From Shewanella psychromarinicola (GTDB taxonomy: Bacteria; Pseudomonadota; Gammaproteobacteria; Enterobacterales; Shewanellaceae), in assembly GCF_003855155.1 (NCBI RefSeq), contig NZ_CP034073.1:1922001-1986000 (forward strand): a stretch of 64,000 nucleotides of DNA. The letters are read 5' to 3'. A model generated the notes under the pieces. It ran no database searches, was not told the DNA's origin, and saw nothing but the letters and a program-made list of their open reading frames with translations. Position numbers and translations under genes: made by a program. Below, piece after piece: positions 1-64,000 of the stretch; the first letter of the stretch is position 1; each line of letters starts with the position of its first letter.

Positions 1-1
1 C

Positions 2-1096
2 TTAACTAATGGCCAATTTGTGGTTGATAATGTGACTTTATCACCCGATGCAAAACATCTTTATTATCGTGCCAATAAAGACCACCCAGGCAGCTATAAT
101 GTTTACCGTGTAGAGATTGCCAGCGGCAAAACAGAACAACTGACTCAGTGGTTAGGCACATTGGATTACAGCTTAAGCCCTGATGGGCAATCACTGTTAT
201 TAACGGCTTCTTCTGCTGTGCACCCTGATGAGCTATACATTCAATCTATTGGTGGCGAAATTAGCCAATTAACCCATTATACCAGCACAGCGTTTACACA
301 ATATCCTTGGCAAGCACCGCAAATAGTCACAGTACCTTCAAGCCATGGCGCGGGGCAAATTTACGCTCGGGTTTATTTGCCACAAGATTATGATCCTCAG
401 CAAGCTGATAAATATCCAGCCGTGGTGTTTAACCATGGAGCCGGTTATTTACAAAATGCCCATTATGGTTTTTCAGGCTACTTCCGTGAATTTATGTTCA
501 ATAACTTACTTACCCAACAAGGCTATGTGGTGATGGACATGGATTATCGCGGTTCAAAAGGTTATGGACGTGACTGGCGTACGTCAATTTATCGTAATAT
601 GGGTCATCCTGAAGTTGAAGATTTGATAGACGGTGTGGCTTGGCTGGCGAAAAATGCTAACGTTGATAGCAAACGTGTTGGTACTTATGGTGGTTCATAC
701 GGTGGATTTCTCACCTTTATGGCGCTGTTTAATGAACCTGAGTTATTCCAAGCAGGGGCCGCATTACGCCCTGTAACAGACTGGGCCCATTATAATGCGC
801 CATACACGTCAAATATTTTAAATACGCCTGACGTTGATCCTATCGCCTATGAGCGTAGCTCACCGATAGAATATGCTCAAGGTTTACAGAAACCATTACT
901 GATCATGAGTGGTGTAGTAGATGACAACGTATTTTTTCAAGATAGTGTGCGCATGGTTCAACGTCTGATTGAATTAGAAAAACCGATGTTTGAAATGGCA
1001 ATCTATCCGGTTGAGCCGCATGGATTTAAGCAAGCTTCAAGTTGGTTAGACCAGTATCGTCGTATTTATAAATTGTTTGATCAAGAACTTAACTAA
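2..1096 (+). CDS. S9 family prolyl oligopeptidase, C-terminal part (partial)
   Basis: This is a serine peptidase of the S9 (dipeptidyl peptidase IV / prolyl oligopeptidase) family, which cleaves short peptides. The reading frame is open to the window edge, so the N-terminal beta-propeller is only partly present. The catalytic alpha/beta-hydrolase domain is complete. The nucleophile elbow GGSYGGF supplies the Ser, VDDNVFF supplies the Asp, and EPHGF near the C-terminus supplies the His, in the usual S9 order. The GTG at position 20 is an internal codon, not a start. The following 100 bp contain no clear partner gene, so it is probably a single transcription unit. Substrate and cell location cannot be judged because the N-terminus is missing. 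Confidence 0.9.
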   Translation, partial: LTNGQFVVDNVTLSPDAKHLYYRANKDHPGSYNVYRVEIASGKTEQLTQWLGTLDYSLSPDGQSLLLTASSAVHPDELYIQSIGGEISQLTHYTSTAFTQYPWQAPQIVTVPSSHGAGQIYARVYLPQDYDPQQADKYPAVVFNHGAGYLQNAHYGFSGYFREFMFNNLLTQQGYVVMDMDYRGSKGYGRDWRTSIYRNMGHPEVEDLIDGVAWLAKNANVDSKRVGTYGGSYGGFLTFMALFNEPELFQAGAALRPVTDWAHYNAPYTSNILNTPDVDPIAYERSSPIEYAQGLQKPLLIMSGVVDDNVFFQDSVRMVQRLIELEKPMFEMAIYPVEPHGFKQASSWLDQYRRIYKLFDQELN

Positions 1097-1198
1097 TTGG
1101 CTCTGGATTCAAAAAAACAAATAAATATCGATTATGGCTTCCTTTGAGAAGCCATAATTTTTATGATTAAGCGATAAAAACAGTAAAAGGCAATGTAA

Positions 1199-2341
1199 GT
1201 GGCAATATCAATAGCAGGTGGAGTTCGGCCCGGAAAAGTCATCGAGATTGAGCGCCGGCTCTATAAACAACTTATTGTGGGTAAGCACAAAGCCAATGCT
1301 ATGCCTGATGAGTTGAGCGTTGAGTTAGAACAGAGTGCCAATAAGCTTGATATTGAGCGTCAAGCATTAAAAGTGCGCCTCGAAAAGCAAGCTAAAGAAA
1401 AAAATGTATTTCTTGAGGTGTCTGCACAGTTAACCCATACGGTTAATCATGCGATAGAGCATCAATTAGCGCATCCACAAATGGTATTAGAGGCATCGGG
1501 AATTAGCGAAAGCCAAATTTTACTGCTCGATTTATTATTACATTCAGACCTTAACATTAATCGACTTCGACCCATTATTGAAAGTATTAGCTGGTTATCT
1601 CGTGATTTAATCAATTTAATTAACAGTCCGGCATCAGGTCACCGACGGCCCAAACATACCGATGTGCAAGTGACTGACATTAAGCTGGTGCTTAACTATA
1701 TCGGGATTGAGAATTTACGCTTACTGATCCCTTATTTTTGCTTACGTCATTGGTTACCTTCAGGTAATGCTAACTTATTGTGGATAACCAGAAAGCTAAG
1801 GCGATATAGCATGGTAAGTGCCATTGCGGCGCAAACGTTAGCTGAGTTACATAATGAAGCGCCGAGTTTGGCCTATAGCTGTGCCTTAATGTATCAATTT
1901 TCTACCTCCATCATACTCAGCCAAAGTGGGCATATGTTTGATAACACTTGGGGGACATGGCTCAGAGAGGCCAGTCACAGTGGCGAAAAACAAGTTTACG
2001 ATGCCATTATGGCAACTGATTTTCCTGCGCAAGCGGTGTTAGATCAAGTGATACAACATAGCCATCGTTTAAATTGGCAATTGCTGACATTACTTAAATT
2101 TGAAGACTCTCCGATAACCTTAGTATTAAAAGAGTTAGATCACGATTACCATTTCACCGAGTTGTCAGCTGATGCCGCGATAGTGGCTAAGGCCAGTTGT
2201 TATGCCAAAGTGCTTTTGTTAGAAGAGCAACAACAAATCGATCCACAAGAAAAGCGAATTATGTTTGATTATTATCAATTTTCAGATCAAGAATTAATTC
2301 GGCTTAAAGGGCAAAATTTTCGTAAGCTTGATTTACTTTAA
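1199..2341 (+). CDS. HDOD domain protein
   Basis: This is a 380-residue protein with a C-terminal HDOD domain, an HD-related fold found in bacterial signalling proteins that usually lacks nuclease or phosphodiesterase activity. The HDOD part begins around residue 95. It contains the typical patterns LLDLLLHSDLNINRL and a following IESISWLSRDLINLINSPASG, the region that lines up with the family signature. The first 90 residues are charged and probably helical (ERQALKVRLEKQAKEK). No GGDEF, EAL or receiver domain is attached, so its input is unknown. GTG is the start I prefer, with AAAGG about nine bases upstream. A role in regulation is inferred from the family only. Confidence 0.75.
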   Translation: MAISIAGGVRPGKVIEIERRLYKQLIVGKHKANAMPDELSVELEQSANKLDIERQALKVRLEKQAKEKNVFLEVSAQLTHTVNHAIEHQLAHPQMVLEASGISESQILLLDLLLHSDLNINRLRPIIESISWLSRDLINLINSPASGHRRPKHTDVQVTDIKLVLNYIGIENLRLLIPYFCLRHWLPSGNANLLWITRKLRRYSMVSAIAAQTLAELHNEAPSLAYSCALMYQFSTSIILSQSGHMFDNTWGTWLREASHSGEKQVYDAIMATDFPAQAVLDQVIQHSHRLNWQLLTLLKFEDSPITLVLKELDHDYHFTELSADAAIVAKASCYAKVLLLEEQQQIDPQEKRIMFDYYQFSDQELIRLKGQNFRKLDLL

Positions 2342-3895
<1,554 letters not shown>

Positions 3896-3900
3896 TTAGC

Positions 3901-3930
3901 AAAAAGTGCACCCCCAGCGTGCACTTTTTT
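3901..3930 (+). terminator. Terminator-like hairpin between argD and astA
   Basis: A perfect 11-bp stem (3901-3911 with 3919-3929) has a 7-base loop and ends in a T run. It begins six bases after the argD stop codon and about 80 bases before astA. It has the form of an intrinsic terminator within what would otherwise be one operon. Confidence 0.8.
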
Positions 3931-4010
3931 GTTTGGGTACGCTGACAACGTAAATATGCGCCGAAATGTATTTCAGCGCTGTTTGCTTGTGGCGCAATGA
4001 GGAGATTAAG

Positions 4011-5030
4011 ATGTTAATCATACGTCCTATCCGTGCAAGTGATTACGATGCACTCTACAGTATCGCAGTCGAGTCAGGCCACGGTTTTACATCTTTACCA
4101 GTTAACGAAGAGTTACTGCGTTCAAAGATTGCTAGGGCAGAGGCATCTTTTATCAAGCATGTTGATAAACCTTTTGACGAAGGTTATTTGATGGTGCTTG
4201 AAGACATGAAAACCAATGAAGTTGTTGGTACCTGTGGTATTGAAGCGGCTGTCGGCATGGAAGATGCTTTTTATCATTACCGTTTAGGTACTGAGGTATA
4301 CCACTCTCAACAAATATCGGTCCGTAATGAAGTTGAAACCCTGACATTATGCCATGACTACACGGGCGCCGCGGAACTGTGTACCTTGTTTTTAAAAGAC
4401 GGTTATCGTAAAGGTAACAATGGTCGAATGTTGTCGCGATCACGTTTTTTATTATTAGCCCAACATCAGCATCGCTTTGGTGAAACTGTGATAGCTGAAA
4501 TGCGCGGTGTTAGTGATGATCATGGCGACTCACCTTTTTACGAATGGCTACAGCATCATTTTTTAGGCATCGACTTTATTGAAGCCGATTATTTATCTGG
4601 CTTAGGCAAAAAAGCGTTTATGGCCGAAATGATGCCGCGAAACCCTGTTTACGTGTGTATGTTGCCTAAAAAAGCCCAAAAAGTGATCGGTGAAGTCCAT
4701 AAAAATACTAAGCCAGCACTGCGTTTACTGCAAGCTGAAGGATTTAGGTTCCGCAATTACGTCGATATTTTTGATGGCGGCCCAACGGTTGAATGTTCAA
4801 TTAGTGATATTCGCTCAGTAAAGAAAAGTCGCTTACTCACGGTTAACATCGGCAAAATGTTACATGCCGATCACCATTTTATTATATCCAACACTTCACT
4901 CGCTGATTATCGTGCATCAGCGATAAAATTATTGGTCTCTGATGAACACGACAATGTACTGCTTAGTCCTGAAATCGCCGCCGGTCTTATGGTTAGCGAA
5001 GGCGAGCAAATTCGTGTTTTAGCAATGTAG
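4011..5030 (+). CDS. astA: Arginine N-succinyltransferase
   Basis: AstA transfers succinyl from succinyl-CoA to arginine, the first step of the AST arginine-degradation pathway. The start at 4011 gives the standard N-terminus MLIIRPIRASDYDAL and has GAGGAG-like spacing just upstream. The ATG 45 bases earlier adds unrelated residues and was rejected. The 339-residue length is normal for the family. Typical segments are VGTCGIEAAVG, FYEWLQHHFLGIDFIEADYLSG and AEMMPRNPVYVCMLP. The next gene, astD, follows after nine bases, and its Shine-Dalgarno sequence overlaps the astA stop codon, so the two are probably translationally linked. astB and astE are not in the window. Confidence 0.95.
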   Translation: MLIIRPIRASDYDALYSIAVESGHGFTSLPVNEELLRSKIARAEASFIKHVDKPFDEGYLMVLEDMKTNEVVGTCGIEAAVGMEDAFYHYRLGTEVYHSQQISVRNEVETLTLCHDYTGAAELCTLFLKDGYRKGNNGRMLSRSRFLLLAQHQHRFGETVIAEMRGVSDDHGDSPFYEWLQHHFLGIDFIEADYLSGLGKKAFMAEMMPRNPVYVCMLPKKAQKVIGEVHKNTKPALRLLQAEGFRFRNYVDIFDGGPTVECSISDIRSVKKSRLLTVNIGKMLHADHHFIISNTSLADYRASAIKLLVSDEHDNVLLSPEIAAGLMVSEGEQIRVLAM

Positions 5031-6500
<1,470 letters not shown>

Positions 6501-6525
6501 CTGATAAATTCATCGCATGATCAGT

Positions 6526-6551
6526 GCTGGCGATGTTAATCGCCAGCCTTA
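6526..6551 (+). terminator. Hairpin between astD and the DUF1338 gene
   Basis: A perfect 9-bp GC-rich stem (GCTGGCGAT, 6526-6534, with 6539-6547) has a GTTA loop and is followed by CTTATTT. It could be a weak terminator or an mRNA-stabilising end. The DUF1338 gene begins about 20 bases later. Confidence 0.6.
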
Positions 6552-6568
6552 TTTAGAAGGATTTAACC

Positions 6569-7366
6569 ATGCATACTGACGTTAATGCTTTATTTGCTGC
6601 CTTATGGCAAGACTATATTCAGATGACGCCGTCAGCGGCGAAAATTCATCAGCTATTAGGCCACGGTGCTCCCATCATCAATGACCATATTGCGTTGCGG
6701 ACCTTTAATATCGCCAAGGTGAATTTAAACGTACTGGCCAAGCATTTCACTTCTCTTGGTTATGTCGACAGTGGTGATTATCAGTTTGTGCAGAAAAAAC
6801 TGATTGCCAAGCATTTTGAACATCCGGATCCTAAACAGCCAAAGGTGTTTATTTCTGAGCTGTTAGTTGAAGAGTTTAGCCCTGAGTTGCAAAAGACCAT
6901 TCATGACTTAGTTGGCCAAGTGGATGTCGCAGCTACTACTGCAGATAATTTCATTTATTCTGGCTGTCATTGGGATCTAGATAAAGCGACATACCAAGCA
7001 TTACTCGTTGAAAGTGAATATGCGGCGTGGGTTGCGGCATTAGGTTATCGTGCCAATCATTTTACGGTTTCAATTAATGATTTACCTGAGTTTGAGCGTA
7101 TTGAAGATGTAAACCAAGCCTTAAAACAGGCTGGCTTTTTATTAAATAGCTCAGGCGGTGAAATTAAAGGGTCGCCAGAAGTGCTGCTAGAACAGTCTTC
7201 GACCATGGCCGATAAAGTGGTGGTGAAGTTTACCGATGGCGGTGTTGAAATTCCAAGTTGTTTCTATGAATTCGCCCGCCGTTATCCGATGGATAATGGT
7301 CAGATTTATACTGGTTTTGTAGCGGCATCAGCCGACAAAATTTTTGAAAGTACCAATGCGATGTAA
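6569..7366 (+). CDS. DUF1338 family protein (2-oxoadipate dioxygenase/decarboxylase-like)
   Basis: This 265-residue protein belongs to the DUF1338 family, whose characterised member HglS of Pseudomonas putida converts 2-oxoadipate to 2-hydroxyglutarate in lysine catabolism using Fe(II). Candidate metal ligands are visible: the first His in NDHIALRTF, the second in YRANHFTVSIN, and the Glu in CFYEFARRYP near the C-terminus. This matches the His-His-Glu pattern of the VOC-like fold. Its place directly after astD suggests it travels with amino-acid catabolism. Whether the substrate is 2-oxoadipate or another 2-oxo acid made by the AST neighbours cannot be told from sequence. Confidence 0.8.
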   Translation: MHTDVNALFAALWQDYIQMTPSAAKIHQLLGHGAPIINDHIALRTFNIAKVNLNVLAKHFTSLGYVDSGDYQFVQKKLIAKHFEHPDPKQPKVFISELLVEEFSPELQKTIHDLVGQVDVAATTADNFIYSGCHWDLDKATYQALLVESEYAAWVAALGYRANHFTVSINDLPEFERIEDVNQALKQAGFLLNSSGGEIKGSPEVLLEQSSTMADKVVVKFTDGGVEIPSCFYEFARRYPMDNGQIYTGFVAASADKIFESTNAM

Positions 7367-7385
7367 TGTTCATCTATCGACAAAG

Positions 7386-7416
7386 AACCTAATTGAGTCA
7401 TCAATTAGGTTTTTTT
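7386..7416 (+). terminator. Terminator after DUF1338 gene
   Basis: A perfect 11-bp stem (7386-7396 with 7401-7411) has a four-base loop and a T run to 7416. It ends the ast-side transcript just before the convergent histidine kinase gene. Confidence 0.85.
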
Positions 7417-7426
7417 ATGGGTATTG

Positions 7427-8761
7427 TTATTGATTAATCAAAATACTGACGCTCAGGCCTTTTAACGTTTCACTGCGACTAAATTGCAATACAAAACCGT
7501 ATTGGTCACAAATCTCTTTAACGATAGATAAGCCTAATCCATGACCCATGGTGGCTTCATCTAATCGAGATCCTCTGGTGGTTAGTGAGGCCATTTGGGC
7601 TGGTTCTACGCCAATACCATCATCTTCTACTTGCAGTAATATTGCCTCTGAATCTGTGTAGCCAATACTGATGTTAACTTGGGTGTTTGCCCATTTAAAG
7701 GCATTGTCGAGCAAGTTGCCAAATAATTCCATGCCATCTTCGCGATGAATTGGAATACGACTTATCTGCTGCGGATTGACTATGGTGCATTGTATATATT
7801 GTTGGTGATGCACTCTATGTAGCGTTTGGATTAAGCTATCGAAATCTTTTGGAATGGCTAATTGTGCCGCGGGTAACATGTCCCCTGTTATGCGTGCCGC
7901 AGCCAATTTACGTTCAATCATTTTATGGACTAAATCCAATTGCTGCTGCATTGCCATCGCGGCATCGGGATGGCTGAGTCCGAGAGCTTCAACTTGTTGC
8001 TGCATCACCGCGAGTGGGGTTTTTAAGCCGTGACTTAAATTACCTAAGTTATTGCGACTACGTTCAATCTGTTTAGCCGTGTAGTCTAATAATTCATTAT
8101 AGGTTTCGGCGAGTGGGCGGATCTCCGCTGGAATTTGTGAAATGGATAGCGAGGCAATCTCACCTTCGCGAAGCTTAGCCAGAGCACCTTGGATTTGATT
8201 CACCGGCTTAAAAGACTGGCGTAAAATAATAAAAATACCGGCGATCATCGCGAGTAACATGCCAATATTGATTGCCAATTTAGCGCCAAACACTTCACTG
8301 AAGACACTACGGCCGATACTGAGGTCTTGGGCGACAGTCAGTGTTGCGGTGTTGGGGCTGTTTGGCGCGCCTATGCCGATAGATAAGAGCTGCATATCAT
8401 TATTTTTGGGCCCTTTAGCCTGCCAAACGCGTTTTTGTTGCGCTTGTAAGGGTTCAATGTGTAACTCTGCATCCCACAAGGACCGAGAGCGAATAGTTCG
8501 GTCGGGCAAATTTAATTGGAAGTAACGTCCTGAATAGGCGGGTCGATAGAAGCTGGATAATTGGCTTTGGTCGATAACTAACTCATCTTCATTGAGTTGA
8601 GTGGCGATAATAATATGTTCTAAATCTTCTTCTAGGCGGTTAATAATTGAGTCATGAAACGCATCTCGCAGCATCGACTCAAACAAAAATAAGCCTATGA
8701 GGGTGGCAATGATGATTAATCCACTGAGCCATAGACTTAATTTAAAACGAATTGAGATCAT
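7427..8761 (-). CDS. Sensor histidine kinase, PhoQ/QseC-like
   Basis: This is a membrane-bound histidine kinase of 444 residues. It has an N-terminal transmembrane segment (about residues 8-28), a periplasmic sensor of roughly 130 residues, a second transmembrane segment (about 163-182) and a HAMP-like linker. The H-box SHGLKTPLAVM carries the phosphorylated His. N-box (LFGNLLDNAFKWA), G1 (VEDDGIGV) and G2 (GHGLGLSIV) are intact, so it should be active. It overlaps the response regulator gene by four bases, indicating a coupled operon behind the PepSY gene. The signal is unknown. PhoPQ-like sensing of Mg2+ or membrane stress is only an analogy. Confidence 0.9.
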   Translation of the reverse strand: MISIRFKLSLWLSGLIIIATLIGLFLFESMLRDAFHDSIINRLEEDLEHIIIATQLNEDELVIDQSQLSSFYRPAYSGRYFQLNLPDRTIRSRSLWDAELHIEPLQAQQKRVWQAKGPKNNDMQLLSIGIGAPNSPNTATLTVAQDLSIGRSVFSEVFGAKLAINIGMLLAMIAGIFIILRQSFKPVNQIQGALAKLREGEIASLSISQIPAEIRPLAETYNELLDYTAKQIERSRNNLGNLSHGLKTPLAVMQQQVEALGLSHPDAAMAMQQQLDLVHKMIERKLAAARITGDMLPAAQLAIPKDFDSLIQTLHRVHHQQYIQCTIVNPQQISRIPIHREDGMELFGNLLDNAFKWANTQVNISIGYTDSEAILLQVEDDGIGVEPAQMASLTTRGSRLDEATMGHGLGLSIVKEICDQYGFVLQFSRSETLKGLSVSILINQ

Positions 8762-9432
8762 TCAATAATGCCATGAAAAATATAACCCTGGCCACGGCGG
8801 GTTTCGATAGCTGTTTTACCCAGTTTTTTACGTAAATGTGTCACGTAAACTTCAACGACGTTACTTTCTTTTTCATCATCAAACTGATAAAGCTTGTCTG
8901 TAAGCTGCTGCTTAGAAAGAAGTTTTTTTGGCGACATCAAAAAGATTTTGAGTAACCTAAACTCCATAGATGTCAGTTCATATTCTTGATCATCGACAGT
9001 AACTTTTTGTTCATTTTCGTCGAGGTTGACGCCGGCATAACATAATTGTTTGGATGATGAGTTTATCCGCCCATGAGCGCGATGAATTAACGCTTGAATG
9101 CGAGCGAGCAGTTCTTGGGTATGAAAGGGCTTACCTAAGTAATCATCAGCACCCGCATTAAAACCTTCAACCTTTTCGTGCCACTGACTGCGCGCTGTCA
9201 ACATAATTACGGGGGTATTGATGCCACGTTCACGCCATTGAGTCACTAATGACAAACCATTTCCATCAGGTAAGCCTATGTCTAAAATGACACAGTCATA
9301 ATTGGTTTCTTTCATCAAATAATCGGCTTCAATAGCTTTGTCTGTGACATCGGTAATATAACCTGCTTGCTTGAGTTGTTTTTCAAGCTCGGCAACGAGT
9401 AATGGGTTATCTTCAACGAGTAACAGTTTCAT
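8758..9432 (-). CDS. OmpR/PhoP-family response regulator
   Basis: This 224-residue two-domain regulator has a receiver domain with the phospho-acceptor Asp in VILDIGLPDGNG, the conserved Thr in MLTARS and Lys in LGKPF. A winged-helix DNA-binding domain follows (LTSMEFRLLKIFLMSPKK, then VEVYVTHLRKKLG and RRGQGYIF). It should act on promoters when phosphorylated by the kinase encoded just downstream. Its start lies inside the end of the PepSY gene (20-base overlap), so all three genes are probably co-transcribed. Confidence 0.92.
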   Translation of the reverse strand: MKLLLVEDNPLLVAELEKQLKQAGYITDVTDKAIEADYLMKETNYDCVILDIGLPDGNGLSLVTQWRERGINTPVIMLTARSQWHEKVEGFNAGADDYLGKPFHTQELLARIQALIHRAHGRINSSSKQLCYAGVNLDENEQKVTVDDQEYELTSMEFRLLKIFLMSPKKLLSKQQLTDKLYQFDDEKESNVVEVYVTHLRKKLGKTAIETRRGQGYIFHGIIE

Positions 9433-9763
9433 GTTTAGTACATTCGCTCGGTAATTGAGTCAATGAATCTTGCATGCCATTAGCTGCATCTAACTGCAGA
9501 TTAACAACATGCCCTTGTTTTAGCTTAAATTGTAGATTATAGCGCAATTTATCTTGGTGTTGATAAAGCTGCGCGTCGATTAAGTGGCCATCACAATACT
9601 GCGATACCCAGGCTAAGTAATCATCTAATGAACGTATATTACCAGAAGAAACCAATTTTTGGACATTGTCGTGATCCAGAGGGAGTTCTTTTGCGGGAAT
9701 ATCTTGTTGGTTAATGGTGATGGCCATTAAGCTGCTCATTACTGTGGAGAACAAGCTATTCAT
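9413..9763 (-). CDS. Small exported PepSY-type protein
   Basis: This 116-residue protein has a short hydrophobic N-terminus (about residues 1-16) that may be a signal peptide. The rest matches the layout of a single PepSY-like domain, as in LIDAQLYQHQDKLRYNLQFKLKQGHVV split into short beta strands. Such proteins often sit next to PhoPQ-type two-component systems and may modulate the sensor in the periplasm. GGAG is present five bases before the ATG. It is first in the three-gene operon and lies just downstream of the crp terminator. The family call is moderately sure; the function is inference from context. Confidence 0.65.
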   Translation of the reverse strand: MNSLFSTVMSSLMAITINQQDIPAKELPLDHDNVQKLVSSGNIRSLDDYLAWVSQYCDGHLIDAQLYQHQDKLRYNLQFKLKQGHVVNLQLDAANGMQDSLTQLPSECTKHETVTR

Positions 9764-9777
9764 GGTCGCTCCAAAAT

Positions 9778-9813
9778 AAAAAAAAGTGGCGTTCAGAGTA
9801 TGAACACCACTTT
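9778..9813 (-). terminator. crp terminator
   Basis: A 13-bp stem (9783-9795 with 9801-9813) contains one position that pairs as a G-U wobble only in minus-strand RNA. On the minus strand it is followed by a run of eight T. It therefore terminates transcripts leaving crp and separates crp from the PepSY two-component operon. Confidence 0.8.
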
Positions 9814-9884
9814 AAGTATCTTGGCTTAAATCAAGCTGAAGCCTAAATGATTAAGGCTTAAACATTTAGCCTTAGTCGTCGTTT

Positions 9885-10520
9885 TTAGCGAGTGCCATAA
9901 ACCACGATTGTTTTACCGTGTGCTTGAATCAAATTTTGTTCTTCAAGCATTTTTAAAATTCGACCAACGGTTTCGCGTGAACAACCGACAATTTGACCAA
10001 TCTCTTGGCGGGTGATCTTAATCTGCATGCCGTCAGGATGTGTCATTGCATCAGGTTGCTTAGCAAGATGTAATAATGTTTGTGCAATACGGCCAGCCAC
10101 ATCAAGGAAGGCTAAGTCGCCCACTTTTTGACTAGTGCTGTGTAAACGATATGCCATTTGCGCAGAAAGCTTCATGAGAATTTCAGGATTAACCTGAATG
10201 AGTTGCTTAAACTTCTTATAAGAAATTTCTGCAATTTCACATGCTTGCTTAGCACGAACCCAAGCAGTACGTTCAGATTGTTCTTCAAACAACCCAAGCT
10301 CACCGATAAAGTCGCCTTGATTAAGATAAGACAGGATCATTTCTTTACCTTCGTCATCTTTGATCAATACTGCGACCGAACCTTTGACGATGTAATATAA
10401 AGTGTCAGACTCTTCACCTGCGTGAATTAAAGTACTCTTTGCTGGGTACTTATGAATGTGACAATGTGAAAGAAACCATTCTAATGTTGGGTCAGGTTTT
10501 GGCTTACCAATCAGAGCCAT
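9885..10520 (-). CDS. crp: cAMP receptor protein
   Basis: CRP is the global cAMP-responsive regulator; in Shewanella it is known to control anaerobic respiration genes. The 211-residue length is standard. The cyclic-nucleotide domain shows the phosphate-binding cassette [18 protein letters not shown]. The C-terminal helix-turn-helix reads [21 protein letters not shown], with the recognition helix identical in style to E. coli CRP. The N-terminus [20 protein letters not shown] is also typical. About 300 bp of divergent promoter region separates it from the plus-strand Sel1/TPR gene. I saw no full CRP site there, so autoregulation is not shown. Confidence 0.97.
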
Positions 10521-10817
10521 ATGATATTCCTCGATTGATTAAAAATGAAAGTAAGTAATGTCTAATTAAGCATTCTACGCTATTGAAACGGTGAAAACTT
10601 TGATAGAGATCGTATTTAGAAGTGTGGGTAGTGTATATTAACTTGTTAAATTTTAGATTAAATTTATCTCGTTTGTGATGACTGTCCACTTTTTTTGTGA
10701 ATTAGTCTTCATCATCACTACGATTGGGTTACAGCCAATGGCATTTATCTATTGTATTAGAACTATGTCTTAGCTAATGTTATTTAATCAGCATCATTAA
10801 TAGTTGTCGAGGTATGC

Positions 10818-11597
10818 GTGAAAAAACTGAGTCAAATCGGGGTTGTTATCTGTGTCGTTTTATTAAGTGGGTTAAGTTTGTCTGTAAAAGCGTTTGTGAT
10901 CCCGCCCTCCATTCAGTCTCAGGCGGCGACTAAACTGGTTCATATTCAGATTAAAGCTAAACAGGGCAATGCTGATGCACAATTTTTATTGGGCTTAATG
11001 AACCTTTCAGGACGATTTGCTACTCAAGATACTCAACAAGGTTTGAATTGGATTAATCTTGCTGCTCTGCAGCAACACATAAAAGCACAACAAACATTAG
11101 CGGATTTAGCCTTTGAAGGTAAATTATTTCCGCGTGATTTAGCGCTTGCTGAAAAATGGTATCTGCAAATGGTTGAGCAAGGTGATAAATGGGCTCATTT
11201 TCGTTTAGGGTTTATTTATTCTGCTGGTGGCGATGGCGTGGTGCGTAATTGCGGTAAAGCAATGGAGCAGTTTAGTGTTGCGGGTGATGCTGTATCAATG
11301 GGCAATATTGCTTGGATATTAGCAACGTGCCCTGAAGCTGAATATCGAGATGGCTCGCGTGCGGTGTCGATGTCGTTAAAATTACTTGAGCATGATCAGA
11401 ATGATCCGACTGTATTGGATAACCTTGCGGCTGCATATGCAGAACTCGGTGATTTTACTGCAGCGATTGATACGCAGAAAAAAGCCATTGATGCCTTGAA
11501 GGATTACCCGGAGATTGCGCGCAGCGATGAGTTTATTTTGCGCTTGAAACAGTACCAAAATAATCAAGCTTATCGAGAAATTATCCCGCTTATGTAA
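10818..11597 (+). CDS. Exported Sel1/TPR repeat protein
   Basis: This 259-residue protein has a clear signal peptide (basic KK, then VVICVVLLSGLSLSVKA). Three or so Sel1-like repeats follow (NADAQFLLGLMNLSG, LALAEKWYLQMVEQGDKWAHFRLGFIYSAGG) and a more TPR-like C-terminal part (DPTVLDNLAAAYAELGDFTAAID). Such alpha-solenoids mediate protein-protein contacts in the periplasm or envelope. The start is GTG. It is transcribed divergently from crp, which does not by itself reveal a function. Confidence 0.75.
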   Translation: MKKLSQIGVVICVVLLSGLSLSVKAFVIPPSIQSQAATKLVHIQIKAKQGNADAQFLLGLMNLSGRFATQDTQQGLNWINLAALQQHIKAQQTLADLAFEGKLFPRDLALAEKWYLQMVEQGDKWAHFRLGFIYSAGGDGVVRNCGKAMEQFSVAGDAVSMGNIAWILATCPEAEYRDGSRAVSMSLKLLEHDQNDPTVLDNLAAAYAELGDFTAAIDTQKKAIDALKDYPEIARSDEFILRLKQYQNNQAYREIIPLM

Positions 11598-11836
11598 TGC
11601 TCAGAGTGAGCAATGTGAGTCATTTACTATTATCAACCAATCAGTGTATTCACTTGTTTATCTGAAGGGATAATAGTTGATGTGGGTGCTTGAGCCGCGA
11701 CGTTGTTTGGTTTCGTTAATGTGCTTAATGCACTAACAGAACAAAAAGGGGGATTAGCACTTTAAGCACATCAACTGCCGCTATTTCGCTTGAAATCACG
11801 ATGTCACTATTCTAGCCACCATGACTTAAATCAAGC

Positions 11837-12733
11837 TTAATCGGGCTTGATATCATTTAGATTTTGTAACTCTATGCGTTTATCCATTAAGTCTTTAACC
11901 AATGGTGTCAAAATAAGCTCCATGGCCAATGACATTTTTCCACCGGGGACGACTAAAGTATTAATGCGGGACATAAATGAGCCTTGGATCATATTAAGAT
12001 AATAAGGAAAATCAACATTATTTATGCCACGGAAACGGATCACCAGAAAGCTTTCGTCGAGACTCGGAATGTCTTTGGCGCTAAAAGGGTTAGAGGTATC
12101 AACCGTTGGCACTCGTTGAAAATTAATGTGGGTTCGCGAAAATTGCGGGGTCATATGTTTGATGTAATCATCCATGCTGCGGACAATCGAGCCCATCACT
12201 TTTTCACGGCTATGGCCCCTATCATTTGTGTCGCGGATAATCTTCTGGATCCACTCTAAATTGACAATGGGCACCATACCAATCAATAGATCAATATGTT
12301 TAGCCACATCGGCATCTTCAGTCACCACACCACCATGCAGTCCTTCGTAATACAGCATATCGGTATTTTCTGGTAACTCACGCCATTGGGTGAATGTGCC
12401 AGGCATTTGGTTGAACGGAACCGCTTCGTCAAATGTATGCAAGTAACTGCGTGTTTGGCCATTACCGGTGTTACCGTAACTGGTAAAGCATTCTTCGAGT
12501 TTTTTAAAGTTGTTTGCTTCGGGGCCAAAATAACTTAGATTACGATTTTCAGCCTGGGATTTTCGAATTAACACTTCCATTTCTGCACGGGTAAAATTAT
12601 GAAAACTGTCACCCTCAACAAATGCAGCATTGATGCCTAGCTGTCTAAAAATATGAATAAAAGCGGTAGTTGTTGTGGTTGTGCCAGCACCAGATGAACC
12701 GGTTACAGCAATAATAGGGTGTTTTGCTGACAT
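11837..12733 (-). CDS. prkB: Phosphoribulokinase-like protein PrkB
   Basis: This is a P-loop kinase of the phosphoribulokinase/uridine kinase superfamily, 298 residues. The Walker A segment is GSSGAGTTTTTTAF, followed by the substrate-loop region VEGDSFHNFTRAEM. It is the equivalent of E. coli prkB, which also lies near crp and next to yheU and yheT. RuBisCO is not in the window, so a Calvin-cycle role is unlikely. The physiological substrate is uncertain. The 239-bp gap to the convergent Sel1/TPR gene shows no further gene. Confidence 0.92.
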   Translation of the reverse strand: MSAKHPIIAVTGSSGAGTTTTTTAFIHIFRQLGINAAFVEGDSFHNFTRAEMEVLIRKSQAENRNLSYFGPEANNFKKLEECFTSYGNTGNGQTRSYLHTFDEAVPFNQMPGTFTQWRELPENTDMLYYEGLHGGVVTEDADVAKHIDLLIGMVPIVNLEWIQKIIRDTNDRGHSREKVMGSIVRSMDDYIKHMTPQFSRTHINFQRVPTVDTSNPFSAKDIPSLDESFLVIRFRGINNVDFPYYLNMIQGSFMSRINTLVVPGGKMSLAMELILTPLVKDLMDKRIELQNLNDIKPD

Positions 12734-12861
12734 GTTATTTGCCTACGTAAAGTTGTGGACGAATGAAAATCAAGTCACTAGTTATACGGTAATTATCACC
12801 TTTGGGTCAATTATTCACCGGTGGCATATGATCAATTTGTCGTAGTTCTATCATTTAGTTA

Positions 12862-13116
12862 TCACGATTCATGGGTAGATGACCGTGAAATATGTTCGCG
12901 TTGTCTGATGGCGATAGACTCGTCGTCTTCACTAAACTCGACAACTAATTCGCCTTTTTTCAGCGCTAGTTTACATTGTTCCATCGCACTTATTAATTGC
13001 TGCTCGCTAGCATCACTAAAGCTGCCATCTTCAAGTTGCGAAAACAGATATTCTTTTATCATACGTTGAAGTATTTCTTGAGGTAGTGTCAGTAGGGCTT
13101 CATAAGGCACAAGCAT
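12862..13116 (-). CDS. yheU: YheU family protein
   Basis: This is a small cytosolic protein of 84 residues. The start MLVPYEALLTLPQEILQRMIKEY and the later KLALKKGELVVEFSEDDESI pattern match the YheU family of conserved proteins of unknown function. Its position between prkB and yheT is the same as in E. coli and is the strongest support. The gene begins 10 bases after the yheT stop codon, so the two are probably in one operon. Confidence 0.88.
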   Translation of the reverse strand: MLVPYEALLTLPQEILQRMIKEYLFSQLEDGSFSDASEQQLISAMEQCKLALKKGELVVEFSEDDESIAIRQREHISRSSTHES

Positions 13117-13126
13117 GGCGTATTTC

Positions 13127-14143
13127 CTATAAATGACTTAGCGAGGAAGAGGGGACATCGTGCTCGGTTATTGTGTCACCTGCAGATAGAATAAACTCGA
13201 TGATACGATGCTCGAGATAAAAACGTGGTTTCCAAGGCCATCCCCCTTCAACAAATCCCACATGCCCACCAAACTCATGCAACTCGTATTCAACCATCGG
13301 CGACAATTGGTCTTGGTTTGGGATCACTTCATCGGTCATAAAGGGGTCATCTTTAGCGTGGATCACTAATGTGGGCTTAGTGATATGTTGTAAATAAGCA
13401 AGGCCGCTGGATTGCTGATAGTAATCATTGACGTCAGTGAAACCGTGTAATGGTGCGGTGACTTTATCGTCAAACAAATAAAAGGTATTCAGCATTTTGA
13501 GCTGCTTTTTAGTGATCGGCATTTGCTCGGTCAAATCTGCAGAGTTAATTTTGTCGAGCATTTTATCTTGTAAGCGTTTAATCAAAAAACGCTGATAAAG
13601 GGTTGAAAAGCCACTTTCTAGGCGTTTTGCACAGGCACTTAACGTGAGAGGGGCCGACACAACCACGGCACGTTCCAGTAAGCTATGTTGTTGTTTGCTA
13701 CCTTGGTATTTGGCTAATACATTACCGCCCAGGCTGTAGCCGACAGCATACAGTGGCGAGTCTGGATAATAGTGTTTTAGTTGCTCAAGAGTGTAGGCTA
13801 AGTCGTTAACATCGCCACTATGATAGCTGCGGGCTAAGCGATTAGGCTCACCTGAACAGCCCCGATGATGGTGAACCAATGCAGACAGTTTGGCTTTTTT
13901 TGCTTCGATGAGCATTCTGCGTGCATAATGTGATTCTGTATTACCTTCAAGACCATGAATAATCACTAATATAGGCTCGCCATTTTGGGCTTGGCCAAGC
14001 CAATCTAAATCGATAAAATCGCCATCGGGTAATTCTTGTCGTTGCCTAAAGGTTGCAGGTCTGGCTACTTTAAAAAGCAATGGTAGAATCGTTTGAACAT
14101 GCGGGCTAGCAGCCCACCAAGGCGGTGTGAATAACGTTTTCAT
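13127..14143 (-). CDS. yheT: Alpha/beta hydrolase YheT
   Basis: This is an alpha/beta-hydrolase of the YheT/EMB8 type, 338 residues, probably an esterase acting on lipids or small esters. The N-terminus PPWWAASPHVQTILPLLF is characteristic of the family. The nucleophile elbow is VGYSLGGNVLAKY, the acid is in HAKDDPFM and the catalytic His is in FGGHVGFVEGG. It heads the yheT-yheU-prkB operon and is transcribed away from the Tat/GMC pair. Confidence 0.9.
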   Translation of the reverse strand: MKTLFTPPWWAASPHVQTILPLLFKVARPATFRQRQELPDGDFIDLDWLGQAQNGEPILVIIHGLEGNTESHYARRMLIEAKKAKLSALVHHHRGCSGEPNRLARSYHSGDVNDLAYTLEQLKHYYPDSPLYAVGYSLGGNVLAKYQGSKQQHSLLERAVVVSAPLTLSACAKRLESGFSTLYQRFLIKRLQDKMLDKINSADLTEQMPITKKQLKMLNTFYLFDDKVTAPLHGFTDVNDYYQQSSGLAYLQHITKPTLVIHAKDDPFMTDEVIPNQDQLSPMVEYELHEFGGHVGFVEGGWPWKPRFYLEHRIIEFILSAGDTITEHDVPSSSLSHL

Positions 14144-14174
14144 AAAGGGAATATTTCTATAATAGTTTGTTAAA

Positions 14175-14194
14175 ATTTAAACATGTGTTTAAAT
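14175..14194. promoter_or_regulatory. Palindromic operator candidate between yheT and the Tat/GMC genes
   Basis: Arms ATTTAAACA (14175-14183) and TGTTTAAAT (14186-14194) are perfect inverted repeats around a two-base centre. The site lies in the 112-bp divergent promoter region and has the size and symmetry typical of TetR-family operators. No cognate regulator is visible nearby. Confidence 0.5.
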
Positions 14195-14255
14195 GTTACT
14201 CATGCCACTCTACCACATAAAAAATAGAGACAACAATAAACTCAAGGGGAAGTAA

Positions 14256-14768
14256 ATGAAGCGGCGTACCTTTCTCACTGGAGCGTTTGCTGGAACTGCA
14301 GCATTGGCCCTAGGCGTTAATTTATATTTGCCAAATATCACTACTTCTTCGGATGATATCCATCACCGAGTATTGTTCAGTGTGTTGATCCCAGCTTTCT
14401 TAGATGGCGCATTACCCGAGGTACCCAGCCATCGAGAAATCGCGATGAATCGGACTTTGGATGCAATTTCACAATCAATTACCCATTTAGCGCCAGACCA
14501 ACAACAAGAGTTGATGGAGTTATTGGAATTGCTTGAAGGACGTTTGGGCTTGTTGTTACTCAGTGGCAGTATGACACCGCTTTTAATGCGTGACCCCCAG
14601 CAATTGGTCGAAATGCTTGAGTTTTGGCGTTACAATTATTTGGATATGTTAAAAACCGCTTACGGCGGTTTACGTGAATTGATTATGGCCAGTTATTACG
14701 CCTGTCCAGAACATTGGGGCAACTTACGTTATGAAAAACCTACTTTTTTAGTTAATAACCTACAATAA
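14256..14768 (+). CDS. Tat-exported small subunit-like protein
   Basis: The protein has 170 residues with a clear twin-arginine signal (KRRTFLTGAFAGTAALALG), so it is folded in the cytoplasm and exported. The remainder resembles the small (gamma) subunit family of gluconate 2-dehydrogenase-like enzymes, which act as Tat-bearing partners of GMC flavoproteins. The oxidoreductase gene begins 25 bases downstream and lacks its own signal peptide, which suggests that this protein carries it across the membrane. No redox cofactor motif is seen in it. Confidence 0.7.
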   Translation: MKRRTFLTGAFAGTAALALGVNLYLPNITTSSDDIHHRVLFSVLIPAFLDGALPEVPSHREIAMNRTLDAISQSITHLAPDQQQELMELLELLEGRLGLLLLSGSMTPLLMRDPQQLVEMLEFWRYNYLDMLKTAYGGLRELIMASYYACPEHWGNLRYEKPTFLVNNLQ

Positions 14769-14792
14769 CTCTCTCGTGTAAGGAGCATCCCC

Positions 14793-16382
14793 TTGGCTAT
14801 TATTGATCCGATTATCACTGGATTAAACGACGGTTGGCATCATATCGATGCCAGTCGCTTAGAGGTCGATCGCCATTTTGAAGCCGATGTTGTTATTGTT
14901 GGTACTGGTGCTGGTGGCGGTACGGCGGCAGAAATCTTAACGGAAGCGGGTTTAAAAGTGATCATGATTGAAGGCGGAGCGCTTAAGTCATCGACTCACT
15001 TTGATATGGAAGAACGTCACGCCTACCCCAATTTGTACCAACAAGCGGCCGCGATGAAAACTGCCGATAAAGGCATTGGTATATTTCAAGGTCGTACGGT
15101 GGGCGGGTCGACCACAGTGAATTGGACCACATCAATAAGAACACCTGAGCAAACATTAGCTTATTGGGAACAAGAGAAGTCGGTTAAAGGACTATCTTCG
15201 CAAGACTTACTCCCTTGGTTTGAAATGATGGAACAGCGACTTAATATTGAGCAATGGCAGTATGAGCCCAATCGTAACAATGGTGCATTACTTGAAGGTT
15301 GTGAAAAACTGGGCTGGGATTACACGGTTATCAAACGTAATGTCAAAGGTTGCTGGAATACGGGCTACTGTGGCATGGGTTGCCCTGTCAACGCGAAACA
15401 ATCTATGTTGGTCACTACTATCCCCGCGGCGCTGGATAAAGGCGCTACGCTAATTTCACGCGCTAGGGTGATTAAGCTTGAGCATAAAGGCGATCAAGTT
15501 GTTGGGTTAACGGCACAAGCGTTAACAGAAGGCCTAAAGCCAACGTCAGTGCAAATCACCTTTAGTGCGAAACATTATATTTTAAGTGCGGGGGCTATTC
15601 ATACTCCGACTATTTTAATGCGCTCTAATACGCCCGATCCCCATAAACAGTTAGGCAAAACTTTCTTACATCCTTCATTGTTATCGGGAGGGATTTTTGC
15701 GGAACAAATTAATGGTCACAGTGGTGCACCGCAATCTATCTATTCCGATGAATTTGTTTGGCGTGATGGCGCCGTGGGTGACGTTGGTTATAAATTGGAA
15801 GTTGCGCCTGTACACCCAGTATTGATCGCGTCAAAAACCATTGGTTATGGCGTTAGCCATGCACAGTTAATGGCTAATTTTAATCAAATGCAGGTCACCA
15901 TTGCGCTTATTCGTGATGGTTTCAATCAGCAATGTCCTGGTGGACAGGTGAGGTTAACGGATACCAGTTTTGCATTAGATTATCCTTTAAACCAAGGATT
16001 TTGGGATGGTGCTCGTCGGGCATTTTTGTCGATGGCTGAGTTACAATTTGCTGCAGGTGCCAAAAAGGTGTTACCGATGCATGATGGTTTGTCATTTCTC
16101 AATTCGTGGAGTGAAGCAAAGCAGGTTATCAATAATGTCGATTTAGGCTTATTAAAAACCATAGTCGCATCGGCCCATGTGATGGGCGGTTGTGCAATGG
16201 GTGAAGATAAAGCCCTTGCAATGGTCGATGGTTTTGGTTATTCACACTATCTTGAAAATTTATCGGTGATGGACGGTTCGGTATTTCCAACCAGTTTAGG
16301 CGCTAACCCTCAGTTGTCTATTTATGGGCTTGTGGCTCGAAATGCGACGGCGTTGGCCCAAAAACTGACTCAAACTAGCTAG
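14793..16382 (+). CDS. GMC family FAD-dependent oxidoreductase
   Basis: This 529-residue glucose-methanol-choline type flavoprotein probably oxidises an alcohol or sugar alcohol. The N-terminal FAD motif is VIVGTGAGGGTAAEIL. A second GMC signature (GRTVGGSTTVNWTTSIR) follows. The catalytic His is in SAHVMGGCAMG and the C-terminal Asn in LGANPQLSIYG. The internal Cys cluster GCWNTGYCGMGCPVNAKQS is typical of the long-chain alcohol oxidase/gluconate dehydrogenase-like branch. The start is TTG, with a good AGGAG seven bases upstream. The electron acceptor (cytochrome or quinone) is not encoded nearby. The substrate is unknown. Confidence 0.85.
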   Translation: MAIIDPIITGLNDGWHHIDASRLEVDRHFEADVVIVGTGAGGGTAAEILTEAGLKVIMIEGGALKSSTHFDMEERHAYPNLYQQAAAMKTADKGIGIFQGRTVGGSTTVNWTTSIRTPEQTLAYWEQEKSVKGLSSQDLLPWFEMMEQRLNIEQWQYEPNRNNGALLEGCEKLGWDYTVIKRNVKGCWNTGYCGMGCPVNAKQSMLVTTIPAALDKGATLISRARVIKLEHKGDQVVGLTAQALTEGLKPTSVQITFSAKHYILSAGAIHTPTILMRSNTPDPHKQLGKTFLHPSLLSGGIFAEQINGHSGAPQSIYSDEFVWRDGAVGDVGYKLEVAPVHPVLIASKTIGYGVSHAQLMANFNQMQVTIALIRDGFNQQCPGGQVRLTDTSFALDYPLNQGFWDGARRAFLSMAELQFAAGAKKVLPMHDGLSFLNSWSEAKQVINNVDLGLLKTIVASAHVMGGCAMGEDKALAMVDGFGYSHYLENLSVMDGSVFPTSLGANPQLSIYGLVARNATALAQKLTQTS

Positions 16383-16920
16383 CTCAATTTATGTTGTATA
16401 CCGCTATTGGGCGGTATATTACTTTGATATTGTCGTAGTTTGTCGATATTAGAGTCGATATTAGAGTCGAGATAACTCACTTTTATTCCAACGGTTATTA
16501 ATATTTGGACTTCAGTTCGAGTAACGCCTTAACAATTTCATATTTTAAGGTTTTTTAGATCGTCAATTCAATTTTATCAATTGCTATAAGCCGGTTACCT
16601 ACAGGATGTCGCGAATGTCGCGATCACATGGATGTGAAAGAGCAGCCTATAGTGCAAGCACTTCGGTGACACTTGGCAAGTCCTTCCCAGTAAACTTGGC
16701 CATGTCATCGACGGCCGCGTTACTCCGATATTTATGCTGCTTCGATTTTGCTTGATATTGTTTCGAATAACATAATTAAGTGCTTTTATTGTGGATCACC
16801 CGAAAAGATAGTGCTCGTTTTATACTGCCCAAAGGTGACCCTATTATGGCTAGCCAAGATCGTTGGCGAATACTCAACCACTGGTCTAGTCTTTAGTTAC
16901 CTTTATTTTGCAGGTAATGA
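16383..16920. other. Intergenic region with short repeats
   Basis: This 538-bp stretch has no convincing gene. It contains a 12-base direct duplication (GATATTAGAGTC twice near 16447-16471). It also has a direct repeat of ATGTCGCGA near 16606-16623, followed immediately by an inverted repeat TCACAT-GG-ATGTGA at 16624-16637. Repeats of this type are common beside REP-associated transposase genes, which fits the transposase remnant that follows. Confidence 0.5.
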
Positions 16921-17124
16921 ATGATGGCTAGACCAAGACAAACAATCGTGAGCTTAGAAGAGACACCTAATTATCATTGCTGCTCATGTGTTGTTCGTAA
17001 AGCGTTCTCGTGTGGCCTTGATGATGTGACTGATGAACACGTTGAGCATCGACGAGAGTGGGTTGATTCGCGGATCGTTAAACTAGCGACTATCTTTGCT
17101 ATTGATATCTATGCTTGTGCACGC
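16921..17124 (+). pseudogene. Truncated REP-associated (Y1/HUH) transposase, N-terminus only
   Basis: The 68 codons from MMARPRQTIVSLEETPNY to FAIDIYACA resemble the N-terminus of REP-associated tyrosine transposases as I recall them. Shared features are a MARPRQ start, a YHC motif, an EHRREWV motif and a FAIDI-C-A block just before the HxH metal motif. The sequence stops being transposase-like exactly where the HxH motif should follow, and no catalytic Tyr is present. It therefore cannot be active. The frame continues without a stop into the GH5 lipoprotein gene, so this segment may be translated as an extra N-terminus or may simply supply the upstream region. Confidence 0.72.
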
Positions 17125-18282
17125 TTGTTAATACGCAAGAGTGTAACGCCTTTACTATTCGCCACAGTCATTTATAACTTACTCGGCTGTGGAAGTCCCA
17201 ACGCTATTGCTAACGCAACAGATAATCCCGTGGTGCTATTAGACAGCTATTACAGCGACCTTTACGCATGGAATGATCAAGGTGGCCTGGAACAGACGCA
17301 ACTCGGCCGAGGAATCAACCTTGGCAATTACCTAGAGGCTCCTGTCGAGGGCGAGTGGTCTGGTGGTCGCGTGCTGATTGAAGATGATTTACAAAGGATT
17401 GCCGCTGCCGGTTTTAAAACCGTGCGCATCCCGGTTCGCTGGTCCGCTCACGCCGATTTAACCTTCCCCTATGCCATTAATGATACATTTATGGCCCGCG
17501 TTAAAGAAGTGGTTGGCTGGGCCAACAATGCGCATCTAAAAGTTATCTTAAATGTGCATCACTATACAAAGATGATGCATGATCCAGAAAGTCAGCAAGC
17601 GGGACACATTCTTCGTTTACAGGGTATTTGGCAACAAATGAGTGAGCAATTTCCTCTCTCTGAATATGGCCATGATAATCTTATCTTTGAATTATTGAAC
17701 GAGCCTAATAGCAGCATAGATCACAGTGATTGGAATAATATCATTGCACGATTATTGACGGTAATTTGGGGTGATATGGCAGCACAGCAAAATGATGGTA
17801 CCACGCAGCGGACCGTAATGATTGGTTCGGCCAATTGGAGTCAGCCCGATGACTTAGCGAAATTGAGACTACCATCCTCGGTAAATGCGCGTAATACCAT
17901 AATTACCATTCACTATTACAAGCCCTTTCATTTTACTCATCAAGGGGCTAAATGGGTTAATGGAGCAGACGATTGGATTGGCACTCGCTGGTTAGGCACA
18001 CAAAGCGATCAGGCCCCCTTAATCGCTATGTTTGATCGAGTCACTCGTTGGAATGCGCACGCTAATCGCGGTTTTGAAATATTTATAGGTGAATTCGGCG
18101 TTTATTCGCGTAGCGTTGATCCCGATCAGCAAAAAGCCTGGACCGCTTTTATTGCGCGCGAGGCTGAAAAACGTAATATGAGCTGGGCATATTGGGAATA
18201 CGCATCAGGATTTGGCGCATACGATGCTAATAAGGGCCAATGGCGACCAAAGCTAATCGAAGCTCTGATCCCAGTGCAATAA
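17125..18282 (+). CDS. GH5 family glycanase (cellulase-like) lipoprotein
   Basis: This is a glycoside hydrolase family 5 enzyme, probably an endo-beta-glucanase or related beta-glycanase. From the TTG at 17125 the N-terminus is a short basic stretch, a hydrophobic core (TPLLFATVIYNLLG) and a Cys, forming a good lipobox (LLGC). This predicts an outer-membrane lipoprotein of 385 residues. The catalytic domain has GINLGNYLEAP, IRIPVRW-type strand VRIPVRWSAH, ILNVHHY, the acid/base Glu in ELLNEPN and the nucleophile Glu in IGEFGVYS. A longer frame begins at 16921, but that extension is transposase-derived and would bury the signal peptide. The exact start is therefore the main uncertainty. The gene lies in an island interrupting the yhe cluster. 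Confidence 0.8.
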   Translation: MLIRKSVTPLLFATVIYNLLGCGSPNAIANATDNPVVLLDSYYSDLYAWNDQGGLEQTQLGRGINLGNYLEAPVEGEWSGGRVLIEDDLQRIAAAGFKTVRIPVRWSAHADLTFPYAINDTFMARVKEVVGWANNAHLKVILNVHHYTKMMHDPESQQAGHILRLQGIWQQMSEQFPLSEYGHDNLIFELLNEPNSSIDHSDWNNIIARLLTVIWGDMAAQQNDGTTQRTVMIGSANWSQPDDLAKLRLPSSVNARNTIITIHYYKPFHFTHQGAKWVNGADDWIGTRWLGTQSDQAPLIAMFDRVTRWNAHANRGFEIFIGEFGVYSRSVDPDQQKAWTAFIAREAEKRNMSWAYWEYASGFGAYDANKGQWRPKLIEALIPVQ

Positions 18283-18337
18283 TGTGTAAATGTATGTATT
18301 GAGTATTACCTGATGGTATTACTCAATACCATTAATC

Positions 18338-18642
18338 ATGACCATTAATCATGCCACCAAGATTGTTGCTGCAAAAACCAAAGACCATGGTAATGATTAT
18401 TGAAACCATCCATGTTACGAATTTGAAAATGGATGGTTTAGCTTTCCATCTACATATACGCCATTAGGCGATGGCCCAGGACCAGGGGCATCGTTTGAAT
18501 ATCACGTTAGCGTTATAAATATAAAGAAGACGAAGAAGCGGTTAGAACTTCTCAAAAAAATCGAGCTGATTATCTAGTAGGTCAGAATGTAAGCGTTAAT
18601 ATCAAATCTACCGCGTCGAAAGAAAAGTTAAATACTTATTGA
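18338..18642 (+). pseudogene. Decayed small gene of unknown family
   Basis: Starting at the ATG at 18338, a coherent peptide can be read for 21 codons to a TGA at 18401 (TGG would give Trp). It then continues in the same frame through NHPCYEFENGWFSFPSTY and PLGDGPGPGASFEYHVSV. A single-base shift near 18512-18520 moves the frame to KEDEEAVRTSQKN and NVSVNIKSTASKEKLNTY, ending at TGA 18640. One stop and one frameshift in about 100 codons suggest a recently inactivated gene. I do not recognise the family. Confidence 0.5.
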
Positions 18643-18854
18643 AGGTGAATTAAAATCAATGACCGACTCGAAAAATAAATAATGTCTAAATCTTAATTTT
18701 ATGCAATGAAAGCTAACATTCTAAGTGGTCGTAAGTGGTCGCGAAGTCAATAAAGATAGGCCGCGCGAAGCCGCGTCCTTATCCAATGTGTTGAACATAC
18801 CAGATATTGAGTGTGACTAAGACTCTTCTTACTGTCACAACAGCCAGCCTATTT

Positions 18855-18892
18855 AGCATTGTTTAGACAATCTTTATTGTCTAAACAATGCT
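18855..18892. repeat. Perfect 17-bp inverted repeat
   Basis: Arms at 18855-18871 and 18876-18892 are perfectly complementary around a CTTT loop. The stem is AT-rich and has no following T run on the plus strand, so it is not a classic terminator for that strand. It sits 70 bp beyond the end of the minus-strand TIGR02444 gene. Confidence 0.75.
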
Positions 18893-18960
18893 GTTATGGG
18901 TGAATCTTATTGTTAACCCATTGGTTTGCGTACAACTGGCTCAAATGAGATGACGATGTA

Positions 18961-19455
18961 TTACGAGTTAATAAGACCTGTTTGCGTGGTTAACCCAGCC
19001 ATAATGCTTTCATCTAAGCCAAATAAACTTAGATAGTGTTGTATATTTCCTGGTTCAGTATTGTCTGTAGTATCAGTGCTTAGTGGTTGTCCCTGCAGTA
19101 AATTCAATTTGTGCAATAACATGTATTGAGATTTACGTTCCATCACCAACTCAACATCGAGCATTTTTTGATATTCGTCGTTGTCTAAATGCGCCTTAGC
19201 GATCCGACGTAAGCGTCGATAAGGTTGTAAGACATTGGTTTCCCATTGATCAACCACAAGGGTTAATATTTCCCATTGTTGCTGCGTCAAAACATAATGC
19301 TGTTGATCAAGGTATTGCGCTAATAATAGAATATTAACGTTTACGTGGTAACTGTCTTGTAGGTGTATGTAAAACTGAGGGTTAATTGAATAGCTTTGCT
19401 CGCAATGACGCCAAATTGTATGACTAAATGTTTGGCGATGAAAAGGTTGCGACAT
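18961..19455 (-). CDS. TIGR02444 (DUF2390) family protein
   Basis: The protein has 164 residues and matches the TIGR02444 family of conserved gammaproteobacterial proteins of unknown function, usually found next to yheS. Family features include the early W-x-x-C (TIWRHCEQSY), NVNILLLAQYLDQQ, and WETNVLQPYRRLRRIAKAHL. It is cytosolic with no signal or membrane segment. It follows yheS by 72 bases on the same strand and is likely in the same operon. Confidence 0.8.
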   Translation of the reverse strand: MSQPFHRQTFSHTIWRHCEQSYSINPQFYIHLQDSYHVNVNILLLAQYLDQQHYVLTQQQWEILTLVVDQWETNVLQPYRRLRRIAKAHLDNDEYQKMLDVELVMERKSQYMLLHKLNLLQGQPLSTDTTDNTEPGNIQHYLSLFGLDESIMAGLTTQTGLINS

Positions 19456-19527
19456 ACAGAATCCCTTGCTGCATTTGTGCGGTTAATTAACAGCACAAAT
19501 GCCAATAAAATAATGAAAACCAATCGC

Positions 19528-21438
19528 TTATTGAAAATCTTGTTCGATAAGCTCAATCTGTTCTTGAATCTCTAACCAATCCATTTCACTTTCATCCATG
19601 GTTTGAGTCAGCGTCGTACGCTCGTTGAGAACCTTGGTCATTTTAGCTTTGTTCTCAGCTTCGTATAAGTCGCCATCGGCTAATTCAATTTCTAGTTCGG
19701 CTAATCTTTTGTTGATTTTTTGCTGTTGGGTTTCTAATTTTATTTGTTGCTTTTTCAATGGCGATACTCGTTGACGTAATTCAGCGTCCATCCTTTTTTG
19801 CTGCTTTTTATCCACCGAATCACTGCTAATGGCAGCATCCGTTTTGTTGCTGGCTTGGGCCAATTTAGCCGCATCGAGTAACCATTGATGGTAATCATCC
19901 AAGTCACCGTCAAAAGGTGTTACAACACCTTGATCCACTAAGTAATAGTCACTACAACTTAATCGTAATAGGTGACGGTCATGTGACACAATTACCATTG
20001 CACCTTCAAAGGTTTGTAATGCCATGGTTAGCGCATGGCGCATCTCTAAATCTAAATGGTTGGTGGGTTCATCGAGTAATAATAGATTAGGGCGTTGCCA
20101 AACGACTAATGCTAATACCAGACGCGCTTTTTCGCCGCCAGAAAACGGCCGTACTGGCGATAAAGCCATATCACCATTAAAGCCAAATCCGCCTAAAAAG
20201 CTCCGTAATTCTTGTTCGCGCGCATTGGATGGCGCCAGCCTGATCAAGTGTTGCATTGGGGTATCATCAAGGCTTAAAAATTCAACTTGATGCTGAGCAA
20301 AATAACCAATGTTCAATCCTGGATTAGGTTGATATTTACCGGTTTTAGCTTTTAATTGGCCAGATAACAGTTTAATTAGCGTCGATTTACCTGCACCGTT
20401 TCTCCCCAATAAACCGATACGAGCGCCTGGAACAAGGTTTAACTCAACCTGTTTAAGGATGGTTTTATCTTCATAACCAATAGAGACATTTTCCATCACC
20501 ACTAATGGATTTGGCAATGCTTCTGGTGTTCTAAAGGCCATTTGAAATGGATTGTCTACTTGGGATGGCAATAACTCTGCCATACGTTCGAGTGCTTTTA
20601 AGCGACTTTGTGCTTGTTTAGCTTTACTGGCTTTATAGCGAAAACGATCAACAAATGACTGCATATGTGAGCGTTCTTTTTGTTGACGCTCGAAGGCCAC
20701 TTGTTGTTGTGCCATGCGTTCTGCGCGCACGCGTTCAAAAGATGAGTAATTGCCTTTGTAATAATTTAATTTTTGATTTTCGATATGAACAATTTCACCG
20801 ATAATGCCATCGATGAAGTCACGATCGTGACTGATCAAAATTAACGTTCCTTGATACGTTTTTATCCAACCTTCTAACCAATACATGGTATCTAAGTCTA
20901 AGTGGTTGGTTGGCTCATCGAGTAACAATAAGTCAGAACGGCATAACAGTGCTTGGGCTAAGTTGAGGCGCATACGCCAACCACCAGAGAAACTTTTGAC
21001 CGGGTGACTCTGATCTGTATCTTTAAAGCCTAAACCGGCTAATAGTGAGCCCGCTCGAGCTTTAATAGCATAACCGCCAATAGCATCAATTTTGCCATGG
21101 ATAAGCGCTATTGCATTGCCGTTATTATCATGTTCAGCTTGTTCTAATTGGGCTTCTAGTTGACGGTATTCGGTGTCGCCGTCCAGTACATACTCTAGTG
21201 CCGACACATTTAATGCGGGTGTTTCCTGAGCAACAGAGGCAACCTGCCAGCCTGCGGGGAAACTGAACTCACCTTTATCCAGCTGTAAATGACCCAAAAT
21301 TAAGGCAAGCAATGTTGATTTACCTGTACCATTGGCGCCGACAAGGCCAACCTTGTGTCCGGGGTTAATCGTCAGTGAGGTTTCATCGAGTAAGATTTTA
21401 CTGCCGCGAATTAACTGTGCTTGGCTTATCTTGATCAT
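19528..21438 (-). CDS. yheS: ABC-F ATPase YheS
   Basis: This is a ribosome-associated ABC-F protein of 636 residues with two ATP-binding cassettes and no membrane domain. Walker A motifs are GANGTGKSTLL and GRNGAGKSTLI. Signature motifs are SFSGGWRMRL and PFSGGEKARL, each followed by LLLLDEPTNHLDL. The inter-domain linker and the charged coiled-coil tail (about residues 540-636) are as in E. coli YheS. ABC-F proteins act on translating ribosomes. In E. coli yheS is adjacent to yheT; here a 5-kb insertion separates them. Confidence 0.93.
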   Translation of the reverse strand: MIKISQAQLIRGSKILLDETSLTINPGHKVGLVGANGTGKSTLLALILGHLQLDKGEFSFPAGWQVASVAQETPALNVSALEYVLDGDTEYRQLEAQLEQAEHDNNGNAIALIHGKIDAIGGYAIKARAGSLLAGLGFKDTDQSHPVKSFSGGWRMRLNLAQALLCRSDLLLLDEPTNHLDLDTMYWLEGWIKTYQGTLILISHDRDFIDGIIGEIVHIENQKLNYYKGNYSSFERVRAERMAQQQVAFERQQKERSHMQSFVDRFRYKASKAKQAQSRLKALERMAELLPSQVDNPFQMAFRTPEALPNPLVVMENVSIGYEDKTILKQVELNLVPGARIGLLGRNGAGKSTLIKLLSGQLKAKTGKYQPNPGLNIGYFAQHQVEFLSLDDTPMQHLIRLAPSNAREQELRSFLGGFGFNGDMALSPVRPFSGGEKARLVLALVVWQRPNLLLLDEPTNHLDLEMRHALTMALQTFEGAMVIVSHDRHLLRLSCSDYYLVDQGVVTPFDGDLDDYHQWLLDAAKLAQASNKTDAAISSDSVDKKQQKRMDAELRQRVSPLKKQQIKLETQQQKINKRLAELEIELADGDLYEAENKAKMTKVLNERTTLTQTMDESEMDWLEIQEQIELIEQDFQ

Positions 21439-21598
21439 TAATTACAACTTGATTCTTAAGAATAGAATAATGGTGCAGATAATATCGCATATAGGATTTA
21501 TTTCCCACAATCACGGGACTCATGTGGGCTAATCATGGCAAAATAGGCGTATAAAGCGGGTATAAACCTCATTGTGTAAACACTAAGTCGAGTAAATC

Positions 21599-21796
21599 AT
21601 GACTAAAATTAAAAAGCGTTTTGTTGCAGGGGCTAAATGTCCTAAATGCAGCGCGAAAGACAGTATTCTATTGTTTAAAGAAAATGGCATTGAAACCATT
21701 GAGTGCACAGAGTGTGATTACCGTGAGCAACAAACTGATGTAAAAGCACCTCAAAAGGCTAGCGGCAGTATGATCGGGGTGTTTAAACCAGACTAG
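21599..21796 (+). CDS. yheV: YheV family zinc-ribbon protein
   Basis: This is a 65-residue protein with two Cys pairs, CPKC near residue 14 and CTEC near residue 37. They would bind one zinc ion in a rubredoxin-like ribbon. It matches the YheV/TIGR02443 family, which has no established function. It is divergent from yheS, as in E. coli relatives. Confidence 0.88.
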   Translation: MTKIKKRFVAGAKCPKCSAKDSILLFKENGIETIECTECDYREQQTDVKAPQKASGSMIGVFKPD

Positions 21797-21816
21797 AACA
21801 GTCTGCTTAGGGGGAT

Positions 21817-21845
21817 AACCTCAACATTGGCATTGAGTTGAGGTT
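21817..21845. terminator. Bidirectional hairpin between yheV and the DUF4124 gene
   Basis: A 9-bp stem (21817-21825 with 21837-21845) overlaps the end of the minus-strand gene. A smaller hairpin CAGACT-AGAAC-AGTCTG lies just before it. T runs are weak on both strands, so termination would be moderate. Confidence 0.5.
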
Positions 21846-22362
21846 AATTACTCATATATTCATCAGGGGGTGTTTCAGCAGAGACCTTCATCTTATGTTG
21901 ATTTAATACACGGATAACATTGATGTTGTTTTTAGTGAGATCATTGAAACGTTCAGAGATGTTTTGTAATTCTAGGCCGTAACTTGGATCGTCTTTAGGT
22001 GTGGTCTGCCAATAACGTTTACGATCCAGTTTTTGGATTTCGCTCGCACGTAATATTTCAAAATAGCTATTTTCTTGTTTAAGTCGATAAATTTCGCCAT
22101 CGAGTAATTGGAGTAATTTTTCTTTAGAAATAGTTTGTTTATTAAGCAAGGCTTTTAATGGATCGTCTTTCAACTCGCGCTTGTCAGAGTCGATTTCGGT
22201 GGTAATACCTAATTGATATTCAATTTTATGCTGGCTATATTCTTGCGGGCAAACTGTTTGGCTGAAAATGACTTTTTCATCCTTCATGCACTTGTAGATA
22301 GTATTGGCCTGAGCAGTAAAAGCGCTCATGGCGAGTACGATGAATAACAGTTTTTTTGCCAT
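21844..22362 (-). CDS. Exported DUF4124 domain protein
   Basis: This is a small periplasmic protein with a signal peptide (AKKLLFIVLAMSAFTAQA) followed by a DUF4124 domain. The domain shows the typical NTIYKCMKDEKVIFSQTVCP with two Cys that probably form a disulfide. The rest is helical and charged. I chose the ATG at 22362 rather than the one at 22374, because the AAGG sequence is too close to the upstream ATG but well spaced for this one. The function of the family is unknown. Downstream it ends against a shared hairpin with yheV. Confidence 0.75.
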   Translation of the reverse strand: MAKKLLFIVLAMSAFTAQANTIYKCMKDEKVIFSQTVCPQEYSQHKIEYQLGITTEIDSDKRELKDDPLKALLNKQTISKEKLLQLLDGEIYRLKQENSYFEILRASEIQKLDRKRYWQTTPKDDPSYGLELQNISERFNDLTKNNINVIRVLNQHKMKVSAETPPDEYMSN

Positions 22363-22804
22363 GCGGCCACACATCCTTTTGTCATCACTATTACGATTTT
22401 GATATTAGTGGTTTACGGTAGACTGTTTCGGTTATGTATTCAGCCTAACAGCGGACCACAGTGTTTAGCTTCCGACTAACTAACTAACTAACTTACTAAC
22501 TAACTTAATTAGCTCGTGGTTTGGTGAACTTATTGACTTAAGCAGATTAGCATGTTTTTTAGCTACGTAACTAAGACATAACCCTTGCTCGTTAGCGGAA
22601 AGTTGATACACAGCCATCATGCTTAAATAACAATATAGCAACAATAGCGTCGAAAAAATAATGATATTGATTCAATATCATTCAATATGATGTAATTTTA
22701 TCGATAAAACCAGTTTTTTGACAACAGAAATTTCAATAAAAAATAATATTTGTTTTGTTATTTAATGGGCTTAAGCTGAAACTGGATAATTTCATAGGTG
22801 GTGG
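22363..22804. other. Intergenic region upstream of the DUF4124 gene
   Basis: This stretch of about 440 bp has no gene. It holds a short tetranucleotide repeat (CTAA units, 22476-22506, with one variant) and a strong palindrome at 22660-22682. It separates panC from the DUF4124 gene, both on the minus strand. Confidence 0.6.
22660..22682. promoter_or_regulatory. 23-bp AT-rich palindrome
   Basis: Arms AATGATATTGA (22660-22670) and TCAATATCATT (22672-22682) are perfect inverted repeats around one base. A third, similar half-site follows directly. It could be an operator or part of a terminator region behind panC. No regulator is identified. Confidence 0.5.
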
Positions 22805-23659
22805 CTAATTCGAATGACGAGAAAATAGCACGTTGTCGATTAAGCGCGTTTTACCGAGATACGCGGCCGCAATAACAATTAGCTTAGTGTCTGCTGCCGT
22901 CGCTTGGTGTAAGGTGTTTGCATTTCTCACTTGGAGATAATCGGGCGTAAAACCAGCACTAATCAAGTCTCGTTCAGCTTTCGTGATAGCTTGTTGTGCT
23001 GCTTCACCGTGTTGAATAGCGTGAATAATATTATCTAATACTTGTTTTAATCTTGCTGCCAAGTATTTTTCATCGGCGGTTAAATAGCCGTTACGAGAAC
23101 TCATGGCTAGACCCGATTTTTCTCGGATAGTCTCGACACCAATTACGTCAATTGGCATCGATAAATCTTCAACCATGGTTTTGATGATCATCAATTGTTG
23201 AAAATCTTTACGGCCGAACAAGGCAATGTCAGGTTGCACAATATTGAACAGTTTGGTGACTATGGTTGCCACACCACGAAAATGCCCTGGGCGGCTTGCA
23301 CCACATAATTGATCGCCAATGTCGGGTACTTCAACAAATGTTTGTTGTGCTAACCCTTTGGGATACATGATCTCAGGTGTTGGAGTGAAGAGTATTTCTG
23401 TTCCGGCAACCATAAGCAGCTCGCTGTCTTGTGCGAGTGTGCGAGGATAATTGTCTAAATCTTCGTTGGCACTAAACTGCATAGGATTAACAAAAATAGA
23501 TACCACCACATGGTCTGCACGCTTTTTGGCTTCATCTACTAAGGCGATGTGACCTCGATGCAAATTGCCCATTGTTGGCACAAAAGCAACCGTTTCGCCC
23601 TTGCGGCGCCAAGCATTAACGTGTTCACGAATGGTTGAAATAGCGGAGGTGGTAATCAT
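22805..23659 (-). CDS. panC: Pantothenate synthetase
   Basis: PanC joins pantoate and beta-alanine with ATP to form pantothenate, the precursor of coenzyme A. Length 284 is normal. The nucleotidyl-transferase motif is visible as [14 protein letters not shown], followed by [16 protein letters not shown] and the [14 protein letters not shown] segment. It lies 48 bases after panB in the folK-panB-panC order seen in many gammaproteobacteria and is probably co-transcribed with it. Confidence 0.96.
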
Positions 23660-23707
23660 TTTCTGTTCAAACCTTAATGGAAAAACAATGCCGTTATTTA
23701 ATGCGCA

Positions 23708-24505
23708 TTATGAATTAAATGTGTGCTCTTCAGCTGGAAAAGTGCCGTTTGCTACTTCATCAATATACGCTTTAATAGCGGTACGAATTTCACCTGTTTG
23801 TTTAAGGTAGTTTTTTGAAAAACGAGGAATATAGCCACTGGAAATGCCTAACACATCATGCATAACAAGAATTTGGCCATCAGTGTCTGCACCTGCGCCA
23901 ATACCGATAACGGGAATGGTTAGCGCTTCAGTAATGGCTTTAGCCAGCGAAGCCGGAATACATTCAACCACTAATAATTGCGCGCCTGCAGCTTGTATTG
24001 CTTTGGCTTCATCTAGAATACGTTGAGCACTATCAACATCGCGACCTTGCACTTTAAATCCGCCAAACACGTGCACCGACTGCGGGGTTAATCCTAGGTG
24101 AGCACATACTGGAATGCCACGTTCGGTTAACATTTTTACGCTTTCAAGTAGCCAATGTCCGCCTTCTAATTTAACCATACTGGCACCCGCCTGCATTAGC
24201 GTTGTAGCATTAGTCATGGTTTGTTCTGGGGTGCTATAACTCATAAACGGCATGTCCGCGATGAGCAATGCACGCGAAACGCCTCGTTTGACACAAGCTG
24301 TATGGTAAGCAATATCGGCAATCGTTACCGGTAAGGTATCATTATGGCCTTGAAGCACCATACCAAGTGAATCACCTACTAAAAGTACATCCACACCTTC
24401 GCTGTCAAAGGCGCCGGCAAAACTGGCGTCATAGGCCGTTAATGCGGTGAACTTTTTACCTTCTTGTTTGAACTTGATTAGGGTCGAACTGGTGACTTTT
24501 GACAT
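23708..24505 (-). CDS. panB: 3-methyl-2-oxobutanoate hydroxymethyltransferase
   Basis: PanB makes ketopantoate from 2-oxoisovalerate and methylene-tetrahydrofolate, the first committed step of pantothenate synthesis. The 265-residue protein shows family blocks [37 protein letters not shown] and [18 protein letters not shown]. The metal-binding Asp is in VGDS. It sits between folK and panC. Confidence 0.96.
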
Positions 24506-24567
24506 AATAGACTCTTAAAACAATATTGAAATACTAAAAGCCGAGCTTAATGTTCTGGCCGTTAAGA

Positions 24568-25059
24568 TCAACTTAAATCGATAAGTTTTTGCAATTCATC
24601 ACGCATTTTCACACTAATAAGACTTTCAAGGCTTGTATTGCAAGGCAATGTTAGCGATGGCGCGATGTCTGCCAATGGTACTAACACAAAACTGCGTTGC
24701 TTCATGCCGTAATGAGGCACACAGAGTCGAGGTTTGCTTATGTGTTGATTACCATACAGTAACAAATCTAAATCTAGGGTGCGAGGTCCCCAGCGCTTAA
24801 GCCGAACACGCCCTTGGTGTTGCTCGATATCTTGCAAGGCATCAAGTAATTCAATCGGCAATAGGGTGGTATGAAACCCAGCGACAGCATTGACATAATC
24901 TGGCTGAACAACATCACCCATAGGCTTGGAACGATAATAAGCTGAGACCACAAACGTGTCGTTTACCGCCAATGCTTTTAGCGCCGTTACTGCAACATTG
25001 AGTTGTTGTATTGGCTCGGCTAAATTAGCGCCTAAGGCGACATAAACTTGAACCGCCAT
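24568..25059 (-). CDS. folK: HPPK, folate pathway pyrophosphokinase
   Basis: FolK transfers pyrophosphate from ATP to 6-hydroxymethyl-dihydropterin in folate synthesis. At 163 residues it is typical. The signature RLKRWGPRTLDLDLLLYG holds the metal-binding Asp pair, and the N-terminal VYVALGANL is standard. It begins five bases after the pcnB stop codon, so translation of the two may be linked. Confidence 0.95.
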   Translation of the reverse strand: MAVQVYVALGANLAEPIQQLNVAVTALKALAVNDTFVVSAYYRSKPMGDVVQPDYVNAVAGFHTTLLPIELLDALQDIEQHQGRVRLKRWGPRTLDLDLLLYGNQHISKPRLCVPHYGMKQRSFVLVPLADIAPSLTLPCNTSLESLISVKMRDELQKLIDLS

Positions 25060-25064
25060 GGTGG

Positions 25065-26471
25065 TTATTCTTCCGCAGGCTTGGCTGCTGGTTTACGACG
25101 ACGCTTACGCTGTGGTGCATTTCTGTTGCGACTATTACTGCTTTTGACACTTTTAGCTATGTCGCTACGGTCAGTTTCATCTGCTTCTACAAACGTTGTC
25201 CACCACTGAGCTATCTTGGCGGTATTGCCCGCTTCAGCTTCACCACGCAGTAGTAGCAAATCGTAAGCGGCTCTAAATTTAGGATGTTCTAGCAGTTTAA
25301 ATGCCCGCGTGCCTTGACTCCGTTCTAAGCGCAGTTGCAGCTGCCAAATGTCGCGGGCAGGGGTACTAAAGCGTCGTGGTAAGCTAATCGTTAGGCATTG
25401 TTGTTCAAGCACATCACCCATAGCGGCAACATGTGCATCGTAGTGGGTTAACCCGCTTTCAATGGCAATATCATCGGCTCGGTATTTTACCGGATACCAC
25501 AATATGGCAGCAAAGAAAAATGCTGGGGTAACCGTTTTATCCTCATTAACACGGATATCGGTATTACGCATAACGGCTTGCAGCATTTTGGCGGCATGTC
25601 CTTTAGGCGACTCTTCAATGAGTGCGCTGACCTGTGCAAACAAGGGTGCGAATAAACCAAAGCGTTGCATCATGTTATAATTGGCTTCAGCTTTGCCGGC
25701 AAAAAACAGTTTTAACACTTCTTCATACATGCGTGCTGCAGGGATATCTTTTAATAATGGTGCGAGTGCTTTAATTGGGGCCGCGGTAACGGCGTCGATT
25801 TGCATATCAAGTTTAGTGGCAAAACGAACGGCGCGCAGCATGCGGACAGGGTCTTCGCGATAACGGGTATCGGGGTCGCCAATAAGCTTAATCGTCCGAG
25901 CCTTGAGATCGTCTATTCCACCGCCATAGCTGCGAATAGAATAGTCGCTGATGTCGTAGTACAGCGCGTTAATAGTGAAGTCACGACGTTCAGCATCTTC
26001 ATCAATTTCGCCGTAGACATTGTCACGCAGTAAACGCCCTTCAGCATTTGATTTCGATACGTTGTCGTTTGTTTCACTGTGGTGGCCGCGGAAAGTGGCC
26101 ACTTCAATGACGTCACGCCCAAAAACGATATGTGCCAGTCTAAAGCGACGACCAACTAAACGGCAGTTACGGAATAGTTTTTTAATGTCGTCTGGCGTGG
26201 CGTTAGTCACAACGTCGTAATCTTTCGGTTGAAGGCCTAATAAAATATCACGCACACCCCCACCGACTAAATAAGCTTTATAGCCTGACCTATTAAGACG
26301 ATAGAGCACTTTGAGTGCGTTCTCACTAATTTGGCGACGTGAAATCGAATGGCCATCTCTGGAGATGATATCCAGACGTAAGCCATCTTCTTGAATGGGG
26401 TCTTCAAGTACTGGAGCTACTTTGTTGTCTTCAAATAGCTGTTTACAGAATTGGCTAATACGGCGAAAAAT
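25065..26471 (-). CDS. pcnB: Poly(A) polymerase I, probable AUU start
   Basis: PcnB adds poly(A) tails to RNA and so promotes RNA decay. The nucleotidyltransferase core contains YLVGGGVRDILLG and the Asp pair in KDYDVVTNATP, and the C-terminus is a basic Lys/Arg-rich tail. The first ATG/GTG in frame (GTG at 26309) would remove the family N-terminus, for example RDGHSISRRQISENALKV, which is encoded upstream. In that extension the only plausible start is ATT at 26469-26471, with GAGGTG six bases upstream and the sequence ATT-TTT encoding Met-Phe. E. coli pcnB is known to start at AUU in the same context. The resulting 468 residues match the E. coli length of about 465. Confidence 0.88.
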   Translation of the reverse strand: MFRRISQFCKQLFEDNKVAPVLEDPIQEDGLRLDIISRDGHSISRRQISENALKVLYRLNRSGYKAYLVGGGVRDILLGLQPKDYDVVTNATPDDIKKLFRNCRLVGRRFRLAHIVFGRDVIEVATFRGHHSETNDNVSKSNAEGRLLRDNVYGEIDEDAERRDFTINALYYDISDYSIRSYGGGIDDLKARTIKLIGDPDTRYREDPVRMLRAVRFATKLDMQIDAVTAAPIKALAPLLKDIPAARMYEEVLKLFFAGKAEANYNMMQRFGLFAPLFAQVSALIEESPKGHAAKMLQAVMRNTDIRVNEDKTVTPAFFFAAILWYPVKYRADDIAIESGLTHYDAHVAAMGDVLEQQCLTISLPRRFSTPARDIWQLQLRLERSQGTRAFKLLEHPKFRAAYDLLLLRGEAEAGNTAKIAQWWTTFVEADETDRSDIAKSVKSSNSRNRNAPQRKRRRKPAAKPAEE

Positions 26472-26618
26472 AATACACCTCGAAATGCTAGAATAATTTG
26501 ATTAAAAATCTGGCGGGTATAATACATTAAATGTGACCAAATGAGTACACATGTCGCGGGGCTAAAATGGGCTTAATGCAATCTTAATGCAATCATGTAC
26601 GCCGAACGATGACGATAC

Positions 26619-27500
26619 TTAGTTGTTTGTTGTCGTTAAGACAATTTCTTTTTGTGCTGGAATGGTACTTAGGTCAAATTGTTCTATTGCCTGTTTAAGC
26701 ATGACCTCTACCGAATCTACATCAACCATTTGTTGGCCTAAAAAGGCAAGAGCAGCATTAATACTGGCTTGTGGGCGAATGATATCGATGGCGGGCGCGT
26801 GATTCTGCTTTGATAATTTAACGCCTTTTTGTGCACAGACTAGCGGTAAATGAAGCCAATCAGGTGGGGTAGCATTTAATTGAGTAAATAAACTTATTTG
26901 CCTGCAACTGGCTTCAAGTAAATCACAACCTCTGACGACTTCAGTGATACCTTGATAAGCATCGTCGAGCACAACGGCGAGCTGGTATGCAAATAAACCA
27001 TCGCTGCGTTTAATCATAAAATCTTCTTCGGCGAAGGTGTTATCGACCAGTACATGGCCTTGAAGCTGGTCAATAAAGCGATCGATTTTAGCGTAATTTC
27101 TAATCCGGATCGCACCTTGTGTCAACTTAGGCTGCAGTCGGCCACAATGGCCATCGTATACACCACCATTGGCTTGGATCATCTTACGTGTGCATTGGCA
27201 ATAATAAGCATCATCGCTGGCAATGAGTTGGTCTATTTTATCTTGATAAGCCTGATGACGTTGATGTTGAAATAGTGCAGTGCCATGCCAATGCAAACCG
27301 TAGGCATCAAGTGTGCGGAGGATATTATCGCTTGCACCTTGGACTTCTCGTGGGGGATCGATATCTTCTATGCGGACCAGCCATTGGCCTTGCAGACTGT
27401 GGGCGCGAAGATAACTGCCTAATGCAGCCGTGAGTGAACCGAAATGCAGTGGACCTGAAGGTGATGGTGCAAAACGTCCAACGTAGGAAGTGATACTCAT
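26619..27500 (-). CDS. gluQ: Glutamyl-Q tRNA(Asp) synthetase
   Basis: GluQRS attaches glutamate to the queuosine base in tRNA(Asp) and is a paralog of the GluRS catalytic core without the anticodon-binding domain. The 293-residue size fits. The HIGH-like motif region is FAPSPSGPLHFGSL, the KMSKS-like motif is VKLSKQNHAP, and a zinc site is formed by YYCQCTRK with a later Cys in DGHCGRL. It lies between dksA and pcnB, the conserved order. Confidence 0.95.
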   Translation of the reverse strand: MSITSYVGRFAPSPSGPLHFGSLTAALGSYLRAHSLQGQWLVRIEDIDPPREVQGASDNILRTLDAYGLHWHGTALFQHQRHQAYQDKIDQLIASDDAYYCQCTRKMIQANGGVYDGHCGRLQPKLTQGAIRIRNYAKIDRFIDQLQGHVLVDNTFAEEDFMIKRSDGLFAYQLAVVLDDAYQGITEVVRGCDLLEASCRQISLFTQLNATPPDWLHLPLVCAQKGVKLSKQNHAPAIDIIRPQASINAALAFLGQQMVDVDSVEVMLKQAIEQFDLSTIPAQKEIVLTTTNN

Positions 27501-27584
27501 GTTATTTTGTGGAGTATTTTTTATTCATTAATATCGCACTGTCATTACCGTCACTTACATGTGATGTGACTAAATTACAAAGCA

Positions 27585-27611
27585 AATAGGGCGAGATAAT
27601 CTCGCCCTATT
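27585..27611 (-). terminator. Hairpin after dksA
   Basis: A perfect 12-bp stem (27585-27596 with 27600-27611) has a three-base loop. It begins nine bases after the dksA stop codon. The T run on the minus strand is interrupted, so it may only partly stop transcription towards gluQ. Confidence 0.75.
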
Positions 27612-27620
27612 GGTAACGGG

Positions 27621-28064
27621 TTAACCCGCCATTTGTTTTTCTCTTATTTCTGCAAGTGTTTTACAGTCGATACATTGATCGGCTGTTGGGCGAGCTTCGA
27701 GACGGCGGATACCTATTTCGACACCACATGAGTAACAGAAGCCAAAATCGTCTTCTTTGATTAACCGTAAAGTTTTCTCAATCTTTTTGATCAGTTTACG
27801 TTCTCTGTCACGAGCTCGTAATTCTAAGCTGAATTCTTCTTCTTGTGCTGCACGATCTACAGGATCAGGAAAGTTTGCAGCTTCATCTTGCATGTGAGTT
27901 AACGTACGGTCGACTTCTTCACGCAATTGGTTACGCCATGCATCGAGGATCAATGTAAAGTGACCACGTTGCTTGATATTCATATACTCTTCACCAGCGG
28001 ATTCCTGGTAAGGATCTACTCCGGCGATAGCGAGTACGCCAAGTTTTTTCGTGCCTTCAGGCAT
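27621..28064 (-). CDS. dksA: RNA polymerase-binding transcription factor DksA
   Basis: DksA enters the secondary channel of RNA polymerase and, with ppGpp, tunes stable-RNA and amino-acid promoters. Length 147 is typical. The coiled-coil tip region is in [19 protein letters not shown] with the key Asp residues, and a zinc finger is formed by CYSCG and CIDCK. It is preceded by sfsA and followed by gluQ, the standard order. Confidence 0.97.
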
Positions 28065-28179
28065 AACGCATCTCCTGTAATCATTTGCGTTTTAAGGGCG
28101 TCTAAAATTTATCGCCGCTATCTATAGCAGAAACTCTATGGCTAGGCAAATTTTTTACTCAGTATTTGAGTTTTTTTAT

Positions 28180-28884
28180 CTACACCATCACTTTACAAGG
28201 GGTGGTGATAAGGCTTCCCTGAGATGAACATTGTGTCTTATATGCTAGCACTTCAACGCCATTTGATACTGCTTGTTGAAGTAAGTCTGCGTACTGAGGG
28301 TCAATATGTCGTGCGGGTCTAACACTTGTTATGCCACTGTGTTGTACCACAAACAATAATATCGCACGATGTCCTAATGCCACCATGTGGCTCAGCTCCC
28401 GCAGATGCTTTTGTCCTCGCGTGGTCACGGCATCAGGGAAATAACCCTCTTGGCCTTCTAGCAAAGTACAACTCTTCACTTCAATATAGCACTCAGGTCG
28501 GTTTTGGCTAGTGAGCAAAATATCAATACGGCTATTTTCATTACCATATTTTACTTCACGTTTTAATTTGTCATAACCTTGCAGTTCAGTGATAACTTGC
28601 TTATGGATTGCTTCTTCTGCTAACGCATTGGCACGATTGGTATTAATACCAATCAGCTGTTGCTGATCTGTCTGCATAATTTCCCAGGTGTGGGCATATT
28701 TACGTTTTGGATTGTCTGAGGTGGAAAACCACACCTTTTCACCTGGAAATAAACAATTTTTCATTGACCCCGTATTAGGGCAATAAATCGTGATCGCTTG
28801 GCCATTTGGTAGCATGATATCGGCGAGAAAACGTTTATAACGTTTAATTAATACACCTGATTCTAATTCGGGGGTAAATTTCAT
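28180..28884 (-). CDS. sfsA: SfsA family DNA/RNA-binding protein
   Basis: SfsA (234 residues) was found as a factor stimulating maltose use in E. coli and has a PD-(D/E)XK-like nuclease fold. Family blocks include [37 protein letters not shown] and [10 protein letters not shown], the latter carrying the Glu and Lys of the nuclease core. It heads the sfsA-dksA cluster. The biochemical role remains unclear for the family. Confidence 0.94.
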
Positions 28885-29028
28885 CGATTACTCATTTAAT
28901 GAGTTGATTTACAACAATGCTAACAAACTTTAGCGTGGTTTATCGATTATGTTTTGTCTACACTACTGCCATTAACTCGTGGTTAAGCGCGAGTATTGGT
29001 GTTATTAGACTTACAACAAGGGATTATT

Positions 29029-30303
29029 ATGGACATTATGACAGTTACTCTCACCACCCAAGCCCCTGCTGCTCATTGGGGTAAGGCTGATGTGACCTTC
29101 CAAGGCGCTCAAGCGGCGATCCATTTATCTGGCAACGATGAACTGCGCCAAGTGCAAATGGCAGCAAGGAAAGTGCGTAATCAAGGTATTAATTATGTGC
29201 AATTAGACGGTGACTTGTGGAATTTACATTCACAGTGGGCATTTGCGCAAGGTTTTGCGACGGCTAAAGCGGGATACGAAGTGAACTGGTGTGGCAGTGA
29301 TGCAGATAAAGCAACGTTGAAACAACGTGCTGAAGCGGCCCTGTTTGCCCGTAAGTTGATTAATGATACACCTGAAGATTTATCGCCAGTCGGTTTAGCA
29401 ACACAAGCAGCTGCTTGGTTAAAACATATTGGTGGCGATCATGTCAGCTTCAGTATTGTTGAAGGCCAAGAATTATTAGCGAAAAAATGGGTCGGTATTC
29501 ATGCTGTGGGTCGTGGTAGTGAACGTCCTCCTGCATTATTAGAACTCGATTTTAATCCATTGGGAGCCGATGCCCCGGTATCGGTTGCCCTAGTAGGCAA
29601 AGGTATTACTTTTGACTCAGGTGGTTATAGCCTTAAGTCATCAGAAGGTATGTTAGCGATGAAATGTGACATGGGTGGCGCCGCCACCGTCACTGCGGCA
29701 TTGGGATTAGCGATGAAGGCGGGTTTGAATAAACGCGTAAAGCTATTTCTATGCTGTGCGGAAAACTTAATCAGTGGTCGTGCCTTTAAATTAGGTGATA
29801 TCTTAACTTATAAGAATGGCACCACGGTTGAAATCGTCAATACCGATGCAGAAGGGCGCTTAGTCTTGGCTGATGGTTTACAAGCAGCATCAGAAACGGG
29901 TGCAGGCTTAATTATCGATGCGGCAACCTTAACCGGTGCAGCAGTGATGGCCGTGGGTTCAAATTATAATGCGATTTTTTCACCACAAACGGCAACATTA
30001 CAATTAGCACAGCAGCGCGCGGCAGCAGTATCAGAAAATGTATGGCCATTGCCGTTAGATGAATGGCATAAAGATATGTGTCCATCAGCCTATGCTGATA
30101 CCGCCAATAGCAGACCAGTCAAAGGTGGTGGCGCGGGTGGGGCATCAAATGCGGCCGGTTTTTTATGGCGCTTTGTGTCACCACAAGCTAACTGGTTACA
30201 CGTAGACTTAGCTGCCGCATTTGAATCATCTGCCTCTGCATTATGGGCAGCAGGCGCGACCACCCATGGTGTATTGACCATAGCTGAATTATTAAAAGAC
30301 TAG
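29029..30303 (+). CDS. pepB: Peptidase B (M17 leucyl aminopeptidase family)
   Basis: This is a cytosolic metallo-aminopeptidase of family M17. I place the start at the ATG at 29029, with AAGGG six bases upstream; a TTG start 33 bases earlier is less likely. The protein has 424 residues, the PepB size rather than the longer PepA. Metal and catalytic motifs are GKGITFDSGGYSLK and NTDAEGRLVLADGL. It probably removes N-terminal residues from peptides during turnover. It is a monocistronic unit ending at a bidirectional terminator. Confidence 0.92.
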   Translation: MDIMTVTLTTQAPAAHWGKADVTFQGAQAAIHLSGNDELRQVQMAARKVRNQGINYVQLDGDLWNLHSQWAFAQGFATAKAGYEVNWCGSDADKATLKQRAEAALFARKLINDTPEDLSPVGLATQAAAWLKHIGGDHVSFSIVEGQELLAKKWVGIHAVGRGSERPPALLELDFNPLGADAPVSVALVGKGITFDSGGYSLKSSEGMLAMKCDMGGAATVTAALGLAMKAGLNKRVKLFLCCAENLISGRAFKLGDILTYKNGTTVEIVNTDAEGRLVLADGLQAASETGAGLIIDAATLTGAAVMAVGSNYNAIFSPQTATLQLAQQRAAAVSENVWPLPLDEWHKDMCPSAYADTANSRPVKGGGAGGASNAAGFLWRFVSPQANWLHVDLAAAFESSASALWAAGATTHGVLTIAELLKD

Positions 30304-30324
30304 TTATTTTGTTTTAAACGTAAT

Positions 30325-30360
30325 AAAAACCGTCGTTCACGTATTGTGGCGACGGTTTTT
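30325..30360. terminator. Bidirectional terminator pepB/thpR
   Basis: A perfect 11-bp stem AAAAACCGTCG (30325-30335) pairs with 30350-30360 and carries A and T runs on the two flanks. It serves the convergent pepB and thpR genes. Confidence 0.88.
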
Positions 30361-30908
30361 TATTTTTTGTGCAGTAACGGCCAACTTTTGAGGACTGAAT
30401 AGTTAATTTGCTCCGAGCAATTTATGGATTGGTACAAATGTAAATGTGTCGGCGTTAACTGTAAGTTTGTCATGCATCCCAATATGGGTAAATCCGTCAT
30501 GCTAACATGACGAAATAAGCTAATGTGTGGCGTGTATTGGTGCTGGCTGATGAATAAGTTGTGGTGTTTGGCAATCGATGTAAGCGATTGTGCCATGGCT
30601 AATAGCGGTTCGCTTGCTTGTCCTTTTAAACAGATTAACTGTGCTGATTGCCATAAAGCTAGGGTATCAAGCTGTTGATTAAAAATAGATTTAGGCATCA
30701 ACCCAATCGCATCGATGACACTGGCGTAACGGGTAGGATCTACCGGACCTAAAAATCCAAGAGTCATGTGTAAATTGGTGTTGTTTATGGTCTTCGCATC
30801 ATTGTTCAAAAATAGCTTAACCCTATGCTGTAGCGTAGATATTTGTTCTATTTGTGATTTTTTTAAGCTAAAACCGACAAACAATCTTCGCGAAGAGGTG
30901 GTTTGCAT
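30360..30908 (-). CDS. thpR: RNA 2',3'-cyclic phosphodiesterase
   Basis: This 2H phosphoesterase of 182 residues hydrolyses 2',3'-cyclic phosphate ends of RNA and can ligate tRNA halves in vitro. Both catalytic H-x-[ST]-x motifs are present, HMTLGFLG near residue 47 and HISLFRHV near residue 127. The opening RLFVGFSL is also typical. It is convergent with pepB and sits alone. Confidence 0.88.
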   Translation of the reverse strand: MQTTSSRRLFVGFSLKKSQIEQISTLQHRVKLFLNNDAKTINNTNLHMTLGFLGPVDPTRYASVIDAIGLMPKSIFNQQLDTLALWQSAQLICLKGQASEPLLAMAQSLTSIAKHHNLFISQHQYTPHISLFRHVSMTDLPILGCMTNLQLTPTHLHLYQSINCSEQINYSVLKSWPLLHKK

Positions 30909-31094
30909 TCGGTTATCCTTAATTAGTAATAAGTTGTAACCCTAACCCGAATCGATTATCAATACAGCATGATATAAACATATATCGTTATTTGTGAGTG
31001 ACTAAACTACACTTAGGCTAATGTTAACGATAATATAGCGCATGTTTTTTTATTCCCAAGCAAATTGAATTGCTAACCTTGACTGAGTTGATGA

Positions 31095-33359
31095 ATGGCC
31101 AATAGTACCCAGCAACTATTGAAAAGTGTTTTTACAAATGGACCTATTGAAGGCAATAATACTTCGGTGTTATCACTGCTTAATCAGGCACTACAATTAG
31201 TCTGTGAAAGGCTAGAATGCAGTGCAGCATTTGTGCTGACGAGTCAATACGATAAATTATTTGCGGTTGATACTGATATTATCGATACGTTAGAGCAACA
31301 ATGTGTCAGTCATTTTGGTGCTTCACCTGCATCTGAGGCCCTGTTTAGCCAACATTTACAAGATAATCGATCACTGTGCAGCTCCTTATTTTATAATCAT
31401 CAACCCATCGTCTATACCTGTTCCCCTGAACAATGTTTTACTGCAGCCGACGAAAACCCAATATTAATTCCGCTTCTAGACACACTGACGACCCTGGATA
31501 TTGATTGTAAGCACCTTGCTCTAAGTCCCGTTTTACACGTTGGCAATGTCAAAGTTGTTTTAGGGACTTTGTGTGTATCAGATGCTAATCATGATGTTTG
31601 TCAGCATGAAAATCCTTGTGCCTTTGTACAAAAGTTACTCGATGATACCGCATATGAATTGGCCTCTTCACTTGAGTTACGTCGTTTAGCCGTAGTTCTT
31701 GATAATAAAGATAAACAGTATCAAGAACTGTTTCAATTATTGCCGATGGCCTGTGCGCTGATTGATCTACACAATAATGTGGTACTGCAAAATGATGTGA
31801 GTAAACATAATTTGCCCATTACCATAGGGCAGAGTTTATTTGATTTGTTACTTAAAGATGATCATCCTCTGCTCCTAGATACATTGCATATTGTCCGAGA
31901 AGGTATTTTACGCCAAGCCTGGTGTGAAGTGCCGCTGCGAAATGGCGTTCAAATCCACTGGTATAAGTTTAGCTTTTGCCATGCGCTTAATAAACAGCAA
32001 CAGTTATTGTTAATGATTGAAGATGTTACCGAGCGCTATCGACTTGCCGATGAATTATCGTTCCATTCAAATCATGATGTGCTGACCGGACTCCCTAATC
32101 GGCTACAGTTTGAAAATATGCTCGAAGAGTTATTAAACGACGAAGATCATCCACCGGCATGTATTGCCTTTCTCGATCTCGATCAGTTTCAGGTGGTGAA
32201 TGATCTTAGTGGCCATCAAGCGGGCGATTTGTTATTGCAACAAGTGGCTACGCGGTTAAAACAATTATTGCGTAAAGGAGATATCGTCGCACGTTTAGGC
32301 GGTGATGAGTTTGGCTTATTGATGCTCCACTCAGATATGTCATCAGCACAACAAGTTGCCAAGCGGATTTGTCAGCAATTGTTTGATCATGAATTTATTT
32401 GGAAAGGTGTTAAACACAATATCAGTGCCAGCATTGGTATGGCCAAAGTCAATTATGTTGATCCAGATATATATGGTGTGATGAGTAAGGCTGATGCCGC
32501 TTGTCGATTAGCTAAAGAAGAAGGCCGTAACCGTTGGCATTTTTATAATCCTGACGATCCGCAAATGCACATTATGTATAACCAAATGCTTGCATCTGTT
32601 GATATTACTGGCGCGCTAGCATTGGATCAGTTTGAGTTGTTTTATCAATTAATTGAACCGTTAGTTAAATCAGAGACGGGTATACACATGGAAATCTTGC
32701 TGCGGATGGTTCGCAGCGATGGCCAATATATATCACCAGGGGTGTTTTTGCCTGCTGCTGAGCGTTATAACCTAGCGCCTCGAGTCGACCGTTGGGTGAT
32801 AGATAATTTATTGAACTGGGGCGGAAATAATTTAGCCACATGGGAGCAGCTTTCTATGGTGTCAGTGAATTTGTCGGCGATGTCGCTGGCGGATAAAAAA
32901 TTCATGAATTGGCTCGAAATGCGCTTAATGGTTGAACCTGAGCTGGTCAGTAAATTATGTTTTGAAATTACTGAAACCGCAGCTGTAAGCCAGTTAGATC
33001 AAGCCACCGGATTAATTGATTTATTACGACCTTTTGGTTGCAAGATAGCCTTAGATGATTTTGGTTCAGGTTTTTCGAGCTTTGCTTATTTGAAATGTCT
33101 TGATGTGGATTATGTTAAAATTGATGGCCAATTCGTGGTGAATTTATGCGAAAACCGCAGTGACAAAGCGATCGTTTCAGCTATTTGTCAGCTTGGCAAA
33201 GATATGGATTTTGAAGTTATTGCCGAATTTGTTGAAAACACAGAAATAGGGCTATACCTCAAAAATATTGGCGTCGATTATGCTCAAGGTTACGCCATTA
33301 ATAAACCGACTCGATTAGCCCAATTACAACACGGTTTACGGACTCCTTGGTTAATATAA
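31095..33359 (+). CDS. GAF/PAS-GGDEF-EAL cyclic-di-GMP signalling protein
   Basis: This is a 754-residue cytoplasmic protein with no membrane segment. The order is a GAF-like N-terminal region (about 1-200), a PAS-like segment (about 205-310), a diguanylate cyclase domain with an intact RLGGDEFGLL motif (about 320-480) and an EAL phosphodiesterase domain (about 490-750). The EAL signature itself is EIL (MEILLRM), but the other expected residues are present: SVNLSA, FEITET, ALDDFGSG, VKIDG and QGYAINKP. Both activities are therefore possible, and the EIL change may be neutral or may lower activity. Confidence 0.88.
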   Translation: MANSTQQLLKSVFTNGPIEGNNTSVLSLLNQALQLVCERLECSAAFVLTSQYDKLFAVDTDIIDTLEQQCVSHFGASPASEALFSQHLQDNRSLCSSLFYNHQPIVYTCSPEQCFTAADENPILIPLLDTLTTLDIDCKHLALSPVLHVGNVKVVLGTLCVSDANHDVCQHENPCAFVQKLLDDTAYELASSLELRRLAVVLDNKDKQYQELFQLLPMACALIDLHNNVVLQNDVSKHNLPITIGQSLFDLLLKDDHPLLLDTLHIVREGILRQAWCEVPLRNGVQIHWYKFSFCHALNKQQQLLLMIEDVTERYRLADELSFHSNHDVLTGLPNRLQFENMLEELLNDEDHPPACIAFLDLDQFQVVNDLSGHQAGDLLLQQVATRLKQLLRKGDIVARLGGDEFGLLMLHSDMSSAQQVAKRICQQLFDHEFIWKGVKHNISASIGMAKVNYVDPDIYGVMSKADAACRLAKEEGRNRWHFYNPDDPQMHIMYNQMLASVDITGALALDQFELFYQLIEPLVKSETGIHMEILLRMVRSDGQYISPGVFLPAAERYNLAPRVDRWVIDNLLNWGGNNLATWEQLSMVSVNLSAMSLADKKFMNWLEMRLMVEPELVSKLCFEITETAAVSQLDQATGLIDLLRPFGCKIALDDFGSGFSSFAYLKCLDVDYVKIDGQFVVNLCENRSDKAIVSAICQLGKDMDFEVIAEFVENTEIGLYLKNIGVDYAQGYAINKPTRLAQLQHGLRTPWLI

Positions 33360-33487
33360 GTGTTGTGGTTTGCCGTGAACCGCTGAGTGACGTTAATTAA
33401 TTTGCGGGTGAAATCGTCAATTAATGACAGATTAGTTCAAATGTGGGTAAAATGCCTGCCAGAGAATCGCCGTAAAAGTTAACCCCC

Positions 33488-36073
33488 TTGACCTCAAAAC
33501 AAGCATTACTGCACCCCAAACCATTGGCCTCCACGACACTGCCTATTCAAGCCGTCCTTGAGCCGTTGCGAGTGCAGTTTGCTACTCACTCACAAATTAT
33601 TCTCGAGGCGCCTACGGGGGCAGGCAAGTCAACCGCATTACCATTAGCCATGTTAGCTTGGCCTGAAATTCGCGGCAAAATTCTCATGTTAGAACCACGC
33701 CGAGTTGCTGCCCGAAATGTCGCCAAATTTATTGCTCAACAATTGGGGCAAGCCGTTGGACAAGCGGTGGGGTATCGTGTCCGCGGTGAATCAAAAGTCA
33801 GTTCACATACTCGATTAGAAATAGTCACTGAAGGTATTCTGACCCGAATGATCCAACATGATCCTGAGCTTAGCGGGATTGATGTGATTATTTTCGACGA
33901 AATTCATGAACGACACCTTGCTACTGATTTAGGCTTAGCGTTAGCATTAGAAGTGCAGCAATCATTACGTGACGATTTACACATTATCGCCATGTCAGCC
34001 ACCTTGTCTGGTTTACCTTTAGACACGTTAATGCCCAACGCCGCGCAGATCCACAGCGATGGTCGCAGTTTTGCGGTTGAGATAGCGTATCAACCTTGCC
34101 CGAGCCAACAATTGTGGCTTACGCATATGTCTCGGGTCATTATCAATACTATTGAGTCGACTCAGTTAGCGGCCTATCAACAAGGCAGTATATTAGCCTT
34201 TTTGCCCGGTAAAGGTGAAATCCGTAAACTTGCAGGGTTATTGCGCCAACGCTTAGATGGGTCATGGCTTATCTGTCCTATGTACGGCGATTTGTCTTCT
34301 GCCGAGCAAGATCAAGCCATTCGTGCAGCAGAACCCGGTAAACGTAAAATCGTCCTCGCCACCAATGTGGCTGAGTCGAGCTTAACTATCGAAGGGATCA
34401 CCCTTGTTATTGACAGTGGCTATCGACGTGAAGCCAGTTTTAACCCTAAAACCGGCGTGACACGCTTAGGGCTCAGGCGCATTAGCCAAGCCTCTGCTAT
34501 TCAGCGTAGTGGGCGTGCAGGGCGTTTAGCTGTGGGGTATTGTGTGCGTTTATGGAGCCAAGAAGAACAAGGGCGAATGCGCAAAGTCGATGAGCCCGAA
34601 ATCTCTCAAGCCGAGTTGACTTCAATGGCGCTTGATTGCGCCAGTTGGGGGGTGACATCATTTGCTGAGTTATCATTATTAACGCCACCACCACCGATCC
34701 ACGAGCAAGTTGCCTGGCAATTACTTCAGCAACTTGAATTGATTGACCCGCAACGAAAATTAACCTCTTTGGGCCGTGATGCCTATGCATTAGGTTGCCA
34801 TCCGCGCTTAGCGCATATGCTCCTAAAAGCCAAACAACTAGCGCGGCATAATGATCAGCCTCAACTTTGTTTACTGGCATGCGTATTGGCTGGCATTATT
34901 GAAGCCCGTGGCTTGCCTAAAAAAGGCGCTGATATTCATCATTATTTGACAGAGACCCTGCAGGGGCAGATTAAACAGCAAGTCAGGCAATGGCAACAAT
35001 CCTTATCGATATCAGGTCAGGTGAGTGACGTAATACGTAATGCATCCACACGTGATATTAGCTATTTGTTAGCACTTGCTTACCCGGATCGTATTGCTAA
35101 GGCTCGCGGTCATGAGGGCTTTTTATTAAGTAATGGTACCGGCGTGGTGATCAGTGCAGATGATAGTTTGGCTCATGAACCTTGGTTAGTGGTTGCTGAC
35201 TTCCAAGAGACTCAAGGTCGTAATGCTGGGCAAGTTTATCTCGCCGCAAGGCTGGATGAGCGCTTGTTTACTGCAGAGCTTGCATCGTTAGTCACCACTC
35301 ACATTCAAGGTGGATGGGATAATGCAAAAGGGCGGTTCTTTGCTGAAAAACACACCAAAATCGGTGAGGTTATTATTAAAACCGACACTGGTATTACACC
35401 TGCTCGGGCACAAATTACCGCCGCATTATTAGCACAAATCCGCATAAAAGGGTTAACAATCCTTAATCGTGACGAAGTATTAATCCAGTTACAATATCGG
35501 GTTGAATTAGCTCGACACTATGCTCCAGAGCATGAGTGGCCTTGTTTAAGCGATGAGTACTTGTTGGCTACACTCGAAGATTGGCTTGGGCCCTATTTAG
35601 ACAACGTCAGTTCATTGACTGCGTTAGCTAAGGTTGGTGCTTATGGATTGGTGAAAAACTTACTCAACTGGCAACAGCAACAATTATTAGAACAATTGGT
35701 TCCGACGCATTGGCCTATGGCTACGGGGACTCGTGCGCCGATCCGTTACCAGATGCCCCTTGACGCTGACGGACATTTTTATCATAACCATGAGCAACAA
35801 GGCCGAGCATTATTAAGTGTACGGTTACAAGAAGCGTTGGGCTTAGCGCAAAGCCCATTAATATTACACGGCAAAATGACCGTGACTATGGAGCTGTTGT
35901 CGCCAGCACAACGACCATTAGCCGTGACGGCGGATTTAGCCAGTTTTTGGCAAGGCCCTTACGTAGACGTTAAAAAAGAAATGCGCGGCCGATACCCAAG
36001 GCATTTATGGCCAGATGATCCGGTCAATACTGTGGCGACAAAATTTACTAAAAAGAAAACTCCAGGCGTGTAA
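33488..36073 (+). CDS. hrpB: ATP-dependent helicase HrpB
   Basis: This is a DEAH-type RNA-helicase-like protein of 861 residues. It has Walker A EAPTGAGKST, motif II FDEIHERH, motif III MSATL, and motif VI SAIQRSGRAGRLAVG. The HrpB-specific C-terminal domain ends in KKEMRGRYPRHLWPDDP, a strong family signature. The start is TTG with a weak ribosome-binding site, and it gives the right N-terminus. It is followed by mrcB 69 bases downstream, a pairing also seen in E. coli (hrpB-mrcB). Confidence 0.93.
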   Translation: MTSKQALLHPKPLASTTLPIQAVLEPLRVQFATHSQIILEAPTGAGKSTALPLAMLAWPEIRGKILMLEPRRVAARNVAKFIAQQLGQAVGQAVGYRVRGESKVSSHTRLEIVTEGILTRMIQHDPELSGIDVIIFDEIHERHLATDLGLALALEVQQSLRDDLHIIAMSATLSGLPLDTLMPNAAQIHSDGRSFAVEIAYQPCPSQQLWLTHMSRVIINTIESTQLAAYQQGSILAFLPGKGEIRKLAGLLRQRLDGSWLICPMYGDLSSAEQDQAIRAAEPGKRKIVLATNVAESSLTIEGITLVIDSGYRREASFNPKTGVTRLGLRRISQASAIQRSGRAGRLAVGYCVRLWSQEEQGRMRKVDEPEISQAELTSMALDCASWGVTSFAELSLLTPPPPIHEQVAWQLLQQLELIDPQRKLTSLGRDAYALGCHPRLAHMLLKAKQLARHNDQPQLCLLACVLAGIIEARGLPKKGADIHHYLTETLQGQIKQQVRQWQQSLSISGQVSDVIRNASTRDISYLLALAYPDRIAKARGHEGFLLSNGTGVVISADDSLAHEPWLVVADFQETQGRNAGQVYLAARLDERLFTAELASLVTTHIQGGWDNAKGRFFAEKHTKIGEVIIKTDTGITPARAQITAALLAQIRIKGLTILNRDEVLIQLQYRVELARHYAPEHEWPCLSDEYLLATLEDWLGPYLDNVSSLTALAKVGAYGLVKNLLNWQQQQLLEQLVPTHWPMATGTRAPIRYQMPLDADGHFYHNHEQQGRALLSVRLQEALGLAQSPLILHGKMTVTMELLSPAQRPLAVTADLASFWQGPYVDVKKEMRGRYPRHLWPDDPVNTVATKFTKKKTPGV

Positions 36074-36141
36074 ATAAGCCATGTCGCTTATTAACAACAT
36101 GTAATTAATTCAGTGTTATATGGAAAACGAAACCATTATTT

Positions 36142-38442
36142 ATGACTAAAAAAACCAAAAAGTCTTCGGCAACCAAAAAAAACAGTGGCCCATCTTGGAG
36201 GCAAAAACTCTGGTCTCTCACATGGAAATTATCAATCGTTGGTATTGCTGTTGTGAGCTTTTATGCTATTTATTTAGATCAAATTATTGGGCAAAAGTTT
36301 GAAGGCCAAAAGTGGCATTTGCCTGCCCAAGTTTTTAGTCGCTCAATGGCATTATATCCAGGTGCTGCGATCAACCATCCTCAGTTAATGGCCGAACTTA
36401 AGTTACTGGGTTATCGTAAAGTGTCAAACCCACGTCAAGTTGGTGAGTTTTCTGCCTCTAGCACTCGTATTGAATTATGGCGTCGACCGTTTTTACATCC
36501 CGAAGGTAATCAAGCTGAACAGCGAGTGATGATCAGTTTTGACTCTGACGGGGTTAGCTCGGTTAACCGCATGTCTGATAAACGTGAATTAGCTGTATTT
36601 CATTTAGAACCGGTATTACTCGATCGGATTATTGCTGGCAATGGTGAAGACCGCTTATTTGTGCCGGCGTCAGAGATGCCTGCAATGATCATCGATGCGC
36701 TTATTTTGGTTGAAGACCGCAGCTTTTACGATCATTACGGCGTGAACCCACTGGCCATTGCTCGTGCTGCTATGGTTAACATTTCTGCCGGTCGCACTGT
36801 GCAAGGTGGATCAACCTTAACCCAACAGTTAGCCAAAAATTTCTTTTTAAGCAGTGAACGCTCAATTGTTCGTAAAGTGCGTGAAGCCATAATGGCATTG
36901 ATTATTGATTTTCGTTATAGCAAAGATGAAATCCTAGAAGCTTATCTGAATGAAGTTTACATGGGCCAAGATAAGGCGCGTGGCGTACACGGTATGGGGT
37001 TAGCGTCACAATTTTATTTTGGTCGCCCAATCGGTGAGCTGACGGTGTCGCAACAAGCCTTTTTGGTGGCAGTGATCAAAGGGCCTTCTTATTACAATCC
37101 TTGGCGTAATCCTGATCGTGCTCAAGAGCGTCGAGATCTTGTGCTACGTATATTAATGGAAAATGACCAATTGACTGTTGCACAATATAAAGCCGCAGCA
37201 GAGTCGCCTATAGGACTACGCAGTGAGAAAAAGTCAATACACCAAAAATTGCCAGCTTTCTTTGCGGTAGTAAAACAGGAACTTCGTGAGCGCTACGGCG
37301 ATACGTTATTACAGCAGTCAGGGGTGAAGGTATACACCACGTTAGATCCTATGGCTCAAGAAGCCGCAGAAAAAGCGGTATTGTCGACGATGGCGTCATT
37401 GGATAAACGGGCTAAAAATATTCAAGTTGGCATGGTGGTAACGGACAAATATACCGGCGGCATTGCAGCCATGGTGGGTGACAGACAACCCAGTTATGAT
37501 GGCTTTAATCGTGCGGTAGAAATTAGACGTCCAATCGGTTCGTTAATTAAACCATTCGTGTATGCAAGTGCATTACGCCAAGGTGATCGATTCACTTTAG
37601 CGACCCCAATTGATGACAAACCGATCACGCTAACAAATGAGCAAGGTAAAACCTGGTCGCCTAAAAACGTAGATAAAAAGTTCACTGGTCAAGTACCTTT
37701 ATTAAGTGCGTTTAAAGATTCAATGAACGTTCCGACAGTCAATGTCGGTTTGGCTGTTGGAGTGGATAACGTTGCTAACACATTGCAAAAGTCGGGTTGG
37801 ATTGATGATATTTCACCTTATCCATCCATGTTGTTAGGCGCCGTAAATGGTTCACCATTAATGGTGGCTCAAGTTTATCAAACCCTTGCTGATGAAGGTC
37901 GTTACCGTAAGTTATCATCGATTACCGCGGTGTTAGACAGTCAAAACCAAGCATTAGATGTCAGTCGTGTGCCATCGTCAATGGCGATTGATCCTGCGAC
38001 CGATTACTTAGTCCAATATGTGATGAATCAAGTGGTGCTTAGTGGTACGGCTAAACGCTTAGGCCGTGCGTTTCCTGGCGTGCGTTTAGCAGGAAAAACG
38101 GGCACCAGTAATGATAGTCGTGACTCATGGTTTGCTGGGTTTGATGAGCGTAACGTAGCGGCAATTTGGGTCGGTCAAGACGATAACAGTAAAACCGGTT
38201 TGTACGGCAGCAGCGGCGCAATGGCAGTGTATCAAGCCTTTTTACGTGAACGTCCTCCACTCAGTTTACGTATGTTGCCGGTTAATGGGGTGATCCATGG
38301 TTATTTTGACCGCACAACAGGCGCGGCTAAGCAAGGAAATTGTAATAATATTATTGGTTTACCTGCATTAGACTCTAGCTATCATCCGCTAGCCAATTGT
38401 GGTGAGTCATTATCTTGGTGGCAGAAGCTGGTTGGAAAGTAA
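36142..38442 (+). CDS. mrcB: Penicillin-binding protein 1B
   Basis: This bifunctional peptidoglycan synthase has 766 residues. A Lys-rich cytoplasmic tail and one transmembrane segment (about residues 28-48) are followed by the UB2H domain, where LpoB binds in E. coli. The glycosyltransferase GT51 domain shows EDRSFYDHYGVNP and QGGSTLTQQLAKN. The transpeptidase domain has the active Ser in RPIGSLIKPF and the KTGTS box. It is inner-membrane anchored and acts in the periplasm. It ends at a strong terminator. Confidence 0.96.
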   Translation: MTKKTKKSSATKKNSGPSWRQKLWSLTWKLSIVGIAVVSFYAIYLDQIIGQKFEGQKWHLPAQVFSRSMALYPGAAINHPQLMAELKLLGYRKVSNPRQVGEFSASSTRIELWRRPFLHPEGNQAEQRVMISFDSDGVSSVNRMSDKRELAVFHLEPVLLDRIIAGNGEDRLFVPASEMPAMIIDALILVEDRSFYDHYGVNPLAIARAAMVNISAGRTVQGGSTLTQQLAKNFFLSSERSIVRKVREAIMALIIDFRYSKDEILEAYLNEVYMGQDKARGVHGMGLASQFYFGRPIGELTVSQQAFLVAVIKGPSYYNPWRNPDRAQERRDLVLRILMENDQLTVAQYKAAAESPIGLRSEKKSIHQKLPAFFAVVKQELRERYGDTLLQQSGVKVYTTLDPMAQEAAEKAVLSTMASLDKRAKNIQVGMVVTDKYTGGIAAMVGDRQPSYDGFNRAVEIRRPIGSLIKPFVYASALRQGDRFTLATPIDDKPITLTNEQGKTWSPKNVDKKFTGQVPLLSAFKDSMNVPTVNVGLAVGVDNVANTLQKSGWIDDISPYPSMLLGAVNGSPLMVAQVYQTLADEGRYRKLSSITAVLDSQNQALDVSRVPSSMAIDPATDYLVQYVMNQVVLSGTAKRLGRAFPGVRLAGKTGTSNDSRDSWFAGFDERNVAAIWVGQDDNSKTGLYGSSGAMAVYQAFLRERPPLSLRMLPVNGVIHGYFDRTTGAAKQGNCNNIIGLPALDSSYHPLANCGESLSWWQKLVGK

Positions 38443-38472
38443 ATCGTTAGCTTGACCGTTGTTTAGCTGCAA

Positions 38473-38512
38473 ATATAAAGCCCAAAGTAAGTGATTACTT
38501 TGGGCTTTATAT
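38473..38512 (+). terminator. mrcB terminator
   Basis: A perfect 18-bp stem (38473-38490 with 38495-38512) has a GTGA loop and a T-rich 3' side, 30 bases after the mrcB stop codon. Confidence 0.88.
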
Positions 38513-38580
38513 ATTTAACCTCAGTTTAGAATCATAACGATTATCAAACCGCTCTTCTTTTCTGCTGTTATTATTACATC

Positions 38581-38700
38581 GACTTGCCATAGATGCGTCA
38601 ATGCGCTTTGTTAGCAACATCAATGGCAAGTGTGATATTGCCGACTTGAAATAATCCCATTTTATCGTTTTATCTAATCTCTTATCCCGAGTTGGGATTA
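38581..38700. repeat. Diverged repeat, copy A, at the channel gene 3' end
   Basis: This segment of about 120 bp aligns by eye with 39590-39710 in the same orientation. Shared blocks include GCGTCAATGC/ACGTCAATAC, TTTGTTAGCAA/CTTGTTGGCAA, ATGGCAAG, and ATATTGC-GACTT-AAA. It also contains an internal inverted repeat ACTTGCCAT/ATGGCAAGT. It ends in a stem-loop whose last bases overlap the channel gene's stop codon. The stem-loop family is described in the findings. Confidence 0.6.
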
Positions 38701-39507
38701 TTTTCGCTGATTGAGTTGGTTACGTAATGTGGTGATCTCTTTGAGCATTTGCTGCTGATTTTGTTCCATGCGTTCAAGGGCTAATTCTAGCTTGGTATTG
38801 ATTTCTGCTTTATGGGCTTCTTGAGCCTCTTGTGCTTCATTACGTTCTTGCTCATCTGGGGCGACGAAAACAGATGCCATATAACCGGAGATAACCCCAA
38901 AAAAGCTAACACCACTGATAATCACCAGTCCACCAATGATATGACCGACCGTAGTGACGGGATAAAAATCACCGTAACCAACCGTTGATATGGTCACTAA
39001 TGCCCACCAAATTGCTTGTTCTGCGGTTTGGATGTTGGCGTTAGGTTCTGCACTTTCTACCAATAAAATAAGCACCGATGCGGCGGCCAAAATTAATATC
39101 ATTGCCACCAGTAAACTGGCTAGCGTTGTTTGTTTTCGTTGGCGCAATAATGGGATTAATAAAGATCGGCTCATGCGGATCAGTCGGATCACGCGTAATA
39201 TTTGGAATATGCGTGCAAATCGCAATGGTTCAATGGCAGGGATGCTGGCAATAAAGTCTATCCAGTGATGCTGGAGGTAGTAGGTTTTACTGCGTGCTTT
39301 AAATAAGCCAACAAAAAAATTACTCATAAAAACCATGCATATTGCACTGTCGATATACAGCAGCACTTTGTTGGTTTCGGCGTCTAATCGACCAAAGGTA
39401 ATGGTGAGCACTATGACCACTGACACTAATGATAACACCATCATCGCAAGTTCGAACGGGCTAGGACCATCGACATTTTTTAGCGACCAAGCTTTAGATC
39501 CAAGCAT
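38698..39507 (-). CDS. Voltage-gated-like potassium channel (ion transporter)
   Basis: This inner-membrane ion channel has six membrane segments. The S4-like helix is rich in Arg (RFARIFQILRVIRLIRMSR), and the K+ selectivity filter TVGYGD lies in ISTVGYGDFYPVT. After the last segment comes a charged, heptad-like C-terminal tail that is probably a coiled coil for tetramer assembly. I place the start at ATG 39507, with GAGG eight bases upstream. The longer frame to 39636 is made of intergenic repeat sequence. The gene is separated from the DUF2491/PspA cluster by a terminator and repeat B but has the same orientation. Channels of this type are often near such clusters. Confidence 0.85.
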   Translation of the reverse strand: MLGSKAWSLKNVDGPSPFELAMMVLSLVSVVIVLTITFGRLDAETNKVLLYIDSAICMVFMSNFFVGLFKARSKTYYLQHHWIDFIASIPAIEPLRFARIFQILRVIRLIRMSRSLLIPLLRQRKQTTLASLLVAMILILAAASVLILLVESAEPNANIQTAEQAIWWALVTISTVGYGDFYPVTTVGHIIGGLVIISGVSFFGVISGYMASVFVAPDEQERNEAQEAQEAHKAEINTKLELALERMEQNQQQMLKEITTLRNQLNQRK

Positions 39508-39589
39508 GTAGTTAACCTCAACTCTGGATAATAAATGGTTATCAAATAGCCTTTGTTGCGCGACCGGAGTGGTATCAACTAACAATAAG

Positions 39590-39710
39590 CCCGCTATTGA
39601 TACGTCAATACACCTTGTTGGCAAAACAGATGGCAAGCTTAATATTGCAGACTTAAAACCAAACCGTTTTTAACGATTTATCCCCTCACTTATCCAGCGT
39701 TAGGGGTCGT
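39590..39710. repeat. Diverged repeat, copy B, upstream of the channel gene
   Basis: This is the partner of 38581-38700 in the same orientation, with roughly two thirds of bases matching by eye over about 115 bp. It ends in a stem-loop with stem CCCCT/AGGGG (39681-39685 and 39701-39705), extended by AACGA/TCGTT (39671-39675 and 39706-39710). Confidence 0.6.
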
Positions 39711-39769
39711 TAAGTCCGCTTACGTTCGTTAACCGATAGGCTTTGTTAATTGATTAGCTTTATCATAAC

Positions 39770-39802
39770 AAAAAAACGCACAAGACAGGAGTCTAGTGCG
39801 TT
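39770..39802 (-). terminator. Terminator of the PspA/DUF2491 cluster
   Basis: The outer stem AACGCAC (39775-39781 with 39796-39802) and inner stem AGAC/GTCT form one long hairpin with single mismatches. On the minus strand it is followed by at least six T. It closes the cluster downstream of the RHH-like gene. Confidence 0.85.
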
Positions 39803-39836
39803 GTTTTTATTTGGCATAATTAGCGTAAAACCGTGT

Positions 39837-40172
39837 TTATTTTGCTGATTTAGTATCAACAAAATGGACTAGGTCATCTAATACCCGTTTCTTGATTTCC
39901 AGCTGTGATTCACTCTCTAAACCGTATCTTTGCGCTAAAATCACGTAGTCTTCAGCATTTAATGATACGGTCAAACGGGGGCGTTTAGGACGTTTAGATA
40001 CTGACAGTCCGAGTATAGTGCGGATTTGGTCTGAAGGACTTACGCCTTTGTCTAAGGCCGCTTTTCGGATAGAGTATTGAAACTTCTCGTCCAGATCAAA
40101 AGCCACTTGAGTCGCTTTTGCCGCTTGTTGGTTTTTAAGCCATTTCTCTGGTAACGGTTTGCCTGAGCTCAT
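39837..40172 (-). CDS. Small protein with two apparent ribbon-helix-helix units
   Basis: This 111-residue protein is the last gene of the PspA cluster. I do not recognise a named family. Two segments each read as a short beta strand followed by two helices. The first is VAFDLDEKFQYSIRKAALD with KGVSPSDQIRTILGL, and the second is LTVSLNAEDYVILAQRYG with LESESQLEIKKRVLDDLV. That is the ribbon-helix-helix pattern, and two copies in one chain would make a pseudo-dimer that binds DNA. A basic linker (KRPKRPR) joins them. It could be the cluster's own regulator, acting at the shared 13-bp palindromes. The structural reading is inference. Confidence 0.55.
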   Translation of the reverse strand: MSSGKPLPEKWLKNQQAAKATQVAFDLDEKFQYSIRKAALDKGVSPSDQIRTILGLSVSKRPKRPRLTVSLNAEDYVILAQRYGLESESQLEIKKRVLDDLVHFVDTKSAK

Positions 40173-40195
40173 TCGAAAATCGTCTCCTAGCTGTA

Positions 40196-40849
40196 TCAGC
40201 TTGCTGGCCAGTACTCTCTAATATCGGTCAGTGGTCGATATAAAGTTAACATCACTTCGGTATCTCCACTTTCGTAAACTTCAATATCCACGGCGTGAGA
40301 GTCATCAGAATTAACTAAACTATAGCCTTCAAATCCTTCACCGCGGGCATCATCGTCATTTTGAGGCGGTTTAAGGTCTCGATAATCTTGACGATGAAAA
40401 TAACCAAAACAGCCAAACTCGACTTGATGATATTCATCACTAAGCCATTTATCCCACTCAGCACTTAGCTCGGAGGGAAGCGTTTGCACGCTGAGTGTTG
40501 CTTTGCCTGGTTCTTCAAATATTTCAGCAAAGGCCTCAAGATCAAACAATTGTTCAACCTCCGCGCGATTGATTTTCATTGAAATACTTAAGTAGGGTTC
40601 ATCTTCTTTTATATAGGATAAATAAATTGCGCTGCCGCTATGGCCACGTAATAAGAATTCACAAAGCTGCGAGCGCTGGTATTCATAAGTATGAATACCC
40701 TCAACCTTAAGCTGTTGCCCGCGCAATTGCGTAGGCAAAGCAAAACTGTCATCAAAGGTGATCATATCACCCTTGAGCAGTTTATTGGGATGGTCAAGCT
40801 GGCGCTTCGGGGCTTCTTTTTTGCCAAATAGGCCGCTAAGAAATCCCAT
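40196..40849 (-). CDS. DUF2491 family protein (YjfK-like)
   Basis: This 217-residue protein matches the DUF2491 family, represented by E. coli YjfK in the yjfIJKL cluster. Recognisable parts are the N-terminal GFLSGLFGKKEAPKR, the middle GHSGSAIYLSYIKEDEPYLS, and the acidic C-terminal part that includes EVYESGDTEVMLTLYRPL. It is soluble and acidic. The function of the family is unknown. Six bases separate it from the upstream PspA-like gene, so they are co-transcribed. Confidence 0.75.
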   Translation of the reverse strand: MGFLSGLFGKKEAPKRQLDHPNKLLKGDMITFDDSFALPTQLRGQQLKVEGIHTYEYQRSQLCEFLLRGHSGSAIYLSYIKEDEPYLSISMKINRAEVEQLFDLEAFAEIFEEPGKATLSVQTLPSELSAEWDKWLSDEYHQVEFGCFGYFHRQDYRDLKPPQNDDDARGEGFEGYSLVNSDDSHAVDIEVYESGDTEVMLTLYRPLTDIREYWPAS

Positions 40850-40855
40850 ATTCGC

Positions 40856-41545
40856 CTAGCCTTTTCGTGCTTTGATGCGATCTAACACGGCATTGGCATT
40901 CGACTTTTGCTCACCAATACCTGCTTGAGCTAGTTTGGCATGTAATGACTTGTCGCTACTTTCATCCGCTAATGTTTCTGACGCCTTTAAGCGGTCATCA
41001 AACTGCTGTTGACGTGCTTTGATACGCTCAAGTGAATCTTTAGCATTAAGCAGTTTAGAGTTGCTTGAGGCAAACGAGTCAGTAATAGTCGCGGTTGCTT
41101 TTTGCACGCTTTCAGTGGTTTTAACCATGGTTAATTGACGTTGGTAATCATTTAACTGACGCTCGGTCTTTTTGACTAAGTCTTTTAAACGCAGCGCATG
41201 GGAACTAAAGCTGTCATTGGCAGTTTGTTGTTCGGATAACTCTTCGTCTAACTGAGCAATCTTTTCAGCAATTTCAATAGCTAATGCTTCATTACCTTTG
41301 TCTAGCGCTTGGGCCACATAACCCTCGTGTTCGGTAACGCTGCGCTTTAAGCGATCAATTTCACGACTGGCCTGCATTTCTTTTGCCATGACATCAGTTA
41401 ACTCACGCTTTGCGCGAGTTAAATGCTTTTCTGCATCACGAATTTCTTGTTCAAAAATACGGGTTGAGTTTGCGTCAACGACAGTCTGGCCAACTTCGGT
41501 TGCACCACCACGAAACGCTGTAAGAATCTTGTTTAGAATGCCCAT
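40856..41545 (-). CDS. PspA/IM30 family protein (YjfJ-like)
   Basis: This is a PspA/Vipp1-type membrane-remodelling protein of 229 residues, almost wholly helical and coiled-coil (EIRDAEKHLTRAKRELTDVM, KTERQLNDYQRQLTMVK). PspA proteins form ESCRT-III-like assemblies on stressed inner membranes. This member is of the YjfJ type rather than the pspABC operon type, judged by its neighbours. DUF2170 lies 10 bases upstream and DUF2491 six bases downstream, the order seen in E. coli yjfIJK. Confidence 0.85.
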   Translation of the reverse strand: MGILNKILTAFRGGATEVGQTVVDANSTRIFEQEIRDAEKHLTRAKRELTDVMAKEMQASREIDRLKRSVTEHEGYVAQALDKGNEALAIEIAEKIAQLDEELSEQQTANDSFSSHALRLKDLVKKTERQLNDYQRQLTMVKTTESVQKATATITDSFASSNSKLLNAKDSLERIKARQQQFDDRLKASETLADESSDKSLHAKLAQAGIGEQKSNANAVLDRIKARKG

Positions 41546-41555
41546 AATTGGCTCC

Positions 41556-41969
41556 TTAGTTTAAAAATTCGACGAGTTCGTCGATAACTTCCAGACAGTT
41601 GTCTGACAGAACGGCTAATTCTTGTTCAATTTCTTCCATGCTTGATTGCACAGACAAAGCACCGTAAACCACATATTTATCATCGATTTTCGCAAATGAT
41701 GATAATGGCATTGGAATGTTGAGCTCTAACATGGTCTCAAACATTTCAGCGCGGCGATCTTGGTTTACTTCGTTTTCGCCCCACAGATAACTGATACACA
41801 ATATTTGGTTGTCAGTTACTGATACAAACACCGGAATTTCTTCACGGCTGACAATATTGACTTGTAACACTTCAACATCACCGTCAATCGGATAACAATC
41901 AAACTGAAAACCGGTTTTGCTTTGATCGCAAAGTCCATTTAGGTGACTTGCAATGGTATGGATGTTCAT
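41556..41969 (-). CDS. DUF2170 family protein (YjfI-like)
   Basis: This soluble, acidic protein of 137 residues belongs to the DUF2170 family (E. coli YjfI). The start at 41969 is supported by AAGGA six bases upstream and by the predicted promoter start near 42000, which rules out the longer frame to 42014. Typical segments are MNIHTIASHLNGLCDQ and CISYLWGENEVNQDRRAEMF. It is the first gene after the second promoter of the cluster. The molecular function is unknown. It is always found with a YjfJ-type PspA in the examples I recall. Confidence 0.78.
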   Translation of the reverse strand: MNIHTIASHLNGLCDQSKTGFQFDCYPIDGDVEVLQVNIVSREEIPVFVSVTDNQILCISYLWGENEVNQDRRAEMFETMLELNIPMPLSSFAKIDDKYVVYGALSVQSSMEEIEQELAVLSDNCLEVIDELVEFLN

Positions 41970-41983
41970 ATTTGTCCTTAATT

Positions 41984-42032
41984 GACATATTATGTCTGTG
42001 AGTAACGATAGCATCTAGACATAATATGTCAA
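41984..42032 (-). promoter_or_regulatory. Promoter of DUF2170-PspA-DUF2491 with two palindromic operators
   Basis: On the minus strand, a -35 TTGACA (42027-42032) and a -10 TATCGT (42005-42010) are 16 bases apart. Two 13-bp palindromes, GACATAATATGTC at 42018-42030 and GACATATTATGTC at 41984-41996, lie over the -35 and just past the expected start site, 34 bp centre to centre. This is a repression layout. Confidence 0.75.
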
Positions 42033-42048
42033 GCGCTATCTGGTTCAA

Positions 42049-43809
42049 TTAAAAAAGATTAATTACTTCATATTCTGACCAAGCTGCTAGGTGGTAATGA
42101 TACAGCTGTAATGAACCAATTTCGTTTACGTTAATGCTATCGATATCATCATAAAAATCACCCGGGAATTCAAATGAAGCCTTGATTAAGCCTGGGGTTA
42201 ACCATTCTTCTGGCACTGGTAGTGTCTGTAATGTCGCGAGTCGTTGTTGTGGGTTTTTGCCCATTTTACTGCCCATGCTCCAGCCCCATTCACCAAAGCT
42301 AGGCACATTATGATGATACTGTTTTACATTAAATCCTGCTGCAGTCAGTGTCTTGCCAACAGACATAAACGCTTTGCGTGCATGATAGGGGGAGGTTGAT
42401 TGCACTGTGATGACACCATCGGCGCTGAGCAGCTCATTGAGTTTTCGGTAAAATAAATCCGAATAGAGTTTGTTTAAGTCAGGATGGCTTGGGTCGGGTA
42501 AGTCAACAATGATGGCATCAAACATTTGGCCTTTTTGGATCAGCTTATCAACCCCATTAAACGCATCGTCAACGACCAGCGTTAATCGTGGATCGTTTAA
42601 CGAATTTCCATTTAATGCTAGTAATGCATCGCTCAAACGTTGCGGCATATCTGCTGGCGGTGATGTAAATAAGCTCAACAAGTCTTGATCTAAATCCATC
42701 AATGTAACCGCTTTAGGTTGCCATTTGAGCACTTGTTTTAAGCCTAAACCATCGCCGCCGCCAATAATGAGCACGTTATTGTGCCGGGCACTGGCCGCTA
42801 ATGTTGGATGAACTAAAAAGCTGTGGTAAATATGCTCGTCGCTACTAGAGAATTGCAAACGCCCATTGATGTATAAATTATAAACTGGCGCTAACCCTCC
42901 ACCACGTAAACGCTCAGTAAAGTTGAGCTGCTGGAACCGGGTTGCTTTGGCATACACTACATGATCTTTATACAATAGATTATTAAAATGTTGTTCCCAA
43001 TTAGGGCCTTTAACCGCTAAAATTCCAATCACAACACTGGCAATAATATGGCCAATAAGCAGCCATTTAACATGACGAATTTTGGCCCAAAAGCGCCAAA
43101 TAAATACTAGTCCAGCGAGTAAATTAACACTTGCGGTTAGCGCAGCCGCTAATTGAATATCAATGGCTAGCATAAAGCCGACCCAAATAGCCGCGCCTAT
43201 ACCTGCACCAATGTAATCGGCACCATATATGGTGCCGGCATTATGCAGTAAGTGCGCTTCAGATAAGGATTGCCGAACGCGAGCAATAAGCGGAATTTCC
43301 ATACCAATCATTAACCCAAGCAATACACCCCATACATAAGGTAAGTATTTGCTGAGGGTTTGCAGGCCAGCAATAAAGCCGCCATTGGGTAAATGATCAG
43401 GAGGCAGACCCAGCGTATTGGCTATAGCTAAAGGAAGTTGTTGGCCAAACCCAATGACCGCAGCGGTAACAATAATGGCAAACGAGCCGCACAGTGCTAC
43501 TGTTAACTCGAGCATGGCAAAGCCTGTGAATGCGCATTTTATTTTACGGGCGGCAAATGCTCCTACGCCCATAGACACAATCATCAAACCTATCATGGTG
43601 TAAATAGCGGCTTCTAGCGCGCCTAAAATACGCCCCGCATAGTGCGATAATAAGTATTCATAAATAAGACCGCATCCCGCCAGCGAGGCCATGATGCCGA
43701 GCAATAAGGCATCATCAAGCCACGATACTTCACGGGAGGGAAGGGAACTTTGCTGTGGGTCCCCCGGTGTTGTGTTAACGGGAAGATCATCGAGCAAAGG
43801 TGTTGTCAT
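42049..43809 (-). CDS. Membrane-fused spermidine-synthase-like aminopropyltransferase
   Basis: This 586-residue protein has a hydrophobic N-terminal half (about residues 30-260) with seven or eight membrane segments, fused to a C-terminal aminopropyltransferase-like Rossmann domain. That domain has IYHSFLVHPTL, the dcSAM-binding LIIGGGDGLGLKQVL, and the catalytic-Asp region DAIIVDLPDPSHPDLNKLY. It probably uses decarboxylated SAM on a polyamine or similar amine, on the cytoplasmic face of the membrane. The DUF350 gene begins three bases upstream, so they are coupled. In E. coli the comparable cluster has YjfC instead. The substrate is inference. Confidence 0.85.
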   Translation of the reverse strand: MTTPLLDDLPVNTTPGDPQQSSLPSREVSWLDDALLLGIMASLAGCGLIYEYLLSHYAGRILGALEAAIYTMIGLMIVSMGVGAFAARKIKCAFTGFAMLELTVALCGSFAIIVTAAVIGFGQQLPLAIANTLGLPPDHLPNGGFIAGLQTLSKYLPYVWGVLLGLMIGMEIPLIARVRQSLSEAHLLHNAGTIYGADYIGAGIGAAIWVGFMLAIDIQLAAALTASVNLLAGLVFIWRFWAKIRHVKWLLIGHIIASVVIGILAVKGPNWEQHFNNLLYKDHVVYAKATRFQQLNFTERLRGGGLAPVYNLYINGRLQFSSSDEHIYHSFLVHPTLAASARHNNVLIIGGGDGLGLKQVLKWQPKAVTLMDLDQDLLSLFTSPPADMPQRLSDALLALNGNSLNDPRLTLVVDDAFNGVDKLIQKGQMFDAIIVDLPDPSHPDLNKLYSDLFYRKLNELLSADGVITVQSTSPYHARKAFMSVGKTLTAAGFNVKQYHHNVPSFGEWGWSMGSKMGKNPQQRLATLQTLPVPEEWLTPGLIKASFEFPGDFYDDIDSINVNEIGSLQLYHYHLAAWSEYEVINLF

Positions 43810-43812
43810 AAA

Positions 43813-44712
43813 TTAAGCCATTAACGCCGTAAGAATAAGAGCAACAGCAATACTAATTGCCATTTCAACGGCTGCAATACCAATGTTGTGTTGTTTTTCA
43901 ACTTCTTCAGCCAGATTGATACCGGCTAACACCAGTTTTTTCACTATGGCGATCAACAGCGATAACACCACCAGCATGATCAGTGAAAAAACGCACCAAC
44001 TAATAATGTTGCTTAAATGGGCGCTTGGGTCATAAACAATGAAATGGCTGGCCGCTTTAAAGCTTAACGCCATCGCTATCATATAGCCGCTGTGACGTAG
44101 TGCTAATGCGGTTTGATTTTGGGTTAATGCTTGTTGCATTGAGGCGCCTTGATTACGTTTAGCATAACGTTTTTCACGTAATCGAGTGAGTATGACTAGC
44201 ATCAATTGTGAGATTAAAAATGCACTAAAAATACCAATAAAGGTATCTAGGGTAAGATCTTCTGCCCACATTAATACTGCGCGAATAATAATCGCAGTGG
44301 CAATGGCAGCCGCGGCGTCAACCACAGCAACAGAGACATTACCTTTAAGAATTTCATCGTTCTTAGCAAATTCATTTAAGGCTATTTTATCATGTAAAAA
44401 CCGGCCTAATTTAATTAGCACTAAGCCAAACAAGCCGTAAGCCGACATGCCAATAGCTTCGGTTAAATAAGACGGTGCAGCTTCGCCAGTGATGGCCCCT
44501 GTAAGCACAATCCCTAATGCAGCGATCGCACCTGCGGTACTAATACCAAACGCAAAATTGTCGCGCTCTGCAAGCTCAGCACTGCTATTGACTTTAATGC
44601 TCCAACCTTGCAAATAACGCATCAACGCCAGTAAAATTATAGCGATGGTTAAATCAATGGCTAAAATAATCGCCAAATGTTGAGTTAAGCCATATTCTTG
44701 AAAAAATGTCAT
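43813..44712 (-). CDS. DUF350 family membrane protein, two DUF350 units (YjfL-like)
   Basis: This integral inner-membrane protein has 299 residues and about eight helices. Two DUF350 repeats can be read: the first around NFAFGISTAGAIAALGIVLTG and SAYGLFGLVLIKLGRFLHD, and the second around YMIAMALSFKAA and the C-terminal IAVALILTAL. Each repeat has about four helices, so the protein is double the length of single-unit YjfL. Transport or membrane-stress roles have been suggested for DUF350 families, but none is proven. It lies 13 bases after the lipoprotein gene. Confidence 0.82.
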   Translation of the reverse strand: MTFFQEYGLTQHLAIILAIDLTIAIILLALMRYLQGWSIKVNSSAELAERDNFAFGISTAGAIAALGIVLTGAITGEAAPSYLTEAIGMSAYGLFGLVLIKLGRFLHDKIALNEFAKNDEILKGNVSVAVVDAAAAIATAIIIRAVLMWAEDLTLDTFIGIFSAFLISQLMLVILTRLREKRYAKRNQGASMQQALTQNQTALALRHSGYMIAMALSFKAASHFIVYDPSAHLSNIISWCVFSLIMLVVLSLLIAIVKKLVLAGINLAEEVEKQHNIGIAAVEMAISIAVALILTALMA

Positions 44713-44725
44713 GGTGAGTCCTTAC

Positions 44726-45688
44726 CTATTTTCCACGGCTAACACCGCGACTAGTGCGGCTGCTTGAGTTACGGAAACTACTGTCTTTTGAATAGCTCGA
44801 ACGGAATTTTCTACTCGCGCTTTGGGTAGTGCTACTGGCTTTGGGTACGCTCGCACTTTGACGTGACAAGCTTGTTGAGCCTGTTCGAGTTTTGGCATAA
44901 GGGCTATCGAATCGTTTCCCTTGGCTGTTAAAACGTTTCTTGGTTTGTTCAAAGGTTTTTGCTTGCGAGGTCGCTTGGCTTGGTGATGTGTAACGGTAAC
45001 GTCCTACATCATTGTAGTAGCTGTAGCCACGGTTACCTGACCAACGACCGTAACCTATTGGACGAGAGAAGTTAGAAAACATCGCATACATGCCATACCA
45101 AGCCCAGATTGAGGTGCCGCTTGAATTATTTTGCCAACTACCGTAAGACGGATTGCCCACCAGCTGACTACCAGCACCACTGCCTTCGGAGCCATTTGCC
45201 AGCGCTTCAGCTTCACGGCTGATAGCATTGACTCTGGCCAGTTTCCCATTAGACATATCGGCAACTACATTGACGGGATCGGACAGCATATCGTTATACA
45301 AACTGCTGTCGGCGGCTTGATAAATATTCTGTGCTTCAGCTAATTGCTGGTCTAAATCAATAAAGTTAGCGCTGTTGTTTAAGTCTTTATTACGACGGGT
45401 TAATGACGTAAACATTGGACCTTCTGTGCCAGCATCTTTAGCCAACTCTTCCAGCAATGGGGTTAAATCGGATTGACGCTGAGCGAGAATACGGCAGTAT
45501 TGTTTGAGTAATGTCGCATTACGCAGCTGATTGTTGTTGAGCGAACTAGCCAACAGATCAAGACGTTGTTGGGCAAGTTGCTGGTACTGAGCAATTTGTT
45601 CCGGTCTGTTATCACCGCAACCGCCAAGGGTTAACGTGACAAACAATACGGTTATCAATGTGAGTACACGGGGGAGGTGACCTACCAT
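44726..45688 (-). CDS. Envelope lipoprotein with Ser/Arg-rich tail
   Basis: This 320-residue protein has a lipoprotein signal ending in LTLGGC (lipobox LGGC). It then has a helical region of about 100 residues, a Gly/Tyr/Trp-rich middle (WAWYGMYAMFSNFSRP, YSYYNDVGRYRY) and a Ser/Thr/Arg-rich tail. The layout, with aromatic or glycine middle and SR-rich end, recalls DUF1190 proteins such as YjfM/YgiB, but I see no clear sequence match. It heads the cluster and may link the outer membrane to the inner-membrane genes that follow. The ATG has GGAG nearby. Confidence 0.6.
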   Translation of the reverse strand: MVGHLPRVLTLITVLFVTLTLGGCGDNRPEQIAQYQQLAQQRLDLLASSLNNNQLRNATLLKQYCRILAQRQSDLTPLLEELAKDAGTEGPMFTSLTRRNKDLNNSANFIDLDQQLAEAQNIYQAADSSLYNDMLSDPVNVVADMSNGKLARVNAISREAEALANGSEGSGAGSQLVGNPSYGSWQNNSSGTSIWAWYGMYAMFSNFSRPIGYGRWSGNRGYSYYNDVGRYRYTSPSQATSQAKTFEQTKKRFNSQGKRFDSPYAKTRTGSTSLSRQSASVPKASSTTQSASRKFRSSYSKDSSFRNSSSRTSRGVSRGK

Positions 45689-45790
45689 GTTTTCTCCAAA
45701 TGTAGATTTTTCATGTGCTAATTCAATATGACACAGGTTATAGTAATCTGGGTGTCAATGATATTAATCTGAACATTAGACTGACTGATA

Positions 45791-45819
45791 GATATACCAC
45801 TCGCGACATAATATGTCCA
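45791..45819 (-). promoter_or_regulatory. Promoter of the lipoprotein-DUF350-SpeE genes with operator
   Basis: On the minus strand, -35 TGGACA (45814-45819) and -10 TATATC (45791-45796) are 17 bases apart. A palindrome GACATAATATGTC at 45805-45817 overlaps the -35, exactly as at the other cluster promoter. The site also lies 33 bp upstream of the glnE ATG, so glnE could be affected. Confidence 0.7.
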
Positions 45820-45849
45820 ACACTCATTTCTTTAGGGATCATTATTGCC

Positions 45850-48705
45850 ATGCAAAACCAAGGTGACAAGGTATTATCTGCCGCGATGTTAGCCAGTGCA
45901 GATCGTTACTGGTTAAGACTCTGTGATGTTTGGCCTGAAGCTAAAACAGCACTGACCGCCGTGCAACAGCAAGAGTTAAAGACCGTATTTGGCTTGAGTG
46001 ATTATATGGGAGAGCAACTTTGCCGTCATCCAGAATGGATTGTGCAGTTATTTAATGGCTTATTAGATGATGTTGTGCGCAGTGAGTTTGATGCTGGGTT
46101 ACATTCGCTGTTAGCGGAATTAACGCAAGAAGAACAAGTTAAATCGGTTTTACGTCGTTATCGTAATGTGCAAATGGTTCGCTTAGCGTGGCGTGATTTT
46201 TTAAATTACACCCCAGTCGAAGAGTCATTACTCGATTTGTCTGCATTAGCAGAGGCATTGGTTATTGCTGGGCGAGATTGGTTATACCAAGAGATGTGTA
46301 AGCAATACGGTACACCGATGAGTGCAGAAGGTAAGCCACAACCTTTATTGATTTTGGGGATGGGGAAATTAGGCGGACGTGAGCTTAATTTTTCATCTGA
46401 TATCGATTTAATTTTTACCTTTCCAGAACATGGTGAAACCGTTGGCGGTCGACGGACTCAGGACAATCAACAATTTTTTATTCGCATGGGCCAGCGTTTG
46501 GTTAATCTACTCGACCAAGTGACTGTAGATGGATTTGTATTTCGGGTCGACATGCGTTTACGTCCTTATGGTGAAAGTGGTCCTTTGGTGGTCAGCTTTA
46601 GTGGGTTAGAAGACTATTACCAAGAGCAAGGTCGCGATTGGGAACGTTATGCCATGGTCAAAGCGCGAGTGCTTGGTCCTTGGTCGGGCTATTGTGACGA
46701 GCTCCATGATTTATTACGCCCGTTTGTTTATCGGCGTTATATTGATTTTTCTGCCATTGAATCACTGCGTAAAATGAAGCAACTGATTGCCCAAGAAGTT
46801 AGGCGTCGTCAGTTAACTGACAATATTAAGCTTGGTGCTGGCGGGATCCGTGAAGTCGAATTCGTGGTGCAAAGTTTTCAGTTGATCCGTGGCGGACGCG
46901 AGCCTGCATTGCGACAGCAAAGTTTATTTGGCGCCATTGATACCTTGTACAGCCTAGGGCAGTTGGAATATTTAGCCGTCGATGAGCTTAAACACAGTTA
47001 TATTTTATTGCGTCGCGTGGAGAATTTATTGCAGGCCATTGACGATAAACAAACGCAAACCCTGCCCAATAATGAACTCGATTGGCAGCGTTTATGTTAC
47101 CCGCTAGGGGTAGAAGACGAAGCGGCACTTCGCCAAAAAATCAACAAGGCGATGGCAACCATTCATGGTCACTTCAATGACACAGTAGGCGGGGCTGACA
47201 GCCACGAACATAATGATCATTGGACCTGTTTATTTTGGAATATTCAGCAAGATGAACACGCTAATGCCTTGTTGCAAGAGCAACAAATCGATGATGCCGA
47301 ATTATGGCCACTATTAAATGAGTGGCATCAAACGGTGTCCAAACGTTCTATCGGGCCGCGAGGACGTGAAACGCTCGATAAGCTAATGCCTAAGTTGCTG
47401 GAAGAATTAGTCAATCAAGTTAAACCGAGTCAAGCGTTTAAACCTGTGTCAAAAGTGCTGGATAAAATCTTAACCCGTACCACTTATCTAGAGCTTTTGT
47501 GTGAAAACCCGGGCGCTCGACAGCAGTTAGTCAGTTTGTGCTGTGCAAGTCCTTGGATTGCGCGCGAGCTGGCCAATTTCCCGATGCTGCTAGATGAGTT
47601 AATTGATCCGTCGCAGCTGTATGACATTACCTCGATTGATGATTACCCTAGCGAATTACGTCAGTACTTGTTACGGGTACCAGAAGATGACATGGAACAG
47701 CAAATGGAAGCGTTGCGGCAGTTTAAATTGTCTCAACAGCTCAAGATTGCTGCCGCCGATGTGACTGGCGTTTTACCTGTGATGCAGGTAAGTGATCATT
47801 TAACCTTTTTAGCCGAAGCCATTATCGAGCAAGTCGTGCTGCAAGCTTGGCATCAAGTGGCGTCTCGCCACGGTATTCCCGAGGAAACTAGCCCTAGCAA
47901 CATGGGGTTTGCGGTGATTGGTTACGGTAAACTCGGTGGCATTGAGCTAGGTTATGGTTCTGATTTAGATTTGGTTTTTTTACACGGTCATACCGGTTCT
48001 GGCACTACAGATGGCAAACGCCCGATCGACAATGGCTACTTTTACTTAAAACTGGCGCAGCGAATTGTGCATTTATTTGCCACCCGCACAACCTCGGGTG
48101 AATTATATGAAGTCGACATGCGTTTACGACCCTCTGGCGCATCTGGCTTGTTAGTCAGTGAAATTGAGCATTTTGGTGCCTATTTACAACAAGAAGCCTG
48201 GACGTGGGAGCATCAAGCTTTAGTGCGGGCTCGTTTTGTGTTTGGTGATTATTCGCTGGCAGGACGCTTTAGTGAGCTACGCTCGCAAGTCTTGCAAATA
48301 GAGCGAGATAAAGTGGTATTGGCCAAAGCCGTCAGGGACATGCGTATCAAAATGCGTGAGCACTTGCTCCGCGTTGAGCCAGGGCAATTTGATTTAAAAC
48401 AGAGTGCTGGTGGGATTGCTGACATCGAATTTATCGCTCAGTACCTAGTCTTAGCCTATGCCTACCAATATCAAGAGTTAACCATTTGGTCTGATAATGT
48501 GCGTATATTTGAAGTATTAGCTGAGTTGGAGTTATTGCCTATCATGCAAGCCCAGCAGTTAACTCAAACCTATTGCTGGCTCCGCGACGAGAATCATGAA
48601 CTGACATTGCAACAATTACCCAGTAAATTATCCAAGCAAAGCGTGCAGCAAAAAACAGAAAGTGTGGTGGAGATTTATAATCATATTTTAGGGGTTGACG
48701 GTTAA
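45850..48705 (+). CDS. glnE: Bifunctional glutamine synthetase adenylyltransferase/deadenylase
   Basis: GlnE adds or removes AMP on glutamine synthetase in response to PII protein and glutamine. The two nucleotidyltransferase domains are clear, [20 protein letters not shown] in the N-terminal half and [20 protein letters not shown] in the C-terminal half. I place the start at ATG 45850; the upstream 45 codons overlap the operator region and are not family-like. This gives 951 residues, close to the E. coli length of 946. No partner gene follows. Confidence 0.95.
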
Positions 48706-49144
48706 TTAAATGGATCCAGGTTGATATCTCGTCAGTTAACAGCGGTTTTCAGCATCGATTGGGTTGATAAGTTTAATCGACTCCCAGTGCTAATGATTTA
48801 AGTCTGTGCAATGTGAAGAGGTATGCGAAATCCACCAAGATATTTCATGTTGTGGTCATGCCATTAACCTGCAAGGTATTAGCGCGTTTTGAGCAGAAGG
48901 TGGTTCAACATCAGCTTGGATACAGCAAGCCTTAGCGCCACGCGTATTAGTAAAGCTGTGGTGCATCGACCAGCAAAGCCGTGATTAACTTCATACCATT
49001 ATCAGCTTAACGTCGATAACGCGATGTTGGTTGATAAAGCCGCTCATCATCAGGCTAAATAATACCGGATGAGATAAACCAATACTCACTTGAGGCATTC
49101 GTTTTGGTTCAAATAATATGGGCGTTAAGCTAATTTATAACGGT
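48706..49144. other. Gene-free gap after glnE
   Basis: This 439-bp stretch has no intact gene. Traces of a decayed plus-strand reading frame (48811-49065) are given as a separate entry. I see no strong terminator directly after glnE. Confidence 0.5.
48811..49065 (+). pseudogene. Decayed reading frame of unknown family
   Basis: Protein-like text can be read as EVCEIHQDISCCGHAINLQG, a stop near 48889, then AEGGSTSAWIQQALAPRVL and VKLWCIDQQSRD. After another stop and a frame change it ends as YHYQLNVDNAMLVDKAAHHQ. The pieces are too short to name a family. The impression of a relic rests only on the absence of random-looking composition and on a plausible end at 49065. Confidence 0.3.
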
Positions 49145-50098
49145 TTACCCTAGTATCTGCGCAATCCACAATTGGTAGACGGGTAGGCCTATTAATACGT
49201 TAATCGGAAACGTTATCCCCAGCGACGCCAACATAGCCAAGCCGATATTCGCATCCGGTATCGCCGCCTTAATTGCTGCAGGAGCCGCAATGTAAGATGC
49301 ACTGGCACTTAGGGCTGCAAGCACCAAAATACTGCCAGAGGGTAAATCAAGTAACACCCCTAAACCGATACCCGCCCAAGCCAGTACAAATGGAATGACC
49401 GCTGCAAATAATAATAAACGCCATTGCTTGTATGGGATCGGTAAGCACACTTTAGCGGTACTAATCCCCATTTCTAATAAGAATAGTGCTAACAAGGTTT
49501 TAAAACCCGCCAATAACATTGGTGTGAGTGGTGCCATGCCGCTGGAGCCATATATCCAGCCTATGACCACCCCACCACAGAGCAACACAACTCCGCGACT
49601 TGTCAGGGCTTCGTGCAATACGCTGCCAGCCGAAGCGTGTTGACTATTTCCTGCGGTTTTGGCTTGTAAATAACGATGTAGCCATAACATGATAATAATC
49701 GCAGGCAGTTCAAGTAACACCAGATACAATGTTGTTTCAGGTCGTAAAGGCCATTGAGATTGATCGACCATGGTCATCACCACGGCAAATGTTCCCGCAC
49801 TGACTGAGCCATAATGGGCCGCAATGCTAATGGCTTCTTTTTGTGGTAATTGAATTAATTTTCGAAGCAAAGGGTAAAGAGTCAGTGGGATAATAAACCC
49901 AAGTGCAATAATAGACAGTAATTCAGTGATCGCTAAATTTTTGGTTTCACCATGCAGTGCCATTCCGCCTTTAAGTCCTAGCGTCAGCATTAGCAAGATG
50001 GACAGGGTTTCGTAGGTGGCTTTAGGGACTTTTAAATCTGATTTGATCAGTCCAGCAAGCAAACCTAGGGCAAAAAAGGCAATCACAATATCAGGCAT
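49145..50098 (-). CDS. SbtA-like sodium-dependent bicarbonate transporter family permease
   Basis: This 317-residue inner-membrane permease has about ten hydrophobic segments. The layout and blocks such as LGLKGGMALHG, HYGSVSAGTFAVVM and ALSASASYIAAPAAIKAAIPDAN match the SbtA/DUF897 family. Cyanobacterial SbtA imports bicarbonate with sodium; in heterotrophs the substrate is uncertain. No SbtB-type PII partner is adjacent. The gene stands alone between a decayed gene and the minisatellite. Confidence 0.85.
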   Translation of the reverse strand: MPDIVIAFFALGLLAGLIKSDLKVPKATYETLSILLMLTLGLKGGMALHGETKNLAITELLSIIALGFIIPLTLYPLLRKLIQLPQKEAISIAAHYGSVSAGTFAVVMTMVDQSQWPLRPETTLYLVLLELPAIIIMLWLHRYLQAKTAGNSQHASAGSVLHEALTSRGVVLLCGGVVIGWIYGSSGMAPLTPMLLAGFKTLLALFLLEMGISTAKVCLPIPYKQWRLLLFAAVIPFVLAWAGIGLGVLLDLPSGSILVLAALSASASYIAAPAAIKAAIPDANIGLAMLASLGITFPINVLIGLPVYQLWIAQILG

Positions 50099-50210
50099 GG
50101 TATAGGTTCAGTCTGTTATAAAGTATGGTGATTTTGCCTTGTTGTGTTAACAAATGGAAATGTTTTAACTGAAAAAGAAACTGCAATACTGAGCCGCTTT
50201 AAACTAAGCC

Positions 50211-50435
50211 GTTCGATTAAGGACTGATCGATTCAATGCAGATCGATTGCTGAGGGATCTATTCAATGTAGGTCGATTAATGACTGAACTATTTAGTGCA
50301 GATCGATTACTGAGGGATCTATTCAATGCAGATCGATTAATGACTGATCTATTTAGTGCAGATCGATTAATGACTGGCCTATTAAAAACTGATCTATTAA
50401 ATACTGATCTATTGAGGGCTGATCTATTAAAGGCA
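50211..50435. repeat. 15-bp minisatellite, fifteen units
   Basis: Fifteen consecutive 15-base units follow the pattern GATCGATTAATGACT with substitutions and no length changes. Several units recur exactly, for example at 50331-50345 and 50361-50375, in an alternating higher-order pattern. Because 15 is a multiple of three, one frame stays open and would encode five-residue repeats such as ADLLK, TDLFS and ADRLM. Confidence 0.9.
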
Positions 50436-50490
50436 ATCGGCGTATAGTATCTTTAAATAGCAACATAAAAAATTAACAGCAGAGCATGAC

Positions 50491-50775
50491 ATGAAAAATG
50501 AAATTGATATTCACCGTGCGTTAAAAGTATTTAACAAAGTCACCCAACATGGCGAAAAGCGTGCCATTGAAGACGGTCATTTTGGCCATGATTATTGGTT
50601 ATGTGGCATTAGCGCGCAAACAGACCATGATGGTTATACTATTACCTTATCTGACGCTCAGGTCAGCTTAACGGTGTTTTTTCACAATAAATATCAGTTC
50701 GAATATCCGACCAGTGATGCCCTTGACAACTTCTTACGTCGTTTTAATGACGTTGAAAATTACCAAGCATCTTAG
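50491..50775 (+). CDS. DUF3081 family protein
   Basis: This soluble protein of 94 residues resembles the DUF3081 family found in Shewanella and relatives. Features are MKNEIDIHRALKVFNKVTQH at the start and DGYTITLSDAQVSLTVFFHN in the middle. No function is known. It lies directly after the minisatellite, which therefore occupies its promoter region, and converges on zapE. Confidence 0.7.
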   Translation: MKNEIDIHRALKVFNKVTQHGEKRAIEDGHFGHDYWLCGISAQTDHDGYTITLSDAQVSLTVFFHNKYQFEYPTSDALDNFLRRFNDVENYQAS

Positions 50776-50825
50776 TCTAGCGCTAGGTGACTAAGCACCG
50801 TTAGCCTTAGTCATACAGGCTTATT

Positions 50826-52028
50826 TTACGCCCATTGTTGCATTTCAATAAGGCGACTATAAGTGCGTCGAAACTCAAACTGTAATGCCCCATTTAGATA
50901 CAAATCTTCTAAGCTGGAATGGCTATTGAGGATTAACCTCACTTTTTGATCGTAGAGTTCATCCACTAAACTGATAAAGCGCCGAGTGGGATCGTCTTCA
51001 CTGGCATACGCCAGTTGTCTTTCGCCTGTGGTCGTCGCTACCGCGCCATCTTCAGTGCCGCGCGCTTTAATCCAACTGCGTACTTCGCCGCCTAATGTAG
51101 GCACATTGCTGAGTAAAATATGGCTAAATTGTCCCGCCAGTTCAATATAATCCAATGCCGATCGCGGACCTTGGCACAAGGCTGAAAATTCAAACCAAGC
51201 AAGTTGTCCATATTGGGCCGCAATGGCAATATCGCGATGACAAACCTCAATTGAATCTGGATGACTTATGATGCTGGCATTAGCTTGTGGATATTGTTGA
51301 CATAATCGTTGAAAAACGGCTTCAGGCTTCGTTGATGAAGGCAGTTTCAGCCAAGCTGCTGGCGTTGCAATTGCAGATAGTGTTGCGGCATTGGTTGGTA
51401 AACGATGATCAACAGGGCCGTTTAAATGGATTGTCTGGGTGTATTTAAGCAGGAGATCGATCGTCGGTAAAAAACGATCGCGCTGTAAACCATTTTTATA
51501 TAAGTCCACTATGGGCACATTTGAGGTTGCTACTAAGGTCACGCCTGATTGAAATAAGGTTTCAAATAATCGGCCCAGTAAAATAGCATCGCCAATGTCA
51601 GATACAAAAAACTCATCAAAGCAAATTACAGAGTATTTCGCCGCGATCTGCTTAGCAATATGAGTTAAGGGATCGCGGATCCCCGATGTCTGATTTAATT
51701 GCTGGTGGAGCATGGCCATAAAACGATGAAAGTGTAGGCGTAATACCGTTTTTTTTGCTTTAAGTAACCCACCACACTCGCTCCGATCACACAGGCCCTG
51801 ATACAACAAATCCATCAAAAAAGTTTTTCCTCGGCCGACATCCCCCCACAAATATAAGCCCCGAATGACCGGTTGTGCTGAAGTATATTGCTGATAGAGC
51901 GAATCTAAGGCGAGTATTGCTTGATGTTGCGCGGGATCATCAACAATATTTTGTTGAACGCGCTGCTGGTAGGCTTGTAATGGAGACATAACACTTAAGG
52001 TAAATTGTTGACCTGGGTAGTATACCAT
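50826..52028 (-). CDS. zapE: Cell division ATPase ZapE (AFG1-like)
   Basis: This AFG1-family P-loop ATPase associates with the division ring in E. coli. It has Walker A LWGDVGRGKTFLMDLLY and Walker B ICFDEFFVSDIGDAILL, followed by LVATSNVPIVDLYKNGLQR. From 52028 the length is 400 residues. The ATG at 51989 would give MSPLQAYQQRVQ, the usual family N-terminus, and a length of 387, so it may be the true start. Neither start has a strong ribosome-binding site. Confidence 0.9.
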   Translation of the reverse strand: MVYYPGQQFTLSVMSPLQAYQQRVQQNIVDDPAQHQAILALDSLYQQYTSAQPVIRGLYLWGDVGRGKTFLMDLLYQGLCDRSECGGLLKAKKTVLRLHFHRFMAMLHQQLNQTSGIRDPLTHIAKQIAAKYSVICFDEFFVSDIGDAILLGRLFETLFQSGVTLVATSNVPIVDLYKNGLQRDRFLPTIDLLLKYTQTIHLNGPVDHRLPTNAATLSAIATPAAWLKLPSSTKPEAVFQRLCQQYPQANASIISHPDSIEVCHRDIAIAAQYGQLAWFEFSALCQGPRSALDYIELAGQFSHILLSNVPTLGGEVRSWIKARGTEDGAVATTTGERQLAYASEDDPTRRFISLVDELYDQKVRLILNSHSSLEDLYLNGALQFEFRRTYSRLIEMQQWA

Positions 52029-52141
52029 TAACGGTTCTCTTTATTATGGTGTGCATTTCCTTTAAGCTCTCGTGACAAAAAATAACAAATCATTAACTCT
52101 GAGCATTAACCCTGAGCATTAATCCTAACAAGGACCTAGAA

Positions 52142-52924
52142 ATGAATAATAAAAATAAGGGGATGACCTATATTGGTGCCGATATGGCATTGGAAGGCGA
52201 TGTCCGCATCCAAGGCCCTGCCATTGTCGCAGGCCAAACTAAAGGTACCATTAATTCAACTGATCAAATAAAAATTGAGCTGGGTGGTGTGGTTGAAGGT
52301 GACGTTTTTTGTCAAGAGATGCGTGTCTCGGGTTTATTTAAAGGCAAATTACATTGTAATAAGTTAGTCATTGTCAGCTCGGGCATTGTTGAAGGTGAGG
52401 TGTCGAGCCATCAAATGGAAATTTATGATGGTGGCCAATTTATCGGTATGCGCACCAAGGGACCCGATGCGTTGGGGTTACCTCAAGCTGACGAACCAAC
52501 ATCAGATCAACCGTCATATCAACATTCACATCAATCGAGTGCCGTTACTGCAGCCCATTCACCTTTTTATGCCCGTAAAAAATTCACTTACGCGGCAGTT
52601 GCTGCCATCGTGATTATTGCTGGCGTAGTATTACAGCCCACAATCAGTTTGGCGCTAGATAATGACCAAGCGCTATCTTTTGATATCACTCAAGCTAACG
52701 TGGCGCAATATCTGCAACCAACATCGAGTGTCACAGAAGACTCTGCGGAATTGGCTAAGCAGAGCGAAGCGTTAATCAATGTAGATCAAACTGACTTAAA
52801 CATGTCCATGGAAGATTTACCTGCGTTAACGAAAACCACTGAGGCACTCGGTGATAGTCAGAATGTGAATGATAACGATAATGTAGAGCAGAGCGGGTCG
52901 ACCATAAGCACACCTGATAAGTAA
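52142..52924 (+). CDS. Membrane-anchored bactofilin
   Basis: Bactofilins polymerise without nucleotide into membrane-associated filaments. Residues 8-108 form the beta-helical bactofilin domain (YIGADMALEGDVRIQGPAIV, VVEGDVFCQEMRVSG, GIVEGEVSSHQMEIYDGGQF). A His/Ser-rich linker follows, then one transmembrane helix (about residues 143-165, TYAAVAAIVIIAGVVLQ) and an acidic tail of roughly 95 residues that should lie in the periplasm. Classical bactofilins lack such a helix and tail. A large periplasmic extension suggests a link to the cell wall. A convergent L,D-transpeptidase gene lies next door. Confidence 0.82.
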   Translation: MNNKNKGMTYIGADMALEGDVRIQGPAIVAGQTKGTINSTDQIKIELGGVVEGDVFCQEMRVSGLFKGKLHCNKLVIVSSGIVEGEVSSHQMEIYDGGQFIGMRTKGPDALGLPQADEPTSDQPSYQHSHQSSAVTAAHSPFYARKKFTYAAVAAIVIIAGVVLQPTISLALDNDQALSFDITQANVAQYLQPTSSVTEDSAELAKQSEALINVDQTDLNMSMEDLPALTKTTEALGDSQNVNDNDNVEQSGSTISTPDK

Positions 52925-52952
52925 CCTCATCTCTTATCCGGAGTTGAGGTTA
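52922..52952. repeat. Stem-loop element with conserved TTATCC-GAGTT loop
   Basis: The stem TAACCTC (52922-52928) pairs with GAGGTTA (52946-52952). The loop holds CTTATCCGGAGTT, matching the loops of the elements at 38675-38700 and 39681-39705. Confidence 0.6.
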
Positions 52953-52983
52953 AGTCATAATTTTTGCTATCAAGCTTATAAAA

Positions 52984-53028
52984 AATGGCTTTGTTAATCA
53001 CAGTGTTTACTGAATTAACAAAGCCATT
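52984..53028. terminator. Bidirectional terminator bactofilin / L,D-transpeptidase
   Basis: A perfect 15-bp stem (52984-52998 with 53014-53028) lies between convergent genes, with A-rich and T-rich flanks. Confidence 0.8.
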
Positions 53029-53072
53029 GTTGTTATGTCTGCAGAAATCCAAACACCTTTATGGGTTAATGC

Positions 53073-53990
53073 TTACGGATTAATCCGAGTTGGCATTCCG
53101 GTGCGTTGTTCAAGCAAACGCTTTAATGTGAATGAGTCAGTGTCTGGGTGAGCAATAAAGCGAGTTATTTGCTTATCTAATAATAATGCCACGGGCTCTT
53201 GTGAATCAAATTCAGCTTGAGTGCGTGATAGTGGCTCATGCACTTCTAGATAACGGTTACCATCAGGCTCTTCAGTGGCTTTAATCGGTTGGTTAATAAA
53301 CTCAACGCGAGTGCCAACAGGTATGCTGTTAAATAAATATTCAATGTCTTCATCACGCAAACGAACACAACCAGAACTTACCCGCAAACCAATACCAAAC
53401 GTGGCATTAGTGCCATGAATAGCATATAAGTTACCCACATAGAGTGCGAATAAACCCATTGGGTTATCAGCGCCAGCAGGCCATACTGCCGGTAATGTTA
53501 TCCCTTTTGCAGCGTAAGATTTACGAATGTTAACGGTGGGTGTCCAAGTTGGGTTTGCCCGTTTTCGTTGTATTGTTGTCACCCAATTTTCTGGGGTGTC
53601 TTTACCAATTTGACCAATACCGATAGGCAATACTTCAACAGTGTCTTTTCCTTTAGGGAAATAATATAAACGCATTTCAGCGCTGTTAATCACCACACCT
53701 TCATGCTTAGTGTTAGGTAGAATTAACTGATGTGGGATCAATAAAGTACTACCGACTTTTGGCAAAAATGGATCAACATCTGGGTTTGCTTCTAATAAGT
53801 TAGTTAACCCTAGCTGAAATTCTGAAGCAATTTGCTCTAGGGTTAGCTTTCCCTCAGGAACAACATAATATTGATTTTCACCCACTAAATTGCTGCCTTT
53901 GGCAGGTAGACGATATTCAACTGCTGCACAGGAAAAACTTAATATAATGGCAGTCGCTCCAATTAACGAAGCGCGTAACGAATTTATCAT
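53073..53990 (-). CDS. L,D-transpeptidase (YkuD) with LysM
   Basis: This periplasmic enzyme attaches or cross-links peptidoglycan peptides. I place the start at ATG 53990, which gives a signal peptide ([20 protein letters not shown]). A LysM-like segment ([20 protein letters not shown], continuing to LLIPHQLIL) precedes the YkuD domain. The catalytic motif is [20 protein letters not shown], with Cys as nucleophile. The length is 305 residues, like the ErfK/YbiS/YcfS group that attaches Braun's lipoprotein. Whether this one crosslinks or tethers cannot be told. An upstream ATG at 54050 would hide the signal. Confidence 0.9.
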
Positions 53991-54142
53991 AAGGGTTATA
54001 TCATTCCTAAAAACAGGCGTTAAGTTAGTCAGACTACAATATCTTACCAAGCATGACTATTTTGTACAGGTCATTTGTACAGATGATTAGGGCGCATCCT
54101 CACTTATTACGCCTAATAATTCAACTCATTTTTTCACTTTGG

Positions 54143-55693
54143 CTATTTTAATCCCAAGCGTTTAGCAAGCCGATGTAAGTTACCTGAGTCGATTTGCAAT
54201 TGGCGTGCGGTTGCAGCCCAATTACTCCCTTGTTGGGTAAATATTTGTTGAATATATTGATTTTGAAACTGATCGGTTGCATCGCGTAAGCTTGTTTGTG
54301 GTAAAGAGGTTATCGACTGTTTAACCGTGAGTTTTTTGTATGAGAACGCAACAGAGTGCGAGGTATCTGCAAATTCAAAATGGCTATTTTTAATCATACA
54401 CATGCCATCTTTTTGGCTTTGGGATTTGGCTAATACGGCGGCTCTATGGATAGCATGTTCAAGTTCTCGCACGTTACCAGGCCAATCATATTGTTCAAGT
54501 AATTGCAGTGATGCAGGTTCTAACCCTAAATGAGTTAAGTGTAACTGTTGGCGATAGCGCTCGATAAAAAAGCCTGCTAACAAGTGAATATCCTGCTGGC
54601 GCTCTCTTAGCGGTGGTACGACAATGGGAAACACGCTTAAGCGATGATATAAGTCGGCTCTAAATCGACCTGCTAATACTTCGCTTTTGAGATCTTTGTT
54701 GGTCGCGGCAATAATACGCACATCCACTTTTAGACTGCGATCATCGCCGACTTTCTGTAAATCTCCGAATTGTAGTACTCGCAGTAACTTGGCTTGCAAG
54801 TTAAGCGCGAGTTCACCAATTTCATCCAAAAATAATGTGCCTTTATCAGCCATTTCAAATTTGCCGCTACGATGACTAATGGCGCCAGTAAAGGCGCCTT
54901 TGACATGACCAAAGAGTTCACTTTCGGCAACGGATTCAGCCAGCGCGGCACAATTTAAATATACCAGGGGCTTATTGGCTCGCACTGAATGTTGATGGAT
55001 AGCTTTAGCTATCAGCTCTTTACCCGTACCCGTTTCTCCTAAAATCAACACATTGAGTTCAGTTGCCGCGACCACATTAACTTCATTAAGCAGCGATAAA
55101 AGATTATCTGCTTGACCGATTATTTCGGTGTCTGGGTTAAGTTGTCCTGATGGTTTTGCGTCGGGGATTGTAAGGTTGCTCGCTTGTTTTTCAAGCTCAT
55201 CAATCAGTAATGCATTGTTTAGAGACGCTGCCGCAATGGCGCTAAAACTGCGTAACTGATGATTACTGTATTGATCAAATTTATGGGGATCGATGGCATC
55301 AATGGTTAATGCGCCAATGAGTTGTTCATTGGCAAATAATGGTAGGCCAATACAGGCATGTACTTTTAAGTTACCTTCTACATTAGGAATTAAGCCATCG
55401 TAAGGATCGGCAAGTTCGCTGTCGGCAGGAAATCTTACGATATCACCCGCTCTGGCAATGGCTTCAAGCCTTGGGTGTTCGTTTAAAATAAACCGCCGCC
55501 CCAGTACATCAGCACTGAGTCCATCAACCGCCAAAGGGGTAAATTGATGACCTTGAAATGATAATAGCGCCGCCGCATCGCAATCGAGGGTTTCTCTTAC
55601 TGTGGTGACTAAACGTGAAAAACGATCGCGATTAGACAAGTTAGCGGTAATATCAAGTGCGATACGGGTTAAGTCTGCTTGACTCAATGCCAT
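54143..55693 (-). CDS. norR: Nitric oxide-responsive sigma-54 activator NorR
   Basis: This sigma-54 enhancer-binding protein has 516 residues. It has an N-terminal GAF domain (about 1-170) that senses NO through a non-heme iron in NorR of E. coli. The central AAA+ domain has Walker [17 protein letters not shown] and the sigma-54 contact loop [14 protein letters not shown], and a C-terminal Fis-type helix-turn-helix follows ([20 protein letters not shown]). It is separated from the upstream NO reductase gene by a terminator, so it probably has its own promoter. Its target sites are seen upstream of that gene. Confidence 0.94.
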
Positions 55694-55775
55694 GTCAAAC
55701 TCCAGTTAACTACAGGGTGATGTCATTATGACAAGTGTGAATATAACAACAAGGGTAAAGAGCATAATCTTGATA

Positions 55776-55800
55776 CAAAAAGGGGCCTCGATGGCCCCTT
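55776..55800 (-). terminator. Terminator after the NO reductase gene
   Basis: An 8-bp GC-rich stem (55780-55787 with 55793-55800), five-base loop and T run on the minus strand lie between the NO reductase stop codon and norR. Confidence 0.85.
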
Positions 55801-55838
55801 ATATGATATTTATCAAAACATGTTTATCAATGTATAGC

Positions 55839-58127
55839 TTAGCTATTGGTTAATACGGCAGCTTGGTTAGCTTTTGCCCCTTTGCTGACGATAGCTTTCT
55901 TGATAAGGTCATATAAGAACGCCGCCATCAATAACCCACCAATACTGAAGATAATATCACCAAACATTCGCATCCAGACGAGGTTTTCAACCAAGTCGCT
56001 ATGGATCACCGCTGGTGAACGGGCATACCAGTAGCCGTGGTCAATAACCGCAAAAAATTGCACGATACCCACAGGCAGTAGCGACATAAATACCATTGCC
56101 GCTAAACCAATATTGAGCGTCCAGAATGCCCCTTTAAGGTATTTGTGGTTCCATTGCATATTGCCAGTTAATCCACGAAGACAGAATAGCATTAGCCCTA
56201 TGCCTAGCATGCCATACACTCCCATAAACGCAGCGTGAGCATGAGTTGCAGTGGTGTTTAAGCCTTGAATAAAGTACAACGAAATAGGCGGATTGATTAA
56301 GAAACCTAATACCCCAGCGCCAATCAAGTTCCAAAATGAAGTGGCCACAAAGAACATAATCGCCCAGTGATAACGTTCCATCCAAGGACTTGCTTTACGT
56401 AAGCGATAGGTTTCCATGGCTTCAAAACCAATTAACGCTAGCGGCACGACTTCAAGCGCCGAGAAGATAGCACCCCATGCAATGACAGAAGTTTGGGTAC
56501 CGGTAAAGTATAAGTGATGTAAAGTACCGATTAAGCCGCCGGTTAAAAACACTACCGTTGAGAACAATACTGCACCATTGGCGCTGCGGGCACGGATAAG
56601 ACCTAAGCGAACTAACATAAGCGCAATGACAGAGGTGGCAAATGTTTCAAAGAAGCCTTCAACCCACAAGTGCACCACCCACCAACGCCAGTATTCAGCA
56701 ATCGCTAGGTTTGAGTGTTTGCCCATAAACAGGCCGGCACCGTAAAATAAGCCAATCGCGACACAAGAGGCATACAGAACCCAAATCACCGGTTGCATGT
56801 CGTTGCTGACTTTTAAGGCTGGACGCATTGATGCGGTCACTAACGCTAACCAAATTAATAAGCCCGCCAGCAATAACACTTGCCAAACGCGACCTAAATC
56901 AATGTATTCATATCCTTGGTGACCGAATAGGAAGTTCATGTCCAGATCAAAGTATTGTTGTACGCCAAGCCATTCACCGGCCATAGAACCGAGTACGATA
57001 ACAACTAATGCGCCCCACAGAATGTTTACTCCTAAGCGTTGATACTTAGGCTCGTATCCTGATAGTGCTGGCGCGATATACAGCCCTGTGCCTAACCAAG
57101 CTGTGGCAATCCAAAATACCGCTAGTTGAGTATGCCAAGTACGAGTGACCGAGTATGGGAGTATTTCTGATAATGGGAAACCATAAAACTCTTGGCCTTC
57201 AACTGCGTAATGCGCGGTAATACCGCCCACTAATATTTGCAGTAAAAACAGGCCAATAGCGGTTACAAAATACTTGCCGACGGCTTTTTGTGATGGCGTC
57301 GGTTTGGTAAAAAATAATGGATCATCTTTGGCCGCTTCCGGTAATGCTTCTTCTTTGCAGCAGGCATGGTGCCAAATCAACATGGCAATACCTAAGATCA
57401 ATGTCACCAAACTTAATACTGACCAAACAATGTTATCTGAAGTCGGTATATTGCCGATTTGGGGATCATACGGCCAGTTATTGGTGTAAGTGTACTCATA
57501 GCCAGGACGTTCGGTTACTGCTGCCCATGCTCCCCAAAAGAGAAAACCGTTTAATAATTCACGATGCTCGGCATCAGTGATGGTCCCTTCTTTCATGGCA
57601 TATTGTTCGCGCAGTGATGACAGTGCTGGGTCGTCACCAAAGAGTGATAAATAGTGTTGACTGACTTCATTTATCGCAGCAATACGCACATTTGATAATG
57701 CGACATATGTATTGCCATCAGCGCCTTCAATGACAGTATTATGACGAATATCATTTCTGAGGCCTTGTTCTAAACCTGCCTGCTGCTCAGAATCAAGTTC
57801 AGCAAAATCGCGATTATAACGATCAATTGCGGTGATTGATAACCAAGCTTGTGCTTCACGGTGTAACCAATCAGCAGTCCAATCTGGTGCTACATACGAC
57901 CCATGTCCCCAGATCGATCCCAATTGATGACCGCCCATAGAACGCCACACAAGTTGACCTTGTTCAATATCATCTTTGGTAAATATGGGTTGGCCACTGG
58001 TGTCAGTAAAAGCCGTTGGAATAGGGGGTTTTTCTCGATATATGCCACTGCCTAAACTGAGTAATACAGTGAAGGAAGCAACGAGCACGATTAGCAGTGC
58101 AATGCCGGTGAGTTTGTTTTTGCTCAT
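55839..58127 (-). CDS. norB: Quinol-dependent nitric oxide reductase (qNor)
   Basis: This single-subunit NO reductase has 762 residues and reduces NO to N2O with quinol. The N-terminal extension (about residues 10-220, with FTKDDIEQGQLVWRSMGGHQ) replaces the cytochrome subunit of cNor and carries no CxxCH heme motif. About 12 further helices form the heme-copper-oxidase-like core, where His residues in THAHAAFMGVYG, HLWVEGFFE and HHLYFTGTQ are candidates for heme and FeB ligands. It should sit in the inner membrane and detoxify NO. Control by NorR and sigma-54 is supported by the upstream sites. Confidence 0.94.
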   Translation of the reverse strand: MSKNKLTGIALLIVLVASFTVLLSLGSGIYREKPPIPTAFTDTSGQPIFTKDDIEQGQLVWRSMGGHQLGSIWGHGSYVAPDWTADWLHREAQAWLSITAIDRYNRDFAELDSEQQAGLEQGLRNDIRHNTVIEGADGNTYVALSNVRIAAINEVSQHYLSLFGDDPALSSLREQYAMKEGTITDAEHRELLNGFLFWGAWAAVTERPGYEYTYTNNWPYDPQIGNIPTSDNIVWSVLSLVTLILGIAMLIWHHACCKEEALPEAAKDDPLFFTKPTPSQKAVGKYFVTAIGLFLLQILVGGITAHYAVEGQEFYGFPLSEILPYSVTRTWHTQLAVFWIATAWLGTGLYIAPALSGYEPKYQRLGVNILWGALVVIVLGSMAGEWLGVQQYFDLDMNFLFGHQGYEYIDLGRVWQVLLLAGLLIWLALVTASMRPALKVSNDMQPVIWVLYASCVAIGLFYGAGLFMGKHSNLAIAEYWRWWVVHLWVEGFFETFATSVIALMLVRLGLIRARSANGAVLFSTVVFLTGGLIGTLHHLYFTGTQTSVIAWGAIFSALEVVPLALIGFEAMETYRLRKASPWMERYHWAIMFFVATSFWNLIGAGVLGFLINPPISLYFIQGLNTTATHAHAAFMGVYGMLGIGLMLFCLRGLTGNMQWNHKYLKGAFWTLNIGLAAMVFMSLLPVGIVQFFAVIDHGYWYARSPAVIHSDLVENLVWMRMFGDIIFSIGGLLMAAFLYDLIKKAIVSKGAKANQAAVLTNS

Positions 58128-58173
58128 AAATCCTCTTAGCGCAAAGTCATTTTGATACAGATAGCATGTAATA

Positions 58174-58188
58174 GCATAAGTCGTGCCA
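58174..58188 (-). promoter_or_regulatory. Sigma-54 promoter of the NO reductase gene
   Basis: On the minus strand the sequence reads TGGCAC-N5-ATGC, close to the sigma-54 consensus TGGCAC-N5-TTGC, with the invariant GG and GC at the right spacing. It ends 46 bp from the start codon. Confidence 0.8.
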
Positions 58189-58254
58189 ACTATTTTTAGT
58201 TAATTAAAGTATTGATATATATGTATATTAATTTAATCCCAATTGAATTAAATT

Positions 58255-58307
58255 GTCATTTAGACATTGTTTAATAATTGTAAATATGACACCGTTGTCA
58301 TATTTAC
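58255..58307. promoter_or_regulatory. Three NorR enhancer sites (GT-N7-AC)
   Basis: GTCATTTAGAC at 58255-58265, GTAAATATGAC at 58280-58290 and GTCATATTTAC at 58297-58307 each fit the published E. coli NorR core GT-N7-AC. Three sites upstream of a sigma-54 promoter is the arrangement described for norVW. Centres are 25 and 17 bp apart. Confidence 0.75.
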
Positions 58308-58317
58308 AATTATTAAA
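58270..58317. repeat. Perfect 48-bp palindrome containing two NorR sites
   Basis: Two perfect 22-bp arms (58270-58291 and 58296-58317) flank a CCGT loop. The arms are AT-rich and there is no terminator-like T run. Two of the three NorR sites are its mirror-image halves. Confidence 0.9.
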
Positions 58318-58333
58318 TGTGATCATGGTCACC
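58318..58333. promoter_or_regulatory. CRP-site candidate
   Basis: TGTGA-TCATGG-TCACC matches the CRP consensus TGTGA-N6-TCACA at nine of ten positions. It abuts the large palindrome upstream of the NO reductase gene and could act on that gene or on the divergent slyA-like gene. Confidence 0.6.
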
Positions 58334-58506
58334 TTGTTTTATTACAAAGGGAGAATGGGTTGAACATGTCGAGTATGAATAGATAAAGCCGATGATAGGC
58401 ATTTTAGGTCAGACTAATATTCAGTTGATTAATATTTTAAAGTCTATATATCAAGTATTTAGTTAATTTATTAAGCTTTTTTAACTTCAAGTAAGCAATT
58501 GAGCTA

Positions 58507-58548
58507 TTTACTTAGCATGCTAACTAGTTATAATGCTTAGCAAGCTAA
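58507..58548 (+). promoter_or_regulatory. slyA-like promoter with two operators
   Basis: The -35 TTTACT (58507-58512) and -10 TATAAT (58529-58534) are 16 bases apart. TTAGCATGCTAA at 58512-58523 lies in the spacer, and TTAGCAAGCTAA at 58537-58548 lies on the start site. The second is identical to the consensus reported for SlyA of Salmonella. This suggests autorepression. Confidence 0.75.
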
Positions 58549-58565
58549 CTAAATGGCAAGTTAAT

Positions 58566-59045
58566 ATGTATAACGAATTAGAACGACTAAAAGAGCTGCA
58601 TCTTGCGGAGCAACTAGGAAGATTGCATCGATTATGGCGCACAGCCGCAGATGTTGAATTAATTCCACTAGGGTTAACTCATCCTCGTTGGACTGCATTA
58701 TGGAAACTATTACGTTTGGGTGACGATGTGAGTCAAAAAGTGCTAGCCGATGCGTTAGAAATAGAGCTGCCATCGTTAATGCGTACCTTGGGTCAATTAG
58801 AAGCGCAAGGCTATATTAAAAGGCGTTGTTGCGAAAACGATAAGCGCGCTCGAATAGTGAGTTTGACACCGCAGGGGATCGACATTCTTAAACAAATAGA
58901 AACACGGATTATGCAAATTCGTGCTGAATTACTCAATGGCATTAGCAGTCAAGAATTAAGTGAGTTTGAACGTGTGATCAGTCTGATTAGTGATAATGCC
59001 ATGGCTAAACTTGATCCGTCTGCCGACCCTTTTGGTGAGAAATAA
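58566..59045 (+). CDS. SlyA/MarR-family transcriptional regulator
   Basis: This is a winged-helix dimeric repressor of 159 residues. The start at ATG 58566 (MYNELERLKELHLAEQLGRL) leaves the operator region untranslated; the ATG at 58533 would lie inside it. The recognition region is QKVLADALEIELPSLMRTLGQ, followed by the wing IKRRCCENDKRARIVSLT. The efflux adaptor gene begins one base after its stop codon. This gives a regulator-adaptor-pump operon, as in other SlyA-linked aromatic or drug efflux systems. Confidence 0.9.
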   Translation: MYNELERLKELHLAEQLGRLHRLWRTAADVELIPLGLTHPRWTALWKLLRLGDDVSQKVLADALEIELPSLMRTLGQLEAQGYIKRRCCENDKRARIVSLTPQGIDILKQIETRIMQIRAELLNGISSQELSEFERVISLISDNAMAKLDPSADPFGEK

Positions 59046-59046
59046 C

Positions 59047-60105
59047 ATGACTCCAGATCAACAATTTGCCCGCCTCGTTAAGATAGCCATTTTGATGTTT
59101 GTTATGGTCTTCGGCTACTTTATGTTTGCTGATGCCGTTATCCCTTTAACCCCTCAAGCGATGGCGACCAGAATAGTGACAAAAGTCACCCCCCAAGTCA
59201 GTGGGAAAATAGCGACTATTGCCGTAGCCAATAATCAAGTGGTAAAAAAAGGCGATGTGTTATTTAAGATTGACTCAGTTCCTTACGAGCTTGCCGAAGA
59301 ACAAGCACAGTTAGCACTGGAACAAGCAAAACAAGATAACGCTGAACTTGATGCTGCCTTATTAGCGGCCAAAGCAGATGTGCAAGCCAATAGATCCAAT
59401 GCCAAACAAAAGCGCAGTGAGGCGAAGAGAATTGACTCTTTATTTTTGACTCACGGAGTGTCTCAACAACTTAACGATCAGACTGGCAGTGATGCGACGA
59501 CTGCAGAGGCCAACTTACAGGCCTCCAATGCGCGCTTAGCAAAACTAAAAGTCAGTCGTGGTCGTTATGGTGATGGAAACTTAAAAGTTCGCCAAGCACA
59601 GAATCGCTTAGAGCAAGCTGAGTTGAATCTGTCATATACTCAAATTCGAGCCGATCAAAATGGTATCGTGACTAATTTACAGCTGCAGGTAGGTAGTTTT
59701 GCTTCTGTCGGTCAACCATTATTAGCATTAGTGTCGGATAAGGTTGATATCATTGCTGATTTTAGGGAAAAAAGTCTTCGCGGTATTGATATTGAGTCGA
59801 GTGCTTTTATTGCATTTGATGGCGAACCTGGACGTTTATATCGTGCGCAAGTGAGTTCAATTGATGCTGGAGTCAGCGCCGGACAGTTTGAAGCGAATGG
59901 TCGTTTGGCGGCACCACAAGAATCTGCTCGTTGGGTACGCAATGCTCAGCGCTTACGTTTACACCTTGAGCTTGACCAGCAAGCCGTTAATCTACTGCCA
60001 GCAGGCGCGCGTGCCACTGTACAATTAGTGCCCAATAGTGGTTTGCTTGGCTTTATTGCCAAGGTGCAAATTAAGGTCATTAGTGTGCTGCACTATATTT
60101 ATTAA
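59047..60105 (+). CDS. HlyD-family membrane fusion protein
   Basis: This periplasmic adaptor subunit of an efflux pump has 352 residues. An N-terminal membrane anchor (about residues 11-32, IAILMFVMVFGYFMFADAVI) is followed by a lipoyl half-motif (VTPQVSGKIATIAVANNQVV), an alpha-helical hairpin, the second lipoyl half (LSYTQIRADQNGIVTNLQL) and beta-barrel. I place the start at 59047, one base after the regulator. It should pair with the FUSC-type pump encoded 143 bases downstream, as AaeA pairs with AaeB. Confidence 0.85.
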   Translation: MTPDQQFARLVKIAILMFVMVFGYFMFADAVIPLTPQAMATRIVTKVTPQVSGKIATIAVANNQVVKKGDVLFKIDSVPYELAEEQAQLALEQAKQDNAELDAALLAAKADVQANRSNAKQKRSEAKRIDSLFLTHGVSQQLNDQTGSDATTAEANLQASNARLAKLKVSRGRYGDGNLKVRQAQNRLEQAELNLSYTQIRADQNGIVTNLQLQVGSFASVGQPLLALVSDKVDIIADFREKSLRGIDIESSAFIAFDGEPGRLYRAQVSSIDAGVSAGQFEANGRLAAPQESARWVRNAQRLRLHLELDQQAVNLLPAGARATVQLVPNSGLLGFIAKVQIKVISVLHYIY

Positions 60106-60248
60106 ATGACATCTTACATTTAATCAGTATTTCTCTAATCCATAACAATGGCTGACTTTCTCTTTGGTGGTTGCTTTTTTTAGCAAACGCATCAATCAGG
60201 ATGAGTTCTTTATTGTGGAATATTTTCCCCGACGCGTAGGTATTTCAG

Positions 60249-61274
60249 ATGTTGTTACGCCATAGTCCTTTGACTAAAAACGATTTACGTCAATGCTTGC
60301 GCATTGCAACAGGCGCAACGCTAGGGTTTGCGATTTGTAAGTTTTTCGACCTAAGTTATGGGGTGTTTTTTACCGTAACCCCAATGCTATTACTCGGACT
60401 TGTGCCCGTGATGAATGCGCATGCGATGCGTCAACTGTTGGCATCATCGGTCATGGCTGGGATTGAGGTCGGTATTCTAGGTGGTTTATTTGGTTCTCAC
60501 CCAGGGATGATATTGCCCATCGTTTTTGGGCTTTTTTTGTATCGATTTGCGGCAATGTCACGTGGAAGCTTGTTTTTATTCGGTGCTAATGGGGTGATCA
60601 GCTTAAGTATTATGCTGCACTTTGCCAGTTATCCGAGTGTGGATATTAACAATCTTATTTTTAGCAATTTTTGGGCGACGGCAGCGTCGGTGATCATTGC
60701 TTATGCCATGACCGCCCTATGGCCCGATGTTGAACCTCGCTCGCCAATGGCAGCCGTGGTTAAAGCGCCTAACCGTATGCGCCACGAAGCTTTGTTGGGG
60801 GCATCAATTGCCACCGCATCATTTTTGGTATTTCAGGTGTTTAATTTACAAGATTCCATGTCAGCCCAAGCCACCACTTTGTTATTGTTATTCCCAATGC
60901 ATTGGAATGGCGCACTCGGTTACGCCCGAAAACGGGCTATCGGCACCTTGTTTGGGGTAACATTTGGGTTGCTGGTGCAAGGATTACTTTATGATTGGTC
61001 TGGGTTACTTATTTTTGTTATACCACTATTGTGGATAGGCCTTATGTTATTTAGCCAAGTGCATGTGAGAGAGGCGAGTGGTTCAGGAGTAGGGTTTGGC
61101 GCTATGACGACCTTAGGTATTTTGTTTGGTCAGTACTTAACCCCCCAAAATGATCTGATTTTTAGTGCTTTATACCGTGTGAGTAGCATTTTGGTTGCGA
61201 TAGTAGCGACATTATTATTGTGTTATCTAATGCATCGTTTATTGAATCAATTTGCAGCGACTCGATTTGGGTGA
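60249..61274 (+). CDS. FUSC/DUF2955 family efflux membrane protein
   Basis: This 341-residue integral membrane protein has about ten helices in two bundles. It resembles the DUF2955 branch of the FUSC (fusaric acid resistance, AaeB-like) superfamily, which export aromatic acids with a HlyD partner. Family-like parts are CLRIATGATLGFAICKFFDL, VTPMLLLGLVPVMNAH and NGALGYARKRAIGTLFG. It lacks the long cytoplasmic domain of full-size AaeB. The substrate is unknown. The ribosome-binding site is weak. Confidence 0.8.
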   Translation: MLLRHSPLTKNDLRQCLRIATGATLGFAICKFFDLSYGVFFTVTPMLLLGLVPVMNAHAMRQLLASSVMAGIEVGILGGLFGSHPGMILPIVFGLFLYRFAAMSRGSLFLFGANGVISLSIMLHFASYPSVDINNLIFSNFWATAASVIIAYAMTALWPDVEPRSPMAAVVKAPNRMRHEALLGASIATASFLVFQVFNLQDSMSAQATTLLLLFPMHWNGALGYARKRAIGTLFGVTFGLLVQGLLYDWSGLLIFVIPLLWIGLMLFSQVHVREASGSGVGFGAMTTLGILFGQYLTPQNDLIFSALYRVSSILVAIVATLLLCYLMHRLLNQFAATRFG

Positions 61275-61303
61275 ACAATTGATGTGTGCGGTAAATCGAT
61301 CTA

Positions 61304-61359
61304 ATTTGCTTATTTGCTTATTTGCTTATTTGCTTATTTGCTTATTTGCTTATTTGCTT
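61304..61359. repeat. 8-bp microsatellite, seven perfect units
   Basis: ATTTGCTT is repeated seven times without change. It lies 30 bp after the FUSC-type gene. Confidence 0.95.
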
Positions 61360-61460
61360 ACCGATATTTATCAACAGTGGGCTTACTTCTATTGCGATAG
61401 GTAAGTGGTTATTAAAGTATTAGACTGCTTTTGAAGAATAATGTGCTTATTAACTGACAA

Positions 61461-61635
61461 TATTAGATATTAGATATTAGATATTAGATATTAGATATTA
61501 GATATTAAGTATTAAGTATTAGGTATTAGGTATTAGGTATTAGATATTAGATATTAGGTATTAAGTATTAGGTATTAGATATTAGATATTAGGTATTAAG
61601 TATTAAGTATTAAGTATTAAGTATTAGATATTAGG
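61461..61635. repeat. 7-bp microsatellite, twenty-five units in three variants
   Basis: Twenty-five units of TATTAGA, TATTAAG or TATTAGG follow each other with no change in length. All keep TATTA and differ only in the last two bases. The array ends 85 bp before the Sel1 gene start. Confidence 0.95.
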
Positions 61636-61720
61636 TACGGTTAGTTTTATAGACATAATTACTATATACATTCGGTATATAAATGCTAATAGTAATGAAT
61701 CGTATATAAAAGGATTTAAC

Positions 61721-62608
61721 ATGATGACAAAAAATACTATTATTTTTAGCTTAATATTAAGCTTTCTCGCTTTCGCTCCATTTAAAAGCCAAGCAAACCA
61801 ATTGCCTGAGTGCAGTACATCCGAATGTGTCGAATACTTTAAAGCCTATCGTATTTTAACTAAACGAGGTCACTCCTCAGCGATGGGCATGTTAGGTGAG
61901 TTTTACTATGTTGGTTATGGTACTGATAAAGATATAGACATAGCATTAAAATGGTATCGTCGCGCAGGTAAATATGGCGTTATGGATGCCAAATACAAAG
62001 CGGGTGTATTGTACTTACAAGATACGCATTTAAAAGATATTGACGAAGGCGTTGAATATTTAGAGTACGCATCAAAGAGAGGGCATGGACAGTCTTCGTA
62101 TTTGTTAGGCAAAATGTATTTAGGTGGTGGTATGGTAGAGCAAGATTTGGCGCGTGCAGATCAATATCTTGCTAGAGCTTATGAAGAAAAAAATTTTGCA
62201 GCCAGAAATTATGGACAAGAACTTTACTTACATGAATCAACTAAAAAATTACCACTCAGAAAACTTTACGATTTAATTTCAAAAGATGTTGTCACCTTAA
62301 CCCCAGAGCAAACTGGTTCAAATGAGCAAACTGCAGTGATCAATTTTCCTGAAGGTGAAATGGAAACCCTTGATGTGAAAATGGATACATTTGAAGGTAT
62401 GTTTGGAACTCATATCGCCCAGTTAAACAATATGATCCCTGACACTTCAAAAGGCACTGGATCAAATATAGCAGGGCAGACATGTGCCACAATGTGGGGG
62501 TGTAGTAGTGAAGGCGACGGCGAACGTATCCAGGACGTCCTGTTATCTGATTGGGGCCTAGAAACACTTCAATTTAGGCTTGAAGGTTCAATATTTATTA
62601 TCAATTAA
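61721..62608 (+). CDS. Exported Sel1-repeat protein
   Basis: This 295-residue protein has a signal peptide (NTIIFSLILSFLAFAPFKSQA). Three to four Sel1-like repeats follow (SAMGMLGEFYYVGYGTDKDI, IALKWYRRAGKYGVMDAKYK, GHGQSSYLLGKMYLGGGMVE). The C-terminal 110 residues are not repeat-like and include a Cys pair (GQTCATMWGCSSEGDG) that may form a disulfide. The function is unknown. The promoter region abuts a 175-bp microsatellite, which could make its expression variable. Confidence 0.75.
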   Translation: MMTKNTIIFSLILSFLAFAPFKSQANQLPECSTSECVEYFKAYRILTKRGHSSAMGMLGEFYYVGYGTDKDIDIALKWYRRAGKYGVMDAKYKAGVLYLQDTHLKDIDEGVEYLEYASKRGHGQSSYLLGKMYLGGGMVEQDLARADQYLARAYEEKNFAARNYGQELYLHESTKKLPLRKLYDLISKDVVTLTPEQTGSNEQTAVINFPEGEMETLDVKMDTFEGMFGTHIAQLNNMIPDTSKGTGSNIAGQTCATMWGCSSEGDGERIQDVLLSDWGLETLQFRLEGSIFIIN

Positions 62609-62764
62609 TAGCTGAGTACAAACTGGTTATTTTTGTTAGCAAGGCCAATGACAGAGCAATAGTGGGTTGTTGTAGTCAATGTCATAGTAAGCCGATCAAC
62701 AAGCGGTTTGATAACCGTTTATTATCTTGAAATTCGTTAGATAAGGTTATGCTAACGCTAGTAT

Positions 62765-62805
62765 AAAAAAGTGACTCATTGTGCTTAAGCAAGCGTCACT
62801 TTTTT
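62765..62805. terminator. Bidirectional terminator after the Sel1 gene
   Basis: The outer stem AAAAAAGTGAC (62765-62775) pairs with 62795-62805, and an inner palindrome GCTTAAGC lies in the loop. It separates the convergent Sel1 and Trp-rich genes. Confidence 0.85.
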
Positions 62806-62842
62806 ATTTTCAAATCCCATAATGAATGTGTTTTACAGTAGA

Positions 62843-63058
62843 TTATTGCCAGCCAATTTTCCACTGTTGCGGGTCTTTAAGATCGCGCCAGTCAATGACA
62901 AACTCTTGTGCATTCATTTCTGCACGGATAAGACATTCAACCACGTTTTGTTGTTCGTCATACTCGACTTTAGCGACAGTAAAATGCTTCAGCTTTTGAA
63001 CCACGTTAACCTTGGTCCACTTACTATTAAGTAATTTTTTAGGATGAATTAGGTTCAT
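62843..63058 (-). CDS. Small Trp-rich protein, TIGR02450 family
   Basis: This soluble protein of 71 residues matches the TIGR02450 family. It shows NLIHPKKLLNSKWTKVNVV at the start, a conserved HFTVAKV, and a C-terminal DWRDLKDPQQWKIGWQ. The start at 63058 is supported by GAGA six bases upstream; two earlier starts in the same frame add six residues. The function is unknown. Confidence 0.78.
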   Translation of the reverse strand: MNLIHPKKLLNSKWTKVNVVQKLKHFTVAKVEYDEQQNVVECLIRAEMNAQEFVIDWRDLKDPQQWKIGWQ

Positions 63059-63152
63059 ATTCGTTCTCATGTTCACAGTATTTCGTTGCCCGTATTAACA
63101 CTCATGTTATGACTCATACAGTAACTCATGGCGTACCTGATCAGTACTGGTG

Positions 63153-63746
63153 TTAGTCACTGTGAGAGTGACCAACTAATAACTGCTGCAATTGGCTTAG
63201 ATCATTGATAATAATATCGGCCAAATGTTGATAAGTACTTTCAATCCCATGATTAATAAAACAGGCGATCATGCCAGCATTATTAGCCGCTTGAATGTCG
63301 TATAGGTAATCCCCCACATAGATAATATCTTGAGGGGCTATTTGCCATTGGGCTGCAATCGCCAGTAGAGCATCGGGTGCCGGTTTTGCTGGGTAATCTT
63401 CGCGGGTTAGCACGTGGTCGATAGCAATATTATTCTGTTTTACCTTTAATGCGCTTGCGGCAAGGCTGTTACGCGTTACGATGGCGATGGGTAATTTTGC
63501 CGCTTCAATGGCATTAATCAGCTCGGTCATTCCTTTGATGGGCTTGGCACTCAACGCATCTTGGTATTCATGATCTAGAATAATCTGCTTGGCATCGGCT
63601 TGAGTGGCTTTGCAGCTTAAGTCGTCGACATAGTTAAGTAAGTCTATGCCATCAGGGCAACCAATTTGCTGGCGAATTAAGCCGAAGTCTAAGCTGGACT
63701 CAACTAAGGTGCCGTCTAAGTCAAAAATAATGCCTTTTATTTGCAT
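63153..63746 (-). CDS. HAD-superfamily phosphatase
   Basis: This is a haloacid-dehalogenase-like hydrolase, probably a small-molecule phosphatase of the phosphoglycolate/phosphoserine phosphatase-like subgroup. Starting at 63746 it has 197 residues. Motif I is IIFDLDGTLVES with the nucleophile Asp, motif II Thr is in IAIVTRNS, motif III Lys is in YPAKPAPDALL, and motif IV is VGDYLYDI. A cap domain lies between motifs I and II. The substrate is not predictable. Confidence 0.85.
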   Translation of the reverse strand: MQIKGIIFDLDGTLVESSLDFGLIRQQIGCPDGIDLLNYVDDLSCKATQADAKQIILDHEYQDALSAKPIKGMTELINAIEAAKLPIAIVTRNSLAASALKVKQNNIAIDHVLTREDYPAKPAPDALLAIAAQWQIAPQDIIYVGDYLYDIQAANNAGMIACFINHGIESTYQHLADIIINDLSQLQQLLVGHSHSD

Positions 63747-63782
63747 GGGTAAATTCAATGAATTCCTTTCTTTTCTCAATAT

Positions 63783-64000
63783 TTATCGGTCAAACTGCAT
63801 AGAGTGTAACTCAATTGCAAATGGACCTTGTTGTTTTTGTGCGACTAAAAATCCAACACGATTAATATCATTTAAATGTAATGTTGGTGCATTCGCGACT
63901 GCGCGTCCCCTAAAGCTGACCGTAAAATCTGCAGGGGTAAAAGCATGTTGAGTGAGTGTGTCTGCGCTAGTGGTAAAGTTAGCAACATAGGCTTCACCAT
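63783..64000 (-). CDS. CIA30-domain protein, C-terminal end (partial)
   Basis: The frame is open to the window edge and ends at TAA 63783-63785. The last 72 residues include FTVSFRGRAVANAPTLHL, NDINRVGFLVAQKQQGPF and a final short strand. This layout matches the C-terminus of NADH:ubiquinone oxidoreductase intermediate-associated protein 30 (CIA30) family proteins, which have a galactose-binding-like fold. Only the end is in the window, so the call is moderate. Confidence 0.65.
   Translation of the reverse strand, partial: GEAYVANFTTSADTLTQHAFTPADFTVSFRGRAVANAPTLHLNDINRVGFLVAQKQQGPFAIELHSMQFDR

Follow-up and report, generated by a model that had tools for sequence, protein, structure and literature searches.

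The last gene of a seven-gene PspA cluster in Shewanella psychromarinicola encodes a small protein whose presence tracks, genome by genome, that of a 13-bp palindrome, GACAT-WWW-ATGTC. We propose that this ribbon-helix-helix (RHH)-like protein acts through this one palindrome as the regulator, most likely a repressor, of both its own PspA operon and scattered membrane-maintenance genes; judging from sequence evidence, we assign this reading a probability of about 0.73.

Architecture and conservation of the cluster

The window, a stretch of 64,000 nucleotides, holds the seven genes in the order given by a preliminary description of this DNA, all on the minus strand and separated by gaps of 13, 3, 79, 10, 6 and 23 bp. 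That account, of gaps of 3-23 bp plus one larger gap, holds, the larger one being the 79-bp promoter gap; these figures take the ATG at 41969 as the DUF2170 start, which we preferred over a longer open reading frame (ORF). The genes encode a lipoprotein (44726..45688; lipobox LTLGGCG, found by eye), a double DUF350 membrane protein (43813..44712; Pfam 8.7e-39, in two stretches), a predicted membrane-fused SpeE-like aminopropyltransferase of 586 amino acids (42049..43809), a DUF2170 protein of the YjfI/BacA, CesT/Tir-like type (41556..41969; Pfam 8.3e-38), a PspA/IM30 protein (40856..41545; Pfam PspA_IM30 9.8e-41), a DUF4178-like protein of 217 amino acids (40196..40849) and, last, the RHH-like protein of 111 amino acids (39837..40172). 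Divergent from the lipoprotein gene lies glnE (45850-48702), whose identity was confirmed.

Pfam and NCBIfam profiles confirmed the PspA_IM30, DUF2170, Spermine_synth and DUF350 labels. In the SpeE-like protein the Spermine_synth match spans residues 325-518 of 586, the NCBIfam PRK03612 match is full-length and over its cut-off (653 bits, cut-off 472), and the N-terminus reads by eye as a membrane domain. The PspA protein fails the classical PspA equivalog TIGR02977 (10.2 bits, cut-off 243). The lipoprotein matched no curated family over cut-off in Pfam or NCBIfam, with no Ctha_1186 model among the matches. The gene before the RHH gene had been labelled DUF2491; we rejected that identity, since its product gave no Pfam DUF2491 match at E ≤ 1 and instead matches DUF4178 weakly, below the cut-off (E 0.0028; 18.2 bits, cut-off 25).

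A K+-channel-like gene (38698..39636, minus strand; Ion_trans 3.7e-19) does lie just beyond the cluster as described, 200 bp downstream of the RHH gene. Its membership of the operon in S. psychromarinicola is doubtful: a strong terminator-like hairpin with a T run (39770..39812, minus strand; -15.8 kcal/mol, z -6.6) stands past the RHH gene and before the channel ORF, so that the channel gene is probably a separate transcript in this species. In two other families (f15 and f16) the channel gene almost abuts the RHH gene.

Co-occurrence across relatives held up. Among loci fetched by their RHH gene from named Shewanella and Parashewanella (the best 80 of 356 relatives), 76 of 80 have the full gene order. 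DUF2170, PspA and RHH genes are each found in all of these best 80 loci, the lipoprotein, DUF350 and DUF4178-like genes each in 79, and the SpeE-7TM and channel genes each in 78; exactly two exact operators stand directly upstream of DUF2170 in 80 of the 80.

Putative operators at the cluster

Shared operators had been claimed for the cluster, and three exact copies of GACATAWTATGTC are present in the window; the local scope of that claim did not stand, the main meaning of the sites being genome-wide. The pattern GACATWWWATGTC returns the same three window matches and none in 100 shuffles. Allowing up to two mismatches gives 4 window matches against 1.9 expected by chance, so that within the window exact sites alone are informative.

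Two of the three putative operators occupy the promoter gap. Here we predict a sigma-70-like promoter on the minus strand (42005..42032), with TTGACA, a 16-bp spacer and TATCGT preceded by TG, matching the consensus at 10 of 12 positions. Putative operator O1 (GACATAATATGTC, 42018..42030) overlaps the -35 box, the last four bases of TTGACA lying inside it, and O2 (GACATATTATGTC, 41984..41996) lies past the -10 box, ahead of the DUF2170 start. Both the TTGACA and the -10 region are kept in 68 aligned relatives. The third, O3 (GACATAATATGTC, 45805..45817), lies in the stretch separating the lipoprotein gene from glnE, upstream of the former.

O1 and O2 are inverted copies of each other, and a transcript across them is foldable (z -3.2); an extra inverted repeat around O1 was seen by eye in relatives. 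These features could suit DNA-architecture or transcript-hairpin elements in place of protein operators. At htpX, nfeD and nhaA, however, most sites are lone 13-bp palindromes located at promoters, and the sites track one protein gene; we regard such elements as the least probable of the explanations considered here.

The palindrome across genome, genus and order

The 5.13-Mb genome of S. psychromarinicola contains five exact GACATAWTATGTC sites against about 0.28 expected: three at the cluster, one before nfeD and one before htpX. Across 97 genomes of the genus we counted 584 exact sites and 3 matches to the reversed control pattern. These whole-genome and genus counts reject the operators as a local chance feature. 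It could still be supposed that the seven genes form an ordinary polyamine/PspA operon under purely local control, with the other sites due to chance, and families f2, f7 and f11 do have few or no exact sites outside the psp-like operon or another PspA gene. Against this stand the genus counts, the division of htpX promoters described below, and an htpX site kept with one mismatch in f2 and f11 (one genome each); we consider purely local control very improbable.

The own genome also has five one-mismatch sites. Of these, one stands 96 bp upstream of a gene homologous to a small membrane gene with exact sites in three further Shewanella, another stands 70 bp upstream of a gene for a sodium/calcium exchanger (Na_Ca_ex), and the remaining three fall within or at the edge of listed ORFs.

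Within the genus, both the sites and the RHH gene are found in 96 of 97 genomes, with the same exception, G063; this is a single loss event, and the related genomes are non-independent. We also surveyed 295 genomes of the order. Outside the own genus, 43 of 70 genomes with the RHH gene and 2 of 204 genomes without it carry two or more sites (Fisher 4e-29), and for at least one site the counts are 48 of 70 and 13 of 204, respectively; when f11 is set aside, 47 of 48 RHH-positive genomes have at least one. In the patchy families f6 and f7, two or more sites are present in all sampled genomes with the RHH gene and in none without it.

Each of the 22 genomes of family f11 has a symmetric variant of the palindrome, GACATTWAATGTC (compared by hand), at a site that in every case lies 1.86-2.21 kb upstream of the RHH gene.

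DUF2170 occurs in 126 of the 295 genomes, a count as expected if all 91 RHH-positive genomes carry it. Of the DUF2170 genomes, 35 lack the RHH gene; only three of these 35 have any site, and one, G203 (88% complete), has two or more. We therefore rejected DUF2170 alone as enough for the sites: by these counts, operator presence follows RHH gene presence. The exceptions are G335, an f25 genome that has the RHH gene but lacks exact sites, G176, G203 and the one-site genomes without the gene. Four of the six sites fetched from f25 fall within listed ORFs. In the single f23 genome no operator was found near the DUF4178-RHH pair, so autoregulation by the RHH-like protein is not universal.

A different, unlinked regulator might bind the palindrome, the RHH gene being a mere member of its regulon. 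The RHH fold is a tentative assignment and binding by the protein is a prediction, which leaves some room for this idea. Such a regulator would nevertheless need to come and go with the RHH gene every time: G063 has lost both gene and sites, f6 and f7 divide cleanly by RHH gene, most DUF2170 genomes without an RHH gene have no sites, and in f11 a symmetric operator change accompanies a diverged RHH protein. We think an unlinked regulator quite improbable.

Operator neighbours and promoter geometry

Several genes recur next to operators in separate families: HtpX, NfeD/SPFH, PspA paralogues, YqiJ, NhaA and AIM24. In nearly every Shewanella whose sites were read, htpX and nfeD-SPFH are operator neighbours, and some Shewanella have operators at AIM24 and at a bacterial-PH-domain protein; in other lineages operators stand at NhaA, YqiJ and further PspA genes, and the neighbour lists vary by family. 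Shewanella neighbour clusters were named through one scanned representative each, and NhaA at nine sites by 54-80% identity to the scanned protein of locus L122. YqiJ-like proteins at L111, L184 and L103 were named by eye, the profile scan giving no Pfam match, as were a Tim44-like protein (L161), an M16 protein (L129) and sigma-32-like boxes. These additional neighbours strengthen the envelope role first suggested from the cluster alone.

The htpX promoters divide by RHH gene: an operator is present in 12 of 12 RHH-positive genomes (6 of the 12 already known to have an htpX site before selection) and in 0 of 13 RHH-negative genomes. In the former the site has 0-1 mismatch and lies 27-64 bp upstream, whereas the best RHH-negative candidates have 3-5 mismatches. 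The htpX promoter reads as a TTGA-type hexamer, 16 bp and then TATTAT, and in 9 of 12 the operator includes this TATTAT. With O1 overlapping the -35 box, O2 past the -10 box and the probable htpX -10 box inside the operator, placement on or touching promoter boxes favours repression and is compatible with activation.

The nfeD promoters have a different arrangement. In 11 of 15 of them a conserved TATAGT is placed 33-34 bp away from the start of the operator, and a similar -10-like hexamer lies at 34 in 5 of 5 f16 nhaA promoters; read as -10 boxes, these hexamers would center the operator near -40. This position of TATAGT, which also led us to reject an nfeD -10 box 17 bp past an in-operator TTGACA, lowers the odds of plain repression and raises those of an activator or dual regulator. 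AmrZ is an example of an RHH protein that both represses and activates. As the htpX and DUF2170 arrangements suit steric repression, we hold an activating or dual role to be unlikely, and continue with repression as the preferred mode.

Identity of the RHH-like protein

The preliminary description had called the last gene RHH-like. Its terminal position is borne out in the window, and the gene is present in 80 of 80 loci fetched by the RHH gene (best 80 of 356). The window protein has no Pfam RHH match, and NCBIfam gave for it a weak RelB/DinJ match alone (E 0.055); among 20 relatives no Pfam RHH profile scored over cut-off, one matching a NikA-like profile at E 0.04. We therefore keep the name "RHH-like", an assignment that rests on Ravi et al (2024), the source names and the sequence pattern.

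Residues R64, R66 and T68 are invariant in 103 sequences. The AlphaFold2 model has a C-terminal extended stretch (61-72) followed by helices (73-83 and 90-110); whether built from 30 or 103 sequences it contains no ribbon strand, and no strand by DSSP. The N-terminal half is helical, with a helix at the place expected for the N-terminal ribbon strand. A profile search of solved structures yielded no useful relative, the one hit being RpoH at E 1.2, and structure matches by Foldseek and VIA-align were weak. The likeness to the tandem-RHH proteins AvtR and the F-plasmid relaxosome chains, which we take to be TraY, is weak (Foldseek E about 2) and is not evidence of homology; an unrelated chorismate mutase, with a score of 4.8, falls between the two.

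A proposed circuit

We infer a circuit in which the RHH-like protein binds GACAT-WWW-ATGTC. The three operators at two promoter regions would place its own PspA operon, and thereby its own gene, under its control, jointly with htpX and nfeD-SPFH and, elsewhere, NhaA, YqiJ, PspA genes, AIM24 and the bacterial-PH-domain protein. Envelope damage, possibly sensed through DUF2170 or PspA, would release the protein, and release would switch on PspA for remodelling the membrane, SPFH/NfeD/YqiJ for flotillin-type scaffolds, HtpX for degrading membrane proteins and NhaA for balancing ions. Such a regulon would operate alongside the classical pspF-pspABC system, which the same genome also carries.

More broadly, and tentatively, with chances we set a little short of even, this may be a second, PspF-independent phage-shock-type response in at least 11 families of the order, with an RHH-like regulator and DUF2170 plus PspA as damage sensor, controlling ESCRT-III-like repair, flotillin/NfeD, HtpX and, in several lineages, Na+/H+ exchange, operator and regulator having changed together in one lineage.

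If true, the model would show what a widespread PSP gene neighbourhood does and open it to genetics, and would put PspA, flotillin/NfeD and HtpX, usually studied apart, under one switch. It would also suggest functions for several membrane proteins that bear the site and are uncharacterised and, in f11, provide an example of a regulator and its operator diverging in concert.

Comparison with known systems

The neighbourhood itself is already known, contrary to the preliminary description, which took it for a version not known to be characterised; what appears new is the genome-wide control. The gene set with the RHH gene is in print, in a section presented without experiment, as the second CesT/Tir-PspA group (examples AAN56744.1, AAN56746.1 and AAN56747.1), which comprises a lipoprotein with a Ctha_1186 domain, DUF350, a 7TM-spermidine-synthase-like protein, a DUF2170-type CesT/Tir protein, PspA and DUF4178 (AAN56747.1), with the RHH gene last in some operons (Ravi et al, 2024, mSystems; PMC11237479). 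Our cluster matches this group by DUF2170 beside PspA_IM30 (10-bp gap), SpeE-7TM and DUF350. Searching the main text of PMC11237479 by terms gave no operator, HtpX or regulon, and among the papers listed by full-text searches of open main texts no description of an RHH-controlled regulon with this operator was found. Within these searches, the motif string returned only an unrelated plant paper, combinations of three of the four terms RHH, HtpX, envelope stress and NfeD returned none, and Shewanella with PspA and ribbon-helix-helix returned only a Pseudoalteromonas genome paper; the main text of PMC3223726 contains no 'psp', 'htpX' or 'ribbon'.

E. coli yjfIJKL, in the third group of Ravi et al, has DUF2170, a YjfJ-type PspA and DUF350 in common with the cluster; it is up-regulated in heat-evolved E. 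coli (PMC12492005). That group is described with DUF2491, DUF1190 and an ATP-grasp ligase (PMC11237479), whereas the Shewanella cluster has a DUF4178-like protein, lipoprotein, SpeE-7TM, RHH gene and operators, and no DUF2491 (YjfK) match at E ≤ 1. The Pseudomonas bac cluster shares the DUF2170-PspA pair (BacA and BacB), the window DUF2170 matching the BacA model partially (50.7 bits, cut-off 300); it is reported to lack a spermidine-synthase-like gene and to have a putative sigma-54 site ahead of bacA (PMC10948618).

The classical PspF/sigma-54 Psp system is PspA-based too, and the same genome carries it at a separate locus (L294), where pspF, pspA, pspB and pspC all score over their NCBIfam cut-offs (classical PspA 312.9). 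Unlike that system, the cluster described here lacks PspF, PspB and PspC, and combines a sigma-70-like promoter with a candidate RHH regulator.

An operon with repeated palindromic operators

The window (positions 1,922,001-1,986,000 of a single-contig genome of 5,134,849 bases) carries seven minus-strand ORFs, running from a lipoprotein (45688) down to a 111-residue RHH-like protein (39837..40172), with intergenic gaps of 13, 3, 79, 10, 6 and 23 bp in that order. Within the cluster, Pfam and NCBIfam searches confirm a protein with two DUF350 stretches, an aminopropyltransferase of the PRK03612 type over its full length, and the DUF2170 and PspA_IM30 proteins. The protein encoded at 40196..40849, labeled DUF2491 in the preliminary description, gave no match to that family and is weakly DUF4178-like instead. 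A hairpin with a T run lies directly 3' of the RHH gene, and a K+-channel-like ORF lies 200 bp beyond the gene. The RHH protein places the genome in Shewanella: of the 80 top-ranked among its 356 relatives, the closest that carry a name come from Shewanella sp. SG41-4, SR43-4 and S. frigidimarina (95-96% identity). The operon is a known neighborhood and not new as such, since its gene set is already in print (Ravi et al, 2024, mSystems, PMC11237479); we found no experiments on it in the open full-text literature searched.

Three exact copies of a 13-bp palindrome, GACAT-WWW-ATGTC, lie in the cluster: O2 (41984-41996) and O1 (42018-42030) within the 79-bp gap, and O3 (45805-45817) upstream of the lipoprotein gene. 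The pattern GACATWWWATGTC matches three times in the window versus none in 100 shuffles, and the whole genome holds five exact GACATAWTATGTC sites, where the window's base composition predicts 0.28. The two sites outside the operon lie 50 bp before an nfeD ORF and 46-47 bp before htpX. In the same genome, a sodium/calcium exchanger gene is preceded at 70 bp by a one-mismatch operator (G000:C1:629359, locus L006). When positions 41975-42060 of the window are aligned with 68 Shewanella relatives, O1 is seen to be flanked by another inverted repeat, AGATAGC ... GCTATCT, one arm of which overlaps the -10 box.

The operator follows the RHH gene

Across 97 genomes of the genus we counted 584 exact sites (mean 6.0), versus three matches to a reversed control pattern. 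Sites and the RHH gene each occur in 96 of the 97 genomes with the same exception, G063. A search of this genome for the PspA of the cluster found no copy, yet one PspA-family gene is present. We retrieved 80 named loci with the RHH protein as query, taking the 80 best matches among 356 relatives. Each has precisely two exact copies of the operator ahead of DUF2170, spaced 34 bp apart in 68, and in 76 all eight genes, counting the channel, stand in the full order. For the lipoprotein, 56 of 79 of these loci were scored as having a site nearby, a figure obtained with a search that fixes the lipoprotein start poorly.

In the order as a whole, the RHH gene is present in 91 of 295 genomes (19 of 99 genera, eleven families) and the exact motif in 82. 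With the window's own genus excluded, at least two sites occur in 43 of 70 genomes with the RHH gene versus 2 of 204 without it (Fisher 4e-29), and at least one site in 48 of 70 versus 13 of 204. G176 and G203 are the two RHH-lacking genomes that reach two sites or more. The missing RHH gene of G203 is likely an assembly gap, because this genome is 88% complete in 600 contigs, has a site pair just before DUF2170, and belongs to a family whose other eight sampled members all have the gene.

We also considered whether the sites follow DUF2170 (PF09938), which is found in 126 of the 295 genomes: 91 with the RHH gene and 35 without (compared by hand). Only three of these 35 have any exact site (one in G194, one in G292, four in G203), which rules out DUF2170 alone; it is therefore the RHH gene, not DUF2170 by itself, that carries the sites.

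Twenty-two RHH-positive genomes lack the exact motif, 21 of them in family f11 and one (G335) in f25. A symmetric variant, GACATTWAATGTC, is present in 22 of 22 f11 genomes, 1.86-2.21 kb upstream of the RHH gene (compared by hand), with a second copy elsewhere in three. Because the variant is also found singly elsewhere and is present in 70 of 295 genomes, only its f11 position is informative. For 20 operon loci taken from ten families other than that of the window, the region before DUF2170 holds one or two exact sites in eight, the variant in eight (all f11), and a one-mismatch form in two (L097, L105); no site was seen in L101, cut by a contig end, or in L102, where DUF2170 is not beside the RHH gene. 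At f15 locus L098, a shorter coiled-coil frame (7896-8440, by eye), possibly a degenerate PspA, lies between DUF2170 and RHH, with no recognizable PspA, followed by the K+ channel.

Genes adjoining the operator

We examined 40 Shewanella loci, comprising the two sites of the window's genome outside the operon and 38 loci from the first 12 genus genomes among those listed. The adjoining gene is nfeD in 12, with an SPFH gene behind it in all 12; htpX in 11; a membrane protein with a bPH_5 domain in five; AIM24 in three; a small membrane protein weakly similar to DUF4834 in three; RadC in one; and two small ORFs in one each. One further locus, at a contig end, is the DUF2170 operon, and two show no adjoining gene, one of these also lying at a contig end.

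In other families, htpX again lies beside sites in f12, f15, f16, f23 and f25, and nfeD or SPFH in f6, f12, f15 and f16 (three SPFH matches are just 22-26% identical). NhaA recurs in f6, f16 and f23 (10 sites), YqiJ-like genes in f6, f15, f16 and f23 (two of four Pfam-confirmed), and additional PspA genes in f6, f7 and f23. Neighbors of the remaining sites are non-recurring or without a family, and four of six f25 sites fall inside listed ORFs. Of three sites examined in RHH-lacking genomes, L148 and L165 have no recurring neighbor and L159 is the operon of G203. In G214 (f7; L103 730-1738), a YqiJ-like gene, recognized by eye and without a match in a Pfam scan, starts 1 bp after the RHH gene; this adjacency is a physical link between the predicted regulator and its putative flotillin-type partners.

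Two f12 loci (L128 2529-2579, L132 2503-2539) have two adjacent exact operators before a ~100-aa membrane-type ORF, which in L128 has no Pfam or NCBIfam match. In four f6 genomes (L109, L114, L116, L120), a ~100-aa small secreted-type protein adjoins the operator, with a PspA gene just beyond it in G226 (L120).

For htpX, we sought the protein in 30 genomes, of which 25 gave a match at E<=1e-40 (misses: G126, G303, and the RHH-positive G136, G101 and G239), and scanned 250 bp upstream. The operator is present in 12 of 12 RHH-positive genomes, 27-64 bp from the start, with no mismatch in ten and one in two (f2, f11); in 13 of 13 genomes without the RHH gene, the best match has 3-5 mismatches. 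The htpX site had been seen before selection in six of the 12 (G000, G111, G118, G120, G154, G178), and in G187 a site was known beside the neighboring S51 gene; of the five blind genomes, three have an exact site and two a one-mismatch site. In L190-L196 (f15, f16, f25), the htpX -35 box reads CTTGAAA by eye and is sigma-32 promoter-like, with the operator over the -10 box. Joint heat-shock and RHH control of htpX is possible.

Overall, sequence comparison argues that the RHH gene, the operator and its target set are linked, with a probability of roughly 85%. The fuller model, in which the RHH protein represses these genes, is probable at a somewhat lower level of confidence.

Comparison with known systems

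In the open full-text literature searched, we found no description of the operator, of its association with the RHH gene or of the regulon behind it, and a term search of the main text of PMC11237479 found neither an operator nor HtpX. The window's genome also encodes a classical cluster near 2,966,967 (L294, G000:C1), with pspF divergent to pspA, pspB and pspC, all above NCBIfam cut-offs; the operon's own PspA scores 10.2 bits against the classical PspA model. The RHH system would operate in parallel with pspF-pspABC. Related units are the Pseudomonas bac cluster (PMC10948618) and E. coli yjfIJKL, which is up-regulated in heat-evolved strains (PMC12492005).
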